Shown here piece by piece: positions 1 through 64,000 of a DNA stretch of 64,000 nucleotides. Position numbers and translations under genes: made by a program. The notes under the pieces were generated by a model. That model did not search any database. It was given only the letters and a program-made list of their open reading frames with translations, and was not told the DNA's origin. Each line of letters starts with the position of its first letter. Within the stretch, counting starts at the first letter, position 1. The stretch lies in contig NZ_AMXA01000002.1 in NCBI RefSeq assembly GCF_000310145.2, forward strand, positions 62,001 to 126,000, given 5' to 3'. Origin of the DNA: Thauera sp. 28 (GTDB taxonomy: Bacteria; Pseudomonadota; Gammaproteobacteria; Burkholderiales; Rhodocyclaceae).

Positions 1-169
1 GCAACTCTCGCCTCGCCGCCTCGCCGATGGACTCACCCGGCTCGACATGCCCTCCCGGCAGACTGAACAAGCCGTCGAAAAAGCCGGTGCCCGCGCGCCG
101 CATGAGCAGGATCCCTCCTGCATCCTCGCAGATCACATGAACACCCACGGGAATGCCAGCATGCCTCAT
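1..169 (-). CDS. Nudix hydrolase, 3' part cut off by the window edge
   Basis: Only the first 56 codons are visible. The start ATG at 169 overlaps the dut stop as TGATG, so the two genes are translationally coupled. The visible N-terminus is a beta strand (GIPVGVHVICED), then RRAGTGFFDGLFSLPGGHVEPGES, which continues into GEAARREL. This is most of a Nudix box (G-x5-E-x7-REU). The family hydrolyses nucleoside diphosphates linked to another moiety. A house-cleaning role alongside dUTPase is plausible from the pairing but is inference; the substrate cannot be told from the sequence. Confidence 0.85.
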   Translation of the reverse strand, partial: MRHAGIPVGVHVICEDAGGILLMRRAGTGFFDGLFSLPGGHVEPGESIGEAARREL

Positions 170-618
170 CAGTGCTTCCCGGTACTGCCGAATCCGTCGG
201 CGCCGCGTTCGCTCTGGGCGAACTGCTCGACCAGGTTGAAGCCAACCTGCAGCACCGGCACCACGACCAGCTGAGCGATGCGCTCCATGGGCTGAATAGT
301 GAAACTCGCCCGCCCCCTGTTCCACACCGACACGAAGATCTGCCCCTGGTAGTCGGAATCGATCAGCCCGACCAGGTTGCCAAGCACGATGCCATGCTTA
401 TGCCCCAGTCCGGAGCGCGGCAGCACCATTGCAGCCAGCCCCGGGTCGGCGAGATGGATCGCCAGGCCGCTCGGCACAAGCGTCGTTTCTCCCGGATGGA
501 GGGTGATCGGTGCCGGCAGGCAGGCACGCAGATCGAGGCCCGCAGCACCCTCGGTCGCATAAGCAGGCGGATGGGTCCTGAGGCGCTCGTCGAGCAGCTT
601 CACGTCGATTCGATGCAT
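169..618 (-). CDS. dut: Deoxyuridine 5'-triphosphate nucleotidohydrolase (dUTPase)
   Basis: Hydrolyses dUTP to dUMP and pyrophosphate. This keeps uracil out of DNA and supplies dUMP for thymidylate synthesis. All five motifs of trimeric dUTPases are present in order: [36 protein letters not shown], and the C-terminal glycine-rich [10 protein letters not shown] arm that closes over the substrate. I chose the ATG at 618 ([10 protein letters not shown], 149 aa) because an AGGGAGA Shine-Dalgarno lies six bases upstream. An in-frame ATG six bases earlier sits directly against that site. It is downstream of coaBC (gap of about 84 bp) and coupled to the Nudix gene after it. Confidence 0.97.
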
Positions 619-702
619 ATCCATTCTCCCTGCCCACCGCCAGCCCACGGCCGGGTGAGCGTCAATTCACCACAAAATCCGTCCGCCCAGCCCCCGCGCC
701 GG

Positions 703-1905
703 TCACGCCTGCGGTCTGCAGCCATCGAGCAGGCGCGCAAGATGCGAAACAATCCCATGCGCAAGCTCTGCCTTCGGCGCACGTGGCAGCGGATGGCGGC
801 CGGCGTCGTCATACAGGACCACGGTATTCTCATCACCGCCCATGCCGTCACTCACCAGGTTGCCGACCAGCATCGGCAAACCCTTCCTGCGCCGCTTGCC
901 CTCCGCATACGCATCGAGATCCCGGCTTTCGGCCGCGAAGCCTACACAGAAAGGGGCGTCCTGCCTGGCAGCCACCTCGGCAAGAATGTCGGGGTTCGGC
1001 GTCAGCGCAATCTCGAGCGTCTCGCCGCTCTTCTTGATCTTGTGCTCGGCAACCTCCAGCGGGCGGTAATCGGCCACGGCCGCAACGCCAATGAACACGT
1101 CGGCTCCAGGCAGGGCGGCGAACACCTGCTCGCGCATACCCAGGGCACTCCCTGCGGTGACCCGGCGAACCCCCGCGGGCACCGGCAGGCTGACAGGCCC
1201 GCTCACCAGCACAACCTCCGCACCTGCCTGGGCACAGGCGCGCGCAAGCGCGTAGCCCATCTTGCCCGAGCTGATGTTGGTGATACCACGCACCGGATCG
1301 ATCGCCTCGAAAGTCGGGCCTGCAGTCAGCACCACCTTGCGCCCGGCAAGCACACGGGGCACGAAAAAGCCCTCTAGACGCTCCACGATCTCCTCGGGCT
1401 CCAGCATGCGCCCCATGCCGACCTCGCCACAGGCCTGATCGCCGGCGGCAGGGCCGAACACTTCGACGCCATCCTCGCGCACCTGAGCAAGGTTGCGGCG
1501 AGTAGGAGGAGACTCCCACATCTGGCGGTTCATCGCTGGGGCAACGATGAGCGGCACATCGCGTGCAAGGCACAAGGTGCTGAGCAGATCGTCTGCCCTG
1601 CCCTGCGCGAGCCGGGCAATGAAGTCAGCCGTAGCTGGCGCAACCAGGATCGCATCGGCATCACGGCCAAGGTCGATGTGCGCCATGTTGTTGGGCATGC
1701 GCGCATCCCACAAGTCCGTCCACACCGTATTGCCCGACAGCGCCTGAAAGGTGACGGCAGTCACGAAGCGGGCCCCGCCCTCGCTCAGCACCACGTGGAC
1801 GTCCGCCCCGGCCTTGCCGAGCAGGCGCACCAATTCGGCCGCCTTGTACGCCGCCACCCCCCCGGTGACACCGACGACGATCCTTCGACCCTTCAACATG
1901 ATCAT
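703..1905 (-). CDS. coaBC: Bifunctional phosphopantothenoylcysteine decarboxylase / phosphopantothenate-cysteine ligase
   Basis: Carries out two consecutive steps of coenzyme A synthesis: CTP-dependent joining of cysteine to 4'-phosphopantothenate, then FMN-dependent decarboxylation. The N-terminal half is the flavin CoaC domain (VVGVTGGVAAYKAAEL, the NMAHIDL histidine motif, the APAMN loop and the CGEVGMGRM flap cysteine). The C-terminal half is the CoaB ligase (TAGPTFEAIDPVRGITN, then SSGKMGYALA). It has 400 residues, normal for the fusion. The start is ATG at 1905 or a second ATG at 1899; MLKGRRIVVG aligns better with the family. It is the first gene of a minus-strand run into dut and is divergent from radC. 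Confidence 0.96.
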   Translation of the reverse strand: MIMLKGRRIVVGVTGGVAAYKAAELVRLLGKAGADVHVVLSEGGARFVTAVTFQALSGNTVWTDLWDARMPNNMAHIDLGRDADAILVAPATADFIARLAQGRADDLLSTLCLARDVPLIVAPAMNRQMWESPPTRRNLAQVREDGVEVFGPAAGDQACGEVGMGRMLEPEEIVERLEGFFVPRVLAGRKVVLTAGPTFEAIDPVRGITNISSGKMGYALARACAQAGAEVVLVSGPVSLPVPAGVRRVTAGSALGMREQVFAALPGADVFIGVAAVADYRPLEVAEHKIKKSGETLEIALTPNPDILAEVAARQDAPFCVGFAAESRDLDAYAEGKRRRKGLPMLVGNLVSDGMGGDENTVVLYDDAGRHPLPRAPKAELAHGIVSHLARLLDGCRPQA

Positions 1906-1921
1906 GCCATTCGCCTATAAT
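1893..1921 (+). promoter_or_regulatory. Probable sigma70 promoter of radC
   Basis: A perfect -10 TATAAT (1916-1921) lies 17 bp after TCAACA (1893-1898, four of six matches to the -35 consensus). Transcription would start near 1928, about 44 nt before the radC ATG. Read on the other strand, the same AT-rich patch gives TATTAT just before the coaBC start, so the short divergent gap may serve both genes. Confidence 0.55.
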
Positions 1922-1971
1922 AAAACCCGATACACATATACTGCAGCACCCAACCTGAGGAAAGGCCCACG

Positions 1972-2649
1972 ATGGCGATCACCGACTGGCCAGCCGACGA
2001 GCGCCCACGCGAAAAACTCATCGCCCGCGGCGCAGCGGCACTGTCCGACGCCGAGCTGCTCGCCATCTTCCTGCGCGTCGGCATTCCAGGCCAAAGCGCT
2101 GTCGATCTCGCACGCGGACTGCTGAACCACTTCGGCAGCCTCACCCGGCTATGCTCGGCAAGCGCAACGGAATTCTCGGCCCTGCCCGGCATGGGGCTGG
2201 CGAAGTATGCCCAACTGCAGGCAGTGATGGAACTCTCGAGCCGGGCCCTTGCCGAGACCATGAGCGAGCGCGCCCTGTTCGACTCGCCACAGGCCGTACG
2301 CGACTGGCTGCGACTCAGGCTGGGGCATCTGCCGCACGAGACCTTCTGCGTCATGCTGCTCGACGCCCGCCACCGCCTGATCGTCGCGGTCGATCTGTTT
2401 CGCGGCACACTCACCCAGACCTCGGTCTATCCCCGCGAGGTCGTCAAGCTGGCCCTCGCCCATAACGCCGCCGCGGTCGTTCTTGCACACAACCACCCAT
2501 CTGGCGCCGCCGAGCCGAGCACGGCAGACGAATTGCTCACCCGCAGCCTGAAAGACGCCCTCGACCTGGTCGACGTCCGCGTACTCGATCATTTCGTCGT
2601 ACCTGCCCACGGCCAGGCCGTCTCCTTCGCTGAACGCGGCCTGCTGTAG
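1972..2649 (+). CDS. radC: RadC family JAB-domain protein
   Basis: This 225-residue protein has an N-terminal helix-hairpin-helix-like part ([20 protein letters not shown], then [14 protein letters not shown]) and a C-terminal JAB1/MPN-type metalloprotease-like domain with the HNHPSG signature ([21 protein letters not shown]). The family was first linked to DNA repair in E. coli, but that role has been questioned and its biochemical function is unsettled. The start has a GAGGAAAG Shine-Dalgarno. It is divergent from coaBC. The dut-coaBC-radC neighbourhood is common in proteobacteria. Confidence 0.95.
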
Positions 2650-2777
2650 GTATTCGCCCCCGCGCAACGGTAAGCACGCATCGAACCGGCGTTTTTTGTC
2701 TCACAGGGCTTGCCATTGGATGGCTGCGTGCATTATCCTCGCACGTTTTCCGCAATCAGAATTCCCTGGAGCATCGT

Positions 2778-3014
2778 ATGGCTCGCGTCTGCCAAGTGAC
2801 CGGTAAAGCACCGATGGTGGGAAATAACGTTTCCCACGCAAACAACAAGACCAAGCGTCGTTTTCTGCCCAACCTGCAGAGCCGCCGCTTCTGGAGCGAA
2901 GGCGAGAACCGCTGGATCCGCCTGCGCGTTTCCAACGCCGGTCTGCGCACGATCGACAAGAAAGGCATCGACGTCGTCGTTGCCGAGCTTCGCGCCCGCG
3001 GCGAGAAGCTGTAA
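2778..3014 (+). CDS. rpmB: 50S ribosomal protein L28
   Basis: A 78-residue basic protein starting [29 protein letters not shown], the highly conserved L28 N-terminus, and ending [12 protein letters not shown]. It is a structural component of the large ribosomal subunit. It lies 25 bp upstream of rpmG, the usual rpmB-rpmG operon. A possible promoter lies at about 2710-2735 (TTGCCA followed by an AT-rich TGCATTATCC), but its spacing is not ideal. Confidence 0.98.
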
Positions 3015-3039
3015 GCAACCGAACTGAACGGAGAACGCC

Positions 3040-3207
3040 ATGGCCAAGGGCATCCGCGAGAAGATCAAGCTGGAATCGACCGCCGGTACGGGTCACTTCT
3101 ACACGACTTCCAAGAACAAGCGCACCACCCCGAACAAGCTCGAGTTCAACAAGTACGACCCGGTCGCGCGCAAGCACGTCCCGTACAAGGAAGTGAAGCT
3201 GAAGTAA
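3040..3207 (+). CDS. rpmG: 50S ribosomal protein L33
   Basis: Fifty-five codons, starting [23 protein letters not shown] and ending [10 protein letters not shown]; the match to L33 is clear over the whole length. An ACGGAGAAC Shine-Dalgarno precedes the ATG. It is the second gene of rpmB-rpmG. This copy lacks the paired CxxC zinc motifs of zinc-binding L33 forms, so it is the zinc-independent type. The strong hairpin at 3303-3346 ends the operon. Confidence 0.98.
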
Positions 3208-3302
3208 GACCAAGCCTCGCGGGCAAGCCAGCGAGGCGCGATCCGCCGCCGGACATACCGTCCGCGGCAGGGTCGAAAAGTCACGGCAGATCGACTCCAG
3301 CT

Positions 3303-3346
3303 GTAACGAAAACGGCCATTGCTGATGCAATGGCCGTTTTCGTTAC
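3303..3346. terminator. Bidirectional intrinsic terminator between rpmG and the cold-shock gene
   Basis: Two perfectly complementary 20-bp arms (GTAACGAAAACGGCCATTGC and its reverse complement) enclose a TGAT loop. The GC-rich core carries an A-tract on one side and a T-tract on the other, so the hairpin can end transcription in both directions. It serves the convergent rpmB-rpmG operon and cold-shock gene. Confidence 0.9.
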
Positions 3347-3421
3347 TACACTTTCGCTGTCACTCCCCACCTCGATCGAGGATCTCTCCTCGCCATTGGC
3401 GGACCTCCGCTCATGAGGAAC

Positions 3422-3625
3422 TCAAGCGCGCTGGATGTTGGACGCCTGCTTGCCCTTCGGACCCTGCGTGACCTCGAAGGAGACCTTCTCGCCTTCCTTC
3501 AGGCTCTTGAAGCCACTCATGTTGATGGCGGAAAAATGTGCGAACAGGTCCTCGCTCCCGTCATCGGGTGTAATGAACCCAAAGCCCTTGGAATCGTTGA
3601 ACCACTTCACGGTACCAGTTGCCAT
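3422..3625 (-). CDS. Cold-shock domain protein (CspA family)
   Basis: Sixty-seven residues forming a single cold-shock domain that binds single-stranded RNA and DNA. Both RNA-binding motifs are present: KGFGFI (RNP1) and DLFAHF (RNP2), after the typical [21 protein letters not shown] start. The open frame extends upstream, but the family start is ATG at 3625, preceded by TTGAGGGATT as Shine-Dalgarno. A promoter at 3761-3789 would give a leader of about 130 nt. Long structured leaders are typical of cold-inducible csp genes. Which paralogue this is (constitutive or cold-induced) cannot be decided. Confidence 0.96.
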
Positions 3626-3760
3626 ATTGCTTGAATCCCTCAAAGTTGCTTGATTAGACCGCGACGCCGAAGCACCCTCGGTCTGTTGCGACGCCGACAA
3701 AGACCTGCACAAGCCCCTGATGCCGCTCGGGAACAAGCTTCAGCCCAGTGCGCAAGCAAA

Positions 3761-3789
3761 CTTTTACGCATTCGAACTGGGAGCGTCAA
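3761..3789 (-). promoter_or_regulatory. Probable promoter of the cold-shock gene with a long leader
   Basis: On the minus strand TTGACG (3789-3784, five of six) is followed after 17 bp by TAAAAG (3766-3761). The predicted start near 3754 leaves a leader of about 130 nt. The leader contains an AGACCG/CGGTCT inverted pair and two copies of GCGACGCCGA (read on the plus strand at about 3660 and 3689). The rest of the 390-bp gap to clpS shows no convincing gene: the open frame running into clpS from 3720 has no start signal and no recognisable protein character. Confidence 0.5.
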
Positions 3790-3981
3790 CGGCCTTGCAG
3801 GCCCATTCGATTGCGCAACGCAGCAACCTCACCCCCATTCAAAACCGGACAACAGCAGAGATTCAAGGCGCTGCATGCACTTGCACCGGTGTCGCGGCGC
3901 ACTATCGAGTACTCGCGCGTGACTCCGAAACCACACACTTGGTTCCCCGGGAAGCGCAGGATTCCGCCCTGGATACGGCTG

Positions 3982-4009
3982 TTGCACTCTGCCCCGACTT
4001 CATTAGAAT
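3982..4009 (+). promoter_or_regulatory. Possible promoter very close to the clpS start
   Basis: TTGCAC (3982-3987) and TAGAAT (4004-4009, five of six) are 16 bp apart. Transcription from it would begin at about 4016, almost exactly at the ATG at 4017, giving a leaderless or near-leaderless clpS message. The -35 match is weak, so this is tentative. Confidence 0.4.
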
Positions 4010-4016
4010 GAGTTTC

Positions 4017-4325
4017 ATGGGTACCCAGAAACGTGACGATTTAGTCCTGGAGGCGCAGCGGACGCGCACCCGTCCGCCGCCGTTATACAAGGTGCTTCTG
4101 CTCAACGACGACTACACACCAATGGATTTCGTAGTGCTCGTACTGCAGAAATATTTCGGCATGGATCGCGAACGTGCCACGCGAGTCATGCTCCAAGTCC
4201 ACAGAGAGGGCATGGGGGTATGTGGCGTCTTCCCAAGAGACGTCGCGACGACCAAGGTTGAGCAGGTCGCCTCGTTTGCTCGTCAGCATCAACATCCGCT
4301 GGCATGCGTGATGGAGGAAAACTGA
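4017..4325 (+). CDS. clpS: ATP-dependent Clp protease adaptor ClpS
   Basis: ClpS binds N-degron substrates and hands them to ClpAP, steering the protease to N-end-rule substrates. The core [23 protein letters not shown] is the family signature, followed by the [13 protein letters not shown] helix and the [22 protein letters not shown]-terminus. The start is uncertain: ATG at 4017 (MGTQKRDD, 102 aa) matches homologues in length, and ATG at 4008 adds three residues. The stop TGA (4323-4325) is followed at once by the clpA ATG, so the two are co-translated. Confidence 0.96.
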
Positions 4326-6599
4326 ATGATCGCGCAAGAGCTTGAAGTGAGCCTGCACATGGCCTTCGTCGAGGCCAGACAGAAGCGGCACGAGTTCATC
4401 ACGGTCGAGCACCTGTTGCTCGCACTGCTGGACAATCCCTCGGCCGCGCAGGTGTTGCGTGCATGCGCCGCCAACCTGGACGAACTGCGGCGCGAACTGA
4501 CCGAGTTCATCAACGAGCACACACCACGTATCGAGGGCAGCGACGAGATCGACACCCAGCCCACCCTGGGCTTCCAGCGTGTGATCCAGCGCGCCATCCT
4601 GCACGTCCAGTCCTCCGGCAAGAAGGAAGTGACAGGCGCCAACGTACTGGTGGCAATCTTCGGGGAAAAGGACTCCCACGCCGTCTATTTCCTGCAGAAG
4701 CAGAACGTTTCGCGCCTGGATGTCGTCAACTTCATCTCGCATGGCATCGCCAAGGCGCCCCCCCAGGGTGCAGCACCTCAGAGCCGCAGCGAGGGCGAGT
4801 CGCCCGAGCAGGACCAGGAGGACAAGCAATCAGGCGGCGCCCTCGACAGCTACACTCAGAACCTCAACCAGCAGGCCCTGGTCGGCAAGATTGACCCGCT
4901 GATCGGCCGCGAGAAGGAAGTGGAGCGTGTCATCCAGACGCTGTGCCGCCGACGCAAGAACAACCCGCTGCTGGTCGGCGAGGCTGGCGTGGGCAAGACC
5001 GCGATCGCCGAGGGGCTCGCGCGTCGCATTGTGGAGGGGCGCGTGCCGGAGATCCTCGAGAACGCCCAGGTGTTCGCACTCGACATGGGTGCCTTGCTCG
5101 CAGGCACCAAGTATCGCGGCGACTTCGAGCAGCGCCTGAAGGCGGTGCTCAAGCAACTCGTCGAGAACCCGAATGCAATCCTGTTCATCGACGAGATCCA
5201 TACCCTGATCGGCGCCGGCGCAGCTTCGGGCGGCACGCTGGACGCGTCCAACCTGCTCAAGCCCGCACTGTCATCGGGGCAGCTGAAGTGCATAGGAGCG
5301 ACGACCTACAACGAGTTCCGCCAGATCTTCGAGAAGGATCACGCGCTGTCGCGGCGCTTCCAGAAGATCGACGTGGTCGAGCCCTCGGTCGCGGAGACGG
5401 TCGAGATCCTGAAGGGACTCAAGAGCCGCTTCGAGGAGCATCACGGCATCAAGTACTCGAGCTCGGCGCTGTCGAGCGCAGCAGAGTTGTCTGCACGCTA
5501 CATCAACGACCGCCACCTGCCCGACAAGGCGATCGACGTCATCGACGAAGCAGGTGCTGCGCAACGCATCCTGCCCAAGTCGCGGCAGAAGAAGACCATC
5601 GGCAAGAACGAGATCGAGGAGATCGTCGCCAAGATCGCCCGCATTCCGCCCCGAACCGTGTCCAATGACGACAAGACCGCACTCAAGACACTCGAGCGCG
5701 ACCTCAAGAACGTCGTCTTCGGTCAGAACGCCGCGATCGAGGCGCTCGCCAAGGCGATCAAGATGTCGCGTTCCGGCCTGGGCAACCCTCAGAAGCCCAT
5801 CGGCTCCTTCCTGTTTTCCGGCCCCACCGGCGTCGGCAAGACCGAGGTTGCCCGTCAGCTCGCCTATACCCTGGGCATCGAGCTGGTGCGCTTCGACATG
5901 TCGGAATACATGGAGCGCCACGCAGTCAGCCGCCTGATCGGCGCCCCCCCGGGCTACGTCGGCTTCGACCAAGGCGGCCTGCTCACCGAGCAGATCACCA
6001 AGAAGCCGCACTGCGTGCTGCTGCTCGACGAGATCGAGAAAGCCCACCCGGACATCTACAACATCCTGCTGCAGGTCATGGACCATGGCACGCTAACCGA
6101 CAACAACGGCCGCCAGGCGGATTTCCGCAACGTGATCGTCATCATGACCACCAACGCGGGTGCCGAAGCCATGCAGAAATCGGTGATCGGCTTCTCCGCC
6201 AAACGTGAGGCGGGTGACGAGATGAACGAGATCAAGCGCATGTTCACGCCGGAGTTCCGTAACCGGCTCGACGCCATGATCTCGTTCAAGGCGCTCGACA
6301 ACGGCATCATCCTGCGCGTGGTCGACAAGTTCCTGATGCAGCTCGAGGCGCAGTTGCACGAGAAGAAGGTCGAGGCCCACTTCAGCAACGAGCTCAAGGC
6401 CTGGCTCGCCGAGAAGGGTTTTGATCCGCTCATGGGTGCGCGTCCGATGGCACGCCTCATCCAGGACACGATCCGCTCCGCCCTGGCCGACGAGTTGCTG
6501 TTCGGACGCCTGGTCAATGGCGGCAAGGTCACCATCGATCTCGATGACGACGACAAGGTGAAGCTCGTGTTCGAAGAGACCGAGACGGCAACGGCCTGA
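4326..6599 (+). CDS. clpA: ATP-dependent Clp protease ATP-binding subunit ClpA
   Basis: Hsp100 unfoldase that feeds proteins into the ClpP chamber. It has 757 residues, as E. coli ClpA does. The order is an N-terminal double repeat that binds ClpS (residues 1-140), an acidic and Gln-rich linker (about 145-180), AAA+ domain 1 with Walker A GEAGVGKT and Walker B LFIDEIHTL, and AAA+ domain 2 with GPTGVGKT and LLLDEIEKAH, then the C-terminal small domain. An IGF-type ClpP loop (KSVIGFSAK) is present. It follows clpS with no gap and ends before a strong terminator. Confidence 0.98.
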   Translation: MIAQELEVSLHMAFVEARQKRHEFITVEHLLLALLDNPSAAQVLRACAANLDELRRELTEFINEHTPRIEGSDEIDTQPTLGFQRVIQRAILHVQSSGKKEVTGANVLVAIFGEKDSHAVYFLQKQNVSRLDVVNFISHGIAKAPPQGAAPQSRSEGESPEQDQEDKQSGGALDSYTQNLNQQALVGKIDPLIGREKEVERVIQTLCRRRKNNPLLVGEAGVGKTAIAEGLARRIVEGRVPEILENAQVFALDMGALLAGTKYRGDFEQRLKAVLKQLVENPNAILFIDEIHTLIGAGAASGGTLDASNLLKPALSSGQLKCIGATTYNEFRQIFEKDHALSRRFQKIDVVEPSVAETVEILKGLKSRFEEHHGIKYSSSALSSAAELSARYINDRHLPDKAIDVIDEAGAAQRILPKSRQKKTIGKNEIEEIVAKIARIPPRTVSNDDKTALKTLERDLKNVVFGQNAAIEALAKAIKMSRSGLGNPQKPIGSFLFSGPTGVGKTEVARQLAYTLGIELVRFDMSEYMERHAVSRLIGAPPGYVGFDQGGLLTEQITKKPHCVLLLDEIEKAHPDIYNILLQVMDHGTLTDNNGRQADFRNVIVIMTTNAGAEAMQKSVIGFSAKREAGDEMNEIKRMFTPEFRNRLDAMISFKALDNGIILRVVDKFLMQLEAQLHEKKVEAHFSNELKAWLAEKGFDPLMGARPMARLIQDTIRSALADELLFGRLVNGGKVTIDLDDDDKVKLVFEETETATA

Positions 6600-6629
6600 T
6601 CGACACCGCCGCCCCCTCGGCAAGGACTG

Positions 6630-6666
6630 CGAGGCCGCTCCGGTAACGGGGTGGCCTCGTTTTTTT
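6630..6666 (+). terminator. Intrinsic terminator of clpS-clpA
   Basis: CGAGGCC (6630-6636) pairs with GGCCTCG (6653-6659) around a 16-nt loop, followed by seven T residues. Confidence 0.85.
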
Positions 6667-6734
6667 GTATATGATGCCGCCCGGAATGCAGCCTGCGCTG
6701 CCTCGCCCACCTGACACTTCTTCCGGGAGCTAGC

Positions 6735-7214
6735 ATGAACATCCAGACAGCCGATCTCTGCGACACCCACGGCGACGCGCTTTCAGTGGTCGCACCGATG
6801 TTCTCGTCCTACGGCGGACGAAAGTCGTTCGGCGGCCAGATCGCCACCCTCAAGCTGTTCGAGGACAATTCCTTCGTACGCAAGGCAGTGGACAGCCCCG
6901 GCGCCGGCCGCGTCCTCGTTGTAGACGGTGGCGCGTCGATGCGCTGCGCCTTGGTGGGCGACCAGCTCGCCGAGCTTGCCGTGAAGAACGGCTGGGCAGG
7001 CATCATCGTGTACGGCTGCATCCGTGACTCGGCCGCGATCGGCCAGATGGATCTCGGCGTATTCGCGCTCGGCACCCACCCGCGCAAGACGGTAAAACGT
7101 GACGTCGGCGAGGTCGACGTCCCCGTCACCTTCGGCGGCGTCACCTTCGTACCCGGCCACCATGTCTATGCGGATGAGGACGGGGTCGTCCTGTCGCCAG
7201 ACGCCCTGCTTTGA
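6735..7214 (+). CDS. rraA: RraA family protein (RNase E inhibitor-like / 4-hydroxy-4-methyl-2-oxoglutarate aldolase fold)
   Basis: A 159-residue protein with the compact RraA fold. The active-site region common to RraA and class II pyruvate aldolases is intact: GDQLAELA at about 75-82 and YGCIRDSA with Arg97-Asp98. E. coli RraA binds RNase E and lowers its activity, while related proteins cleave 4-hydroxy-4-methyl-2-oxoglutarate. Length and lack of extra domains favour the RraA subgroup, but sequence alone does not separate the two roles. The start has a GGGAGCTAGC spacer before the ATG. It is a single gene between two hairpins. Confidence 0.9.
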
Positions 7215-7221
7215 GCGCTGA

Positions 7222-7251
7222 GTGAGCCGCCTCCTGACTGAGGCGGCTCAC
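7222..7251 (+). terminator. Hairpin after rraA
   Basis: A perfect 11-bp stem, GTGAGCCGCCT (7222-7232) with AGGCGGCTCAC (7241-7251), and an 8-nt loop. No T-run follows, so it may be a weak terminator or an mRNA-stabilising hairpin. Confidence 0.6.
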
Positions 7252-7378
7252 AGGCACCGTGAATCGGCTTGCAGCGCAACACAGGATGGACGCAAACCCA
7301 TTTCACTGTACCGATCTTCTTTTCACATCACGAAACATACATCACAACGCACTGTATTTAAAGTATAAATTTTTTTCT

Positions 7379-7398
7379 TATGTCTTATATAAGACATA
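7379..7398. promoter_or_regulatory. Perfect 20-bp palindrome upstream of aceA (candidate operator)
   Basis: TATGTCTTATATAAGACATA is its own reverse complement over all 20 bases. It ends one base before the aceA -35 element. It lies in an AT-rich pocket (about 7340-7400) that stands out from the GC-rich surroundings. The geometry fits a dimeric regulator binding just upstream of or across the -35. The regulator is not in this window. The remaining sequence from 7215 to 7542 holds only the rraA hairpin, this site, the promoter and an aceA leader of about 110 nt. Confidence 0.7.
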
Positions 7399-7427
7399 TT
7401 GCTGCTGCGCAGAATGCCGCCTATACT
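7399..7427 (+). promoter_or_regulatory. Probable aceA promoter
   Basis: TTGCTG (7399-7404) and TATACT (7422-7427, five of six) are separated by exactly 17 bp. The predicted start near 7434 gives a leader of about 108 nt before the ATG. Confidence 0.6.
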
Positions 7428-7542
7428 TCCACTCCATCTGCACGGCCCTTTCTCCCTCGAAGACGCCCGCAGTCCGGATAGGAGCCCGGTGCCTGAGCCG
7501 GCCCCCGATGGTTGAACCCTTCTGCTCTCTAAAGGAAGCATC

Positions 7543-8856
7543 ATGACTCTGACCCGCGAACAGCAAATCGCCGCCCTCGAAAAAGACTGGGCTGAAAACC
7601 CCCGCTGGAAGGGCGTCAAGCGCGGTTACACCGCCGCCGACGTGGTCCGCCTGCGCGGCAGCCTGCAGCCCGAGTACACCCTGGCCCAGCGTGGCGCCAA
7701 GGTGCTGTGGGAGAAGGTCAACGGCGGCGCCAAGAAGGGTTACGTGAACGCCTTCGGCGCCATCACCGCCGGTCAGGCCATGCAGCAGGCCAAGGCTGGC
7801 CTGGAAGCCGTGTATCTGTCCGGCTGGCAGGTCGCCGCCGACGGCAACACCTCCGAAACCATGTACCCGGACCAGTCGCTGTACGCCTACGACTCGGTGC
7901 CGACCATGGTTCGCCGCATCAACAACACCTTCAAGCGCGCTGACGAGATCCAGTGGTCGCGTGGCATCAACCCGGGCGACGAAGGCTTCATCGACTACTT
8001 CCTGCCGATCGTGGCCGACGCCGAAGCCGGTTTCGGCGGCGTGCTGAACGCCTTCGAACTGATGAAGAACATGATCGCCGCGGGTGCCGCAGGCGTTCAC
8101 TTCGAAGACCAGCTGGCTGCTGCCAAGAAGTGCGGCCACATGGGTGGCAAGGTGCTGGTGCCGACCCGTGAAGCCATCGAGAAGCTGATCTCCGCGCGTT
8201 TCGCCGCCGACGTGATGGGTGTGCCCACCCTGATCCTGGCCCGTACCGATGCCGAAGCCGCCAACCTGATCACCTCCGACTACGACGCCAACGACAAGCC
8301 CTTCCTCACCGGTGAGCGCACCCAGGAAGGCTTCTACCGCGTCAAGAACGGTCTGGAGCAGTCCATCTCCCGTGGCGTGGCCTACGCCCCCTACGCCGAC
8401 CTGGTGTGGTGCGAAACCGGCGTGCCCGATATCGGCTTCGCCCGCGAGTTCGCCCAGGCCGTGCTGGCCGCCTGCCCGGGCAAGCTGCTGTCGTACAACT
8501 GCTCGCCGTCCTTCAACTGGAAGAAGAACCTCAACGACTCGCAGATCGCTTCCTTCCAGGAAGAGCTGTCGGCGCTGGGCTACAAGTACCAGTTCATCAC
8601 CCTGGCTGGCATCCACGTCAACTGGTACAACACCTTCAAGTTCGCCCACGCTTACGCTCGCGGCGAAGGCATGAAGCACTACGTCGAGATGGTCCAGGAG
8701 CCGGAATTCGCTGCTCGCGAAATGGGCTACACCTTCGTGTCCCACCAGCAGGAAGTCGGCACCGGTTACTTCGACGAAGTCACCACCGTGATCCAGGGTG
8801 GTTCTTCCTCGGTCAAGGCGCTGACTGGCTCGACCGAAGAAGAGCAGTTCCACTAA
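7543..8856 (+). CDS. aceA: Isocitrate lyase
   Basis: Cleaves isocitrate to glyoxylate and succinate, the first step of the glyoxylate bypass needed for growth on acetate, fatty acids and other C2 units. It has 437 residues, close to E. coli AceA. The catalytic loop KKCGHMGGK contains the active-site Cys197. Other conserved stretches are SGWQVAADGN and YPDQSLYAYDSVP near the N-terminus, and NCSPSFNWKKNL. An AAAGGAAG Shine-Dalgarno sets the start. Codon choice looks highly biased (many CTG, AAG and GGC), as in strongly expressed genes. Malate synthase is not adjacent. Confidence 0.98.
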   Translation: MTLTREQQIAALEKDWAENPRWKGVKRGYTAADVVRLRGSLQPEYTLAQRGAKVLWEKVNGGAKKGYVNAFGAITAGQAMQQAKAGLEAVYLSGWQVAADGNTSETMYPDQSLYAYDSVPTMVRRINNTFKRADEIQWSRGINPGDEGFIDYFLPIVADAEAGFGGVLNAFELMKNMIAAGAAGVHFEDQLAAAKKCGHMGGKVLVPTREAIEKLISARFAADVMGVPTLILARTDAEAANLITSDYDANDKPFLTGERTQEGFYRVKNGLEQSISRGVAYAPYADLVWCETGVPDIGFAREFAQAVLAACPGKLLSYNCSPSFNWKKNLNDSQIASFQEELSALGYKYQFITLAGIHVNWYNTFKFAHAYARGEGMKHYVEMVQEPEFAAREMGYTFVSHQQEVGTGYFDEVTTVIQGGSSSVKALTGSTEEEQFH

Positions 8857-8868
8857 AAGGCCGTGCGC

Positions 8869-8893
8869 GCCCGGCGCCTTCGCGGCGCCGGGC
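8869..8893. terminator. GC-rich hairpin after aceA
   Basis: A ten-bp perfect stem, GCCCGGCGCC with GGCGCCGGGC, and a 5-nt loop TTCGC, directly after the aceA stop. Confidence 0.65.
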
Positions 8894-8905
8894 AGGCATG
8901 ACGAG

Positions 8906-8933
8906 AAGGCCACCGCACTCGCGGTGGCCTTTG
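8906..8933. terminator. Intrinsic terminator between aceA and the LTXXQ gene
   Basis: An 11-bp stem, AAGGCCACCGC (8906-8916) with GCGGTGGCCTT (8921-8931), ACTC loop and TTT tail. It is symmetric enough to act on the convergent minus-strand gene as well. Confidence 0.75.
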
Positions 8934-8960
8934 CGCTTCTGCCGCAGGGTGACCGAATCT

Positions 8961-9518
8961 TCAGCCGCGTCCCGGGCCCATGCCGCTACCGTCACGCGGA
9001 CCGCCCTGCATGCCTCCTTTCATGCCACGCTCGCCCTTGCGCCCCATCTTCTCGAACTCGGCATCGAAAACGGTCTTCTGCGCATCGCTCAGGCTTGCAT
9101 AGAACGTCTCGACCGACTTGCGCGCTTCGGCCAGCTCGACCTGGCGCAGCTTGCTCATCTCTTCCATGCGCTGCATGCGCTCGATCGCCGTCTTCGGCGG
9201 CTCGGTAGCGCGACGCTCTGCCATCTGGCTTGCCATGCGCTCGGCGCGCACCTTCATCTCGTTCTTGAAGGTGACAAATGCCGGCTTTTGCTCTGCGGTG
9301 AGTGCAAGTGCAAGCTCAAGACGAGCCATGTGCAGCTCGGCACGCTCGGTCATCCGCGCCTTCATCTGCTCAGGCGCCATCTGTGACCAGCCGGCCTTGC
9401 CGCCGCGGGGACCGTCCCCCATGCACTGCCCGCCTCCCCAGGCCAGGGCGGCGGTCGTTCCAAGCGCACCGGTCGCGATGAGGGCAGCAGCAAGCGAGTT
9501 CTTGATCCAGGTCTTCAT
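8961..9518 (-). CDS. LTXXQ/Spy/CpxP-like periplasmic protein
   Basis: A 185-residue exported protein: an N-terminal signal peptide (MKTWIKNSLAAALIATGALG, likely cut after ALA), then a helical, Met/Arg/Glu-rich domain with two LTXXQ-type motifs (LTAEQKPAF and LSDAQKTVF). It ends in a Gly/Met-rich tail (RGMKGGMQGGPRDGSGMG). Family members Spy and CpxP are periplasmic chaperones or inhibitors of envelope-stress kinases. The ATG at 9518 has a GGAGA site seven bases upstream. It diverges from a two-component pair, the same arrangement as cpxP with cpxRA, which suggests but does not prove a linked circuit. Confidence 0.88.
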   Translation of the reverse strand: MKTWIKNSLAAALIATGALGTTAALAWGGGQCMGDGPRGGKAGWSQMAPEQMKARMTERAELHMARLELALALTAEQKPAFVTFKNEMKVRAERMASQMAERRATEPPKTAIERMQRMEEMSKLRQVELAEARKSVETFYASLSDAQKTVFDAEFEKMGRKGERGMKGGMQGGPRDGSGMGPGRG

Positions 9519-9729
9519 GATTAATCTCCAATCAGGTTCGGGAAGGGACTTGCCCTTCTGAGGGCGCCCATCCGTTCGGGCGACGGAGCCATTACAGCAC
9601 CCGCGTGTAAGCGGCGTTTGTCCAGGCACCGGGGTTTTGCAGCCTCATGTCTCAGAGGCCGGAGCAGATACGCTGGGATACAAAACGAAGCGCCCGAGAC
9701 CTTAAGATGCGCGCATTGGAGAAGCCAAG

Positions 9730-10494
9730 ATGAGCCAGCAAGACCATATCCTGATCGTCGACGACGACCGCGACATCCGCCACCTGCTTGCCGATTACCT
9801 CGAGAAACAGGGCTTGCGCTGCACCACTGCCGCCGACGGACGCGAGATGAAGGCCGCGCTCGAACAACACCGCATCGACCTCATCGTGCTCGACGTGATG
9901 ATGCCCGGCGACGACGGCCTGACGCTGTGCCGCAACCTGCGCGCAGGCGGCGGAGCGCATGCCGGCACCCCCATACTGATGCTGACCGCGCGCGGCGAGG
10001 ACATGGACCGCATCATCGGCCTGGAGATGGGCGCTGACGACTACCTGCCCAAGCCCTTCGTGCCGCGCGAACTGCTCGCGCGCGTGCGCTCCGTGCTGCG
10101 CCGGACCCGTGCGCTGCCGCCCAATCTCGACGCATCGCCTCCCGCCAATGCGCGTGCGCTGCACTTTGCCCACTGGCAACTCGATACGGTCAACCGCCAC
10201 CTCGTCGACGCTGACGGCACCGTGGTGCCACTGTCCGGCGCAGAGTACCGGATGCTCAGCGTGTTCCTGTCTCACCCGCAGAAAGTGCTGTCGCGCGACC
10301 AACTGATGGAACTCACTCAGGGGAGAGAGGCCGACATCTTCGATCGCTCGATCGACCTGCTGGTAAGCCGGCTACGCCAACGCCTGGGCGACAACGCCCG
10401 CGAATCGAGCATCATCAAGACCGTGCGCAACGAAGGCTACGTGCTCGCGACCGAGGTAAGCATCGCCGCCGGCACGACGAGCACAAAGGCATGA
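9730..10494 (+). CDS. OmpR/PhoB-family response regulator
   Basis: A 254-residue DNA-binding response regulator. The receiver domain (about 5-120) has the acidic pair DDD at 11-13, phospho-acceptor Asp55 in LIVLDVMMPG, Thr in MLTARG and Lys in DDYLPKPF. The C-terminal winged helix (about 150-240) includes LSGAEYRMLSVFLSHP and DRSIDLLVSRLRQRLGD, ending in the IIKTVRNEGYVL wing. Its stop overlaps the next gene by four bases (ATGA), so it is co-translated with its sensor kinase. It resembles OmpR most, but target genes are unknown. The divergent LTXXQ gene is the obvious candidate. Confidence 0.95.
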   Translation: MSQQDHILIVDDDRDIRHLLADYLEKQGLRCTTAADGREMKAALEQHRIDLIVLDVMMPGDDGLTLCRNLRAGGGAHAGTPILMLTARGEDMDRIIGLEMGADDYLPKPFVPRELLARVRSVLRRTRALPPNLDASPPANARALHFAHWQLDTVNRHLVDADGTVVPLSGAEYRMLSVFLSHPQKVLSRDQLMELTQGREADIFDRSIDLLVSRLRQRLGDNARESSIIKTVRNEGYVLATEVSIAAGTTSTKA

Positions 10495-11822
10495 AGATGC
10501 CTTGGCCGCGCAGCCTCTTCGCCCGCCTGATGCTGATCTGGCTGGTGGGCATGACGCTGGTGCTTGCGGTCAGCCTCGCGCTGTTCGTCGGCGAGCGCGA
10601 GCGCATCGGGCGCAGCGCCCTGTTCGAGGGCATTGCCCAGGAAATAGCTGCCGCGGCCGACCTGCTCGACCGCATGTCGCCCCCCGAGCGCGAACGCTGG
10701 ATCGACGAGTTCGGCCGCCGCCGCCTGCGACTGAGCCTGCGGCCCGTCAGCGACGATCGACTGCGGTCACTGGCTGCCGACCACCCCTTGCACCTTGCCC
10801 TGCGCACGGCCATGCCTGACCGCCCGTTCTCCATCCTCACCGTGTCCAGGGGCGACCGACCGCACCCGATGCTGCTTGTCAGCCTGCAGCTTCGCGACGG
10901 CGGCCACGTCCAGGTGCGCCTTCCCAACATCCCCCCCGCGCCGCCGCTCCACACCCCTCAGCCCGGACGCCTGTTCGCAGCCTTGGCTGCGCTCGTCGTC
11001 GGCGTCGGCCTGCTGACATGGCTTGCCGTCCGTCTCGCAACCCGTCCGCTGTCGCGCATGGCCGCCGCCGCGCGCGCACTCGGCGAAGACCCCGCACGCG
11101 CGCCCATGGACACGCGCGGCCCGACCGAGGTGGCGCAGGCGGCCACGGCCTTCAACCAGATGCAGCAGCGCATCGCCGAACACGTCACCGAGCGCACCCG
11201 CATTCTTGCAGCCATCTCACACGACCTGCAGACACCGATCACCCGCCTGAGACTGCGCGCGGAGATGGTCGACGACGAGGCCCTGCGCAGCCGCATCCAG
11301 TCAGACCTCGACGCGATGCAGGGCCTGGTGCGCGAAGGCCTGGCCTATGCCCGCAGCCTGGACGAACGCGCACCGGCACAAGCCGTCGAACTCCTGCCGC
11401 TGCTCCATGCCCTGGCCGAGGACGCCCGGGACATGGGCTGGACGGTCAATGTCCCCGACTCGCCCGGTGTCCGTGTGGAAGCCAACCCCTCGGCCTTGCG
11501 TCGGGCGCTGTGGAACTTGATCGAGAACGGTATCAAGTTCGGCGGCACGGTCGACATCGCACTCACCAGACACCCATCAGGCGCCTCTGCCAGAGTCGCC
11601 ATCGCCATCCGCGACCATGGCCCGGGCTTGCCAGAAGCGGAGCTGGAGAAGGTGTTCGAAGCCTTCTACCGTACAGAGGCCTCGCGCAACCGCGAAACCG
11701 GTGGCACCGGACTCGGCTTGGCCATCACCCGCAACCTGCTGCAGGGTCAGGGTGGCGAGGTCAGCTTGCACAATCACCCCGATGGCGGGCTGGTCGCCAC
11801 TGTGGCGCTGCGCGCCCTGTAG
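10491..11822 (+). CDS. EnvZ-like sensor histidine kinase
   Basis: A 443-residue membrane kinase. The first membrane helix is at about 10-30 (LMLIWLVGMTLVLAVSLALF), followed by a periplasmic segment of about 130 residues with a Pro-rich end. A second helix lies at about 160-180 (LFAALAALVVGVGLLTWLAV), then HAMP. The dimerisation H-box is AAISHDLQTPITRLR with His244; the ATPase has NLIENGIKFGG (N box), DHGPGL (G1) and GGTGLGLAI (G2). The substitution of Q for the usual R/K in HDLQTP is typical of the EnvZ/RstB branch. It is partner of the overlapping response regulator. Its 3' end overlaps the convergent glpD by 49 bp. Confidence 0.95.
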   Translation: MKMPWPRSLFARLMLIWLVGMTLVLAVSLALFVGERERIGRSALFEGIAQEIAAAADLLDRMSPPERERWIDEFGRRRLRLSLRPVSDDRLRSLAADHPLHLALRTAMPDRPFSILTVSRGDRPHPMLLVSLQLRDGGHVQVRLPNIPPAPPLHTPQPGRLFAALAALVVGVGLLTWLAVRLATRPLSRMAAAARALGEDPARAPMDTRGPTEVAQAATAFNQMQQRIAEHVTERTRILAAISHDLQTPITRLRLRAEMVDDEALRSRIQSDLDAMQGLVREGLAYARSLDERAPAQAVELLPLLHALAEDARDMGWTVNVPDSPGVRVEANPSALRRALWNLIENGIKFGGTVDIALTRHPSGASARVAIAIRDHGPGLPEAELEKVFEAFYRTEASRNRETGGTGLGLAITRNLLQGQGGEVSLHNHPDGGLVATVALRAL

Positions 11823-13390
11823 CAGGCCGCCAGCGCTTCGAAGGCGCTCCGCTCGGCATCCGTACGGGCCTGGCTCCAGCCCCGCTGCCGCGCCATGACT
11901 GCAGCCACGCCGGGCGCGGCACGACGTGCTGCCTCGGCATCCAGGAACAGGCAGCGACTGCGTCGGGCCAGTACGTCCTCCACCCCAAGCGCCAACCCGG
12001 CTCGCACGGCATGACGCACCTCTTCGGCAGACGGCACGAAGGGCGATGCGCAGACGCCGTCCTCAGCCCCCAAAGCCGCCTCCCCGTGCATATCTGGCCG
12101 CCACAGCCCACCGCTGTCGAGTCTCAGCCTGTCGGTGACGGAGGGTCGATGGGCGAAGCCCGCGACCTCCTCGGCCACGTCTACGGCATGCTCGGCCATG
12201 CTGCGGTAAGTCGTCCACTTCCCGCCCAGGACGCTGACCAGCCCGTGCTCCGACACATCGACCCGATGCTCACGCGACAGGCTACCCGTGGCGGCCACGG
12301 CACCACCTCCGAGCAGGGGGCGCAGGCCGACGAAAACGCTGCGCACGTCCGCGCGCGTCGGCGCGCGTCGCAGGTAGCGTCCGACCGTCTCGAGCAGGAA
12401 GTCGATCTCGCCCGCCATCGGCTCGGGCTCCGCAGGCAGGTCGTCACGCGGGGTGTCGGTGGTGCCGACGAGGACCCTGCCCTGCCAGGGGATGAGGAAG
12501 ACCACCCGGCCGTCATCGGTATGCGGCACGAGCACCGCGTCCGCTCCGGACAGGAAGTCCGCGTCGATCACGATATGGACGCCCTGGCTCGGACGCAGCT
12601 GCTGCGGCGCATCGGGCCTGAGCATGCGCATCACGTTGTCGGACCACACGCCGGTGGCATTGATCACCGCGCGTGCGCCCAGCCGATACGTTCGCCCGCT
12701 CTCCCGCTCACGTACGGTGAGGCCGCCTATCCTGCTGCCATCGAGCGCGAACGATTCGAGCGCGCAGTGATTGAGCACCAGCGCGCCATGCAGGATGGCT
12801 GTGCGCGCAAGCGCAACGGCGAGCGCCGCGTCGTCGAACTGCGCGTCCCAGTATGCAACGCCACCCAGCGCCCGCTCCGCGCGCAAGGTGGGCATGGCCG
12901 TGCGGATATCGGCCGCGGACATGAGCCTGCAGCGCCCAAGGCCGTTGGCGCCGGCGAGCAGGTCGTAGAGACCAAGGCCGAGCCCCATCCACGCCCGCTC
13001 GCTCCAGCGCTGCGTCGGCACAACGAAACGCAGCGGGTGCACCAGGTCTGCGGCATTGCACAGCAGGCGCCCGCGCTCGACGAGCGCCTCGCGCACCAGC
13101 GCCAGCCTGCCCTGGGCCAGGTAGCGCACGCCGCCATGAATGAGCTTGCTCGACCGCGAACTGGTGCCGGCCGCAAAGTCACGCGCCTCGACAAGCAGGA
13201 TGGAGTACCCACGCGCGGCCGCGTCCAGTGCACAGCCGAGGCCGCTCGCACCGCCGCCGATGACCACGAAGTCCCAGGTCGACGATGCGTTCAGCCTGGC
13301 GAGCAATGACGCGCGTGCGAAGACCTCTCCGTTTTCGCGCGACTGCGTGTACCCCACCCCGCTCAGCTCCCCGCCCAGCCGCGCGCGCAT
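11774..13390 (-). CDS. glpD: Aerobic glycerol-3-phosphate dehydrogenase
   Basis: FAD-dependent membrane-associated enzyme that oxidises sn-glycerol 3-phosphate to dihydroxyacetone phosphate and passes electrons to ubiquinone. The dinucleotide fold [25 protein letters not shown] lies near the N-terminus. The family motifs [18 protein letters not shown] and the C-terminal [16 protein letters not shown] are present. From ATG at 13390 the product is 538 residues, longer than the usual 500, and overlaps the end of glpK by 28 bp. The reading frame stays open upstream, but that part is glpK read in another frame. An internal alternative start cannot be excluded. The C-terminal 16 codons overlap the convergent sensor kinase. 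Confidence 0.93.
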
Positions 13391-14859
13391 GTAACCGCGC
13401 GCGCCCAGCGCGCACGCGCCGCACCGCGGCGGTCCGCCCCCCAACGCGGCTCGAAGCGCCGGTCGAGCCGCCACCCAGCCTCGATCTCGTGGGCATCCGC
13501 CCACAGCCCGCAGCCGAGCGCCGCCAGACAGGCTGCACCGTAGGCGGTGGTCTCGAGCAGGCGAGGACGCAGCACCGGTACGCCGAGCAGGTCGGCCTGC
13601 ATCTGCATGAGCAGGTCGTTGGCCGCCGCCCCGCCATCGACGCGCAGTTCGCACAGGGGCGCGGCACCGTCCCGCACCATGGCCTCGACCAGGTCGGCGG
13701 TCTGCGCGGCAATGGCCTCGAGCGCAGCCCGTGCGATGTGCGCTGCCCCACTGCCGCGCGTCAGCCCGAGCAGGGTGCCGCGTGCATTCGCATCCCAATA
13801 CGGCGCCCCCAGGCCGGTGAAGGCCGGCACCATCACCACCCCGCCGCTGTCGGCCACGCTGGCAGCGAGAGCCTCGACCTCGTCCGAGCGGCGTACGATC
13901 CCGAGCCCGTCGCGCAGCCACTGCACGATCGCCCCGCCCATGAACACGCTGCCCTCCAGGGCGTAGCAAACCCCGCTCCCCCCGACCCCCGACCACCCCA
14001 CCGTGGTCAGCAGGCGGTTGCGCGAGGCCACTGCATGCGCGCCGGTGTTCATCAACAGGAAGCACCCCGTACCGTAGGTGTTCTTGGCCATGCCCGGTGC
14101 AAGGCAGCCCTGACCGATCGTCGCCGCCTGCTGGTCACCGGCAATGCCGGCGATCGGGATCGGGGCTCCGAACACGCGGGCATCTGTTTCGCCGCATACG
14201 CCACTGCTCGCCACCACCCTGGGCAACAACGCGGCGGGGATGCGGAAGCGCTTGAGCAGCACGGGATCCCAGTCCAGGGTGTGGATGTTGAACAGCAGCG
14301 TGCGCGCGGCATTGCCGGGGTCGGTCAAATGCAGCCGGCCGCCGGTAAGATGCCAGACCAGCCAGCTGTCGATGGTACCGAAGGCCAGCTCACCCCGCTC
14401 CGCACGCGCACGCGCGCCGGGCAGCGTATCGAGCAGCCAGGCGAGCTTGGTCGCCGAGAAGTAGGGATCGAGCTCGAGGCCGGTGCGCGCGCGCAGGTCG
14501 TCCGCCCAGCCTTGGGCGCGCAGGCGTTCGCACTCGGCGGCCGTGCGCCGGTCCTGCCACACGATTGCCGGCGCCAGTGCGCGGCCACTGGCGCGCTCCC
14601 ACAGCACGGTCGTCTCGCGCTGGTTGGCGATGCCAATCGCCGCCACCTCGCCGGCCCGGATACCGGCGTTGGCGAGCGCCTCGCGCGCGCAGTCGAACTG
14701 GGTGCGCAGGATGTCCTGGGCATCGTGTTCGACGCGGTCGGGCGCCGGAAAATGTTGAACGAACTCGGCCTGCGCCACGCCGCGTACCCGGCCCCCCGCA
14801 TCGAACACCATCGCCCGCGAGCTCGTCGTCCCCTGGTCCAGGGCAAGGAGATAAGCCAT
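13363..14859 (-). CDS. glpK: Glycerol kinase
   Basis: Phosphorylates glycerol to glycerol 3-phosphate, the substrate of the following glpD. It has 498 residues. FGGY-family features are present: phosphate-1 motif [16 protein letters not shown] at the N-terminus, [22 protein letters not shown], the [10 protein letters not shown] loop and the adenosine motif [16 protein letters not shown]. The ATG at 14859 ([10 protein letters not shown]) has a GGAGG site five bases upstream; an earlier in-frame ATG lacks one. It is the first gene of glpK-glpD. Neither the glycerol facilitator glpF nor a glpR repressor is next to it. Confidence 0.97.
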
Positions 14860-14990
14860 GTCGCCTCCGCACGCTAGGTTTGCCGTCACCCCTGGCTGAC
14901 AGACTAACCCCGCTGCGCCAAGGCGACCACCCCGGGAAAGCCACGATATGGTTCAATGCGCCACCGTATCGCTGCAGCGCAACACCCGCC

Positions 14991-15833
14991 ATGCCCGCCA
15001 TCTGGATGATCGTCTCCTGCTTCCTGTTCGCCTGCATGGGCGTGTGCGTGAAGCTCAGCTCGGGCAGCTTCTCGACCGGCGAGATCGTGTTCTACCGCGG
15101 CGCAGTCAGCATGCTGATGATGGTGGCGCTGGCGGCCCTGCAGGGGCAGCGCCTGACCACGCCGCACTGGCGCATGCACCTCTCGCGCAGCCTGTCGGGT
15201 TCGCTCGCACTGTGCTGCTACTTCTTCGCCATCGGCTTGCTGCCGCTGGCCACGGCGGTCACGCTCAACTACACCTCGCCGATCTTCGTCGCCCTGTTGC
15301 TGGCTGCTTTTTTCGGCGAACGCCTGCGCTGGCCGGTCCTGGTTGCAGTGCTGGTCGGCTTTGCCGGCGTCGTCATCCTGCTGCGCCCCACCCTGCAACC
15401 GGCGCAGTGGCTGGGCGCCGCCGCAGGCCTGGGTTCGGGTGCAGTCGCCAGCCTCGCCTATATCAGCGTGCGTGAGCTCGGACGCGTGGGCGAACCGGAG
15501 GTGCGAACGGTATTCTGGTTCTCACTCACCACCACGCTGATCGGCCTCGGCTGGGCCCTGGCCAGCGGCGTGCACCGCCCTGATGGCATGCAGTTGCTGA
15601 CCTTGCTCGGCGTCGGCGTGTTCGGCGGCCTTGCCCAACTGGCAATGACGCGCTCGTACCGCTTCGGCCGCACCGTGGTGTCGGCCAACCTGAGCTACGC
15701 AACGGTCGTGTTTGCGAGCCTGTTCGGCATGCTTTTCTGGGGCGAACTGATGCCACCCTCCTCGTGGCTGGCGATCGCACTGATCATCTCGAGCGCCATA
15801 CTCATCTCGTTCGCCACCCGCAAGGCGCGCTGA
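14991..15833 (+). CDS. EamA/DMT-superfamily membrane transporter
   Basis: A 280-residue hydrophobic protein with ten predicted membrane helices in two EamA repeats. The first repeat starts IWMIVSCFLFACMGVCVKL and contains FYRGAVSML and the ATAVTLNYTSPIFVALL helix. The second contains LGGLAQLAMTRSYRFG-like sequence (VFGGLAQLAMTRSYRFGRTVVSA) and ends in basic residues. The family includes exporters of metabolites and amino acids; the substrate is not evident. The ATG at 14991 gives the family N-terminus; upstream sequence in the same frame is non-coding. It is divergent from glpK. Confidence 0.92.
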   Translation: MPAIWMIVSCFLFACMGVCVKLSSGSFSTGEIVFYRGAVSMLMMVALAALQGQRLTTPHWRMHLSRSLSGSLALCCYFFAIGLLPLATAVTLNYTSPIFVALLLAAFFGERLRWPVLVAVLVGFAGVVILLRPTLQPAQWLGAAAGLGSGAVASLAYISVRELGRVGEPEVRTVFWFSLTTTLIGLGWALASGVHRPDGMQLLTLLGVGVFGGLAQLAMTRSYRFGRTVVSANLSYATVVFASLFGMLFWGELMPPSSWLAIALIISSAILISFATRKAR

Positions 15834-15941
15834 ACACGGCAGCGAGACTCGCAAGGCCCCATCCGCGCGCCGTCACGATTGAGCCCGGGCCTGCTCGGGA
15901 CTATAGTTGAGCCATCCCCGAGCCATAGCAAGGAGGCAGTG

Positions 15942-16310
15942 ATGATCAACACCGAGCATACCGACAAGATGGTGGCAGTCGCCGTCTTCGGCGAATTCAC
16001 GCTGGCCGACTACAAGGAATTCGAGGAACTGGTCAATTACAAGATCCAGTTCTCCGGCACGGTCGACCTGCTCTTCGACCTGCGTGAGATGGCAGGCTTC
16101 ACCCTCGACGTGGCCTGGGAGGAGATCAAGTTCTCGCGCCAGCATGCGCACGATTTCCGCCGTATCGCAGTGCTGACCGAGGACCAGTGGCTGACCTGGA
16201 GCGCCTGGGTCTCGCAGCTCTTCGTCGATGCCGAGGTGCGTGTCTTCGACGATGAAGGCGAGGCGCGCGCCTGGCTGGAGGCAGATGCAGCCGCAGAAGC
16301 GGCTTCCTGA
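15942..16310 (+). CDS. SpoIIAA-like (STAS/SEC14-type) protein
   Basis: A 122-residue soluble protein with the pattern of the SpoIIAA-like family (PF11964): short strand (KMVAVAVFGEFTLADYKEFEELV), LLFDLREMAGFTLDVAWEEIKFSRQHAHDFRRIAVL, then a C-terminal VFDDEGEARAWLEA. Proteins of this type have a CRAL-TRIO/STAS-like fold and often sit near stress or membrane genes. The exact function is unknown. An AAGGAGG site nine bases before ATG at 15942 fixes the start; the frame is open further upstream. It lies 10 bp from sseA, so the two are probably co-transcribed. Confidence 0.85.
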   Translation: MINTEHTDKMVAVAVFGEFTLADYKEFEELVNYKIQFSGTVDLLFDLREMAGFTLDVAWEEIKFSRQHAHDFRRIAVLTEDQWLTWSAWVSQLFVDAEVRVFDDEGEARAWLEADAAAEAAS

Positions 16311-16320
16311 CCGCCGTGCA

Positions 16321-17175
16321 ATGAACGCGTCGTATTCGACCCTGATCGGGGCGCTCGACCTGGCTCAACGCCTGCACGACCCTGACTGGGTGGTGTTCGA
16401 CTGCCGCTTCGACCTTGCCAACCCGGCATTCGGCCACCAGGCCTACCTCGATGGTCATGTGCCGGGAGCCTTCTTCCTCGACCTCGACGACGACCTGTCG
16501 AGCGCGAAGACCGGACGCAACGGCCGCCACCCCCTGCCAGATCCGGCCCGGCTGGCCGCCAGGCTGGCCGCATGCGGCGTCTCGAACCACAGCCAGGTGG
16601 TGGCCTACGATGACGCAGGCGGCATGTTCGCCGCCCGCCTGTGGTGGCTGCTGCGCTGGCTGGGCCACCACCGCGTGGCTGTTCTCGACGGCGGCCTTCA
16701 ATCCTGGCTGAGCCTCGGCCAGCCCCTGGACAGCACCCTGCCCGAAGCGCAACAGCGTACCTATACCCTGTCGCTGCGTTCGGAGCGCGTGGACGCCGAC
16801 TACGTCCTCGAACACCTTGGCAGCGCAGATATGGTGCTGATCGACGCGCGCAGCCCAGACCGTTTCCGCGGCGAGAACGAGGCGCTCGATCCGGTGGGAG
16901 GCCATATCCCGGGCGCGATCAATCGCTTCTTTCGCGACAACCTCGACAGCAAGGGCTGCTTCAAGCAGCCGTCCGTGCTACGCGAAGAGTTCGGCGCGCT
17001 GCTCGGCGCCCACGGACCGCGACAGGTAGTCCACCAATGCGGGTCTGGGGTGACGGCCTGCGTCAATGCTCTCGCAATGGAGGCGGCAGGCCTGCCCGGC
17101 TCGCGCCTGTATGCCGGATCGTGGAGCGAGTGGTGTGCGGACCCCAGCCGACCGGTAGCGCGCGGCAGCGCTTGA
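16321..17175 (+). CDS. sseA: 3-Mercaptopyruvate / thiosulfate sulfurtransferase
   Basis: A tandem rhodanese of 284 residues. The N-terminal domain (about 1-140) is inactive and structural (DGHVPGAFFLDLDDDLS). The C-terminal domain carries active-site Cys240 in the loop CGSGVTAC, the loop type of 3-mercaptopyruvate sulfurtransferases rather than the CRxGxR type of classic thiosulfate enzymes. It transfers sulfur from mercaptopyruvate to thiol acceptors or cyanide. It starts at ATG 16321, directly after the SpoIIAA-like gene, and is convergent with murI. Confidence 0.93.
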   Translation: MNASYSTLIGALDLAQRLHDPDWVVFDCRFDLANPAFGHQAYLDGHVPGAFFLDLDDDLSSAKTGRNGRHPLPDPARLAARLAACGVSNHSQVVAYDDAGGMFAARLWWLLRWLGHHRVAVLDGGLQSWLSLGQPLDSTLPEAQQRTYTLSLRSERVDADYVLEHLGSADMVLIDARSPDRFRGENEALDPVGGHIPGAINRFFRDNLDSKGCFKQPSVLREEFGALLGAHGPRQVVHQCGSGVTACVNALAMEAAGLPGSRLYAGSWSEWCADPSRPVARGSA

Positions 17176-17217
17176 TGCCGACGCCATGCCTGCGCAGGCG
17201 GGCGAACATCGCATGTT

Positions 17218-18030
17218 TCACCAGTCGACCTTCTCCACCGCGCCGAGCGAGCGCCCGAGAAAACGCTCGCCAATGGTCTGGAAGCGCAGCGGCACGTCGC
17301 TGACGACAAACCGATACCCCGCGCGCGCGCCGGCACTGCGCATCAGGCCTGCCTGCTGCAGGCGCTCGGCCGCGAGTTCGGCGGTGGTCACCGCCGAATC
17401 GATGAGGCGCACCGACGGGCCCGCGACATCTCGCAACAGCGGCTTGAGCAAGGGGTAGTGGGTGCAGCCAAGGACCAGGCTGTCGACCTCTTCCGCCAGC
17501 ACAGGCCGCAGGTACTCCTGCGCCGTCAGCCGCGTCACCTCGTGGTCCAGCCAGCCCTCCTCGACCAGGGGCACGAACAACGGGCAGGCCTGCGAATACA
17601 CGCGCACCGTACTGTCGAGCTCGTGCATGCGCCGAGCGTAGGCATTGCTGTTGATCGTCGTCGGCGTGCCGATGACGCCGATGCGGCGCCCCGTCGAGCT
17701 CGCCACCGCCGCACGCGCGCCGGCCTCGATCACGTCGAGCACCGGGACACTGCCGGCGAGGCGATGCACCACCTCGGCCGCCACCGCCGCCATCGTGTTG
17801 CAGGCGATGATCAGCATCTTGACCTCGCGCTGGAGCAGGAACTCGGTGATCTGTGCCGTGAAGTGCTCGATGGTGGCAACCGACTTCACGCCGTAGGGGA
17901 CGCGCGCCGTGTCGCCGAAGTACACGATGCTCTCCAGCGGCAGGCGCTCCATCAGGGCGCGCACCACGGTCAAGCCACCGACCCCGGAGTCGAACACGCC
18001 GATCGGACGCGCGGCCTCAGGCTTGCTCAA
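17218..18030 (-). CDS. murI: Glutamate racemase, TTG start
   Basis: Converts L- to D-glutamate for peptidoglycan. Both catalytic cysteines are present: Cys77 in IIACNTMAA and Cys189 in LGCTHYPLL, along with the N-terminal IGVFDSGVGGLTV motif. I chose TTG at 18030 (read as MSKPEAARPIGVFDSG, 270 aa) because a TGGAGC Shine-Dalgarno lies six bases upstream and no ATG or GTG fits the family N-terminus. The frame continues upstream without protein character. It lies downstream of tyrS by 40 bp and convergent with sseA. Confidence 0.95.
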   Translation of the reverse strand: MSKPEAARPIGVFDSGVGGLTVVRALMERLPLESIVYFGDTARVPYGVKSVATIEHFTAQITEFLLQREVKMLIIACNTMAAVAAEVVHRLAGSVPVLDVIEAGARAAVASSTGRRIGVIGTPTTINSNAYARRMHELDSTVRVYSQACPLFVPLVEEGWLDHEVTRLTAQEYLRPVLAEEVDSLVLGCTHYPLLKPLLRDVAGPSVRLIDSAVTTAELAAERLQQAGLMRSAGARAGYRFVVSDVPLRFQTIGERFLGRSLGAVEKVDW

Positions 18031-18070
18031 AAGTGTGCTCCAGCTGCGGCCACGGCGCGGTAAGCGCGGC

Positions 18071-19270
18071 TCACGACAACACGACCGACGCGAACTTGCG
18101 CTTGCCGACCTGCAGCACCACCGTTTCTCCGGCACGCAAGACCAGCGCCTTGTCCTCGGCACGCTCACCGTTGATGCGCACCCCGCCCTGGCCGATCATG
18201 CGCATCGCTTCGGACGTGGTGGCGGTCAGCCCCGCCTGCTTGAGCACCTGGAACAGCGGCATGCCGTCGGCGCCGGCGCTGACATTGACCTGCGGGATGT
18301 CGTCGGGGATCGCGTTGCGCTGGAAGCGCGCCTCGAAGTCGGCCAGCGCCTCGTCAGCCGCGCACTGGCCATGGAAACGAGCGACGAACTCCATCGCCAG
18401 CATCACCTTGACGTCACGCGGATTGCGCCCGCCGTCCACGTCGGCGCGCAGTTGCGCGATCTCGGCAGTGGAGCGGAAGGACAGCAGATCGTAATACCGC
18501 CACATCAGCGTGTCGGAAACCGACATGGTCTTGCCGAAGATCTCCTTCGCCGGCTCGGCAATGCCAATGTAGTTGCCGAGCGACTTCGACATCTTGTTGA
18601 CGCCGTCCAGGCCCTCGAGCAGCGGCACCATCACCACGCACTGCGGCTCCTGGCCGTAGTGCTTCTGCAGTTCGCGCCCCATCAGCAGGTTGAAGCGCTG
18701 GTCGGTTCCGCCCAACTCCACGTCTGCCTTCATCGCCACCGAGTCGTAGCCCTGGCACAGCGGATAGAGGAACTCGTGGATCGCGATCGGCTGGTTGTTG
18801 CCATAGCGGCGCGCGAAGTCGTCGCGCTCGAGCATGCGCGCCACGGTCTGCTGCGAGGCCAGGCGGATCATGCCTGCAGCGCCGAGATCGTTCATCCACG
18901 CCGAATTGAAGCAGATCTCGGTGCGCTCGGGATCGAGGATCTTGAACACCTGGTCCTGATAGGTCCTGGCGTTCTCCATGATCTGCTCACGGGACAGCGG
19001 CGGACGCGTGGTGTTCTTGCCGCTGGGGTCGCCGATCATGCCGGTGAAGTCGCCGATCAGGAACTGGACCTGGTGGCCGAGCTCCTGGAAATGGCGCAGC
19101 TTGTTGATCAGGACCGTGTGACCAAGATGCAGGTCGGGGGCGGTCGGGTCGAAGCCAGCCTTGACCCTCAGCGGGCGGCCGCTCTTGAGCTTCTCGACCA
19201 GCTCGGCCTCGATCAGCAGTGCATCGGTACCGCGCTTGATCAGCTCGATCGCCGCCTGGACATCAGTCAT
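18071..19270 (-). CDS. tyrS: Tyrosyl-tRNA synthetase
   Basis: Charges tRNA-Tyr. A class I synthetase of 399 residues. The HIGH motif appears as HLGH at 48-51 and KMSKS at about 226-230 ([11 protein letters not shown]). The C-terminal S4-like RNA-binding domain is [30 protein letters not shown]. Sequence ([13 protein letters not shown]) and length are of the TyrZ-like, shorter-insert type found in many betaproteobacteria. Its start has a GGAG site before the ATG. It is divergent from the M23 peptidase gene and followed by murI. Confidence 0.97.
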
Positions 19271-19360
19271 TCAATTTCTCCAAAAATACCTTCCCGAACA
19301 AGGGTATTAGTTTGCTAAACTTCGGCAAATTTTTTTCGCCCATTCCAGCGGACAGCGCTC

Positions 19361-20683
19361 ATGAAGGCCAGAAAGACCCGAATTCTAGCCGATCTACCGG
19401 CCCAGCTCCTTCTTCGCCCCCGCAGCTGGCTCCTTGCCGGCATCACCGGGGCATCGCTGCTCGGCGTTGTGGCCGCGACCGCAGTTGCACCGGGCAGCGA
19501 CACGGCCGACATCCAGTTCGCGCGCGTAGTCGAAAGCCTGCCCGCGCCGGTTGCGGTGATCGAAGCGGAGAACGACCTCCCCTTCGTGTACAGCGAGCGC
19601 ATCCAGGCCGGAGACACCCTGCAGTCCATTTTCAGCCGCCTGCATATCGACGACGCCGAGGCACTCGCACACCTGTCGGCCTCGGCAGAGGGCAAGCAGG
19701 CCGTGCGCCAGTTGCGCGCCGGGCGCTCGGTCACCGCCATCGTCTCCCCCGATGGCCGCATCGCATCATTCAGCGTGCCGATGGGCAACAGCGGCACGCA
19801 GCTGGTGCTCGAGCGCAACGATCAGGGGCTTGCCTTGCGTGAGTCCAGCGGGGAAACCCAGGTCACGATGACGGAGATGCGTTCAGGCACGATCACGCAC
19901 TCCCTGTTCGGCGCCACCGACGCGGTCGGCCTACCCGACAACGTCGCCACCCAACTGGCGACGATCTTCGGCACCTGGATCGACTTCCATACCGACCTGC
20001 GCAAGGGCGATCGCTTCAACGTCATTTACGAAGCGATCTACGAAGAAGGCAACCCTGTTCGCGCTGGCCGCATCGTCGCCGCCGAATTCATCAACAAGGG
20101 CGAGCGCCACGCCGTCGTCCTCCACCGCAGCCCGAGCGGCAAGGAGCAATACTACAGCGACGACGGCCGCAGCCTCCAGCAGGGTTTCCTGCGCTCACCG
20201 CTGGAATTCTCGCGCGTGAGCTCGAGCTTCGGCCGCCGCCTGCATCCGATCCACCGCAGCTGGCGAAACCACAACGGCACCGACTTTGCCGCACCGACCG
20301 GCACTCCGATCAAAGCCACCTCGGACGGCACCGTCGAGTTCGTCGGCAGCCAGCGCGGCTTTGGCAACCTCATCGTGCTCAAGCACCGCAATGGCATCAC
20401 CACCCACTACGCCCATCTCAATGGTTTCGCCAAGGGCCTGAGCAAAGGCCAGCCAATCAGCCAGGGCGACCTGATTGGCTATGTCGGCTGCACTGGGTGG
20501 TGCACCGGCCCCCACCTTCACTACGAGGTGCACATCAACAAGGTGCCGCAAGATCCGATGACCGTGGCGCTGCCGATGGCAGACACGCTGAATGCGCGCG
20601 AACTCGCCGCCTTCAAGCGCGACACCGCGCCGCTGCGCAATCGCTTCGCCCTGCTCAACTACGAGCTTGCCAGCGCTGAATGA
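19361..20683 (+). CDS. M23-family peptidoglycan DD-endopeptidase (MepM-like)
   Basis: A 440-residue inner-membrane-anchored or exported protein: a basic N-terminus and one membrane segment (about 24-45, SWLLAGITGASLLGVVAATAV). Next comes a region with LysM/OapA-like character (ERIQAGDTLQSIFSRLHI), then a C-terminal M23 metallopeptidase domain. Zinc ligands are in HNGTDFAAP (about 303) and HLHYEVH (about 385). It is likely to cleave peptide crosslinks in peptidoglycan during growth, like MepM. Here it is divergent from tyrS and followed by two terminator hairpins. The tyrS/M23-peptidase pairing is common in betaproteobacteria. Confidence 0.93.
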   Translation: MKARKTRILADLPAQLLLRPRSWLLAGITGASLLGVVAATAVAPGSDTADIQFARVVESLPAPVAVIEAENDLPFVYSERIQAGDTLQSIFSRLHIDDAEALAHLSASAEGKQAVRQLRAGRSVTAIVSPDGRIASFSVPMGNSGTQLVLERNDQGLALRESSGETQVTMTEMRSGTITHSLFGATDAVGLPDNVATQLATIFGTWIDFHTDLRKGDRFNVIYEAIYEEGNPVRAGRIVAAEFINKGERHAVVLHRSPSGKEQYYSDDGRSLQQGFLRSPLEFSRVSSSFGRRLHPIHRSWRNHNGTDFAAPTGTPIKATSDGTVEFVGSQRGFGNLIVLKHRNGITTHYAHLNGFAKGLSKGQPISQGDLIGYVGCTGWCTGPHLHYEVHINKVPQDPMTVALPMADTLNARELAAFKRDTAPLRNRFALLNYELASAE

Positions 20684-20692
20684 ATGCTGATC

Positions 20693-20745
20693 GCAGCCCG
20701 CGCGCGGGCTGCAAAATAAAACGGGGCGCCGCGGCGCCCCGTTTT
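20693..20745. terminator. Twin hairpin bidirectional terminator between the M23 peptidase gene and erpA
   Basis: The first hairpin is the 20-nt palindrome at 20693-20712 (GCAGCCCG, CGCG, CGGGCTGC). The second has 13-bp arms, AAAACGGGGCGCC (20718-20730) and GGCGCCCCGTTTT (20733-20745), with A- and T-tracts on both sides. It suits the two convergent genes. Confidence 0.9.
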
Positions 20746-20765
20746 TATTCTGCAGTGCCTACGTC

Positions 20766-21116
20766 TCACGCCGAGAAAGACGAACCACAGCCGCAGGTGC
20801 TGGTCGCATTCGGGTTGCGGATGACGAACTGCGAACCTTCAAGACCTTCGGTGTAGTCGATCTCTGCGCCGATGAGATACTGATAGCTCATGGCGTCGAT
20901 CAACAGCATCACGCCGTTCTTCTCATAGGTCGTATCGTCCTCATTCACTTCCTCGTCGAAAGTGAAGCCGTACTGAAAGCCCGAGCAGCCACCGCCCGAG
21001 ACGAAGACGCGCAGCTTGAGCTGCGGATTGCCCTCTTCCTCGATCAGCTCGCGGACCTTGTTCGCTGCGCTATCGGTGAAGACCAGGATATCGGGGGTTT
21101 CAACTTCTGCGCTCAT
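20766..21116 (-). CDS. erpA: A-type iron-sulfur cluster carrier ErpA
   Basis: A 116-residue A-type carrier that delivers Fe-S clusters to apo-proteins such as the isoprenoid enzymes IspG/IspH and respiratory proteins. The three conserved cysteines are present: Cys44 in [12 protein letters not shown], and Cys108 and Cys110 in STCGCGSSF. The acidic N-terminus and [13 protein letters not shown] core match ErpA rather than IscA. A strong GAGGAG site precedes the ATG. It is separated from argC by 93 bp. Confidence 0.96.
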
Positions 21117-21202
21117 GTTTTCTCCTCTGTTGGGGGGTGTGCCGCGAATGATGCGCTCTTCGCGACCCTACCGTGCAAATCGGATCGTCGTCCGAATACC
21201 AA

Positions 21203-21227
21203 GTTCCCGTCAAGGGCTGACGGGAAC
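21203..21227 (-). terminator. Hairpin overlapping the argC stop codon
   Basis: Ten-bp perfect arms, GTTCCCGTCA (21203-21212) and TGACGGGAAC (21218-21227), with a 5-nt loop. The arms include the last argC codons and the stop. Only a weak T-tract follows on the minus strand. Confidence 0.6.
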
Positions 21228-22247
21228 GATGTCCAGGCCGGCGTCCTCGTCGAAGCCGAACATGATGTTGAGGTTCTGCACCGCCTGCCCGGCCGCACCC
21301 TTGACCAGGTTATCGATGACCGACAGCACCACCACGGTGTCACCACCCTGCGGCCGATGGACGGCAATCCGGCACAGGTTCGACGCACGCACGGAGCGGG
21401 TTTCAGGATGGCTGCCCGCCGGCATCACGTCGACGAAAGCCTCGCCCGCATAGCGCCGCTCGTACAGCCCTTGCAGGTCAGATGCATCGACACCCGGCTT
21501 GAGCCGCCCGTACAAGGTGGCATGGATGCCACGGATCATCGGCGTCAGATGCGGCACGAAGGTCAGGCCGACCTGCTGCCCAGCCGCGAGCGAGAGGCCC
21601 TGACGGATCTCGGGCAGATGGCGATGACCCGGCACGCCGTAGGCCTTGAATGAATCCGCTGCCTCAGGCAGCAGGGTATGCACCTCGGCCTTGCGCCCCG
21701 CGCCCGACACGCCCGACTTGGCATCGGCGATCAAGTGACCGATATCGATGAGCCCCGTCTCGACCAGCGGCAGAAAACCCAGCTGGACAGCAGTCGGGTA
21801 GCACCCCGGGTTGGCCAGCACGCGCGCACTGCGAATCTGCTCACGATTGACCTCCGGCAGTCCATACACGGCCTCGGCGACGAGTTCGGGCGAGGCGTGA
21901 TCCATCCCGTACCACTTCTGCCACTCGGCAACATCGCGGATACGAAAATCCGCCGCCAGATCGATCACACGCACACCCGCGGCGACGAGCTCCGCAGCCT
22001 GCTTCATTGCAATGCCGTTCGGCGTGGCAAAGAAGACCGCGTCGCACTTCTCGAGGCCCGCATCCTGCGGCGTGACGAACTTGAGACTCACCCGACGACG
22101 CAGACTGGGGAACATGTCCGACACGGCCATGCCGGCCTCGCCACGCGAGGTGATCGCCGTGAGCTCCACCCCTGGATGCCGCGCCAGCAGACGCAGCAGC
22201 TCGACGCCGGTATATCCGGTACCGCCAACGACTCCAACCTTGATCAT
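21210..22247 (-). CDS. argC: N-acetyl-gamma-glutamyl-phosphate reductase
   Basis: NADPH-dependent reduction of N-acetyl-glutamyl phosphate to the semialdehyde, third step of arginine synthesis. It has 345 residues. The NADP-binding start is [21 protein letters not shown], the catalytic Cys149 is in LANPGCYPT, and the GHRHLPEI histidine motif is present. It starts at ATG 22247 with a GAGGAGC site; an ATG 15 bases upstream is less well placed. GATAAT at 22282-22287 is a likely -10 element. The other arg genes are not here, so it stands alone downstream of rpsI. Confidence 0.96.
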
Positions 22248-22393
22248 GCTTGCTCCTCGCAACGAAAGACCTCAGGGCCGGATTATCGCACTGCCGGCTG
22301 CGGTGCGCGCATGCCTGACGACGTCACAACGTCCGGCAAAGCTCTTCCCGAAGCCCCTGCACCGGGCAGGGTCAAGCGTGCCGCAGAAAGCAC

Positions 22394-22416
22394 AAAAGCC
22401 GCCCCATGGGGCGGCT
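22394..22416 (-). terminator. Intrinsic terminator of rplM-rpsI
   Basis: The palindrome AGCCGCCCCATGGGGCGGCT (22397-22416) followed on the minus strand by a UUUU tract (22397-22394). Confidence 0.85.
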
Positions 22417-22443
22417 CCTGCAGACACGGCAACAAAAAGACGA

Positions 22444-22836
22444 TCAGCGCTTCGAGAACTGCTTCGCGCGGCGCGCCTTGCGCAGACCGACCTTCTTACG
22501 TTCGACTTCACGAGCATCGCGAGTTACGAAGCCTGCTGCACGCAGATCACCCTTGAGCTCGGCGTTGTAGTCAACCAAGGCACGGGTGATGCCGTGGCGC
22601 ACAGCACCAGCCTGACCCGACTCGCCACCGCCGGTGACATTCACCATGATGTCGAAACGGCCTTCGTTGCCGGTGAGGATCAGCGGCTGGCGCACGATCA
22701 TGCGACCGGTTTCACGCGAGAAAAACTCGTCGACCGGCTTACCATTCACGACGATGTTGCCGGTACCCGGCTTGATGAACACACGAGCGACCGCGGTCTT
22801 GCGGCGGCCGGTACCGTAGTTGTAAGTCACAGCCAT
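22444..22836 (-). CDS. rpsI: 30S ribosomal protein S9
   Basis: 130 residues, beginning [20 protein letters not shown] and ending [18 protein letters not shown], the universal S9 C-terminal tail that reaches the P-site. The [20 protein letters not shown]-type core ([19 protein letters not shown]) is present. ATG at 22836 lies 11 bp after the rplM stop, the usual rplM-rpsI operon. Confidence 0.98.
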
Positions 22837-22847
22837 TGTCGGCTCCT

Positions 22848-23276
22848 TCAGATCTCGAGAACTTGCGGCTGCTGAGCGGTATGCGGATGCGACGGCCCCG
22901 CATAGCACTTCAGCTTCTTCAGCATGGCGTAGCCCAGCGGGCCCTTCGGCAGCATGCCCTTCACCGCCTTTTCGAGCACACGCTCGGGGAAGCGCTGCTG
23001 GAGCTTGGTGAAGTTGGTTTCGTAGATACCGCCCGGGTAACCCGAGTGACGGTAGTACTTCTTGTCCTGCGCTTTGTTACCGGTCACGCGCAGCTTGTCG
23101 ACGTTGACAACGACGATGAAGTCGCCGGTATCGACGTGCGGGGTGTAGATAGCCTTGTGCTTGCCACGGAGGCGACGGGCGACTTCGGCGGCGAGACGGC
23201 CAAGCACCTTATCCGTGCCGTCGACAACGAACCAGTCGCGCTTGACCTCGTGCGGCTTGGCGGAAAACGTCTTCAT
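22848..23276 (-). CDS. rplM: 50S ribosomal protein L13
   Basis: 142 residues with the L13 signatures [21 protein letters not shown] and [23 protein letters not shown]. It is the first gene of the rplM-rpsI operon. A promoter with a perfect TTGACA lies upstream (23334-23363), and a GAGG site precedes the ATG. A small-RNA terminator at 23398-23428 sits only about 35 bp upstream of the promoter. Confidence 0.98.
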
Positions 23277-23333
23277 GTGAATCCTCGATCTTTGTCGGGC
23301 CCTTGGATTTGGCCGTCAAACGGAAAGCTCGCA

Positions 23334-23363
23334 ATCCTAATGCGAACATGGCCCGCGTGTCAA
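23334..23363 (-). promoter_or_regulatory. Probable promoter of rplM-rpsI
   Basis: Minus strand TTGACA (23363-23358, perfect) and TAGGAT (23339-23334) separated by 18 bp. The -35 is half of an inverted repeat GTCAATCT/AGATTGAC (23359-23366 and 23375-23382). Confidence 0.6.
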
Positions 23364-23397
23364 TCTCAACTTACAGATTGACGCGAGCACAACAAGC

Positions 23398-23428
23398 AAA
23401 AAAAAACGCAGTCCGCTAGGACTGCGTT
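23398..23428 (-). terminator. Intrinsic terminator of the candidate small RNA
   Basis: The arms AACGCAGTCC (23405-23414) and GGACTGCGTT (23419-23428) are perfectly complementary around GCTA. On the minus strand the stem runs into nine consecutive T (23406-23398). No minus-strand protein gene ends here, which is the main reason to suspect a non-coding transcript. Confidence 0.85.
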
Positions 23429-23510
23429 AAATCCACACCAAAGGAGGAGGGTGGAGGAGACACCATTTGGATCGGCGCGTCGTCTTCGATGCCGCGTCAG
23501 CGATCCGACT
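23398..23510 (-). ncRNA. Candidate small RNA with anti-Shine-Dalgarno motifs
   Basis: The predicted transcript of about 113 nt reads leftward from about 23510. Its parts are: (1) a 5' hairpin closed by GGAUCG (23506-23501) and CGAUCC (23474-23469), with a CGCG pairing inside; (2) a C-rich stretch at 23460-23441, UCUCCUCCACCCUCCUCCUU, holding two CUCCUCC motifs complementary to GGAGG ribosome-binding sites and flanked by CCAAA and UUUGG that can clasp it in a loop; (3) a 10-bp terminator hairpin with U9. A promoter with 17-bp spacing sits in the right place. There is no open reading frame of note. Anti-Shine-Dalgarno sRNAs with this design are known in alphaproteobacteria and reported in Burkholderiales; membership of those families is inference. 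Confidence 0.7.
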
Positions 23511-23517
23511 GAGGCGA

Positions 23518-23546
23518 ATTATGGCGAGACGAACCCCCTCGCGCAA
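23518..23546 (-). promoter_or_regulatory. Probable promoter of the candidate small RNA
   Basis: Minus strand TTGCGC (23546-23541) and CATAAT (23523-23518, five of six) are separated by exactly 17 bp. Upstream, 23550-23640 is a striking AT-rich patch that could act as an UP element. It contains TTGTGCATTGCA at 23554-23565. Confidence 0.6.
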
Positions 23547-23687
23547 GCAGTTTTTGTGCATTGCATTACAATTGTTTTGATTGTTCAATAGAGTATCCTT
23601 ATCGAAAAGCAGTATATTGTTTTATATCAAATTTTCACCCCATCCCGGCCTAGTCAAAGCGCTCGAACCTCTAGCCCATGATTCCAG

Positions 23688-23723
23688 TGCGGTCTATTTT
23701 TGTGCACCGCATGAATACGGTGC
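23688..23723. repeat. Two interlocking inverted repeats upstream of the OsmC-family gene
   Basis: TGCGGT (23688-23693) pairs with ACCGCA (23706-23711), and GCACCG (23704-23709) pairs with CGGTGC (23718-23723). The right arm of the first repeat overlaps the left arm of the second. They may be alternative operator sites or a switchable RNA fold. From 23566 to 23904 I see no gene; the open frames there look random. Confidence 0.4.
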
Positions 23724-23904
23724 CGTACTGGCCACTGGCACGCCCCTGCTCTCCCCGCACCACTCATATCCAAATCACTGACGGAACAGGGAACCCCGCT
23801 GAGGAGCAAGCTCACCGCGCAAGCCTGCGGCACTGCGATAAAATCGCGGCCCAACTACCGCCAGACAGGACACATCGGGCGCACAGCCCCAGGAGCAAAA
23901 TCGA

Positions 23905-24324
23905 ATGGAATGCACGATCAAATGGCTTGACGGGATGAGCTTCGTCGCCGAGACCGGAACGGGGCACATGGTGACGATGGACGGCGCCCCTGAGGCGGGA
24001 GGCCGCAATCTCGCTCCTCGACCGATGGAGCTCATGCTCGCGGGCGCAGGCGGCTGCACGGCCTTCGATGTCGTGCTGATCCTCAAGCGTGGGCGGCACG
24101 ACGTGCGCGGCTGCACCGTGCGCCTCGAGGCCGAACGCGCAGACACCGACCCCAAGGTATTCACCCGCATCCGCTTCATCTATACCGTGAGCGGGCGCAA
24201 GCTCAAGCGCGAAAGCGTCGAACGCGCAATCCACCTTTCCGCAGAGAAGTACTGCTCAGCCTCGATCATGCTCGGCAAGACTGCCGAGATCAGTCACGAA
24301 CTGGAACTCGTCGAGGCCGACTGA
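23905..24324 (+). CDS. OsmC-family protein (YhfA-like)
   Basis: A 139-residue protein with the OsmC fold. It starts MECTIKWLDGMSFVAETGTGH and contains APRPMELMLAGAGGCTAFDVVLILKR, with the conserved cysteine in GGCTAFDV. A second cysteine occurs in HLSAEKYCSASIML. Two conserved cysteines are what reduce peroxides in Ohr/OsmC enzymes; this sequence is closest to the YhfA subgroup, whose role is uncertain. An AGGAGC site precedes the ATG. It is convergent with coq7. Confidence 0.9.
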   Translation: MECTIKWLDGMSFVAETGTGHMVTMDGAPEAGGRNLAPRPMELMLAGAGGCTAFDVVLILKRGRHDVRGCTVRLEAERADTDPKVFTRIRFIYTVSGRKLKRESVERAIHLSAEKYCSASIMLGKTAEISHELELVEAD

Positions 24325-24364
24325 CCGCCATGGAGTGGACGCTCACCACGCGTCCACAGTGGAC

Positions 24365-24985
24365 TCAAACGCGATAGGTCACGGTGGTCATCAGCCTGGC
24401 CGCGAACTTCATCGCCCCCTTCACCGGCGCGGGAAGTTCATGTGCGCCCAGCCGCACGGCCATGTCCGCATGCTCGGCCTCGTCGACCTTCATCTGCTCC
24501 ACGATCGCACGCGAACGCGCATCGTCAGCCGGCAGCGTCTCCAGATGCCCCTTGAGATGGCGCTCCACCTGGCGCTCGGTCTCGGCCAGAAAACCGAGGT
24601 TCCAGCGATCGCCGAAACGCCCGGCAAGCAGACCAAGGGCGAGCGCCCCGCCGTACCACACCGGATTGAGCAGACTCTTGCGCCCGCCCAACTCTGCAAT
24701 ACGGCGCTCGGTCCAGGCCAGGTGCTCGGTCTCTTCCTGCGAAGCCTGACGCAAGGTGTCGCGGATCGCCGGATCACGCGACATCATGGCCTGCCCTTGA
24801 TAGAGAGCCTGCGCACAGATCTCGCCAACATGATTGATGCGCATGAGGGCTGCGGCGTGCCGACGCTCGGCGTCGTCAAGCATTGCATCCGGCACTCCCT
24901 CATCAGGCACGGGACGCACGCTGCGTGCCGGTGCGAGCACGGTACGCAAAGCCTTGTCGAACTCGATGATGGCACGATCAAGCAT
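24365..24985 (-). CDS. coq7: 3-Demethoxyubiquinol 3-hydroxylase (Coq7/UbiF type)
   Basis: A 206-residue di-iron carboxylate monooxygenase that hydroxylates the demethoxy-quinone intermediate in ubiquinone synthesis. The iron ligands lie in two EXXH-type motifs, [14 protein letters not shown] with [11 protein letters not shown] and [15 protein letters not shown], and a membrane-interacting hydrophobic segment ([14 protein letters not shown]) is in the middle. Betaproteobacteria often use Coq7 in place of the flavoprotein UbiF. Its ATG overlaps the stop of the upstream CNP1-like gene (TAATG), so the two are co-translated. Confidence 0.95.
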
Positions 24986-25530
24986 TATCTGACTCCGAAG
25001 GGCTGAATCACGTCGCGCCGCTGTTGCAGCAGCTGCAAGGCATGCTGCCGACTACGGGGCGCGGCCGGGCCATCGCACAGGTAATCCTGCGCCAGGGCAG
25101 CGCGAGGGCGGTTGTACGTGTTATCGGAGATCGGCTGCCAGGTATCGTTCCTCGCCGGCACCCAAGACCCATCCGCGCGGCCTGTGGCGTACAGGCGACG
25201 CTCACCGGTCGCGCAGCGGATCCCCTCGAAAGTCACGTTCTGCGCCCCACCGGGCGTGCGTACGACCAGCGTGAAGCGCACTACGCCGTCATCACCAACA
25301 GCGAGACTGGCCTCGTCGACGAAAAAAGCATTGGGCGTGGCCGCACTGACGTAGAACGCCCTGAGGCGCGACTCCTCGACGGGCGGAGGCATCACCACCT
25401 CGCTCTCTTTCCAGTTCGGGTCGGCGTCAAAAAGCAGGCCTGCAGAAACACCCCCCGAAAAGCAGCCCAGGGCAAGCAGGCCCACAGGGGCGATACGACG
25501 GAGAATCGAGTTCAAACGTGCAATCTCCAC
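24985..25530 (-). CDS. CNP1-like exported protein of unknown function
   Basis: An exported protein of about 181 residues: a basic N-terminus and a hydrophobic signal segment ([21 protein letters not shown]), then [46 protein letters not shown] and the conserved [23 protein letters not shown], which mark the CNP1-like family (PF08750) of neisserial and betaproteobacterial proteins. The start is uncertain: GTG at 25530 or TTG at 25515 (the latter has a GGAG site nine bases upstream). Its stop overlaps the coq7 ATG. The function is unknown; the operon suggests a link to the envelope or quinone biology, which is inference. Confidence 0.85.
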
Positions 25531-25616
25531 ATTGGGACCAAGCAGCCTGCCCCGCATGCAAGCCGGCAGGTGCCACACCCCTTAGGCTTCCCGCAAGCGA
25601 CGCCTGCATTCAACAT

Positions 25617-26183
25617 CTATGCGCCCGGCCCACTCAAGCCTTGAGACCCCAATTCTGCCGGCTCTGCAAGGCCCGGCAGACGGTAGGGCTCGGGCAGTTC
25701 GAATGCGCGCGAGCGATGGAGAATGCGAGCGAGCTCGATGAGCGCCATCTGGTAGACCTGACGCTTGAATTCAATCACCGCATCGAGCGGCACCCAGTAG
25801 TCACTCCAGCGCCAGGCATCGAATTCCGGATGAGAGCTCGCGCGCAGGCACACGTCGGAATCCCGCCCCACCAAACGCAACAGAAACCAGATCTGCTTCT
25901 GTCCACGATAGGTGTTGCGCCATTCACGCCGTATCCAGTGCTTCGGCACCTCATAGCGCAGCCAGCCGCGCGTGCGGCCGAGGATCTTGACGTGCTCCGG
26001 GCGCAACCCGACTTCCTCGAACAACTCCCGGTACATGGCCTGCTCCGGCGACTCGCCGTGCTTGATGCCACCTTGCGGAAATTGCCAGGAATGTTCGCGA
26101 ATGCGCTTGCCCCAGAACACCTCGTTGCGCGAATTGACCAGAATGATGCCGACGTTCGGGCGAAAGCCTTCACGGTCAAGCAT
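25617..26183 (-). CDS. rppH: RNA pyrophosphohydrolase
   Basis: Removes pyrophosphate from the 5' triphosphate end of mRNA, making it a substrate for RNase E-dependent decay. It has 188 residues and starts [17 protein letters not shown], the hallmark of RppH. The Nudix box at 38-60 is [23 protein letters not shown], and the following [15 protein letters not shown] is also typical. It is divergent from proS across a 170-bp gap. Confidence 0.96.
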
Positions 26184-26353
26184 GTCGAACCTTCAAATTC
26201 GGTTTATTGACGGCAATTTTTTCACACTTGCGCCCCGTTTGAAAGCGCACCATGTCCGTGCATCACCTACGCTGAACGACGAGCGCGCGATCGTCATGCA
26301 CGCCATGCGCTAGAATCCCGCGCTCGACAACGCCTTCTACGCAAAAGACCCTC

Positions 26354-28102
26354 ATGCGCGCCAGCCAGTTCCACCTGTTCACCCTCAAGGAAGCCCCGTC
26401 GGACGCCGAAGTCGTCAGCCAGAAGCTGATGCTGCGCGCCGGCATGATCCGCAAGGTCGCCGCCGGCATCTACAGTTACATGCCGATGGGCCTGCGTGCC
26501 ATCCGCAAGGTCGAGACCATCATCCGCGAGGAGATGGACCGCGCCGGCGCCATGGAGCTGACCATGCCGATGGTGCAGCCCGCCGAACTGTGGAACGAGA
26601 CCGGGCGCTGGGACAAGATGGGCGACGAGCTGCTGCGCTTCAAGGACCGTCACGAACGCGATTTCGCGCTGCAGCCCACCTCCGAGGAGGTCGTCACCGA
26701 CATCGCGCGCCAGGAGCTGAAGAGCTACCGCCAGCTGCCGAAGAACTTCTACCAGATCCAGACCAAGTTCCGCGACGAGCGCCGGCCGCGCTTCGGCGTC
26801 ATGCGCGGGCGCGAATTCACCATGAAGGACGCCTACTCCTTCGACCGCAGCGAGGAAGCCGCCGGGCGCAGCTACGACATCATGTTCGCCGCCTACAAGC
26901 GCATCTTCGACCGCATCGGCCTGGAATACCGGGCGGTGGCCGCCGACACCGGCGCTATCGGCGGCGATCGTTCGCACGAGTTCCAGGTCATCGCCGACAC
27001 CGGCGAGGACGCCATCGTCTATTGCCCGGACTCCGACTACGCCGCCAACATCGAGCTCGCCGAAGCAGTGTCCTTGATCGCGCGCCGTGCCGAACCTGCC
27101 AAGGCGCTGGAGAAGACCCCCACACCCGGCAAGGCCACCTGCGAGGACGTTGCCGAACTGCTCAAGGTGCCGCTGGCCACCACGGTGAAGTCGCTGGTGC
27201 TGGCGACCGACGACCTCGACGACAAGGGCAAGCCGGCCGGCGTCACCGTGTGGCTGCTGCTGGTGCGCGGCGACCACGCGCTCAACGAGGTCAAGGCCGG
27301 CAAGCTTCCGGGCCTCAAGTCCGGCTTCCGCTTCGCCACCGAGGCCGAGATCCTCGAGCACTTCGGCTGCAAGCCGGGCTACCTCGGCCCCATCGGGCTG
27401 AAGAAGCCGGTCAAGGTCATCGCCGACCGTACCGTCGCCCACATGGCCGACTTCATCTGCGGTGCCAACGACGCCGACTTCCACTTCACCGGTGTCAACT
27501 GGAGCCGCGATCTGCCCGAGCCCGACCTGGTGGCCGACATCCGCAACGTGATCGAGGGCGACCCCAGCCCCGACGGCGGCGGCGTGCTTGCCATCCAGCG
27601 CGGCATCGAGGTCGGCCACGTGTTCTATCTCGGCACCAAGTACTCCAAGGCGATGAACGCCACCTTCCTCGACGAGGACGGCAAGCCCAAGCACTTCGAG
27701 ATGGGCTGCTACGGCATCGGCGTCACCCGCATCCTGGGCGCCGCGATCGAGCAGAACCACGACGCTCGCGGCATCATCTGGCCGCGCGCGATCGCCCCCT
27801 TCGAAGTCGTCATCTGCCCCGTCGGCTGGGGCAAGTCGCAGGCGGTGCGCGAGGAGGCCCAGAAGCTCTACGACGCGCTCGTCGCCACCGGTGTCGACGC
27901 CATCCTCGATGACCGCGACGAGCGTCCCGGCGTGATGTTCGCCGACTGGGAGCTCATCGGCGTGCCGCACCGCGTCACCATCGGCGACCGCGGGCTCAAG
28001 GAAGGCGTGGTCGAATACCAGGGCAGGCGCGATGCCGACGCCGCCAAGCTGGCGGTCGGCGAGGTGCTCGGCCACATGCTCGACCGCCTCAAGCAGGGCT
28101 GA
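26354..28102 (+). CDS. proS: Prolyl-tRNA synthetase (bacterial type)
   Basis: Class II synthetase of 582 residues. Motif 1 and motif 2 regions ([19 protein letters not shown] and [27 protein letters not shown]) precede the editing INS domain (about 225-400) that removes alanine mischarged on tRNA-Pro. Motif 3 ([17 protein letters not shown]) and the anticodon-binding domain ([24 protein letters not shown]) follow. TAGAAT at 26311-26316 is a likely -10, giving a leader of about 30 nt. It is divergent from rppH and followed after 17 bp by the transglycosylase gene. Confidence 0.98.
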
Positions 28103-28119
28103 GCCTCCGGGAGCCCGCA

Positions 28120-28776
28120 ATGCGCCGCCTGCCCACCCCGCTCCGCCAGCTTGCCGCCGCGTGCCTGCTCGCGCTCGCAGCGGGCGGCGCGCAGGCCGGC
28201 GCACAACAGTACGAGCCCATGGCAGCCAGTGTCCGCGCTGCGCTGCACGCCGCGGTGAGCGACGCTGCCGCCCCCATGCTGCCGATTCCGGACGCCGGCG
28301 AACGCGCACAGTGGCTCGCCGAGATGTCGCGCCGGCTGGCCAGGCGGATCCCGGACGAGGCCTACCGCACGGAACTCCTCACCAGCATCCACTACGAGGC
28401 GACCCGCGCCGGGCTCGACCCCCAGCTGGTGCTCGGCCTGATCCAGGTCGAAAGCGCCTTCCGCAAGTACGCGATCTCCTCGGCGGGCGCACGCGGCTAC
28501 ATGCAGGTGATGCCGTTCTGGATCAAGATCATCGGCCGCGAGGACGACAACCTCTTCCACATGCGCACCAACCTGCGCTATGGCTGCACCATCCTGCGCC
28601 ACTACCTCGACATCGAGAAGGGCGACCTGTTCCGCGCGCTGGGCCGCTACAACGGCAGCCTGGGCAAGGCGCAGTACCCCAACCTGGTCCGCGCGGCGTG
28701 GGAACAGCACTGGAGCTGGAACCCGCAACAACTCGCTGCCGCCGGACAGGATACGGGTACGCCAGCAGTGCGCTGA
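28120..28776 (+). CDS. Lytic murein transglycosylase (SLT domain)
   Basis: A 218-residue exported protein with a signal peptide (LRQLAAACLLALAAGGAQA). The C-terminal goose-lysozyme-like SLT domain has catalytic Glu111 in LGLIQVESAFRKYAISSAGARGYMQVMPFW, and the GRYNGSLGKAQYP motif lies further on. It cleaves the MurNAc-GlcNAc bond with 1,6-anhydro ring formation. It lacks repeat or LysM modules, so it is a short family 1-type enzyme. It is probably co-transcribed with proS (17-bp gap), a pairing seen in other betaproteobacteria. Confidence 0.93.
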   Translation: MRRLPTPLRQLAAACLLALAAGGAQAGAQQYEPMAASVRAALHAAVSDAAAPMLPIPDAGERAQWLAEMSRRLARRIPDEAYRTELLTSIHYEATRAGLDPQLVLGLIQVESAFRKYAISSAGARGYMQVMPFWIKIIGREDDNLFHMRTNLRYGCTILRHYLDIEKGDLFRALGRYNGSLGKAQYPNLVRAAWEQHWSWNPQQLAAAGQDTGTPAVR

Positions 28777-28804
28777 GCCCCGGACCAGCCGGGGCCTGCC
28801 GGCG

Positions 28805-29401
28805 TCAACCAGCGGCGGCCAAGGGCCGCATATCGGCTGTGCGCTCCACTGCGCGCAGCCCGTCCTTCGCACCCGCAACCAGCGACTGCACGTCGCCCGA
28901 GATCTCGCCCCCTTCTTCGATGAGGATCTTGCCGTAGCGGATCTTGCCACTGACACGTCCGGTCGAGTGGATCAGCAACTGCACGCGCGCGGTCAGCTCT
29001 CCTTCGAAGTGCCCATGGATCTCGGCAATGTCGATACCAACCGTGCCCTTGTAGGCGCCCGCCTCGGCAATGCGAAGCACGCGGCTGTCCATGGTGGCCT
29101 CGACGCGCCCCTCGACGACGAGCGTGTCGCAATCAAGGATCTCGGCCCCCTTCAGCTTGACGTCGGGGCCGACGATCAAGCGACTCTCGCCGCTGCGCTC
29201 CGTCGGCACTGCCGTCACCGCCTCGACCGCGTTACCTTGAGCTGCCGAGACCGCCTCGCTTGCGGCGACATCGGCAGCCGCTGGCGTCGCCGGCATCTCC
29301 GGGCTCACTGGCCGTGCGCTGACCGCGCCACCAAGAGGACGCGGGCTGCGGGCTGCAGGCATCTCGGCTGTCTTATGAAACAGATTGGGCTTGTTGAACA
29401 T
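28805..29401 (-). CDS. Bactofilin family cytoskeletal protein
   Basis: 198 residues with a low-complexity N-terminus rich in Pro, Ala and Ser (about 15-70) and then the bactofilin domain (DUF583): repeated right-handed beta-helix strands such as RLIVGPDVKLKGAEILDCDTLVVEGRVEATMDSR, EIHGHFEGELTARVQLLIHSTGRVSGKIRYGKILIEEGGEISGDVQ. Bactofilins polymerise without nucleotide and organise wall-synthesis or polar structures, in keeping with the peptidoglycan hydrolase gene next door. ATG at 29401 has an AAGGAG site; an ATG 39 bases upstream does not fit. Confidence 0.93.
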   Translation of the reverse strand: MFNKPNLFHKTAEMPAARSPRPLGGAVSARPVSPEMPATPAAADVAASEAVSAAQGNAVEAVTAVPTERSGESRLIVGPDVKLKGAEILDCDTLVVEGRVEATMDSRVLRIAEAGAYKGTVGIDIAEIHGHFEGELTARVQLLIHSTGRVSGKIRYGKILIEEGGEISGDVQSLVAGAKDGLRAVERTADMRPLAAAG

Positions 29402-29772
29402 GCTGACTCCTTGAGGTTGATGCAGTCCTTGTGCTGCCATCGTCAGCCATGAGCATGGAACGTGCCGGGCCCCTCACCACAGGCACTTTCCGCAGGCAGT
29501 TCAATAACCTGCAGCTCATTCCCGAGCCCATTCCCAACCCAGGGCAGCTGCGCTGGCGTCGCTGCAGCCCGACACGATGCCCTCCTGCCAGCGCCATCCC
29601 CCTGATTGCGCAAAGAATCTCCCTGTCGCTTGCAGGCGACAACCGGCAGGCCGTCCTGCGCCGGACGTTACTTCACCTTGCATTTGCGTCCGCGCAGCCC
29701 TCGGCTGACTGACCTACACTGCCGCGTTTGCCGACGGCATCTCCCCCTTCAGCCTCCCGGGACCGCCTGCCC
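29402..29772. other. Intergenic region between bactofilin gene and glrK
   Basis: About 370 bp between divergent genes. No open frame has protein character and no tRNA-like or CRISPR-like pattern is seen. TACACT at about 29714 could be a -10 element for glrK, but no good -35 is at the right distance. I looked for the sigma54 pattern (TGGCAC-N5-TTGC) and did not find it. Confidence 0.5.
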
Positions 29773-31188
29773 ATGTTCCGCCCTTCGTTTCGCAGCATCA
29801 TGCTCACCGCCTTCCTGCTGATCGCGGGCGTGCTGGCTGCCGCGGCAGTGAGCGGATGGCTGAGTCTGGAGGCGCTTGCGCGCTCGATCCACGACGGCAA
29901 GCGCAACGCCCTGGCGCTCACCGCCGCCTCACGCGTACTCGGCGAGCGCTCAGTGGACCTGGAACGCAGCGCCCGCCAGTACCTCGTGCTGGGCGAACCT
30001 GCCTTGCGGCAGCGCTTCGACGACGCCCTCAGTGAAGCGCACCTTGCTCTGGACACGCTCGAGGCCAGTGCGCAAGGGCTTGCTGCGCCAGTCGGCGAAT
30101 GGCGTGCCCTGGCAGCCGCCATCGAACGAGGCCTCGAAACCACCCCCGACGGGAGCGGCGCTCAAGCCGCAGCGGACTTCAGCGCCGACTTCCTCGCCCT
30201 GAGCCAGGTGAGCGAGGCTGTAGAGCGCACCATCCAGGCGCGTCTTGCGCGTGAGAGCGAGGACCTCCTGGCAGAGCTCGAGTACCGCCGGCACCTGCTC
30301 GCCCAGCACATTCTCGCGGCGGTCGCACTTGCGGGCGTACTCGCGGCGCTCACATCATGGTGGCTGCTGCGTCCACTCGCGCGTATGGAACGCGCCATCG
30401 CCGCACTCGGCGACAACCATCTCGAATCGCCCATCCGCATCGGCGGACCCGCCGACCTGCGCCAACTCGGCGAGCACCTGGACTGGCTGCGCCAGCGGCT
30501 GGCCGAACTCGAAGCCAACCGAAATCGGGTTCTGCGCCACGTCTCGCACGAGCTCAAGACCCCACTCGCGTCCCTACGCGAAGGGGTCGCCCTGCTCAGC
30601 GACGGCATCCTCGGTCGACTCAACGCCGAACAGCGCGAAGTTGCCGGCATCCTGGACAGCAGTGCACGCGCACTGCAGGAGCGCATCGAACAGCTCCTGC
30701 ACTACAACGCCACCCAGTTCGATGCGCGCCGCCTGGACCGCAAGCCAACTGCCCTGCTGCCGCTGCTGTCCGAGGTCGTAAGCGAGCATCAGCTCCTCAT
30801 CCAGGCGCACAAGCTGGAGGTTCGGATCGAGGGTGACGCGCCGATCCTTTCGGCCGACGTCAGCAAGCTGCGCATCGCCTTGTCGAACCTCATCGCCAAC
30901 GCAATCCGCTTCAGTCCCGAGCACGGCCTCATCCGCATCGATGTCCAGGTCCAGGAGCCTCAAGTCATCATCGACTGCCGCGACGACGGACCGGGCGTCG
31001 CCGAAGAGGAACTTGAGCGAATCTTCGAACCCTTCTTCCGCGGCAGCCGCAGCAGCACCGCAAGCACCAAGGGCAGCGGCATCGGGCTGGCCATCGTGCG
31101 CGAGTTCGTCGCCGCGCATGGCGGGTACGCCAGGGCCCTGCCGAGTCCGCAGGGCGCACACTTCCAGCTGGAGCTCCCCCATGCATGA
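29773..31188 (+). CDS. glrK: Sensor histidine kinase of the GlrK/QseE type
   Basis: 471 residues. The N-terminal membrane helix (SIMLTAFLLIAGVLAAAAVSGW) is followed by a helical periplasmic domain of about 150 residues. A second membrane helix (LAQHILAAVALAGVLAALTSWWLL), HAMP and the H-box RHVSHELKTPLASLREG with His259 come next. The ATPase has NLIANAIRFSP (N box), DDGPGV and GSGIGLAIV. The kinase-lipoprotein-sigma54 regulator order that follows is the GlrK-QseG-GlrR arrangement of enterobacteria, which controls envelope-related genes there. I set the start at ATG 29773; an in-frame ATG at 29728 is less likely. Its 3' end overlaps the lipoprotein gene by 8 bp. Confidence 0.92.
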   Translation: MFRPSFRSIMLTAFLLIAGVLAAAAVSGWLSLEALARSIHDGKRNALALTAASRVLGERSVDLERSARQYLVLGEPALRQRFDDALSEAHLALDTLEASAQGLAAPVGEWRALAAAIERGLETTPDGSGAQAAADFSADFLALSQVSEAVERTIQARLARESEDLLAELEYRRHLLAQHILAAVALAGVLAALTSWWLLRPLARMERAIAALGDNHLESPIRIGGPADLRQLGEHLDWLRQRLAELEANRNRVLRHVSHELKTPLASLREGVALLSDGILGRLNAEQREVAGILDSSARALQERIEQLLHYNATQFDARRLDRKPTALLPLLSEVVSEHQLLIQAHKLEVRIEGDAPILSADVSKLRIALSNLIANAIRFSPEHGLIRIDVQVQEPQVIIDCRDDGPGVAEEELERIFEPFFRGSRSSTASTKGSGIGLAIVREFVAAHGGYARALPSPQGAHFQLELPHA

Positions 31189-31693
31189 TGCACACCCGCA
31201 CCGACACCCGACTGCGCGCCTACGGCACGCACTCTCACTCGTCCTCGCATGCATTGCCCTTGCTGCCTGCACGAACCTTCCGGGCCGGGACGCACCGCAC
31301 GCAACAACGGTCACTGAGGAGGCGCCCCCATCCGAGCAGGCAGCCATGAATCGGCTGCACGCAGCAGTACAGGCCAGCCAGCCCGACCGCGCGCGGCTCA
31401 ATGAAGCACGCCGCCAGCTCGAGCACCTGCTGGAGGACGACAGCACCGAGGCGCGCGCCCATCACCCCTTTGCACGCGCTCTGCTCACCCAGATCCGCGA
31501 ACGCCAACGCCAGGCCGCCCAGCTCGAGCGCCTGGAGCGCGAAATCGAAACGCACAAGGGCGAGCTCACCACGAGCCGCAGGCACGCGGCCGAGTTGCAG
31601 CGCAAACTCGACGCCCTGACTGCAATAGAGCGCACGCTGCCTGCGCCCTCGAGCGTTCCACCCTACGGTCAGAATGGCCTCGCTCCGCGATGA
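31181..31693 (+). CDS. QseG-like lipoprotein of the GlrK/GlrR system
   Basis: 170 residues. The signal peptide ends in a lipobox, LACIALAAC, with Cys30 as lipidation site. The mature part is helical and charged, with a likely coiled coil at about 75-155 (QIRERQRQAAQLERLEREIETHKGELTTSRRHAAELQRKL in outline). Its place between the kinase and regulator genes matches QseG/YfhG, an outer-membrane lipoprotein that contacts the kinase in E. coli. Sequence similarity cannot be judged here, so the call rests on position and lipoprotein features. It overlaps glrK by 8 bp and glrR by 4 bp. Confidence 0.8.
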   Translation: MHDAHPHRHPTARLRHALSLVLACIALAACTNLPGRDAPHATTVTEEAPPSEQAAMNRLHAAVQASQPDRARLNEARRQLEHLLEDDSTEARAHHPFARALLTQIRERQRQAAQLERLEREIETHKGELTTSRRHAAELQRKLDALTAIERTLPAPSSVPPYGQNGLAPR

Positions 31694-33111
31694 GCGCCAG
31701 GGCGACAGCTCCGATCCCTGCCGCCGCACGCCTGCTGCTCATCGACGACGACACCGATCTGCTGCGCCTGCTGTCGATGCGGCTCAAGGCCAACGGCTAT
31801 CGGGTAAGCACGGCATGCAGCATCGCCTCGGCGCACGCGCGCCTGGCCATGGAGACCTTCGACCTCGTCCTCAGCGACGTCCGCCTGCCCGACGGCGACG
31901 GCCTCACGCTGTTCGAAGACATCCGGCGCCACCACCCCGCGCTGCCGGTGATCATGATCACCGCACACGGAAGCATCCCGGACGCGGTGGACGCGACGAC
32001 ACGCGGCGTCGCCGACTATCTGACCAAACCGTTCGACGGCCAGGCCCTGCTCGACCGCATTGCCAAAGCGCTCGGAAATGCCTCCTCGACAAGCATTGCC
32101 GAAGGCGACCGGGCCGACTGGTGCAAGGCCATCATCAGCCGCAGCAGCCGCATGCGCGCACTGCTCGCCGAGGCGAGACTGGTCGCGGCTTCCGACGCCA
32201 GCGTCCTGATCCTGGGTGAGAGCGGCACGGGCAAGGAACTCCTCGCACGCGCAATCCACAACGCCAGCGCACGCGCGCAAGGCCCCTTCGTAGCGATCAA
32301 CTGCGGGGCAATCCCGGACCAACTGCTCGAATCCGAGCTTTTCGGGCATGTACGCGGGGCGTTTACCGGCGCCACCTCAACCCACGCCGGCCTGATCCAG
32401 GCGGCAGACGGCGGCACCCTGTTCCTCGACGAAATCGGCGACATGCCGCCCGCACTGCAGATCAAGCTGCTGCGTGTCCTGCAGGAGCGCGCAGTACGGC
32501 CGGTCGGCAGCACGCAGGCGAGTTCGGTAAACCTTCGCATCCTGTCGGCCACGCACCGCAATCTGGAAGACGCGCTGGGCAACGGCCAGTTTCGCGAGGA
32601 CCTCTACTACCGGATCAATGTCGTCAGCCTAGACCTTCCGCCGCTTGCCGAGCGTCGCGAGGACATCCCGCTGCTCGCCGAGCATTTCCTGCGCACGCTG
32701 GCGAGGCGCTATGGCAAGGACGTGAATGGATTCGCCGCCGACGCGCTCGAGACACTGGCCATCAGCCAATGGCCGGGCAATGTGCGCCAGCTCCACAACG
32801 TGGTCGAGCAGGTCTGTGCCCTCAGCACCACGCCCCTGGTCCCGCGCAGCCTCGTCGAGCGCGCGTTGCGCGCACAACCGATCGAAGCCTTGAGCTATGC
32901 CGAGGCCAAACAGCGCTTCGAGCGAAACTACCTGATACAGCTTTTGAAACTTACCGCGGGTAACGTCACCGATGCTGCACGCTTGGCAGATCGCAACCGC
33001 ACCGAGTTCTACCGGCTGCTGCAGCGCCATGGGCTCAGGCCGGAACCGTTCCGCGCCGAGAACCAGCCAGACGAAGAACAAACCCGCAGCCCTTCAAGGA
33101 GACCCGCATGA
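31690..33111 (+). CDS. glrR: Sigma54-dependent response regulator of the GlrR/QseF type
   Basis: 473 residues in three domains. The receiver has phospho-acceptor Asp63 (LVLSDVRLPDG), Thr in MITAHGS and Lys in YLTKPFDG. The AAA+ sigma54-interaction domain (about 150-380) has Walker A GESGTGKE, the sigma54-contact loop GAFTGA at about 223-228, Walker B GGTLFLDEIGDM and the R-finger region. The C-terminal Fis-type helix-turn-helix (about 420-460, AGNVTDAARLADRNRTEFYRLLQRHGL) binds DNA. It activates transcription by RpoN-RNA polymerase. It overlaps the lipoprotein gene (ATGA) and the next small gene (ATGA). Confidence 0.94.
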   Translation: MSARATAPIPAAARLLLIDDDTDLLRLLSMRLKANGYRVSTACSIASAHARLAMETFDLVLSDVRLPDGDGLTLFEDIRRHHPALPVIMITAHGSIPDAVDATTRGVADYLTKPFDGQALLDRIAKALGNASSTSIAEGDRADWCKAIISRSSRMRALLAEARLVAASDASVLILGESGTGKELLARAIHNASARAQGPFVAINCGAIPDQLLESELFGHVRGAFTGATSTHAGLIQAADGGTLFLDEIGDMPPALQIKLLRVLQERAVRPVGSTQASSVNLRILSATHRNLEDALGNGQFREDLYYRINVVSLDLPPLAERREDIPLLAEHFLRTLARRYGKDVNGFAADALETLAISQWPGNVRQLHNVVEQVCALSTTPLVPRSLVERALRAQPIEALSYAEAKQRFERNYLIQLLKLTAGNVTDAARLADRNRTEFYRLLQRHGLRPEPFRAENQPDEEQTRSPSRRPA

Positions 33112-33290
33112 GCATGCGTCAGACCGTAACCACCATCCTCGCCACCACCGCACTGGCCTGGTCGGTGCATAGCCCCGTGATCGCGGCAGGCCCGCAGGCG
33201 GCAGCGCCACAAGTCACCGCCAATAGCTGCGCCGACGACAAGAAGGCCGGCGCCGACGGCAGCACGCCGCAGAAGCCGACCTCGACCTGA
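33108..33290 (+). CDS. Small secreted peptide of unknown function at the end of the glrR operon
   Basis: 60 codons, start overlapping the glrR stop by four bases (ATGA) and an AAGGAGA site inside the end of glrR. The product has a clear signal peptide (MRQTVTTILATTALAWSVHSP, cut near VIAAG). The mature peptide of about 33 residues is rich in Ala, Pro, Asp, Lys and Thr and has one cysteine (TANSCADDKK). I do not recognise the family. Coupling to the regulator gene suggests a role in the same signalling system, for instance as ligand or modulator; that is inference. Confidence 0.75.
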   Translation: MSMRQTVTTILATTALAWSVHSPVIAAGPQAAAPQVTANSCADDKKAGADGSTPQKPTST

Positions 33291-33299
33291 ACGCTCCAA

Positions 33300-33335
33300 C
33301 CGTGGGCGGCCCGCTTCAGGCCGTGCCGCCCACGG
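33300..33335. terminator. Hairpin between the glrR operon and tldD
   Basis: 11-bp perfect arms, CCGTGGGCGGC (33300-33310) and GCCGCCCACGG (33325-33335), with a 14-nt loop. The right arm lies inside the last codons of tldD. No long T-run is seen. Confidence 0.6.
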
Positions 33336-34761
33336 TAAGACCGTCGATCCGCAGCGTCGGCTGACCGACGCCCACCGGCACGCTCTGGCCATCCTTGCCG
33401 CAGGTGCCGACGCCCGGGTCGAGCATCATGTCGTTACCGATCATCTTGACCTTGGTCAGCGCATCCGGACCGTTGCCGATCAGAGTCGCCCCCTTGACCG
33501 GGCGCGTCACCTTGCCGTTCTCGATCAGGTAGGCTTCGGCGGTCGAGAACACGAACTTGCCCGAGGTGATGTCCACCTGGCCGCCGCCGAAGTTTGCGGC
33601 ATACAGCCCCTTCTTCACCGACCGGATGATCTCTTCGGGGTCCTTGTCGCCATTGAGCATGTAGGTGTTGGTCATGCGCGGCAAGGGCAGATGGGCGAAG
33701 GACTCGCGCCTGCCGTTGCCGGTTAGCGGCATGCCCATCAGGCGCGCATTCATCATGTCCTGCATGTAGCCGGTAAGAATGCCGTCCTCGATGAGCACCG
33801 TGCGTTCGGTCGGGTTGCCCTCGTCATCGATCGACAGCGAACCGCGCCGGTCCTGCAGCGTGCCGTCATCGACCACGGTAACGCCTTTCGCCGCCACCTG
33901 CTGGCCGATCCGCCCCGAGAAGGCCGAACTGCCCTTGCGGTTGAAGTCCCCCTCCAGACCGTGGCCGATGGCCTCGTGCAACAGGATGCCCGGCCAGCCC
34001 GGCCCCAGCACCACCGGCATGGTGCCGGCCGGTGCCGGATCGGCGCCAAGGTTGACGCGGGCCTGATGCACCGCCGCGCGCGCATAGTCGTGCAGACGAT
34101 CGTCGCAGAAGTAACCGTAATCGTAACGGCCGCCGCCGCCGCCGCTACCCTGCTCGCGGCGACCGTCCTCCTCCATGATGACGGTGATCGACACCCGCAC
34201 CAGCGGCCGAACGTCCGCAGCCATATGGCCATCGCTGCGCGCCACCATCACCACCTCCCACGAGCCGGCAACATGGGCCATGACCTGGGTGACGCGGGGA
34301 TCTTCCGCACGAGCAAAGCGCTCGAGGCGTTCGAGCAGGCGCACCTTGGCGGTGTCGTCAAGTGAGTCGAGCGGGTCGTCAGCGCGGTAAAGGCGGCGCT
34401 TGAGCTTGTGCGCACGCATATCCACCTTGCGCCGCTCGCCTGCGGCGGCGATGGCACGGGTAGCCGTGGCAGCGCCGACCAGGGCATCAAGCGAAATGTC
34501 GTCGGAATAGGCGAACGCTGTCTTCTCGCCGCTGATCGCGCGCACACCCACGCCCTGCTCGATGTCGAAACTGCCCGACTTGACGATACCCTCTTCCAGA
34601 CTCCAGGCCTCCGAGCGCTGATACTGGAAGTACAGGTCGGCAAAGTCGATATCGTGGCGCATCAGCTTGCGGAAGGTCTTCTCGAGCTCGGCCTCGCCCA
34701 AGCCATAGGGCGAGAGCAGGTAACGGTCGGCGACCTTGAGTGGATTCTGGGACTTGCTCAT
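33316..34761 (-). CDS. tldD: Metalloprotease TldD
   Basis: 481 residues, the same length as E. coli TldD. With TldE (PmbA) it forms a zinc protease that processes peptide-modified products and degrades unfolded peptides. The zinc site HEAIGHGLEGD is at 262-267 onward, and the C-terminal GKFVFSTAEAYLIENGKV and DPGVGTCGKDGQSVPVGVGQPTLRI are family signatures. An AAGGAATTCC site precedes the ATG. The tldE/pmbA partner is not in this window. It is the last gene of the yhdP-amidase-tldD run. Confidence 0.97.
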   Translation of the reverse strand: MSKSQNPLKVADRYLLSPYGLGEAELEKTFRKLMRHDIDFADLYFQYQRSEAWSLEEGIVKSGSFDIEQGVGVRAISGEKTAFAYSDDISLDALVGAATATRAIAAAGERRKVDMRAHKLKRRLYRADDPLDSLDDTAKVRLLERLERFARAEDPRVTQVMAHVAGSWEVVMVARSDGHMAADVRPLVRVSITVIMEEDGRREQGSGGGGGRYDYGYFCDDRLHDYARAAVHQARVNLGADPAPAGTMPVVLGPGWPGILLHEAIGHGLEGDFNRKGSSAFSGRIGQQVAAKGVTVVDDGTLQDRRGSLSIDDEGNPTERTVLIEDGILTGYMQDMMNARLMGMPLTGNGRRESFAHLPLPRMTNTYMLNGDKDPEEIIRSVKKGLYAANFGGGQVDITSGKFVFSTAEAYLIENGKVTRPVKGATLIGNGPDALTKVKMIGNDMMLDPGVGTCGKDGQSVPVGVGQPTLRIDGLTVGGTA

Positions 34762-34837
34762 TGGAATTCCTTGCAGGTGTCGCCAGCGTTGACCGGCCCC
34801 ACACCAAAACGATCTTCGGGATTAAAGGAGTGCATGC

Positions 34838-35689
34838 TCAGCCCAGGCGGCGGTGACGCAGCGCAGGCAGGCTGTCGCGCACCGCAGCGATGCGCGCAGG
34901 ATCCAGTTCGGAGACAACGACCCCTTCGCCGACCTCGCGACAGGCGAGCACCTCGCCCCAGGGGTCGATGATCATGCTGTGCCCCCAGGTGACGCGCCCG
35001 TTGGGGTGGCGACCGCCCTGGGCCGGCGCCATGACGTAGCACTGGTTCTCGATCGCGCGCGCGCGCAACAGAACCTCCCAATGCGCTCTCCCCGTCGTGT
35101 ACGTGAAGGCGGCAGGCAGGACGATCAGGTCAAGCTCGCCCATGGCACGAAAAAGCTCGGGGAAGCGCAGGTCGTAGCACACCGACAAGCCCGTGCGTCC
35201 GGCTGGAGAGTCGAAGCAGCACGGCGTGCTGCCCGGCTCGATTGTGGCAGCCTCGTCGTAGCGCTCCTCGGCACGCTGAAAGCCGAACAGATGAATCTTG
35301 TCATAGCGCGCGGCAAGCCGGCCCTGGGCATCGAACACCAGGGTGCTGTTGCGTACCTTGTTCTGTACCTCGGCCTGCAGCGGGACCGTGCCGCCGACCA
35401 GCCAGATCCCATGGCGACGCGCGGCATCGGCCAGAAAGGACTGCAACGGCCCCTCACCCTCGGCTTCACGGATGCGCACCTTGGCCATCTCGTCGCTGCT
35501 GATGAGCGGAAAATACTCGGGCAGGGCGACCAGACACGCGCCCTCGGCCGCGGCCTCGGCAATCAACGCATCCACGGCCTTCAGGTTGGCGTCGACATCG
35601 GGGCCCGACACGGTCTGCACGGCGGCGATGCGGACGGGCGCCTCAGGCAGGGCGGCTTCGACAGATTCGGCAGGCTTGGTAATGGTCAT
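34838..35689 (-). CDS. Carbon-nitrogen hydrolase (Nit1-like, likely deaminated-glutathione amidase)
   Basis: 283 residues of the nitrilase superfamily. The Glu-Lys-Cys triad is intact: Glu58 (VALPEYFPL), Lys131 (YDKIHLFGF) and Cys171 (VCYDLRFPELFRAMG). The KIHLFGFQRAEERYDEA stretch and TYTTGRAHWEVLLRARAIENQCYVMAPAQGG fit the Nit1/YbeM branch, which hydrolyses deaminated glutathione made by transaminases. It starts at ATG 35689; the frame is open upstream. It lies between yhdP (49 bp) and tldD (76 bp); the yhdP-nit-tldD order is widespread in beta- and gammaproteobacteria. Confidence 0.93.
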   Translation of the reverse strand: MTITKPAESVEAALPEAPVRIAAVQTVSGPDVDANLKAVDALIAEAAAEGACLVALPEYFPLISSDEMAKVRIREAEGEGPLQSFLADAARRHGIWLVGGTVPLQAEVQNKVRNSTLVFDAQGRLAARYDKIHLFGFQRAEERYDEAATIEPGSTPCCFDSPAGRTGLSVCYDLRFPELFRAMGELDLIVLPAAFTYTTGRAHWEVLLRARAIENQCYVMAPAQGGRHPNGRVTWGHSMIIDPWGEVLACREVGEGVVVSELDPARIAAVRDSLPALRHRRLG

Positions 35690-35738
35690 ATAGCGTACTC
35701 GAGGACAAGTCGCAGGGCTGGCAGGATCCCCATTCACG

Positions 35739-38700
35739 TCATTGAGCGGGCGGCAACTCGACGTTGCCACGCTTGGCAACCTGTGGGTCTACCCAACTGC
35801 CTGTAACGGCATACTCGAACGCGAACAGCTTCTCGATCGGGTCGCTGAGCACCTTCTGGGCGAGATAGGTGACAACCCCCACGGCCGGATTGAGCAAGCC
35901 CGCCGCCGCACCGATGGCGATCGACTCGGACAGCGTCGGCTGTACGATCACACGCAAGTCCTGGGTCTCGGCAACGAGGTCGGTCGTACCGCTCATCCGC
36001 ACCCGCGCCGCCGGCCCGCGGATCTCGAGGTCGTCGGTGCGCATCACCCCCGCGGTCACGTCGATGCTACCGGAAATGCGATCGAAGGCGAATCCTTCCG
36101 AGAACACGTCGCGAAAATCGAGTGTAATGCGCCGCGGCAAGGATTGCAGGCTGAGAATGCCGAGCAAGCGCCCGACTCCAGGCTCGAGCTTGTTGAATTG
36201 GCCGGCCCCGGCCTCAAGCTGCAGACGACCGGCCAGCGACGCGTAGTCGATCGCGGTCGGCGCGCCCTGCCAGCCAAGCTCGCCGCTCAGCGCTGCCTGA
36301 CCACCGCGTACGACGTCAGGGTAGCCGATACGACGCGAGAAGCGTCCGACGTCGGCGGTATCGAAACTGAACTCCATGCGCGTGCGCTGGCGCCCTGCAG
36401 CCAGCCACTGCCCGCTCCCGGACAGCCGCCCATCATCATTGGCGATCGCGAAGCGGTCCAGCTCCCATAGACCGCCACGGTTGCGGGCAAGAACCTCGAG
36501 GCGACCGAGATCCATCCCACGCAGCTCGAAGCGCTCAGCCACCACATCCAGGGCAGGCAAACGGCGGGGAGGGGTATCCCCGATCCGGTCCTCCGCAGCC
36601 TCGGTGCCACTGGCACGACTCTGTGCATCCGCCGCACCAATGCGCAGGAAGCGCAGCCGCGCTGCCAGCGCACCACTGCCCGCACTGCGCCAGTCGAGCT
36701 CGCCGGCAGCGAGATCGCTGTCGATGCGCGCCGTCCAGCCCCCCTGGTCGGGCACTGCACGCAGGTCCACCGCGCGCAGACGATGACCGAAGGCGGTAAG
36801 CTCATCGGCCGCAAGCGCGACGGCGGCCAGCGGCAAAGCCGCCAGGCCATCACCGCCACGCTCGGCCACGGCATCGGTCCCGTCATCGTCACCGGCGTCG
36901 AGCACACGCCGCCATGCATCCAGATCGAGGCCATCGAGCACGCCCGCGACCGCCACCCCGGAGGACGATCGCGGCACCGCATCAGCCGTCGCACGGCCCA
37001 GTGCGACCCCACCGCTCAGGCTCGTCCACTGCCCGTCGGAACGCTGGAGCTCGGCACGCACCAGCCCGCCGAGCCCGAGCACGAGCTCACTGTGCGCCTG
37101 CCCTGCCGGGTAGCTGACCGCCAGCTTCAGCGGCCAGCTCTCGCTGGCAGGCTTGTTCACCGGCGGCGGCAGGCTGGAAGCTACCCCCAACAGATCGGAG
37201 CTCACTTCCAGACGCGTACCGTCCTTGCCGACCAGGACGCTGGTCGACCACGCTGCCGTTCCCGACAGACCATCGAGCAGGGGAATGTCGTAGGCGGCCC
37301 TGAGCGCCGCTGCGTCGGCCTTGCCTGCTGCCTCGAAGCGCACGCTGCCGTCGGTGGCGGTCCGCGCGCTCAGGCGTAGCGGATGCCCGAACAACTGCGC
37401 GCGCGCCTCGGGAATGGCGAGGCTGTCAGCGGTGAAGCGCACACGCCCGGCCGCGCGTTCGAGCGCCGGCAGGCCCTCGACCAGCGCAATGCGGTTGGCC
37501 GCAAAGCGGTACTCGCCCTCCACCGTGGTATCGACCACGCTACGCAACGGCATCACCAGCTTGAGCTCAAGCTCTCCCTTCCCCTCTGCGCGCATGCCGT
37601 CGGTGAAACCTCCGATGCGCCGCGACACCGGGCTGGCGGACACGAAGCGCAGGAAATCGGCCGTCGCCCCCCGCGCCTGACCGGTAATGGTCATGAGTTC
37701 GGTGGGACGCTGGTCCAGGTCCGGCACGTCGGCCACCACCCCCGCCAAGTCGACGCCGAGGACACGCCCGCGCTCGGCAAGGATGCGCATGCCGGGCCCT
37801 TCGAAGCGCACCTCGCCATGAATGCCCTCGATCGACGGCCAGCCAGGTGCATAGTCGAGCAGGGCATCTTCCACCCGAACGCTGACCAGGAAGGTGCCAT
37901 CACCATCCCGGAAGGGGAAGTCGGCCAGCCGGCCGCGCAGGCGCAGGCGCGCCTCGGGCACCACGGCGGCGCGGATGGCGGTGCGCACCCAGTCATGAGT
38001 GTGGCGATTGACCACGCGCGGCAGGTAGCGCCACACCGCCGTGCCCTCGGCGCGGCTGAGCCTGGCCTGGAGGTCGATCTCGCCCGGCCCCTCGCGGCCC
38101 GGCCAGTACCGCCCGGACGCCGTACCAGCCGCGTCGATGTTGTCGAACTCCGCACCATCGAGTGCGATTTCAAGCCCTCTCTCGCGACGCAGCCAGCTCC
38201 CCTCGGCGCGCAAGCGGTCAAACGCCAGGCGGCCCGACTCGAACACATCCGGCAGGTCCAGGTGCGCCGTACGCGCATCGATTCGGTAACGGCCTCCGCG
38301 CTGGTCGCCGTCGATCGTGCCCGACACCCCGCCCAGGCCCGGCAAGCCATCGCGCGCGAGCAGGCCGAGCTCGGCAAAGCGCGCCCTCACGCGCCACGCC
38401 TGGGGAGCCGAGGAGTCGCCGTCCCAGCTCAGGCTGAGATCGTCGACACGGCCATGGGGAGCCAACCCCGCGAGGCGCGCACGCACGCCCTCATCGACCG
38501 GGAGGTAAGCGACAAGCCCTGCCAGTGCGGCGAGATCGAGGTGGCTCGCCGTCACGCTGCCGCCAGCTTGCGCGCCATCGGGCGCCTTTCGCAGCTGCAC
38601 ATCGAAGTCGGTTGGCGCCACGGCAAGGCCCGCCACCGTGCGCAGCGCGAGCTGCTGCCCGCTCAAGCGCAGCAGGCCCAGCTTGCGCTGAAGTGACAGG

Positions 38701-39659
38701 CGGCCGTCGAGATGGCTCACCGCAAGCTCCGGCAGGCCGGGCGCAAGTGTCGCCACGACGCCATCGAGCACGACGTCTGCGGTCATGTCGAGCGCACCAC
38801 CGGCCGAGGCCTCGAACCAGGCCCGCACCCCTCCATGCCCGGCAAGCGGAAGCGGGTAATCGATCCAGGCCGTCCATGCACCGAGGTCGGCGCGCTCGAG
38901 CTCCACGTACATGCGCGCCTCGAGCTCACCGGCCTGCGCCGCCCCAGGCAGCTCGAGCCGGTCGAGTTCTCCGCGCACGACCAGAGTCGAGGCGAGCGCC
39001 TGTTGCGGCCGTGCCTGCAGGGCGAAACGGGCTGGCGAGGCGCGCTGATCAAGGCGGAACTCGAGCTGATCGAGCTCCAGCACAGGCGCGCCTCGGACCT
39101 TGTCGGTCCAGCGCAGTCGCGAATCGTGGACGACGATCTGGCGCTGAGCGAGCAACCACTCGAGCCCCCTGCCCTCCTCGCCCCCGCTCGTGTCCGCCAC
39201 CAGGCCGGCGACCAGGATCGTTCCATCGGCCTCGCGCCTCACATCGAGCTCGGCCGCGGCGATATCGAGGCGATGGAAGTGGGGCTGCAAACGCAACAGC
39301 GAGGACCATGCCAGGGTGGCATCGACCTTTGGCAGCACCAACGCCGGACGCCCATCGGCATCTGCGATGCGAAGGTTCTCGATCAGCAGCCTCGGCCGCC
39401 ATCCGGCCCAGCGCCCCTCGACGGCCGCAATCGACACCTCGACTCCGAGGCTGGCCGTCACTGCCGCCGCGATGTCGTCGCGGAAATCGCCCACTGCGGG
39501 CATCAGCACATGGCGCACCACCAACACCGCCCCGGCACCCAACAGCCAGGCCAGCATGATCAGCCTGAGACACCACGCGACGAGGCGGCGCCAGCCGGAA
39601 GCCGGGGCACGCGGCGTGGGCGGCAAATCGGAACTGCCGGGGGTCAGGGCATCGCTCAT
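35739..39659 (-). CDS. yhdP: YhdP-family (TIGR02099) AsmA-like envelope protein
   Basis: 1306 residues. There is one N-terminal membrane helix (about 27-50, WCLRLIMLAWLLGAGAVLVV) and then a very long periplasmic beta-rich region, ending in the conserved DUF3971/AsmA C-terminal part (VVTYLAQKVLSDPIEKLFAFEYAVTGSWVDPQV). In E. coli YhdP, TamB and YdbH form bridges that carry phospholipid to the outer membrane. Length and topology fit that role. It is the first gene of the minus-strand run with the amidase and tldD, and divergent from glnE. Confidence 0.93.
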   Translation of the reverse strand: MSDALTPGSSDLPPTPRAPASGWRRLVAWCLRLIMLAWLLGAGAVLVVRHVLMPAVGDFRDDIAAAVTASLGVEVSIAAVEGRWAGWRPRLLIENLRIADADGRPALVLPKVDATLAWSSLLRLQPHFHRLDIAAAELDVRREADGTILVAGLVADTSGGEEGRGLEWLLAQRQIVVHDSRLRWTDKVRGAPVLELDQLEFRLDQRASPARFALQARPQQALASTLVVRGELDRLELPGAAQAGELEARMYVELERADLGAWTAWIDYPLPLAGHGGVRAWFEASAGGALDMTADVVLDGVVATLAPGLPELAVSHLDGRLSLQRKLGLLRLSGQQLALRTVAGLAVAPTDFDVQLRKAPDGAQAGGSVTASHLDLAALAGLVAYLPVDEGVRARLAGLAPHGRVDDLSLSWDGDSSAPQAWRVRARFAELGLLARDGLPGLGGVSGTIDGDQRGGRYRIDARTAHLDLPDVFESGRLAFDRLRAEGSWLRRERGLEIALDGAEFDNIDAAGTASGRYWPGREGPGEIDLQARLSRAEGTAVWRYLPRVVNRHTHDWVRTAIRAAVVPEARLRLRGRLADFPFRDGDGTFLVSVRVEDALLDYAPGWPSIEGIHGEVRFEGPGMRILAERGRVLGVDLAGVVADVPDLDQRPTELMTITGQARGATADFLRFVSASPVSRRIGGFTDGMRAEGKGELELKLVMPLRSVVDTTVEGEYRFAANRIALVEGLPALERAAGRVRFTADSLAIPEARAQLFGHPLRLSARTATDGSVRFEAAGKADAAALRAAYDIPLLDGLSGTAAWSTSVLVGKDGTRLEVSSDLLGVASSLPPPVNKPASESWPLKLAVSYPAGQAHSELVLGLGGLVRAELQRSDGQWTSLSGGVALGRATADAVPRSSSGVAVAGVLDGLDLDAWRRVLDAGDDDGTDAVAERGGDGLAALPLAAVALAADELTAFGHRLRAVDLRAVPDQGGWTARIDSDLAAGELDWRSAGSGALAARLRFLRIGAADAQSRASGTEAAEDRIGDTPPRRLPALDVVAERFELRGMDLGRLEVLARNRGGLWELDRFAIANDDGRLSGSGQWLAAGRQRTRMEFSFDTADVGRFSRRIGYPDVVRGGQAALSGELGWQGAPTAIDYASLAGRLQLEAGAGQFNKLEPGVGRLLGILSLQSLPRRITLDFRDVFSEGFAFDRISGSIDVTAGVMRTDDLEIRGPAARVRMSGTTDLVAETQDLRVIVQPTLSESIAIGAAAGLLNPAVGVVTYLAQKVLSDPIEKLFAFEYAVTGSWVDPQVAKRGNVELPPAQ

Positions 39660-39786
39660 GAAAAGGGGTGTTGGCCTGCCGGGCGATAGCCGGCATGGAT
39701 AGAATGTGTGTCTGCCGCCCCTCGCCTCAGGGCCGACCCAGCGCGCATTTTACCAACGAACACTGCGCCCGCAGCGGAGCTTCGCC

Positions 39787-42492
39787 ATGTTTGCCTCGTC
39801 ACCCGCCCCCGCGAACGAATACGAAACCGCCGTCGTCGAGGCGCGCAGGTACTCGCGCTATCTCAGCCGCATGCTCGACAGCCAGCCCTGGCTCGCACCC
39901 GCACTGGCGGCAAGCCTGGGCCAGCCACTCAGGGCCGAGGACATGCAGCGCTTCATCGCCGAGCGCGAAACGGCGTTCAACGACGCCGAAAGCGCGCTCG
40001 GACCGACGCTGCGCCGACTGCGCAGCTGGGTGATGTGCAATCTCATCGTCCGCGACCTGCGCCTGGGCGCCCCCCTTGCCGAGGTCACCGAGACGATGAC
40101 CGTGCTCGCCGAGGTCGCCGTGCGCCACGCCCACGACGTGTTGCGGGCGGCCCTGGTGCAACGCTACGGCCAGCCGCTGTCGCCCACCGGCTGGGAGCAG
40201 GAACTGCTCGTCATCGGCATGGGCAAGCTGGGAGGGCGGGAGCTCAACGTATCCTCCGACATCGACCTCATCTTCCTGTACCCCGAGGACGGCGACACCG
40301 GCGGTGCCAAGGTGATCAGCAACTTCGAGTTCTTCGAGCGCCTCGGCAAGCAGCTGATCAAGGCACTCGCCGAGGTGACCGAGCACGGCCAGGTTTTCCG
40401 CGTCGACATGCGTCTGCGTCCGAACGGCGATTCGGGCCCGCTGGTGGGCAGCCTCGACATGCTGGAGAACTACTTCATCACCCAGGGGCGCGAATGGGAG
40501 CGTTACGCCTGGATCAAGGCCCGCGTCATGCTCGGTGAGCGCTGGACCGAGCTCGAGAAGCTCTCCCGCCCCTTCGTGTTCCGCAAGTACCTCGACTTCG
40601 GCGCCATCAACGCCATGCGCGACCTGCATGCGCAGATCCGCCGCGAAGTCGCGCGCCGCGACCGCGCGCACAACGTCAAACTCGGCCCGGGCGGAATCCG
40701 CGAGATCGAGTTCATCGCCCAGGTCTTCCAGCTCATCCGCGGCGGCCGCGACAGCGCGCTGCAGGTCCGCCCGACGCAGAAGGTGCTCGCCCTGCTCGCC
40801 GAACGCGGCATCCTTGCGACTACCGCGGTAGAGGAACTCGGCGCCGCCTACGTCTTCCTGCGGCGCCTCGAGCACCGCCTGCAGTACCTTGACGACGCAC
40901 AGACCCACGACCTGCCGCAGAGCGCAGCCGACCAGCAGCTGATCGCCGAGGCCATGGGCTTCGGCAGCCATGCCGAGCTCATGACGGCGCTCGACACACA
41001 CCGTCGCATCGTCAGCCAGCACTTCGACAGTGTGTTCGGCGACCCCTCGGACGAAGACCACAGCCTGGACGCAACCTGGCAGGGCGCCGAGGATATCGAG
41101 ACCGTCACCCCGGTGCTTGGCGAACTCGGCTACCGGCACCCGCGCAGCGGCGCCGAGCGCCTTGCATCGATCCATGCCAGCCCGCGCTACCGGCAACTGC
41201 CCAACAACATCAAGGGCCGCTTCGATGCGCTCATTCCCCGCGTCATCGAAGCCGCAGCCTCCACACCGGGCCCCGACGACACGCTGGCGCGCTGCCTCGA
41301 CCTCATGGAGGCGATCGGCCGCCGCGGCGCCTATCTGGCGTTGCTGCAGCAATACCCTCAGGCCTTGCGCCGTGTCGCCGACCTGATGAGCGCCTCGCGC
41401 TGGGGCGCACAGTTCCTGACCCGGCACCCGATCCTGCTCGACGAGATGCTCGACGCCCGCAACCTCGACACCGCCCCCGACTGGAAAGCCTTCCGCGCCG
41501 CGCTCGGCAGCGAACTCGAGGCCCTCGAACCCGACATGGAGCGCCAGATGGACGTGATGCGCGAACAGCACCACGCCCAGGTATTCCGCCTGCTGACGCA
41601 GGACATCGCCGGCCTGCTCACGGTGGAGAGGCTCGCCGACCACCTATCCGAACTGGCGGACATCATGCTGGACCTGACCCTGCCGCTGTGCTGGCGACGG
41701 ATCAAGATCCGCCACCGCGACACGCCACGCTTCGCCGTGATCAGCTACGGCAAGCTCGGCGGCAAGGAGCTTGGCTACGCCTCGGACCTCGACATCGTGT
41801 TCCTCTACGACGACGAAGCCCCCGAGGCGGCGGAGATGTACACCCGGCTCGCGCAACGCACCAACACCTGGCTGTCGAGCCAGACCGCCGCCGGCCAGCT
41901 CTTCGACACCGACCTGCGCCTGCGCCCGAACGGCGAGTCGGGGATGATCGCGACCTCGCTGGAGGCCTTCCGCAAGTACCAGCTCGAATCGGCCTGGGTG
42001 TGGGAGCACCAGGCCCTTACCCGAGCGCGCTTCTCGGCCGGCGATCGAGCACTCGGCGAGGCCTTCGAGCGCATCCGCTGCGAGGTGCTGCGCTTGCCCC
42101 GCGACCTCGGCACGCTGCGCGCCGAGGTGCTCGGAATGCGCCACAAGATGCGGGACGCACACTCGGGCAAGAGCGAGCTGTTCGACCTCAAGCACGACCG
42201 CGGCGGACTCATCGACGTCGAGTTCCTGATCCAGTATCTCGTGCTCGGCCACGCCCACCGCCACCCCGAACTCACCGGCAACCTCGGCAACATCGCATTG
42301 CTGCGCATCGCCGGCGAACTCGGTCTGATCCCGCCCCCCCTCGCCGCCGCCTGCGCCGACAGCTACCGTGAATTGCGCCGCCTGCAGCACCGCCAGCGCC
42401 TCAACGACCGGCCCTCGCGCATCCACCCCGAAGAAGCCGAGACCGCGCGCGAACCCGTGCAGGCGCTGTGGCGACACATCTTCGACGAGTGA
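39787..42492 (+). CDS. glnE: Bifunctional glutamine synthetase adenylyltransferase / deadenylylase
   Basis: 901 residues controlling glutamine synthetase activity by adding and removing AMP under PII control. Two nucleotidyltransferase domains are seen. The N-terminal adenylyl-removing half has GMGKLGGRELNVSSDIDLIFLY (about 150-171), and the C-terminal adenylyl-transfer half has SYGKLGGKELGYASDLDIVFLYDD. Each is followed by a GlnE-type helical region (LGPGGIREIEFIAQ and HDRGGLIDVEFLIQYL). The start is ATG at 39787; the frame is open further upstream, but nothing there looks coding. Confidence 0.97.
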   Translation: MFASSPAPANEYETAVVEARRYSRYLSRMLDSQPWLAPALAASLGQPLRAEDMQRFIAERETAFNDAESALGPTLRRLRSWVMCNLIVRDLRLGAPLAEVTETMTVLAEVAVRHAHDVLRAALVQRYGQPLSPTGWEQELLVIGMGKLGGRELNVSSDIDLIFLYPEDGDTGGAKVISNFEFFERLGKQLIKALAEVTEHGQVFRVDMRLRPNGDSGPLVGSLDMLENYFITQGREWERYAWIKARVMLGERWTELEKLSRPFVFRKYLDFGAINAMRDLHAQIRREVARRDRAHNVKLGPGGIREIEFIAQVFQLIRGGRDSALQVRPTQKVLALLAERGILATTAVEELGAAYVFLRRLEHRLQYLDDAQTHDLPQSAADQQLIAEAMGFGSHAELMTALDTHRRIVSQHFDSVFGDPSDEDHSLDATWQGAEDIETVTPVLGELGYRHPRSGAERLASIHASPRYRQLPNNIKGRFDALIPRVIEAAASTPGPDDTLARCLDLMEAIGRRGAYLALLQQYPQALRRVADLMSASRWGAQFLTRHPILLDEMLDARNLDTAPDWKAFRAALGSELEALEPDMERQMDVMREQHHAQVFRLLTQDIAGLLTVERLADHLSELADIMLDLTLPLCWRRIKIRHRDTPRFAVISYGKLGGKELGYASDLDIVFLYDDEAPEAAEMYTRLAQRTNTWLSSQTAAGQLFDTDLRLRPNGESGMIATSLEAFRKYQLESAWVWEHQALTRARFSAGDRALGEAFERIRCEVLRLPRDLGTLRAEVLGMRHKMRDAHSGKSELFDLKHDRGGLIDVEFLIQYLVLGHAHRHPELTGNLGNIALLRIAGELGLIPPPLAAACADSYRELRRLQHRQRLNDRPSRIHPEEAETAREPVQALWRHIFDE

Positions 42493-42531
42493 GGCGCCCC
42501 CCGGACCCGACGCCGCACATGGAGATGAGAG

Positions 42532-42578
42532 ATGAAATATTTCATGTCATGAAAGCAAGCATGACGCACCGCGTCATG
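42532..42578. repeat. Cluster of three palindromes before the CYTH-CHAD gene
   Basis: ATGAAATATTTCAT (42532-42545) is a perfect 14-bp palindrome. TTCATGTCATGAA (42541-42553) overlaps it and is symmetric about a central T. CATGACGC-ACC-GCGTCATG (42560-42578) is a third, with 8-bp arms. CATG recurs in all. The third lies over the -35 region of the probable promoter, so these are candidate operators. Confidence 0.6.
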
Positions 42579-42589
42579 GCGACTAGAAT
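42561..42589 (+). promoter_or_regulatory. Probable promoter of the CYTH-CHAD gene
   Basis: ATGACG (42561-42566, four of six) and TAGAAT (42584-42589, five of six) separated by 17 bp. The leader would be about 36 nt. Confidence 0.5.
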
Positions 42590-42631
42590 CGGCCGGATAT
42601 CACTTCTCGCCCCGCCAAGGGACTGCACTCG

Positions 42632-44161
42632 ATGAACCAGGAAATCGAACTCAAGCTGACGCTGCCCAAACGGGCACTCGCAGCCCTTCGCCGCCACCCG
42701 CTGGTGAGTGAATGCGACAAGCTGGGCAATGCCGTCACCCTCGACAACACCTATTTCGACACCCCCGAACTAAGCCTCAAATCGCGTCGCGTGGCGGTCC
42801 GCATCCGGCGCCAGGGGCGACAGCTTCTGCAGACGGTGAAGTGCGCGGCAGTTTCCAGTGGCGGCCTGTCGCAGCGCCCCGAGTGGGAACAAGCCTATTC
42901 CGGGGCATTCGATTTTTCTGCGGTCGATGCCCCCGAGGCCGCAAAGCTGCTGCACCGCCACGGCGAAGCCCTGGTGCCCGTATTCACCACCCGCTTCCGC
43001 CGCGAGACCCGGCGCTATGCCCCGCGCCCGGGGCTGAGCATCCTGCTCATGATCGACACCGGCGATGTGCTGCTGAGCACTGCCGACGGTGAGCAACGCA
43101 GCACCCCTATCTGCGAACTGGAACTCGAGCTCGAGGAGGGGCGCGCCCAGGACTTGCTCGAGCTGGCGTGCACACTCGCGCAGGATATTCCCCTCATGCC
43201 TTCGGACATTTCCAAGGCCGAACGCGGCTACAGGCTGTTCCTCGGCACCCCGGTTGACGTGGTGCGTTCCGAACCCTCGCCGATCAGGTCCGGACAGAAC
43301 GTGGTCGAAGCCTTCCGCTGCCTCGCCCAGTCCTGCGTACGCCAGTGGCAGGCCAACGCCGCCGCTGCACTGGCGCACCCGGACCCGGACAGCATCCACC
43401 CTGACTTCATCCACCAGCTGCGCGTCTCGCAGCGCCGCCTGCGCGCGCTGCTCAAGTCTTTCGCGCCGGCGCTGCCCACGGATTTCGTAGGCGAGTGGAA
43501 CGCACGCCTGCGCGACAATGCCAGCCGCTTCAGCGATGCCCGCGACCTCGACGTGTTCTGCACCGAACTGCTCGACGCCGTCAGCGCCGAAGGTCTGGCC
43601 GATGCCGCTGCGCTCGAAGCCTTGCTGGAGAAGGCTCATCGCGCCCGCGACGAGGCACGCAGCAAGGCGTCCCACAGCCTCGACATGGCCACACAGGGAC
43701 GCCTGCTGCTCGAGTTCAGCGCCGCGCTGATGCGCCTGCCCACCAACAGCCTTGCCATCGCAGCAGACCTGCGCACCTTCGCCCGGCTGCGCCTTGACCG
43801 CCTGCGCAAGCGCGCACGGCGCCAGTTCGAGGCGGCGTCGGCCCTTGTCCCGGAGCGTCTGCACGCGCTGCGCATCGGATTCAAGCAGTTGCGCTATGGG
43901 GTCGAGTTCTTCGGCCCGCTGTTCCAGGCCAAGACGATGGGGCGTTACCTCGAAGGCATGGTTCGGGCGCAAAGCACACTCGGCTTCCTGCAAGACGTCG
44001 ACACCGCACATCAGCGCCTGCGTCTGTGGGCAGAGGAAACCCCGGCCACGGCCAGCGGCGCGGCCTTCGTACTGGGCTGGCACGCATCCCGTTACGCACG
44101 CCTGCGCCGACGGGTGCTGCAGGACTGCGAGCCCCTGCTGTGGGGCAAGAAACCATGGTGA
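42632..44161 (+). CDS. CYTH-CHAD domain protein (inorganic triphosphatase / polyphosphate-linked)
   Basis: 509 residues. The CYTH domain (about 1-200) begins with the EXEXK signature in NQEIELKLTL and has the alternating basic and acidic strands of a triphosphate tunnel (RVAVRIRRQG, ELELELEEG). The CHAD domain (about 220-500) is helical and rich in conserved histidines and arginines (DFIHQLRVSQRRLRALLKSF, LHALRIGFKQLRYGVEFF). CYTH enzymes such as E. coli YgiF cleave inorganic triphosphate, and CHAD domains bind polyphosphate granules. The gene therefore probably acts in polyphosphate metabolism. It is followed by sixA. Confidence 0.93.
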   Translation: MNQEIELKLTLPKRALAALRRHPLVSECDKLGNAVTLDNTYFDTPELSLKSRRVAVRIRRQGRQLLQTVKCAAVSSGGLSQRPEWEQAYSGAFDFSAVDAPEAAKLLHRHGEALVPVFTTRFRRETRRYAPRPGLSILLMIDTGDVLLSTADGEQRSTPICELELELEEGRAQDLLELACTLAQDIPLMPSDISKAERGYRLFLGTPVDVVRSEPSPIRSGQNVVEAFRCLAQSCVRQWQANAAAALAHPDPDSIHPDFIHQLRVSQRRLRALLKSFAPALPTDFVGEWNARLRDNASRFSDARDLDVFCTELLDAVSAEGLADAAALEALLEKAHRARDEARSKASHSLDMATQGRLLLEFSAALMRLPTNSLAIAADLRTFARLRLDRLRKRARRQFEAASALVPERLHALRIGFKQLRYGVEFFGPLFQAKTMGRYLEGMVRAQSTLGFLQDVDTAHQRLRLWAEETPATASGAAFVLGWHASRYARLRRRVLQDCEPLLWGKKPW

Positions 44162-44267
44162 ACGACACCTGCCCGGCGCGATGCTGCGCGCAACGGCATG
44201 ACAAGCCGTCACGCCGCTGCAACATGCCTACGCAATGATGCCGACCCCACCATCCCGGAAGGAAGAC

Positions 44268-44720
44268 ATGGATCTCTTGCTGTGGCGTCACGCCGAAGCC
44301 GTGGACGGCAGCCCCGACCACACTCGGGAACTCACCGCGCGCGGCCACAAACAGGCGCGCAAGGTCGCTGCCTGGCTGGATGAGCACCGTCCAAAACAAC
44401 TCAAGATCCTCGTCAGCCCCACCGTGCGCACCCGCCAGACGGCAACCGCTTTCACCGACAGCTTCCAGATCGTGCCAAGCCTGGGGCCCGATGGCAACGT
44501 CGCCGACCTGCTCGCTGCCACGGGCTGGCCGGACGCGAGTGGCGCCGCACTGGTGGTCGGCCACCAACCGGCTCTGGGCCGCCTTGCCGCTTTGTTGCTG
44601 GCCGGACAGGAGGCCGACTGGACGATCAAGAAGGGCGCGCTATGGTGGTTCACCAACCGCGTCCGCGAGGGCGAAAGCCAGACCGTGCTGAGAGCGGTGA
44701 TCCCGAGCGATTTCGCTTGA
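44268..44720 (+). CDS. sixA: Phosphohistidine phosphatase SixA
   Basis: 150 residues of the histidine phosphatase superfamily without extra domains. The catalytic RHG-type motif is MDLLLWRHAEA with His8. The second Arg motif is in VSPTVRTRQTA and the second His in [15 protein letters not shown]. SixA dephosphorylates phospho-His residues, as on the nitrogen phosphotransferase proteins in E. coli. ATG at 44268 follows GGAAGGAAG. It is 106 bp downstream of the CYTH-CHAD gene; the two are found together in other bacteria. Confidence 0.93.
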   Translation: MDLLLWRHAEAVDGSPDHTRELTARGHKQARKVAAWLDEHRPKQLKILVSPTVRTRQTATAFTDSFQIVPSLGPDGNVADLLAATGWPDASGAALVVGHQPALGRLAALLLAGQEADWTIKKGALWWFTNRVREGESQTVLRAVIPSDFA

Positions 44721-44907
44721 CTGCAGCAGCGCCGGTGCCAGCCGACGCAAGAGTACGGCAAGGAGTGAATTCCTCACGGCACCCGCGGTCTGAAGGGTTC
44801 AGAATCGCACGACGCCGGAGCATGGCCGCCGCCTGCGCGGCCTGCGGGCGGACGCTTGTGCTTTGCCGCGCAATGCGTAAGATGCCGTCTTCGGCCCGGA
44901 ACGGAAC

Positions 44908-45483
44908 ATGTTCGAACGCTTTTTGCCCTCTCGCGAAGCCATCACGCAAAGCCGCATGCTGCGCTGGCTGGGGCCGCGTATTCATGATCCGCTGCTGTGG
45001 CACATCAACCGCCGTGCAGTCGCACGCGGGGTGGCGATGGGGGTGTTCTTCGGCCTGATGATCCCGATCGCGCAGATTCCTGCGGCGGCCATCGCGTCGC
45101 TCGTCCTGCGCGGCAATCTCTGGATCGCCGCCGTCTCCACGCTGGTCAGCAACCCGCTCACTTACGGGCCCATCTACTATTTTGCCTACCGCCTCGGCGC
45201 AGGCGTCATCGGCACGCGTACGCCGCCCGACCTGACGCCCGAGGATGTCGAGGCGCCCATCCGCATGATCGACTCCCTGGCACAGGCATGGGCCTGGGTA
45301 TCGGGCATCGGCCAGCCGCTACTGGTAGGCATGGTCATGATGGCAGTCACCGGCTCGCTCATCGCCTACTGGGGGGCGCAGCTGTTCTGGCGCTTCAAGG
45401 TCGTCAACAAATGGCGCCGCCTGCATCGCGAACGCCGGGCGCGCGCGGCATCTGCAGCCAGAAGGCCGCTTGGAAGCGCCTGA
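44908..45483 (+). CDS. DUF2062 membrane protein
   Basis: 191 residues with the DUF2062 pattern: a basic N-terminus (SRMLRWLGPRIHDPLLWHINRRAVARGVAMGVFFGLMIPIAQIPAAAI), two or three membrane segments including NLWIAAVSTLVSNPLTYGPIYYFAYRLG, and a last one (LVGMVMMAVTGSLIAYWGAQLFWRF). The C-terminus is strongly basic (WRRLHRERRARAASAARRPLG). Its function is unknown. The conserved SNPLTYGPIYYFAY segment is the best family marker. About 187 bp before the start shows no gene. Confidence 0.9.
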   Translation: MFERFLPSREAITQSRMLRWLGPRIHDPLLWHINRRAVARGVAMGVFFGLMIPIAQIPAAAIASLVLRGNLWIAAVSTLVSNPLTYGPIYYFAYRLGAGVIGTRTPPDLTPEDVEAPIRMIDSLAQAWAWVSGIGQPLLVGMVMMAVTGSLIAYWGAQLFWRFKVVNKWRRLHRERRARAASAARRPLGSA

Positions 45484-45535
45484 AGCGCGGCGTATCCTTA
45501 CCAGCCCGGTCAACCGCAGAGCGAACAGCCCGATC

Positions 45536-46516
45536 ATGGACGAGCCCATCCCCGACGGCACCCTCGCCACTATCGAGGGCGTGCGGCGCATCCACCACGA
45601 CGGCTACTGGCTGAAGGTCTACGATCCGCCGGCTGATTCCCTGCAAGCCAAGAAGCAGCTCATCCAGGCCCTGACGCGGCGCCTGTTCAATCACGTCGAG
45701 CACGGCATCAACATCCCCGGCAAACGCCTGGACGACGCCCGCCGCGCCTACGAAGCCGAGACCGAGCCCGCGCGCAAACGCGTCAAGGGGGCCATGTTCG
45801 CCGGCGCCCTGTTCAACCGCGCGACCGACATTTTCACCAAACTGGTCGAGTTGCAGGAACTCGGCATCGAAATCGACACCGACAACGCGCTCATGCGCGA
45901 GTGCGGGCTATGCCTGCAGGAAGCGCTGAACCTTGGACGCCTGGTACTGCATCGCAGCGGGGACGAGGGCATCGACGAGCTCTGGGGCGAGCCTTTCCGC
46001 GCGTTCTCGATCCCGGTGGAGGCTTTCTACGAAAGCCGTTACATCAAGATCGCGCAGGCCCTGCGCGAAATAGACCGCATCGCCACCGTCATGGCGGCCA
46101 CCTTTGCCGGGTCGCCGCTTTTCCAGGGCATAGACCCCCTGGTGCTCGAATTTGCCCGCATCGCGAAGGTCAAATGCGAGACGCTGCGCACCGATCCGGA
46201 CATCTTCGAGGTCTGGGCCGACTTCGTGGTCGCATCGGAGCGCCTCGGCGCCGTTGCCCCCTGTCTGTCGCCCACCTCCACGCCGGCAGAGCACCAGCTT
46301 GCCGCCGACGGCCTTCGCCTGATCCTGCAAGGACGCAATCTGCTCACCGACATCACGCGGGCACGCGTGACGATGCCCAAGAGTGCGCGTGAGTACATCG
46401 AGCGCTGCGAGACCTACGCGGCACTCGCCCAGGCTGCAGCACGGCCCGCGCTGGCAGTGGTCGGCAGTCGCCCGCGCAAGCGCGGGCCGACCGCCCCGGC
46501 GGTGCTCAGACGATAA
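45536..46516 (+). CDS. Conserved protein of unknown function
   Basis: 326 residues, mainly helical, no signal peptide and no membrane helix. It starts [36 protein letters not shown] and contains [33 protein letters not shown]. The middle has [20 protein letters not shown], with a Cys-x2-Cys pair. I do not recognise a family. The start is chosen at ATG 45536, because the same frame upstream overlaps the end of the DUF2062 gene. Its 3' end overlaps the convergent mnmA by 11 bp. Confidence 0.8.
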
Positions 46517-47627
46517 TACCGCCGCCCAGACAGACCTTCGACTCGTAGACGACCACACTCTGACCCGGCGTCAGCGCCCATTGCGGCTGGGCAAAGGCGA
46601 TCTCGGCTCGACCATCGGCGATGCGGTCGATCTCGCAGGGCTGGTCGGGCGTGCGGTAACGGGGTTTGGCGGTATAGACCCAGTTCGTGTGGGGGTCGCG
46701 GCCGGCGATCCAGTTGAGATCGGTCGCGAGCAAACGCTCCCTGAGCAGCGCGGGATGCGCATGCCCCTGCACCACGTAGAGCACGTTCGCCTTGATGTCC
46801 TTGCTGGCGACGTACCAGGCATCGTGCTCGCCCGCCTCATCCTGGTTACCCTTGATGCCGCCGATGTGCAGCCCCTTGCGCTGGCCAATGGTGTGGTACA
46901 TGAGGCCCTGGTGTTCTCCGAGCAGTCGACCATCGTCAAGCGCGCGGATCTCGCCCGGCTGCGTAGGCAGATACCGCATCAGGAACTCGCGGAACGGGCG
47001 CTCGCCGATGAAGCAGATGCCAGTGGAGTCCTTCTTCGCCGCCACATGCAGCCCGGCCTGCTCGGCAATCCGGCGCACCTCTCGCTTGTAGAGCGTACCG
47101 AGCGGAAACAAGGTTCTTGCCAGTTGTGCCTGACCGAGGCGGTACAGGAAGTAGCTCTGGTCCTTGGTGCCATCCTCGGCCTTGAGCAGCTGGAACTCGG
47201 TACGCCCGTCGTTCGTCCACTCGCGCACCTGCGCGTAGTGCCCAGTGGCAATCCGATCCGCGCCCATCTGCATGGCATGATCGAGGAAGCAACGGAACTT
47301 GATCTCGGAGTTGCACAGCACGTCCGGATTGGGCGTGCGGCCCGCCTCGTACTCGCGCAGGAAGTCGGCGAACACGCGGTCCTTGTACTCCTTGCTGAAG
47401 TTCACGACTTCGAGCTCGATGCCGATCACGTCGCACACCGAAGCGACATCGACGAGATCCTGGCGACTCGAGCAGTACTCGGAGTCGTCGTCGTCCTCCC
47501 AGTTCTTCATGAACAGCCCGGTAACGTCATAACCCTGCTGCTTGAGCAACAGCGCCGTCACCGACGAATCCACCCCGCCAGACATGCCGACGACCACCTT
47601 CATCCCGTTCGGGTCCTTAATGGACAT
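46506..47627 (-). CDS. mnmA: tRNA-specific 2-thiouridylase MnmA
   Basis: Inserts sulfur at position 2 of the wobble uridine in tRNA-Lys, -Glu and -Gln using ATP and sulfur relayed from IscS/TusE. It has 373 residues. The PP-loop motif [18 protein letters not shown] is at the N-terminus, the first catalytic cysteine in [12 protein letters not shown] and the second in [14 protein letters not shown] possible internal start is ATG at 47603 ([10 protein letters not shown]). The start overlaps the end of the upstream unknown gene by 11 bp. The order nudJ-unknown-mnmA resembles E. coli nudJ-mnmA. Confidence 0.97.
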
Positions 47628-48348
47628 TCGGTCCGCCTCCCTTTAGCCATTCGTCGAGCGGCAGGACCACCGCCGGCTCGCCGTGATCGACGAACCATGC
47701 GTCGATCGCAAAACGTTCTCCGGCGGCAGTCGCCGGTGCCTGTGCGTGCTCAGGCGCGACATCGTAGCGCGCTGCGCCATGCTCTGCAGCGGCGAGCATG
47801 GCAGGCTCGAGGGCGGGCGCATCCGCGGCCGGTTCTTGCGCCAGGACCTCGACCACCGCGCTGAAGTGCTGCAGGATGAAGCGCGTACGCCGTGCCGGCT
47901 CGAGCACGCGATGAAAGCGCAGCATGCCGCGCGCCTCTAGCAAGGCCAGCCAGCGCGTACTGGTGGTGGCGTGATCGATGCAGTCCATGCGTCCTTCCAC
48001 GCCATCGTCCAGAAAGTTGCCGGCGCGGTCATTGCCGACCGGCGACTGCCGCGCCGCCAGCCGATACAGCTGTGCCAGTACCCTGCTCAACGCCTCCCGC
48101 TCGGCGGCGGCATTTGCCGACGCCTGCAGGACGTCATCTATCCACCACAGCGTGCTGGTGTCGACGCGTACGGCAGCCTGCTTGGCACAGCCGTAGTTGT
48201 GGCACACCATGACCACGGCCGGGGAATGGCGGACGCCTGCTGAATCGGCCCCGACCACCGGGACCATCCCCGCCAGCAGTCCGGCACACAGCAGCCCGGC
48301 CAGCCCCCTGCGGCCGAGCCCGCCCGCAAGCGAGATCCGTCGCACCAC
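47617..48348 (-). CDS. Secreted protein of unknown function between nudJ and mnmA
   Basis: About 243 residues from GTG 48348 (or GTG 48345). The N-terminus is a signal or membrane segment ([26 protein letters not shown]). The mature part has conserved-looking stretches [30 protein letters not shown] and [27 protein letters not shown]. The Cys and His in [10 protein letters not shown] recall a papain-like or transglutaminase-like nucleophile region, but this is only a resemblance. It lies tightly between nudJ (2 bp) and mnmA (11-bp overlap). I do not recognise a named family. Confidence 0.8.
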
Positions 48349-48350
48349 GC

Positions 48351-48803
48351 TCAGGATGCGCTGAGCAGCGCGAGCGGAAAGCGCCGGCCCGCAATCCAGT
48401 CTTCCACACACTGCAGGATCAGCGGGCTGCGGTGACGCGCCGTGCTTGCGCGCACCTCGTCGGCCGTCATCCACAGCGCACGCACGATTCCCTGATCCAG
48501 CGCCCGCCCCGCCTCCTCGCCCCCCAGCCGGCCACCGAACGCGAACCGCAGGTAGGTGATATCACCCTGCGGGCGCGTCCACTGGTAAATGCCGACGAGG
48601 TATTCGGGGGCAAAGCCCCACGCCGTCTCCTCCAGCGTTTCACGCACCGCGGCGTCGACCAGGGTCTCGCCTTCCTCGAGATGGCCCGCCGGCTGGTTCA
48701 GCCGCAGACCTTCATCGGTCTCCTCCTCGACCAGCAGGAAGCGGCCATCGCGCTCGACCACCGCGGCAACAGTGACGTTGGGTTTCCAGATGCGTTCCTT
48801 CAC
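48351..48803 (-). CDS. nudJ: Phosphatase NudJ-like Nudix hydrolase
   Basis: 150 residues. NudJ hydrolyses nucleoside tri- and diphosphates and the thiamin precursor pyrophosphates. It starts with MKERIWKPNVTVAAVVERDGRFLLVEEE, and the Nudix box is GHLEEGETLVDAAVRETLEETAW. The final HRSPLILQCVEDWIAGRRFPL closely follows E. coli NudJ. I chose GTG at 48803 because GGAG lies six bases upstream; the frame is open further upstream. Adjacency to mnmA supports the assignment. Confidence 0.92.
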   Translation of the reverse strand: MKERIWKPNVTVAAVVERDGRFLLVEEETDEGLRLNQPAGHLEEGETLVDAAVRETLEETAWGFAPEYLVGIYQWTRPQGDITYLRFAFGGRLGGEEAGRALDQGIVRALWMTADEVRASTARHRSPLILQCVEDWIAGRRFPLALLSAS

Positions 48804-48975
48804 TTTCAGCTCCACGCCGGTGCAGCCGCGTATTCTACCGCGTGCGGCGGGCAACACCCACGACCGCCCGCCGCGACCCGCCTTTACGCTAGAATTGTCA
48901 GGCTTTGGCCCTTGCTCGGTTACATCGGGGCCCCACGACTACTCTCGAACACACTTAGAGGCGGAGATCTTCATC

Positions 48976-49896
48976 ATGTCCATGGCTGACCGCGACGGTT
49001 TCATCTGGCAGGACGGCAAGCTCATTCCGTGGCGCGAGGCGACCACCCACGTGCTCACCCATTCCCTGCACTACGGTCTCGCCGTGTTCGAGGGCGTGCG
49101 CGCCTACAACACCGTCAAGGGCACCGCGATCTTCCGTCTTGCGGAGCACACCCAGCGCCTGATCAACTCCGGCAAGATCTACATGATGGACATCCCGTAC
49201 TCGAAGGATGAGCTCATGGAGGCCCAGAAGGAGGTGGTGCGCGCGAACAAGCTCGAATCCTGCTACCTGCGTCCGATCGCCTACTATGGCTCGGAGAAGA
49301 TGGGCATCTCCACCGTGGGCGCGACCGTGCATGTCGCCATCGCCGCCTGGCCCTGGGGCGCCTACCTCGGCGAGGAAGGCCTGGAGAAGGGCATCCGCGT
49401 GAAGACCTCGTCCTACACTCGCCACCACGTCAACTCGACGATGCCGCGTGCCAAGGTCGCCGCCACCTACCCGAACTCGATCCTCGCCAACCTCGAAGTG
49501 ACCCGCATGGGCTATGACGAGGCGCTGCTGCTCGACAACCAGGGCTTCGTTGCCGAAGGGGCGGGCGAGAACCTCTTCATCATCAAGGATGGCAAGATCT
49601 ACGAGCCGGAGATCGCCTCCGCGCTGACCGGCATCACCCGCGACTCGATCCACGCCATCGCCCGCGAGTTCGGCTACGACGTCACCACCAAGCGCATCAC
49701 CCGTGACGACATCTACCTCGCCGACGAAGCCTTCTTCACCGGCACCGCAGCCGAGGTCACGCCCATCCGCGAACTCGACGATCGCAAGATCGGCGAAGGC
49801 AAGCGCGGCCCGCTCACCGAGAAGATCCAGGCTCGCTTCTTCGACGTCGTCAACGGCCGCGCGCCCGAATACGACCAGTGGCTGGCCTACGTCTGA
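48976..49896 (+). CDS. ilvE: Branched-chain amino acid aminotransferase
   Basis: Fold-type IV PLP enzyme, 306 residues, exchanging the amino group between glutamate and leucine, isoleucine or valine keto acids. The PLP lysine is Lys160 in STMPRAKVAATYPNSILANLE. The fold-type signature is LLLDNQGFVAEGAGENLFIIKDG, and HYGLAVFEGVRAY lies near the N-terminus. ATG at 48976 follows a GGAGATC site. TAGAAT at 48890-48895 is a probable -10. It is co-transcribed with the zinc-finger gene 24 bp downstream. Confidence 0.97.
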   Translation: MSMADRDGFIWQDGKLIPWREATTHVLTHSLHYGLAVFEGVRAYNTVKGTAIFRLAEHTQRLINSGKIYMMDIPYSKDELMEAQKEVVRANKLESCYLRPIAYYGSEKMGISTVGATVHVAIAAWPWGAYLGEEGLEKGIRVKTSSYTRHHVNSTMPRAKVAATYPNSILANLEVTRMGYDEALLLDNQGFVAEGAGENLFIIKDGKIYEPEIASALTGITRDSIHAIAREFGYDVTTKRITRDDIYLADEAFFTGTAAEVTPIRELDDRKIGEGKRGPLTEKIQARFFDVVNGRAPEYDQWLAYV

Positions 49897-49919
49897 TTCC
49901 CTGCGAGAGGAAACACGTC

Positions 49920-50120
49920 ATGGTCGAGAACACCGACAAGACCCAGGCCGTCGCGATCAGCGCCAAGGACCTGCCCCTGCACTGCCCGCCACCGGGCGCA
50001 CCACTGTGGGCACGTCACCCGCGCGTCTTCCTGGACATCCTGAAGACGGGCGAAGCAGTTTGCCCGTACTGCAGCGCGCATTACGTCTTTGCCGGCGAGC
50101 GCCCCAAGGGTCACCACTGA
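49920..50120 (+). CDS. Small zinc-finger protein of the zf-CHCC type
   Basis: 66 residues. The C-terminal LKTGEAVCPYCSAHYVFAGERPKGHH and the LHCPPPGAPLWARHPRVFLDI segment match the zf-CHCC family (PF10276), to which the NDUFS6 subunit of mitochondrial complex I also belongs. The likely zinc ligands are the histidine in WARHPRV, the two cysteines of CPYC and the terminal histidines. An AGAGGAAAC site precedes the ATG. Its function in bacteria is unproven, though a link to complex I assembly has been suggested. It follows ilvE. Confidence 0.88.
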   Translation: MVENTDKTQAVAISAKDLPLHCPPPGAPLWARHPRVFLDILKTGEAVCPYCSAHYVFAGERPKGHH

Positions 50121-50168
50121 ACCCAGGCTGTCCGGCGTGGTCTGCCGGTTTGCCGAGTTGCATTCGAC

Positions 50169-50184
50169 GGGGGCTTCGGCCCCC
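50169..50184 (+). terminator. UUCG hairpin after the zinc-finger gene
   Basis: GGGGGC-TTCG-GCCCCC stem-loop, with few T residues after it (TTCGTC). Probably the end of the ilvE operon. Confidence 0.55.
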
Positions 50185-50281
50185 TTCGTCATTGCGCGCG
50201 CGCCGTGGCAGCTGAGTCCTTGACCACCTTTTGCATGATCGCCAACGCTGGGCTCATCACTCAACCGATCCGAACGTACCC

Positions 50282-50710
50282 GTGAGCAAACCTACCTTCA
50301 CCACTGCGCTCGAAGCCGAGGCCGCCTTCTACCAGGCCCTCGCCCAGGGCGATCTCGACGCCTTGATGGCCGTCTGGTCCGAAGAAGAGGATGTCGTCTG
50401 CGTCCATCCCGGCGGCCCGCGCATCGTCGGCCTTGCCGCCATCCGCGAGACCTGGCGCCAGATCCTGGCCGGCGGCAACCGGCTGCAGATCGAAGTCAGC
50501 CAGCCGGTCATCACCGCCAGCGCCGCGATGGCGATGCACTGCGTGTTCGAACAGGTTGCCCTCGAGAGCCGCGAGCAGCGCTCGGCCACGCTGGCCGTCA
50601 CCAACGTGTTTACGCGCGGCGCCGACGGTTGGCACATGGTGCTGCACCATGCTTCACCGGTGCCCGACCTGAGCGATTTCGGCGACCTCTCGCCGCGGGT
50701 CGTACATTGA
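50282..50710 (+). CDS. SnoaL/DUF4440-like protein (NTF2 fold)
   Basis: 142 residues, start GTG at 50282. It contains EAEAAFYQALAQGDLDALMAVWSEEEDVVCVHPGGPRIVGLAAIRETWRQIL, the typical start of DUF4440/SnoaL-3 proteins, and RSATLAVTNVFTRGADGWHMVLHHAS at the end. These NTF2-like cone folds are often small ligand-binding or isomerase-like proteins, and the function here is unknown. It is followed by the hydrolase gene, whose TTG start overlaps this stop. Confidence 0.88.
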   Translation: MSKPTFTTALEAEAAFYQALAQGDLDALMAVWSEEEDVVCVHPGGPRIVGLAAIRETWRQILAGGNRLQIEVSQPVITASAAMAMHCVFEQVALESREQRSATLAVTNVFTRGADGWHMVLHHASPVPDLSDFGDLSPRVVH

Positions 50711-51750
50711 CGCCCCCCGCGTTCGAACACTCCCCCGAAAGCAAGGCCGGCACCGCCCCTGCCGCAAGCGCCCCCTACCACAGCCCGTGGTGGCTGCCTG
50801 GCGGCCACCTGCAAACAATCTGGCCGCTGGCATGCAAGGCTCCGCTACCCCGCTATCGGCGCGAACGCATAAGCACACCCGATGGCGACTTCATCGAGCT
50901 CGACTGGGCAGCGAGGCCGACGGCCGCGGCATCGGCGCCGTTGCTGGTCCTGTTCCACGGACTTGAGGGCTCGAGCCACTCGCACTACGCACGCACGCTG
51001 ATGGGCGCTGCAGCACAGGCAGGATGGCGCGCGGTGGTGCCGCACTTTCGCGGCTGCGGCGGCGCGCCCAACCGCCTCGCCCGTGCCTACCACTCCGGAG
51101 ACAGCGCCGAGATCGACTGGATCCTGCGCCACCTCAAGCGCGCTGCTGGCAGCGCGCCGATGCTGGCCGTCGGCGTATCGCTCGGCGGCAATGCCCTGCT
51201 GAAGTGGCTCGGCGAACGCGAACACGAAAGCTGCGAACTCGTCGCCGCCTGTGCAGCGATCTGCGCCCCCCTCGACCTGAGCATCTCCGGAAAGGCCCTC
51301 GGGCGCGGCTTCAACCGCGTCTATGCCAGGCACTTCCTGGCCACGCTCAGGCGCAAGGCGCTGGCCAAATGCGCAGCCCACCCGGGCGCGTTCGACGCTG
51401 CACGGATCGCAGGCGCGCGATCCCTGGAAGCCTTTGATGACGCCTATACGGCCCCCGCCCATGGCTTTGCCGGCGTCGACGACTACTGGCGACGCGCCTC
51501 GGCACGCCCCTGGCTGGGCGGGATCCGTGTGCCGACACTGCTCCTGAACGCGGCCAACGACCCCTTCGTTCCTGCGCCTGCGCTGCCGCGGCCAGCAGAG
51601 CTGTCGGCGGCGATTTGCCAGGAGCTGCCCGCCGGCGGCGGCCACGTCGGCTTTCTCGCCCCACCCTGGCCAGGCACGCAGGACTGGCTTGCGCATCGGA
51701 TCATCACCTGGCTCACCCGCCACGCGGGGCCACACCCCGCTCAGTCGTAG
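50707..51750 (+). CDS. Alpha/beta hydrolase of the YheT family, TTG start
   Basis: 347 residues from TTG 50707, whose second and third bases are the first two of the TGA of the preceding gene (TTGA). The catalytic triad is Ser158 in GVSLGGNALLKWLGE, Asp in NAANDPFVPA (about 280) and His in GGGHVGFLAPP (about 317). The conserved WWLPGGHLQTIWP and LFHGLEGSSHSHYARTLM mark the YheT/ABHD branch. Substrate unknown, perhaps a lipid or ester. The 3' end overlaps the convergent rfbC by 10 bp. Start choice is uncertain. Confidence 0.88.
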   Translation: MTPPAFEHSPESKAGTAPAASAPYHSPWWLPGGHLQTIWPLACKAPLPRYRRERISTPDGDFIELDWAARPTAAASAPLLVLFHGLEGSSHSHYARTLMGAAAQAGWRAVVPHFRGCGGAPNRLARAYHSGDSAEIDWILRHLKRAAGSAPMLAVGVSLGGNALLKWLGEREHESCELVAACAAICAPLDLSISGKALGRGFNRVYARHFLATLRRKALAKCAAHPGAFDAARIAGARSLEAFDDAYTAPAHGFAGVDDYWRRASARPWLGGIRVPTLLLNAANDPFVPAPALPRPAELSAAICQELPAGGGHVGFLAPPWPGTQDWLAHRIITWLTRHAGPHPAQS

Positions 51751-52286
51751 GTCTGCGCGTCTGCGAGCAAAGAACCGCGCGCATCCTTGTCCGACAGCAC
51801 CGGAGGCGACGGCAACGGCCACTCGATGCCGATGTCGGGATCGTTCCAGGCAATGCAGCGCTCGTGCTGCGGCGCATAGTAGTCGGTGGTCTTGTAGAGG
51901 AAGTCAGCGGACTCGCTGAGCACCAGAAAGCCGTGCCCGAAGCCCGGCGGCACCCAGAGTTGGTGATGGTTGTGCTCGGACAGCTCGACGCCGACCCACT
52001 GGCCGAAGCGCGGCGAACTGCGGCGCAGGTCCACGGCGACGTCGAACACACGGCCACGCACGACGCGAACAAGCTTGCCCTGCGGCTGTAGCAACTGGTA
52101 ATGCAAGCCGCGCAGCACCCCTTGGGCGGACCGCGAATGGTTGTCCTGCACGAAATCGACGTCGAGGCCGGTCAGCTCGGCAAACTGGCGGGCATTGTAG
52201 CTCTCGAGGAAAAAGCCGCGCTCGTCGCCAAACACGCGGGGTTCGAGCAGCAGGACCTCGGGAAGTGCGCATCGACTGACCTTCAT
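51741..52286 (-). CDS. rfbC: dTDP-4-dehydrorhamnose 3,5-epimerase
   Basis: 181 residues. It catalyses the third step of dTDP-L-rhamnose synthesis. Catalytic His62 lies in GVLRGLHYQL, His50 in VQDNHSRS, and the tyrosine in FLYKTTDYYA. The family motifs LWVPPGFGHGFLVLS and FGDERGFFLESYN are clear. Its ATG overlaps the rfbA stop (TGATG). rfbB and rfbD are not in the window, so the pathway must be completed elsewhere or upstream genes are absent here. Confidence 0.96.
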   Translation of the reverse strand: MKVSRCALPEVLLLEPRVFGDERGFFLESYNARQFAELTGLDVDFVQDNHSRSAQGVLRGLHYQLLQPQGKLVRVVRGRVFDVAVDLRRSSPRFGQWVGVELSEHNHHQLWVPPGFGHGFLVLSESADFLYKTTDYYAPQHERCIAWNDPDIGIEWPLPSPPVLSDKDARGSLLADAQTYD

Positions 52287-53170
52287 CAGAACACCTTATC
52301 CTCGAGCAGACGCAGCAGATACTGGCCGTAGCCGCTCTTGGCGAGCGGCGCCGCGAGCGCACCAAGTTGCTCGTCATCGACCCAGCCCGCACGCCACGCA
52401 ATCTCCTCGGGACATGCGATCTTCAGGCCCTGGCGCTTTTCGATGGTCTGGATGAACATCCCTGCCTCGAGCAGGCTTTCATGCGTGCCGGTGTCCAGCC
52501 AGGCGTGGCCACGCCCCATTACCTGCACGTCGAGCTCGCCCCATTCGAGGTAAGCGCGGTTGAGATCGGTAATCTCGAGTTCGCCACGCGGACTTGGCTT
52601 GAGGCCGCGCGCGATATCGACCGCGCGTTCGTCGTAGAAGTACAGCCCGGTGACCGCGTAACGGCTCTTGGGCCGCGCCGGCTTCTCCTCCAGGCTGATC
52701 GCGCGCCCGGCGGCGTCGAACTCGACCACACCATAGCGCTCGGGATCCTGCACCGGATAGGCGAACACCGTTGCACCCGCAGTTGCGCAACTTGCTGCGC
52801 GCAACTCGGCCGCCAGGTCATGACCGTAGAACAGGTTGTCGCCCAGCACCAGCGCCGAGGGCGCGCCCGCGAGAAAGTCCTCGCCGATCAGGAAGGCCTG
52901 GGCCAGCCCGTCGGGACTGGGCTGCACGGCGTAGCTCAACTGCACGCCCCATCGGCTACCGTCACCCAGCAACTGCTCGAAGCGCGGCGTGTCCTGCGGC
53001 GTGGAGATGAGCAGGATGTCGCGAATGCCCGCCAGCATCAGCGTGCTGAGCGGGTAATAGACCATAGGTTTGTCATAGACCGGAAGCAGCTGCTTGGAGA
53101 CGGCAAGCGTGGCCGGATGGAGACGGGTGCCGGAGCCCCCGGCGAGAATGATGCCCTTGCGAGTAGTCAT
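52286..53170 (-). CDS. rfbA: Glucose-1-phosphate thymidylyltransferase
   Basis: 294 residues. It makes dTDP-glucose from dTTP and glucose 1-phosphate, the first step of dTDP-rhamnose synthesis. The nucleotide-binding start is [38 protein letters not shown], the catalytic region [13 protein letters not shown], and [20 protein letters not shown] follows. I chose ATG at 53170; the frame is open 90 bases upstream without signal. It is translationally coupled to rfbC and divergent from the phosphomannomutase gene, which feeds sugar-phosphate supply. Confidence 0.96.
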
Positions 53171-53217
53171 GGCGCGATTACGGTCCTGTTGATGGCGGCC
53201 AAACTGGCGTTGCAGCA

Positions 53218-53251
53218 TTGTAGACGCCAGCGCGCCGACATAGAATGTCGG
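53218..53251 (+). promoter_or_regulatory. Probable promoter of the phosphomannomutase gene with an inverted repeat over its -10
   Basis: TTGTAG (53218-53223) and TAGAAT (53241-53246) are 17 bp apart. CCGACAT (53235-53241) and ATGTCGG (53245-53251) form a perfect 7-bp inverted repeat separated by AGA and followed by TTTT. The repeat covers the -10 element and could be an operator, or in RNA a small hairpin. Confidence 0.5.
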
Positions 53252-53294
53252 TTTTGCCACCCGTCATTACAGCATTCGCCTACCGGACCGATTC

Positions 53295-54692
53295 ATGACC
53301 TACGCCCTGCCCGCCCCAGAGATCTTCAAGGCCTACGACATCCGCGGCATCGTCGACACCGTGCTCACCCCCGACGCCGTGCGCGCAATCGGCCATGCAC
53401 TCGGTTCCGAGGCCGCAGTCCGCGGCCAGAAGGCGATCGCGATTGGTCGCGACGGACGCCTATCCGGCCCGGCGCTGGCAGGCGCGCTCGGCGAGGGCAT
53501 CCGCGCCGCCGGCATCGATGTCATCGACATCGGTTGCGTACCCACTCCACTCACCTACTTCGCCGCCTATCAACTCGGCTGCGACTCTTGCGTATCGGTC
53601 ACCGGCAGCCACAACCCACCGGACTATAACGGCCTGAAGATGGTACTCGGCGGCCAGACGCTGTTCGGCGAACTGATCCAGGCCCTGCGCCGTCGCATCG
53701 CAGAGAACGATCTGGTGCACGGTGACGGCGAACTCCGCCACGCCAGCGTGGATGCTGCCTATCTCGAACGTATCGTCGGCGACGTCAAGCTCGCGCGACC
53801 GATGAAGATCGTCCTCGACTGCGGCAACGGTGTGGCCGGCGGCATCGCCCCGGAGCTCTTCCGCCGCCTGGGCTGCGAAGTCATCGAGCTGTTCTGCGAA
53901 GTCGACGGCAACTTCCCCAACCACCACCCCGACCCTTCCAAGCCCGAGAACCTGCAGGACGTCATCCGCGTGCTGCGCGAGACCGACGCCGAACTCGGAC
54001 TCGCCTTCGACGGTGACGGCGATCGCCTCGGCGTGGTGACCAAGGATGGCGAGATCATCTTCCCCGACCGCCAGCTCATGCTGTTCGCCGAAGACGTGCT
54101 CTCCCGCGTACCGGGCGCCGAGATCATCTACGACGTCAAGTGCACGCGCAACCTCGCCACCTGGATCCGTGCGCGCGGCGGCAAGCCGACGATGTGGAAC
54201 ACCGGCCACGCGCTGGTCAAGGCCAAGCTCAAGGAAACCGGCGCCCCACTGGCCGGCGAGATGAGCGGCCACATGTTCTTCAAGGAGCGCTGGTTCGGCT
54301 TCGATGACGGCCTGTATTCAGGCGCCCGTCTGCTCGAAATCCTGTCGGCCCGCGCAGATGCCAACGCCACACTGAAGGCGCTGCCCGATGCGGTCAGCAC
54401 ACCGGAACTCAACATCAAGATGAAGGAGGGCGAGCCCTTCGAGCTCGTCCGCCGCCTCCAGCAGGCCGCACTCGCTACGCCCTCGTGCTTTGCTGACGCA
54501 AACGAAGTGATCACCCTCGATGGCGTGCGAGTCGAGTTCGCACGCGGCTTTGGCCTTGCGCGCGCCTCCAACACCACGCCAGTGGTGGTGTTGCGCTTCG
54601 AAGCCGACGACGCTGCTGCGCTGACCGCCATCCAGAGCGCGTTCAGGCACGCCATCGACGCCGCCTGGCCGGGACTGGCGCTCCCCTTCTGA
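53295..54692 (+). CDS. Phosphomannomutase / phosphoglucomutase (AlgC-like)
   Basis: 465 residues. It interconverts mannose- or glucose-6- and -1-phosphate, supplying nucleotide sugars for LPS and exopolysaccharide. Phosphoserine is Ser105 in SVTGSHNPPDYNG, the metal site is FDGDGDRLGVV (Asp239, Asp241, Asp243), and the substrate-binding loop is GEMSGHMFFKE. Length and IFKAYDIRGIVD start match the alpha-phosphohexomutase AlgC/ManB group. Alternative names are manB or pgm. It is divergent from rfbA. Confidence 0.95.
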   Translation: MTYALPAPEIFKAYDIRGIVDTVLTPDAVRAIGHALGSEAAVRGQKAIAIGRDGRLSGPALAGALGEGIRAAGIDVIDIGCVPTPLTYFAAYQLGCDSCVSVTGSHNPPDYNGLKMVLGGQTLFGELIQALRRRIAENDLVHGDGELRHASVDAAYLERIVGDVKLARPMKIVLDCGNGVAGGIAPELFRRLGCEVIELFCEVDGNFPNHHPDPSKPENLQDVIRVLRETDAELGLAFDGDGDRLGVVTKDGEIIFPDRQLMLFAEDVLSRVPGAEIIYDVKCTRNLATWIRARGGKPTMWNTGHALVKAKLKETGAPLAGEMSGHMFFKERWFGFDDGLYSGARLLEILSARADANATLKALPDAVSTPELNIKMKEGEPFELVRRLQQAALATPSCFADANEVITLDGVRVEFARGFGLARASNTTPVVVLRFEADDAAALTAIQSAFRHAIDAAWPGLALPF

Positions 54693-54785
54693 GGCACGCA
54701 CGGCAATGGCACAGGGCGCGCAAACGCCCCCGTACCGAGCCGTGCCACTTTCTCGCGCTTGAACCGGTATGAGCTGAGGATACGA

Positions 54786-55655
54786 ATGAAAACAGCCGTG
54801 GCAAACGACAAGGATGTCGAACTGGCACTCAAGGGGGTGAGGATTCCGTCCTGCCCGGATATCCTCATGCAGTTGATGACGGAACTGCGCGACCCCGGAG
54901 TCAGCGGCAAGCAGATTTCCACCCTCATCGGCAGGGACGTGGGGCTGGCGGCAGCGGTCGTGCGATCGGCCAATTCGCCCCTCTTCGGTGCGGCGCGCAA
55001 GCTCGACTCGATCGACGACGCGATTCGCATGCTCGGTTTCGGCTCCCTGACCAACATCGTGCAGGAAGCCATGCTGCGCAACGCGATCCCGGACAGCAGC
55101 GCCACCCTCGAGCGCTTCTGGGACAACTCGCGCTACACCGCTGCGGCCAGCGCCCTGCTCGCGCGCCGCACCGGCGCCGTTCGGGCTGAAACAGCCTATA
55201 CCTTCGGCCTGTTCCACGACTGCGGCATCCCGCTGCTGGTCAAGCGTTTTCCCGACTACAAACGCATCCTGGGCGTCGCCAACCAGACGACCGACCGCTG
55301 GTTCACCGCCGTCGAGGACGAAGCCTTCAACACCAACCACGCCACGATCGGCTACATCCTTGCCCGCTCCTGGGGCCTGAGCGAAGCGATCACCCAGGCG
55401 ATCCTGTGCCACCATGACTACTCGGTGCTCGCCGGCGACTCCGGACTCGACCACGAAGCGCGTGCGCTGATCGCGATCAACGTGATCGGCGAGTACGTGG
55501 CCGGCACCCACCTGCGCACCCGGCAGGATGCCGAGTGGGACAAGGGCCGCGATGCTGTGGCCTGCTTCCTCGGCATGCCGCTGACGGACATCGAGGACCT
55601 CGCCGAGGACGTCCTGCTGGCGCTCGAGAGCCAGCGCAGCGCCGAGACCGCCTGA
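54786..55655 (+). CDS. HDOD-domain protein
   Basis: 289 residues with the HDOD domain (HD-related, output domain) of signalling proteins. It starts LALKGVRIPSCPDILMQLMTELRDPGVSGKQISTLIGRDVGLAAAVVRSANSPLFGA, continues with SIDDAIRMLGFGSLTNIV and has the HDCG pair in TFGLFHDCGIPLLVKRF. There is no GGDEF, EAL or receiver domain. Such proteins often regulate motility, stress response or carbon flow. Its target is unknown. ATG at 54786 follows GAGGATACG. Confidence 0.9.
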   Translation: MKTAVANDKDVELALKGVRIPSCPDILMQLMTELRDPGVSGKQISTLIGRDVGLAAAVVRSANSPLFGAARKLDSIDDAIRMLGFGSLTNIVQEAMLRNAIPDSSATLERFWDNSRYTAAASALLARRTGAVRAETAYTFGLFHDCGIPLLVKRFPDYKRILGVANQTTDRWFTAVEDEAFNTNHATIGYILARSWGLSEAITQAILCHHDYSVLAGDSGLDHEARALIAINVIGEYVAGTHLRTRQDAEWDKGRDAVACFLGMPLTDIEDLAEDVLLALESQRSAETA

Positions 55656-55674
55656 GCGTCTTGCGCTGCAGGCA

Positions 55675-55707
55675 GCGTGCCTCACCCGACCGGCGGGCGA
55701 GGCACGC
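55675..55707. terminator. Bidirectional hairpin between HDOD gene and uvrD
   Basis: GCGTGCCTC (55675-55683) pairs with GAGGCACGC (55699-55707); 15-nt loop. It serves the convergent gene pair. Confidence 0.6.
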
Positions 55708-55710
55708 CGC

Positions 55711-57933
55711 CTAGGCCGGATCCAGCTTGGCGACACCAAGCAGCAACCACTTCACGCCCGCAGGCCCGAAGTTGATCTGCACCTTGGCATCGGCACCGCT
55801 ACCCTCCGCGGCAACGATGACCCCCTGGCCGAACTTCGCATGACTGACAGCCTGGCCAATGCGCAGACCGTTAGGCAGCGTAGCGAATGAAGGCCGCGGC
55901 GCCCGCGCCACCTGCGCCTTGGCCGACGGCTTGAAATAGCCGCCCCCCATGCCGCCAGACGCGCCGCCTTGCACGGAACGCGCGCTTGGCGGCGTCAGCC
56001 ACTTGGTCAGCTCCGCCGGAATCTCCTCCAGGAAGCGCGAACGCAGGTTGTAGCGCGTCTGCCCGTGCAACATGCGACTTTGGGCAAAGCTCAGGTACAA
56101 GCGCTCACGCGCCCGCGTGACGGCCACGTACATCAGCCGGCGCTCCTCTTCCAGGCCATCGGTCTCGAGGATGCTGTTCTCGTGCGGAAACAGCCCCTCC
56201 TCCAAGCCGGACAGGAAGACGACATTGAATTCCAGCCCCTTGGCCGAATGCACCGTCATCAGCTGTACGGCATCAGCCCCCTGGTCAGCCTGGTGGTCAC
56301 CCGCCTCGAGCGAGGCATGGGCCAGGAAGTCGGCCAACAGCGCATGCGCCTGGGCGAGCGCATCGCCTGCGCCCGCTTGAGCCTGCGACTCAGCGAGGAA
56401 ATTGGCCGCAGCGTTGATCAACTCGTCGAGGTTCTCCAGGCGCTCTCGCCCCTCCTTGTCAGCCTTGTAGTGAGCACGCAGACCACTCATGTCGAGCACG
56501 TGATCGACCAGCTCCGGCAGCGGCAAACCCGCAGTGTCGCGACGCAAGTCCTCGATCAGGCGCACGAACTGGGCGAGCGAAGTGCCTGGCTTGCCGGTCA
56601 GATGCGGCACGGTGGCATACAGACTGGTGCTGTAGACGCGCGCGGCGTCGGTCAATACCTCGAGCGAACGCGCGCCAATGCCGCGGGTAGGAAAATTCAC
56701 CACGCGTGCGAATGAAGTGTCGTCGTCGGCGTTGGCGATCAGGCGCAGGTAGGCGAGCGCGTGTTTGATCTCCTGGCGCTCGAAGAAGCGCAGACCGCCA
56801 TACACGCGATAGGGAATCGCGGCCGAGAACAGCTGGTGCTCCAGCACCCGCGACTGCGCATTCGAGCGATACAACAGCGCGATCTCGCTGCGCAATGCAC
56901 CGTCACGCACCAGGGACTGAATCTCCTCGACAACCCAGCGCGCCTCATCACCGTCCGAGTAGGCCTCGAACACGCGGATCGGCTCGCCGGCCCCCTGGTC
57001 GGTCCACAGATTCTTCCCCAGACGGTTGCTGTTGTGGCGGATGATCGCGTTGGCAGCATCCAGGATATTGCTGTGCGAGCGATAGTTCTGCTCCAGGCGG
57101 ATCACGTTGTGCACGCGGAACTCGCGCTCGAAGTCACGGATGTTGCCGACCTCGGCGCCACGGAAGCGGTAGATGCTCTGGTCGTCGTCGCCGACGCAGA
57201 ACATCGCAGCACCGCCTTCGCGGCCTTCGTCGGCGAAAAGCTTCAACCAGCGATACTGCAGGCGGTTGGTGTCCTGGAATTCGTCGACAAGAATGTGGCG
57301 GAAACGGCGCTGGTAATGGCGGCGCAGTGGCTCATTGCGCTCGAGCAACTCATAGCTGCGCAAAAGCAACTCCGCAAAATCCACAACAGACTCGCGCTGG
57401 CACTGTGACTCATACTCCTGGTACAGCTGAACGCGCTGGCGGGTGTAGTCGTCCCAGGCCTCCACCGCGTGCGGCCGGTTGCCTGCTTCCTTCTGACCAT
57501 TGATGAAATGCTGCAACTCACGCGGCGGGAACTTCTCGTCGTCGACGTTGAGCGTCTTCAACAGACGCTTGATGGCGGCGAGCTGATCCCCCGAATCGAG
57601 GATCTGGAAAAGTTGAGGTAGCCCGGCATCCCGGTGGTGCGCTCGCAACAAGCGGTTGGCCAGGCCGTGAAAGGTACCGATCCACATGCCACGCGTACTG
57701 ACCGGCAACATCGCGGACAGACGGGCAAGCATTTCCTTGGCGGCTTTGTTGGTGAATGTAACAGCAAGAATGCCGGCGGGATCGACCTGGCCGGACTGGA
57801 CGAGCCATGCGATGCGAGTCGTGAGCACCCGGGTCTTGCCTGAGCCTGCACCGGCAAGGATGAGCGCGTGCTGAGGCGGCAGGCTCACAGCCTGCAGTTG
57901 TTCGGTATTCAAGTTGTCTAGGAGCGTGGACAT
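55711..57933 (-). CDS. uvrD: DNA helicase II (UvrD/Rep family)
   Basis: 740 residues, superfamily 1A 3'-5' DNA helicase of nucleotide excision and mismatch repair. Motif I is GAGSGKTRVL, Ia TFTNKAAKEML, II VDEFQDTN, III FCVGDDDQSIYRFRGAE, IV EQNYRSH, V TVHSAKGLEF and VI YVAVTRARERLYLSFA, all in order. The UvrD C-terminal Tudor-like domain (IGQAVSHAKFGQGVIVAAEGSG) is present, which Rep lacks. ATG at 57933 follows GAGGAACCACG. TACAAT (57961-57956) is a probable -10 giving a short leader. No LexA-type CTGT-N8-ACAG box was seen. Confidence 0.97.
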   Translation of the reverse strand: MSTLLDNLNTEQLQAVSLPPQHALILAGAGSGKTRVLTTRIAWLVQSGQVDPAGILAVTFTNKAAKEMLARLSAMLPVSTRGMWIGTFHGLANRLLRAHHRDAGLPQLFQILDSGDQLAAIKRLLKTLNVDDEKFPPRELQHFINGQKEAGNRPHAVEAWDDYTRQRVQLYQEYESQCQRESVVDFAELLLRSYELLERNEPLRRHYQRRFRHILVDEFQDTNRLQYRWLKLFADEGREGGAAMFCVGDDDQSIYRFRGAEVGNIRDFEREFRVHNVIRLEQNYRSHSNILDAANAIIRHNSNRLGKNLWTDQGAGEPIRVFEAYSDGDEARWVVEEIQSLVRDGALRSEIALLYRSNAQSRVLEHQLFSAAIPYRVYGGLRFFERQEIKHALAYLRLIANADDDTSFARVVNFPTRGIGARSLEVLTDAARVYSTSLYATVPHLTGKPGTSLAQFVRLIEDLRRDTAGLPLPELVDHVLDMSGLRAHYKADKEGRERLENLDELINAAANFLAESQAQAGAGDALAQAHALLADFLAHASLEAGDHQADQGADAVQLMTVHSAKGLEFNVVFLSGLEEGLFPHENSILETDGLEEERRLMYVAVTRARERLYLSFAQSRMLHGQTRYNLRSRFLEEIPAELTKWLTPPSARSVQGGASGGMGGGYFKPSAKAQVARAPRPSFATLPNGLRIGQAVSHAKFGQGVIVAAEGSGADAKVQINFGPAGVKWLLLGVAKLDPA

Positions 57934-58250
57934 CGTGGTTCCTCTGCAAGCCGGCATTGTATCGGCGACACCCGGGCGTTACCCGGAAGCTGCCGCGAAG
58001 ATGGATGTTGCGTCGCAGCAACAGCACCTTTGCGCAGCGTTCCTTTTGCGCTAGATTTGAATTGTGCATTGCAACAAACGGCTGGCGTACCGTGGAACTT
58101 TTCACAGACGTCAGCGCCTAATTTGCGCACAATCAAGGAAAACTACAGGACTGCCCTGCATATTGCACCACAGCATACGAAGCGTGGTGGCGAGCCCAGA
58201 AGGCAGGCCATGATTTTTCGAGCCCTACCCGGCCCGACAGGAGAACTGAC
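57934..58250. other. Intergenic region between uvrD and the small unknown gene
   Basis: 317 bp between divergent genes. It contains the uvrD -10 (57956-57961), three TTTGCGC-type repeats (58027-58035, 58042-58051 and 58122-58128), and TTGTGCATTGCA (58062-58073), the same 12-mer as at 23554. No open frame is convincing. A promoter for the gene at 58251 is not obvious. Confidence 0.5.
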
Positions 58251-58592
58251 ATGAAGACCCCGAAACTACTGCCCTGGTACGCACGCAAGGCCGGCGTCCC
58301 CCTGGAGCGAGCCGAAGCCCTCTGGCGCAAGGCCGTGCGCGAAGCGACCAGCGAAACCGGCTGGGTTGGCAACGCCGAATACTGGGGTGCGGCGATGGAT
58401 CACTTCCAGCGCCTGCTCAAGGAAGAGCGCAATACCCTGTGCGCACCGCAGATGCTGCCCTACGTCCGTAGCCAGAACCGCATGTGGCGCCTGCCGCTGC
58501 TGGCCATGGAGGACATGATTTCGGCCGTGCATGCAAACTGGCAGCGCAATCATGCTGCCTCCAGCGGCAAGAACGCCTGCCGCGTGGCCTGA
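58251..58592 (+). CDS. Small conserved protein of unknown function
   Basis: 113 residues, cytoplasmic, basic. It begins MKTPKLLPWYARKAGVPLERAEALWRKAVREATSETGWVGNAEYWGAAMDHFQRLLKEE. A strong ACAGGAGAACTGAC spacing precedes the ATG, so translation is likely. I do not recognise a family; the KLLPWYARKAGVP and ETGWVGNAEYW stretches look conserved. It is a single gene, bounded by the 317-bp region and by the terminator at 58657-58689. Confidence 0.8.
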   Translation: MKTPKLLPWYARKAGVPLERAEALWRKAVREATSETGWVGNAEYWGAAMDHFQRLLKEERNTLCAPQMLPYVRSQNRMWRLPLLAMEDMISAVHANWQRNHAASSGKNACRVA

Positions 58593-58604
58593 GCGCACCG
58601 CTAG

Positions 58605-61439
<2,835 letters not shown>

Positions 61440-61451
61440 CGGAACACGCCC

Positions 61452-62012
61452 ATGCAGATCCGCCGCCCAGCAGCAGCCACTGCCCCTCAGGCGAACGCCC
61501 AGCACTGCGCGCACAAGCGCCGCAGTCTGCTGCTGGGCGCCTGCGGCATCGTCGCACTTGCAGCATCCGGCTGCGGATTCCGCTTGCGTGGACCTCAAGC
61601 GCTCGGCGTGTCGACGCTGCATGTCAATGCGCCGGCGCAAACCGAGCTTGGCGCTCAGTTGCGTCGCCTCATCGCCACGACCGGCACCACCACCGTCGTA
61701 GACGACGCCGAACAGGCGTCGGCGCGGCTGCAGATCCTTGCAAACAACCGCGGCCGCGAGATCCTCAGCCTGACCGGGGCCGGCAAGGTCCGTGAATACC
61801 AGCTCACGCAAAGCCTGCGCTTCCAGATGATCGACCGCGAAGGCCGCAGCCTGGTACCGCCGACAACCCTGTCGGCGCGCCGCGAATACACGTTCGACGA
61901 CTCGCAGGCCCTGGGCAAGGAGCAGGAGGAGGCGCTGCTTTATCGGGACATGCAGGCCGACCTCCTGCAGCAGCTCATGCGCCGCCTGGCTGCCGCCAAC
62001 CCGGCAGGCTGA
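61452..62012 (+). CDS. lptE: LPS-assembly lipoprotein LptE
   Basis: 186 residues. It has an N-terminal signal with lipobox LAASGC (Cys41) after an arginine-rich start and twin-Arg-like RRSLLLGACG. The mature part is GFRLRGPQALGVSTLHVNAP, typical of LptE (formerly RlpB), which plugs the LptD beta-barrel for delivery of LPS to the outer surface. It lies 12 bp from leuS and 25 bp before holA, the standard order. Confidence 0.95.
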   Translation: MQIRRPAAATAPQANAQHCAHKRRSLLLGACGIVALAASGCGFRLRGPQALGVSTLHVNAPAQTELGAQLRRLIATTGTTTVVDDAEQASARLQILANNRGREILSLTGAGKVREYQLTQSLRFQMIDREGRSLVPPTTLSARREYTFDDSQALGKEQEEALLYRDMQADLLQQLMRRLAAANPAG

Positions 62013-62037
62013 AGCGCCCGAACGAGGCGCGTCGCGC

Positions 62038-63048
62038 GTGAACATCCGGCCCGACCAGCTCGCCGCCAGTCTCGCCAAGCCGCTCGCGCCGCTCTGGCTG
62101 CTGCACGGCAACGAGCCCCTTCTGGTCATCGAAGCCGCCGATGCGATCCGCGCCGCGGCGCGCACGCAAGGCTACGACGAGCGCGAAACACTCGTTGTCG
62201 GCCAGGGCTTCAAGTGGGATGCGCTGACCCTTGCCGCCGGCAACATGTCGCTGTTCGGGGGCGCCAAGCTGATCGACCTGCGCATTCCTACCGGCAAGCC
62301 GGGGCGCGAGGGTGGCGACGCCCTGCAGCGCTACGTGGCCGATCTGCCCGCACAAACCCTTACCCTGATCACCCTGCCCGAAGTCGACTGGGCGACACGC
62401 AAGACGGCCTGGTTCAAGGCCCTCTCCGAATCGGCAGCCACGCTGGAGCTCAACGCCCCCGAGCGCGAACGCCTGCCCGAATGGGTCGGCCGCCGGCTCG
62501 CTGCGCAGCAGCAGTCGGCAACCCCCGAGGCGCTGGCCTTCATTGCAGAGCATGTCGAAGGCAACCTGCTCGCGGCCCATCAGGAGATCCTCAAGCTCGG
62601 TCTGCTGCACGGTGCAGGCAGCTTGAGCCTGGAGCAAGTGCAGGACGCGGTGCTGAACGTCGCCCGCTACGACATCGACAAGCTGCGTCTGGCAGTGGTC
62701 GAGGGTGATCCGGCACGCTGCGCCCGGCTGCTCGAAGGGCTCAAGGGCGAAGGCGCCGCAGCGCCGCTGGTGCTGTGGGCACTCGCCAACGAGACGCGCA
62801 CCCTCGCCAGCCTGTGCGCCGCACGCGACACCGGCCAGGCGCTGCCCGCCGTATTCAAGGCCGAGCGCATCTTCGAACCACGCCGCCAGCAGGCCCTGGG
62901 CCGGGCGCTGGGTCGCCTCAGCCAGGGTGGGCTGCGCGCTGCGCTGATGCATGCCGCTCGTATCGACCGCATGATCAAGGGCCTCGCCAGCGGCGACGTG
63001 TGGGACGAATTCCTCCAGCTTGCACTGCGCCTCGCGGGTCGACACTGA
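62038..63048 (+). CDS. holA: DNA polymerase III delta subunit, GTG start
   Basis: 336 residues. Delta opens the beta sliding clamp within the clamp loader. It starts with GTG at 62038 and has LWLLHGNEPLLVIEAADAIRAAA, the conserved degenerate P-loop region, and SLFGGAKLIDLRIPTGKPG. The C-terminal domain is helical (VLWALANETRTLASLCAAR, RRQQALGRALGRLSQGGLRAALMHAARIDRMIKG). It is the third gene after leuS and lptE, and proA follows after a gap of 99 bp. Confidence 0.94.
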   Translation: MNIRPDQLAASLAKPLAPLWLLHGNEPLLVIEAADAIRAAARTQGYDERETLVVGQGFKWDALTLAAGNMSLFGGAKLIDLRIPTGKPGREGGDALQRYVADLPAQTLTLITLPEVDWATRKTAWFKALSESAATLELNAPERERLPEWVGRRLAAQQQSATPEALAFIAEHVEGNLLAAHQEILKLGLLHGAGSLSLEQVQDAVLNVARYDIDKLRLAVVEGDPARCARLLEGLKGEGAAAPLVLWALANETRTLASLCAARDTGQALPAVFKAERIFEPRRQQALGRALGRLSQGGLRAALMHAARIDRMIKGLASGDVWDEFLQLALRLAGRH

Positions 63049-63147
63049 GTCCCGCCGGGGTTCATGCGCGCGCCATTCGGTGCTTTAATGCGCGCTTGCC
63101 CTGCGGCAACCGACATTGCCGCAACCATCGCCGACGAAGAGCCCCAA

Positions 63148-64000
63148 ATGGATATCCAGCACTACATGCAGACTCTGGGCCGCCAGGCCCGCGCCGCTTC
63201 GCGCGTGCTCGCCGCCGCCTCCACTGAAGCCAAGAACGCCGCCCTGCTGGCGATGGCCACCGAGATCCGCGCCCGTCGCGCCGAACTCCTGGCCGCCAAC
63301 GCACAAGACCTCGCCGAGGCACGCGTCGCTGGTCTGGAGCCGGCACTGATCGATCGCCTGACCCTGAACGACAAGGGCGTCGAAGCCATGGCAGTCGGCC
63401 TCGAGCAGGTCGCCGCCCTGGCCGACCCGGTGGGCGAGATGACCGACATCAAGCGTCGCCCCTCGGGCATCCAACTCGGCAAGATGCGGGTCCCCCTGGG
63501 CGTCATCGGCATCATCTACGAGGCCCGCCCCAACGTCACCGCGGACGCTGCTGCGCTGTGCCTGAAGTCGGGCAACGCGGCGATCCTGCGTGGCGGCAAG
63601 GAAGCTATCAACGCCAACCGCGCCATCGCAGCCTGCGTGCGTGCGGGCCTCATCCAGGCCGGCCTGCCCGAGCACGCGGTACAGGTGGTGGAAACCACCG
63701 ACCGTGAGGCTGTGGGCGCGCTCATCGCGATGCCCGAGTTCGTCGACGTGATCGTTCCGCGCGGCGGCAAAGGCCTGATCGAGCGCATTGCCAGGGACGC
63801 CCGCGTGCCGGTGATCAAGCACCTCGACGGCAACTGCCACGTCTATATCGACGACGAGGCCGACCCCGCGAAGGTCGTGCCGATCGTGGAAAACGCCAAG
63901 ACCCAGCGCTACGGCACCTGCAATACCGCCGAGTCCCTGCTCGTCGCGCGCGACGTCGCCGACATCTACCTGCCGGAAATCGGCCGCATGCTCGCAGCCA
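63148..64000 (+). CDS. proA: Gamma-glutamyl phosphate reductase, 3' part cut off by the window edge
   Basis: 284 codons are visible. It reduces gamma-glutamyl phosphate to the semialdehyde in proline synthesis using NADPH. The aldehyde-dehydrogenase-like core is clear: [56 protein letters not shown], and the catalytic Cys258 in [15 protein letters not shown] at 63148 follows GACGAAGAG, a weak Shine-Dalgarno. It is located downstream of holA, as in several proteobacteria. Confidence 0.96.

Follow-up and report, generated by a model that had tools for sequence, protein, structure and literature searches.

The RNA family RF02278, entitled 'Betaproteobacteria toxic sRNA', reportedly received its name in a 2012 study by Kimelman, and NcS27, one of its double-hairpin RNAs in Burkholderia cenocepacia (NcS03, NcS05, NcS27 and NcS62), is said to have been treated in a 2019 study by Sass. 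NcS27 is located between BCAL3348a and BCAL3349 (PMC4603805), and a list of ribosomal protein genes includes BCAL3348 (PMC5688073). A longer 5′ end with a processing site is described for NcS27, its overexpression slows growth in B. cenocepacia, and the regulation of RF02278 RNAs is called unknown in the same paper (PMC5688073). S17 of Bordetella pertussis, a close relative, has a 190-nt long form that is cut to a short form, S17S; its 27-nt 5′ region is conserved across Betaproteobacteria including Aromatoleum, and the targets reported for it are a sigma-54 activator and transporters. S17S impaired the growth of E. coli only modestly, on entering stationary phase, and the authors postulate an unnamed factor that represses the promoter in one mode and releases it in the other (PMC11722255). 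Other CU-rich RNAs complementary to ribosome-binding sites are ar14 (RF02344) of alphaproteobacteria and the sibling sRNAs NmsR/NgncR of Neisseria (RF02877), of which NmsR acts on metabolism (PMC5688073).

We found an RNA of the RF02278 type in Thauera sp. 28, within a stretch of 64,000 nucleotides that was analysed as a whole and is called the window here. Its gene, read from the sequence, is situated on the minus strand between a divergent OsmC-family gene and rplM, with 121 bp between the 3′ end of the sRNA and rplM (Table 1). The match extended over the whole RF02278 model (positions 1-64 of 64, E = 4.8e-13), so that by sequence its identity as a member of this known family is secure, and the preliminary description of a minus-strand sRNA gene that has CUCCUCC twice between a promoter-like site and a U9 terminator was confirmed. 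That description was also right to see, upstream of rplM, a seemingly independent non-coding RNA that carries two anti-Shine-Dalgarno motifs. It was incomplete in leaving the family unassigned, since the covariance-model search that it proposed leads to a described one, and the likeness that it saw to alphaproteobacterial RNAs holds for function only, the score against ar14 being 22.3 bits where the cut-off is 58.8. NmsRb (RF02877), at 30.4 bits against a cut-off of 52, was rejected as well.

In common with the RF02278 model, the window sRNA has two hairpins, the second being the terminator, and anti-Shine-Dalgarno CU-rich sequence in both the 5′ end and a loop; the order in the 65-nt RNA is the CU-rich 5′ end, hairpin 1 with the CU-rich loop, the terminator hairpin and U9. 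Like S17S of B. pertussis, this 65-nt stretch may represent a processed short form. To the model the window sRNA adds a predicted 49-nt 5′ leader with a conserved hairpin of its own. The promoter with 17-bp spacing, the GGAUCG/CGAUCC hairpin and the U9 terminator that had been proposed can each be read directly, and all three have counterparts across the genus, where the −10 element, the CTTGC block, the leader hairpin arms (also found in the fold) and the terminator (also picked up by a mechanical scan) are kept. A consensus promoter scan did not report TTGCGC-17-CATAAT, because TTGCGC agrees with TTGACA at only three of six positions. A coding origin was considered for a 53-aa open reading frame across the region (23427-23588) and rejected; leader lengths within the genus differ by non-multiples of three.

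Table 1. Features of the sRNA locus, in window positions.
Feature	Position	Strand	Basis or remark
sRNA gene	~23398..23511	-	read from sequence
Predicted sigma-70 promoter, TTGCGC-17-CATAAT	23518..23546	-	sequence; CTTGC and (G/C)ATAAT kept in genus
-35-like TTGCGC	23541..23546	-	17-nt spacer to -10
-10 CATAAT	23518..23523	-	
5′ leader module, conserved CAGTCGGATCG...CGATCCAA hairpin, loop variable	23463..23511	-	genus alignments, fold
Leader hairpin arm GGATCG	23501..23506	-	opposite CGATCC
Leader hairpin arm CGATCC	23469..23474	-	opposite GGATCG
RF02278 double-hairpin RNA, 65 nt	23398..23462	-	cmscan 67.9 bits (cut-off 50), fold z -6.45, covariation
33-nt core without variation, holding the anti-Shine-Dalgarno motif CUCCUCC twice	23430..23462	-	identical in 30 genus copies
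First CTCCTCC	23453..23459	-	
Second CTCCTCC	23443..23449	-	
Terminator AACGCAGTCC-TAGC-GGACTGCGTT and nine T	ends at 23398	-	
Proximal PhaR-type palindrome, TGCAATGCA on minus strand	23557..23565		centre ~-50 from predicted start
Distal PhaR-type palindrome, TGCGGTGCA on minus strand	23703..23711		146 bp upstream of proximal site
rplM (ribosomal protein L13), downstream neighbour	22848..23276	-	own promoter-like site 23363-23334
OsmC-family gene, divergent upstream neighbour	23905..24324	+	Pfam OsmC; synteny kept in most linked loci
coq7	24365..24985	-	Pfam COQ7; also neighbour of Bordetella S17 locus (PMC11722255)

The 33-nt core carries no change in 30 locus copies from 29 genomes of the genus (G027 has two), the copies having been excised by the exact core and all 30 intended ones having passed; the C-rich stretch thus does not vary freely. 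Elsewhere in the same intergenic region, positions 23792-23743 and 23692-23643 are unconserved in the genus, with a mean identity of 0.43. None of 200 shuffles was as stable as the 65-nt form (z = -6.45); for the 114-nt form stability was moderate (z = -2.69, 3 of 200 shuffles equally stable). Hairpin 1, UCCAC(CC)...GG-GUGGA, shows compensatory changes. When the structure taken from the window's own fold was laid over 27 divergent copies picked by hand, 86.3% of cells were paired in the two hairpins, with double changes at 9 of 13 pairs and 52 double-change cells against 17 in shuffles, whereas slid structures paired in just 28-44% of cells. A CCAAA/UUUGG clasp around the C-rich stretch, which had also been proposed, is found neither in the minimum-energy folds nor in the Rfam consensus, and its CCAAA varies in some relatives. 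The earlier interpretation is upheld in part: as to the candidate sRNA, its motifs and their conservation, and not as to the clasp and the open family assignment.

We examined the distribution of the family in a first set of 61 genomes, comprising that of the window together with 60 relatives (29 of the genus, 8 of other genera of the family and 24 of other families). A search with filters that lose some weak matches found RF02278 in 50 of the 61 genomes, above the cut-off in 41, and gave no match in 14 control genomes. The matches numbered 117, of which 76 were above the cut-off, 23 at 35-50 bits and 18 below 35 bits; one of them is a second copy in the window's genome, on another contig (L001). 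Some genomes carry eight to ten matches, several of them clustered: G043 has nine, and G065, one of the named genomes treated below, has ten, with six copies within about 14 kb on its contig 42. Ten weak matches of 28-39 bits (L065, L109, L114, L116, L118, L120, L122, L126, L129 and L131) share (C/T)GTCTCCTCC, have a seemingly different hairpin and no palindrome of the kind treated below within 300 nt upstream; they may form a separate, related RNA family.

The linkage to rplM is widespread. A copy on the same strand within 500 bp upstream of rplM was present in 27 of 29 genus genomes, 4 of 8 from other genera of the family and 7 of 24 from other families; in the two genus exceptions the sRNA is at a contig end (G002) or 1955 bp from rplM (G028). 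In most loci the linked copy has OsmC as a neighbour, and in many it has coq7. Twelve named genomes, picked by hand from palindrome-containing matches and hence biased towards the palindrome, were inspected too. rplM was found in 11 of them and a linked copy, with distances by subtraction, in 8 of these: Burkholderia guangdongensis, Paraburkholderia rhizosphaerae, Caballeronia arationis, Trinickia mobilis, Pararobbsia silviterrae, Zoogloea ramigera, a Dechloromonas and an Azoarcus. No rplM-linked copy was found in the Massilia, Janthinobacterium and Duganella genomes of this set. The nearest named rplM locus seen was that of Azoarcus sp. TTM-91, with 95% RplM identity. B. guangdongensis and its allies have rplM-linked copies like that of the window. 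S17 shares the coq7 neighbour with the window and, unlike the window sRNA, is described between a glycosyltransferase gene and coq7 with no rplM beside it (PMC11722255). Because NcS27 lies next to BCAL3348a, with BCAL3348 counted among ribosomal protein genes, and S17 beside coq7, we take the window sRNA to be the positional counterpart of both by synteny, as far as their published descriptions go.

The most informative new feature, missing from the preliminary description, is the palindromic sites upstream of the sRNA. TGCRNYGCA recurs in front of RF02278 copies, and it is the published palindrome of PhaR, the regulator of PHB granules, given as YTKNTGCRNYGCANMAR in R. eutropha (PMC12849132), as TGCRNYGCASMA in B. 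diazoefficiens (PMC6201568) and, with a footprint, as TGNTGCN3GCAA in H. seropedicae (PMC3206438). H. seropedicae SmR1, whose PhaR is called PhbF (PMC3206438), is also described as having four RF02278 RNAs (PMC7011215). Two exact sites stand near the sRNA promoter in the window, as a member of the PhaR regulon would have them. Within 300 nt upstream, the palindrome was present at 68 of the 76 copies above the cut-off, against 4.6 expected from a local background of mostly coding DNA; these were 55 of 56 genus copies, which are mutually non-independent, and 13 of 20 copies outside the genus. Counted by genome, at least one palindrome-bearing copy occurred in 29 of 29 of the genus and in 9 of 12 others. 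Of the weaker matches, 13 of the 23 that score 35-50 bits had it, as did 2 of the 18 with less than 35 bits. The reversed palindrome was found upstream of 1 of the 76 copies; as it is a rarer word, found 18 times in these loci where the palindrome is found 160 times, the local background is the fair comparison. The eight copies with no site within 300 nt are those of G045 and G050, four of G043, one of G056 and one of G004. In G043, which encodes PhaR, five of the nine copies have no site within 300 nt and seven have none within 130 nt.

A further set, 24 copies chosen by core sequence alone in 250 genomes of the order, had the palindrome within 140 nt upstream in 23 cases; since G000, G038, G039 and G046 were already in the first set, this adds 19 of 20 new copies. 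The exception, L312, has no palindrome although its genome, G206, has PhaR. The set includes five loci adjacent to coq7 (L314-L318) that, as described for S17, have no rplM in the ~3 kb taken, and four of them (L314, L315, L316 and L318) have their palindrome 114-133 nt upstream of the core, where it coincides with the −35 position of a promoter-like site that would serve a longer form. A scan of named records returned at least 120 stretches, of which 80 among the matches listed were counted, sorted as betaproteobacterial or not by record titles. The palindrome stood 25-26 nt before the core in 40 of 42 betaproteobacterial and 0 of 39 other matches among those listed, and a T-run followed the core in 40 of 42 and 3 of 39, respectively; the search pattern itself contained the palindrome and asked for a short distance, so only the spacing pattern counts as evidence. 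In the 12 named genomes, 30 of 65 RF02278 matches were taken as loci and 16 of the 30 had the palindrome within 130 nt, six being unscored with a varying core. The rplM copy of B. guangdongensis differs from that of the window in having its nearest palindrome only at −287.

Within the genus, the proximal site is exact in 26 of 30 copies, the distal site in 22, and at least one of them in all 30; the 18 copies that hold both space them 145-146 bp apart without exception. The centre of the proximal site takes 10 different RNY forms around constant TGC/GCA arms, and in the four copies with no exact proximal site CGC replaces TGC. Here the proximal site is just upstream of the −35, not on it. In DNA as GC-rich as this the palindrome is common, the whole window holding 18 occurrences where 13.9 are expected. 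A second pair in the window (58009-58017 and 58065-58073), 56 bp apart, lies between a UvrD-type helicase gene (55711-57957, minus strand) and a short open reading frame (58251-58592, plus strand), and a 56-bp spacing is also seen before a phasin-domain gene of the same genome in L133.

Other elements share the control region. The stretch 23630-23587, between the two palindromes, holds a box, TTGATATAAAACAA here and TTGAGATAAATCAA in some relatives, that the genus tends to keep and that we take to be of the FNR/ANR type, together with an inverted repeat GATAAG-N5-CTTATC that tends to be kept as well and is imperfect in the window; both may have a part in the control of the sRNA or of the divergent OsmC gene. 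The distal palindrome is adjoined by an inverted repeat TACGG-CA-CCGTA (23727-23716), whose outer bases are kept in many genus copies.

The regulator that a PhaR regulon needs is encoded in the window's genome (G000:C1:189231-189410, E 1.3e-30, domains PHB_acc and PHB_acc_N). The palindrome was found in front of phaR itself and of three of the five phasin-domain genes of this genome, and not in the loci of the other two; a first Pfam pass over open reading frames beside palindromes of this genome gave no match for 6 of 10. PhaR is present in 171 of the 250 genomes of the order, in 24 of 24 holders of the core against 147 of 226 others (p = 6e-5). Across the 61 genomes, 48 have both RF02278 and PhaR, 2 the sRNA only, 5 PhaR only and 6 neither (p = 2e-4), the co-occurrence being weak among the 24 genomes of other families alone (p = 0.055). 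G045 and G050, the two genomes with RF02278 above the cut-off and no PhaR match, are also ones whose copies have no palindrome; one copy each in G056, G004 and G206 (L312) has none although PhaR is present. G057, a genome of another family, has a weak RF02278 match (L069, C1:2386873-2386951, 33.1 bits) at a distance of about 700 bp from its phaR domain (C1:2385983-2386162).

A precedent for such control exists in MmgR of Sinorhizobium meliloti, an sRNA that is repressed by PhaR (AniA) and has a PhaR site in its promoter; unlike the window sRNA, it is alphaproteobacterial, belongs to family alpha-r8 and lowers phasins (PMC12542648, PMC8401924). Term look-up found no mention of PhaR in the main texts of PMC5688073, PMC4603805, PMC11722255 and PMC10987360, and no title or abstract start among the matches listed for PhaR and sRNAs drew the link. 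A motif upstream of three of the four copies is given in a supplementary figure of PMC5688073, and the palindrome itself may already have been noticed there. The control region with its PhaR-type sites appears new, the RNA itself being a new member of a known family.

What the RNA may act on was approached through its 5′ end, UGUCUCCUC, which is complementary to GAGGAGACA. The latter stands 1-9 nt before ATG at 14 sites of the genome, where the permuted word GAGGAGCAA and the backward pattern give 2 sites each, and 13 of the 14 sites lead open frames of at least 163 aa. By Pfam, 7 of these 13 predicted targets seem to serve the uptake or metabolism of carbon: two DctP-type solute-binding proteins, a xanthine/uracil-type permease, a PQQ dehydrogenase, a TPP enzyme and two transketolase-N proteins, presumably pyruvate dehydrogenase E1 by their N-termini. 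A sigma-54 response regulator is a further predicted target, and of the remaining five one has no Pfam match, with a sulfatase, a DUF1254/DUF1214 protein, an epimerase-family protein and a YCF48-like protein making up the rest. Inspection by eye of the ribosome-binding sites of phaR and the five phasin-domain genes revealed no full complementary word. The predicted classes resemble those reported for S17 (PMC11722255) and NcS27 (PMC10987360).

On these grounds we consider it quite probable that the window sRNA is an rplM-linked RF02278 anti-Shine-Dalgarno RNA that acts in trans on carbon genes and is governed by PhaR through the two palindromes. Its own promoter would give an RNA of about 114 nt, perhaps trimmed to the 65-nt form, whose CU-rich 5′ end and loop would pair with GGAGG-type ribosome-binding sites and lower the translation of carbon-uptake and carbon-metabolism mRNAs. 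With little PHB in the cell, PhaR would be bound at both palindromes of the sRNA promoter; with much PHB it would move from DNA to the granules and the sRNA would be made, acting at high carbon storage as a brake on further uptake. Both PhaR control and its sign are our inference from the sites; the proximal site of the window copy, just upstream of the −35, would allow either sign there, with repression favoured.

The opposite sign deserves consideration, although we regard it as unlikely: PhaR would activate this copy, and the RNA, made when storage is empty, would be a starvation brake. With sites at about −50 and −196, the copy resembles the phaP3 promoter of R. eutropha, which is activated and has predicted sites at about −70 and −200 (PMC12849132), and NcS27 is reported to rise on starvation (PMC5688073). 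However, glucose medium likewise raises the levels of NcS27, NcS03 and NcS05 (PMC5688073), the authors of the S17 study infer derepression by their unnamed factor (PMC11722255), and the site 25-26 nt before the core in 40 of 42 betaproteobacterial matches among those listed, in a scan that asked for a short distance, is on the −35, the position of a repressor. Somewhat more doubtful still is an RF02278 anti-Shine-Dalgarno repressor with no link to PHB, its palindrome being bound by another regulator or being a mere shared −35 element. Such a reading would suit the overlap of palindrome and −35 position in many copies and the copies that have no palindrome despite PhaR, but it does not account well for a proximal site that in the window's genus is separate from the −35 and yet kept, for a second site often 145-146 bp away, for the same palindrome before phaR and three of five phasin-domain genes, or for PhaR in every one of the 24 core-holders. 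A role of the element in cis, as leader or attenuator of rplM, is most improbable and was rejected: in 38 of 61 genomes (27 + 4 + 7) it does precede rplM on the same strand at a distance of 83-264 bp, but a strong terminator is followed by a separate rplM promoter-like site in a conserved block, the RNA of G028 is 1955 bp from rplM, and the paralogues L001 and L314-L318 have no rplM in the ~3 kb taken.

The proposed repression by PhaR, relieved as PHB accumulates, may extend beyond the window. We think it likely that across Betaproteobacteria the RF02278 anti-Shine-Dalgarno sRNAs constitute a branch of the PhaR regulon, in which granules would titrate PhaR off the promoters, redundant RNAs would shut down nutrient uptake and central metabolism, and PhaR would be the unnamed repressor of S17. 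The conserved PhaR-type sites suggest, from the DNA alone, a link of carbon storage to the shutting down of nutrient uptake. RF02278 is widespread in Betaproteobacteria (50 of the 61 genomes examined), and a PhaR-type site before most copies names a candidate regulator and a signal, stored PHB, for the family. If true, this would have a bearing on bioplastic production, as the brake would act while cells store polymer.
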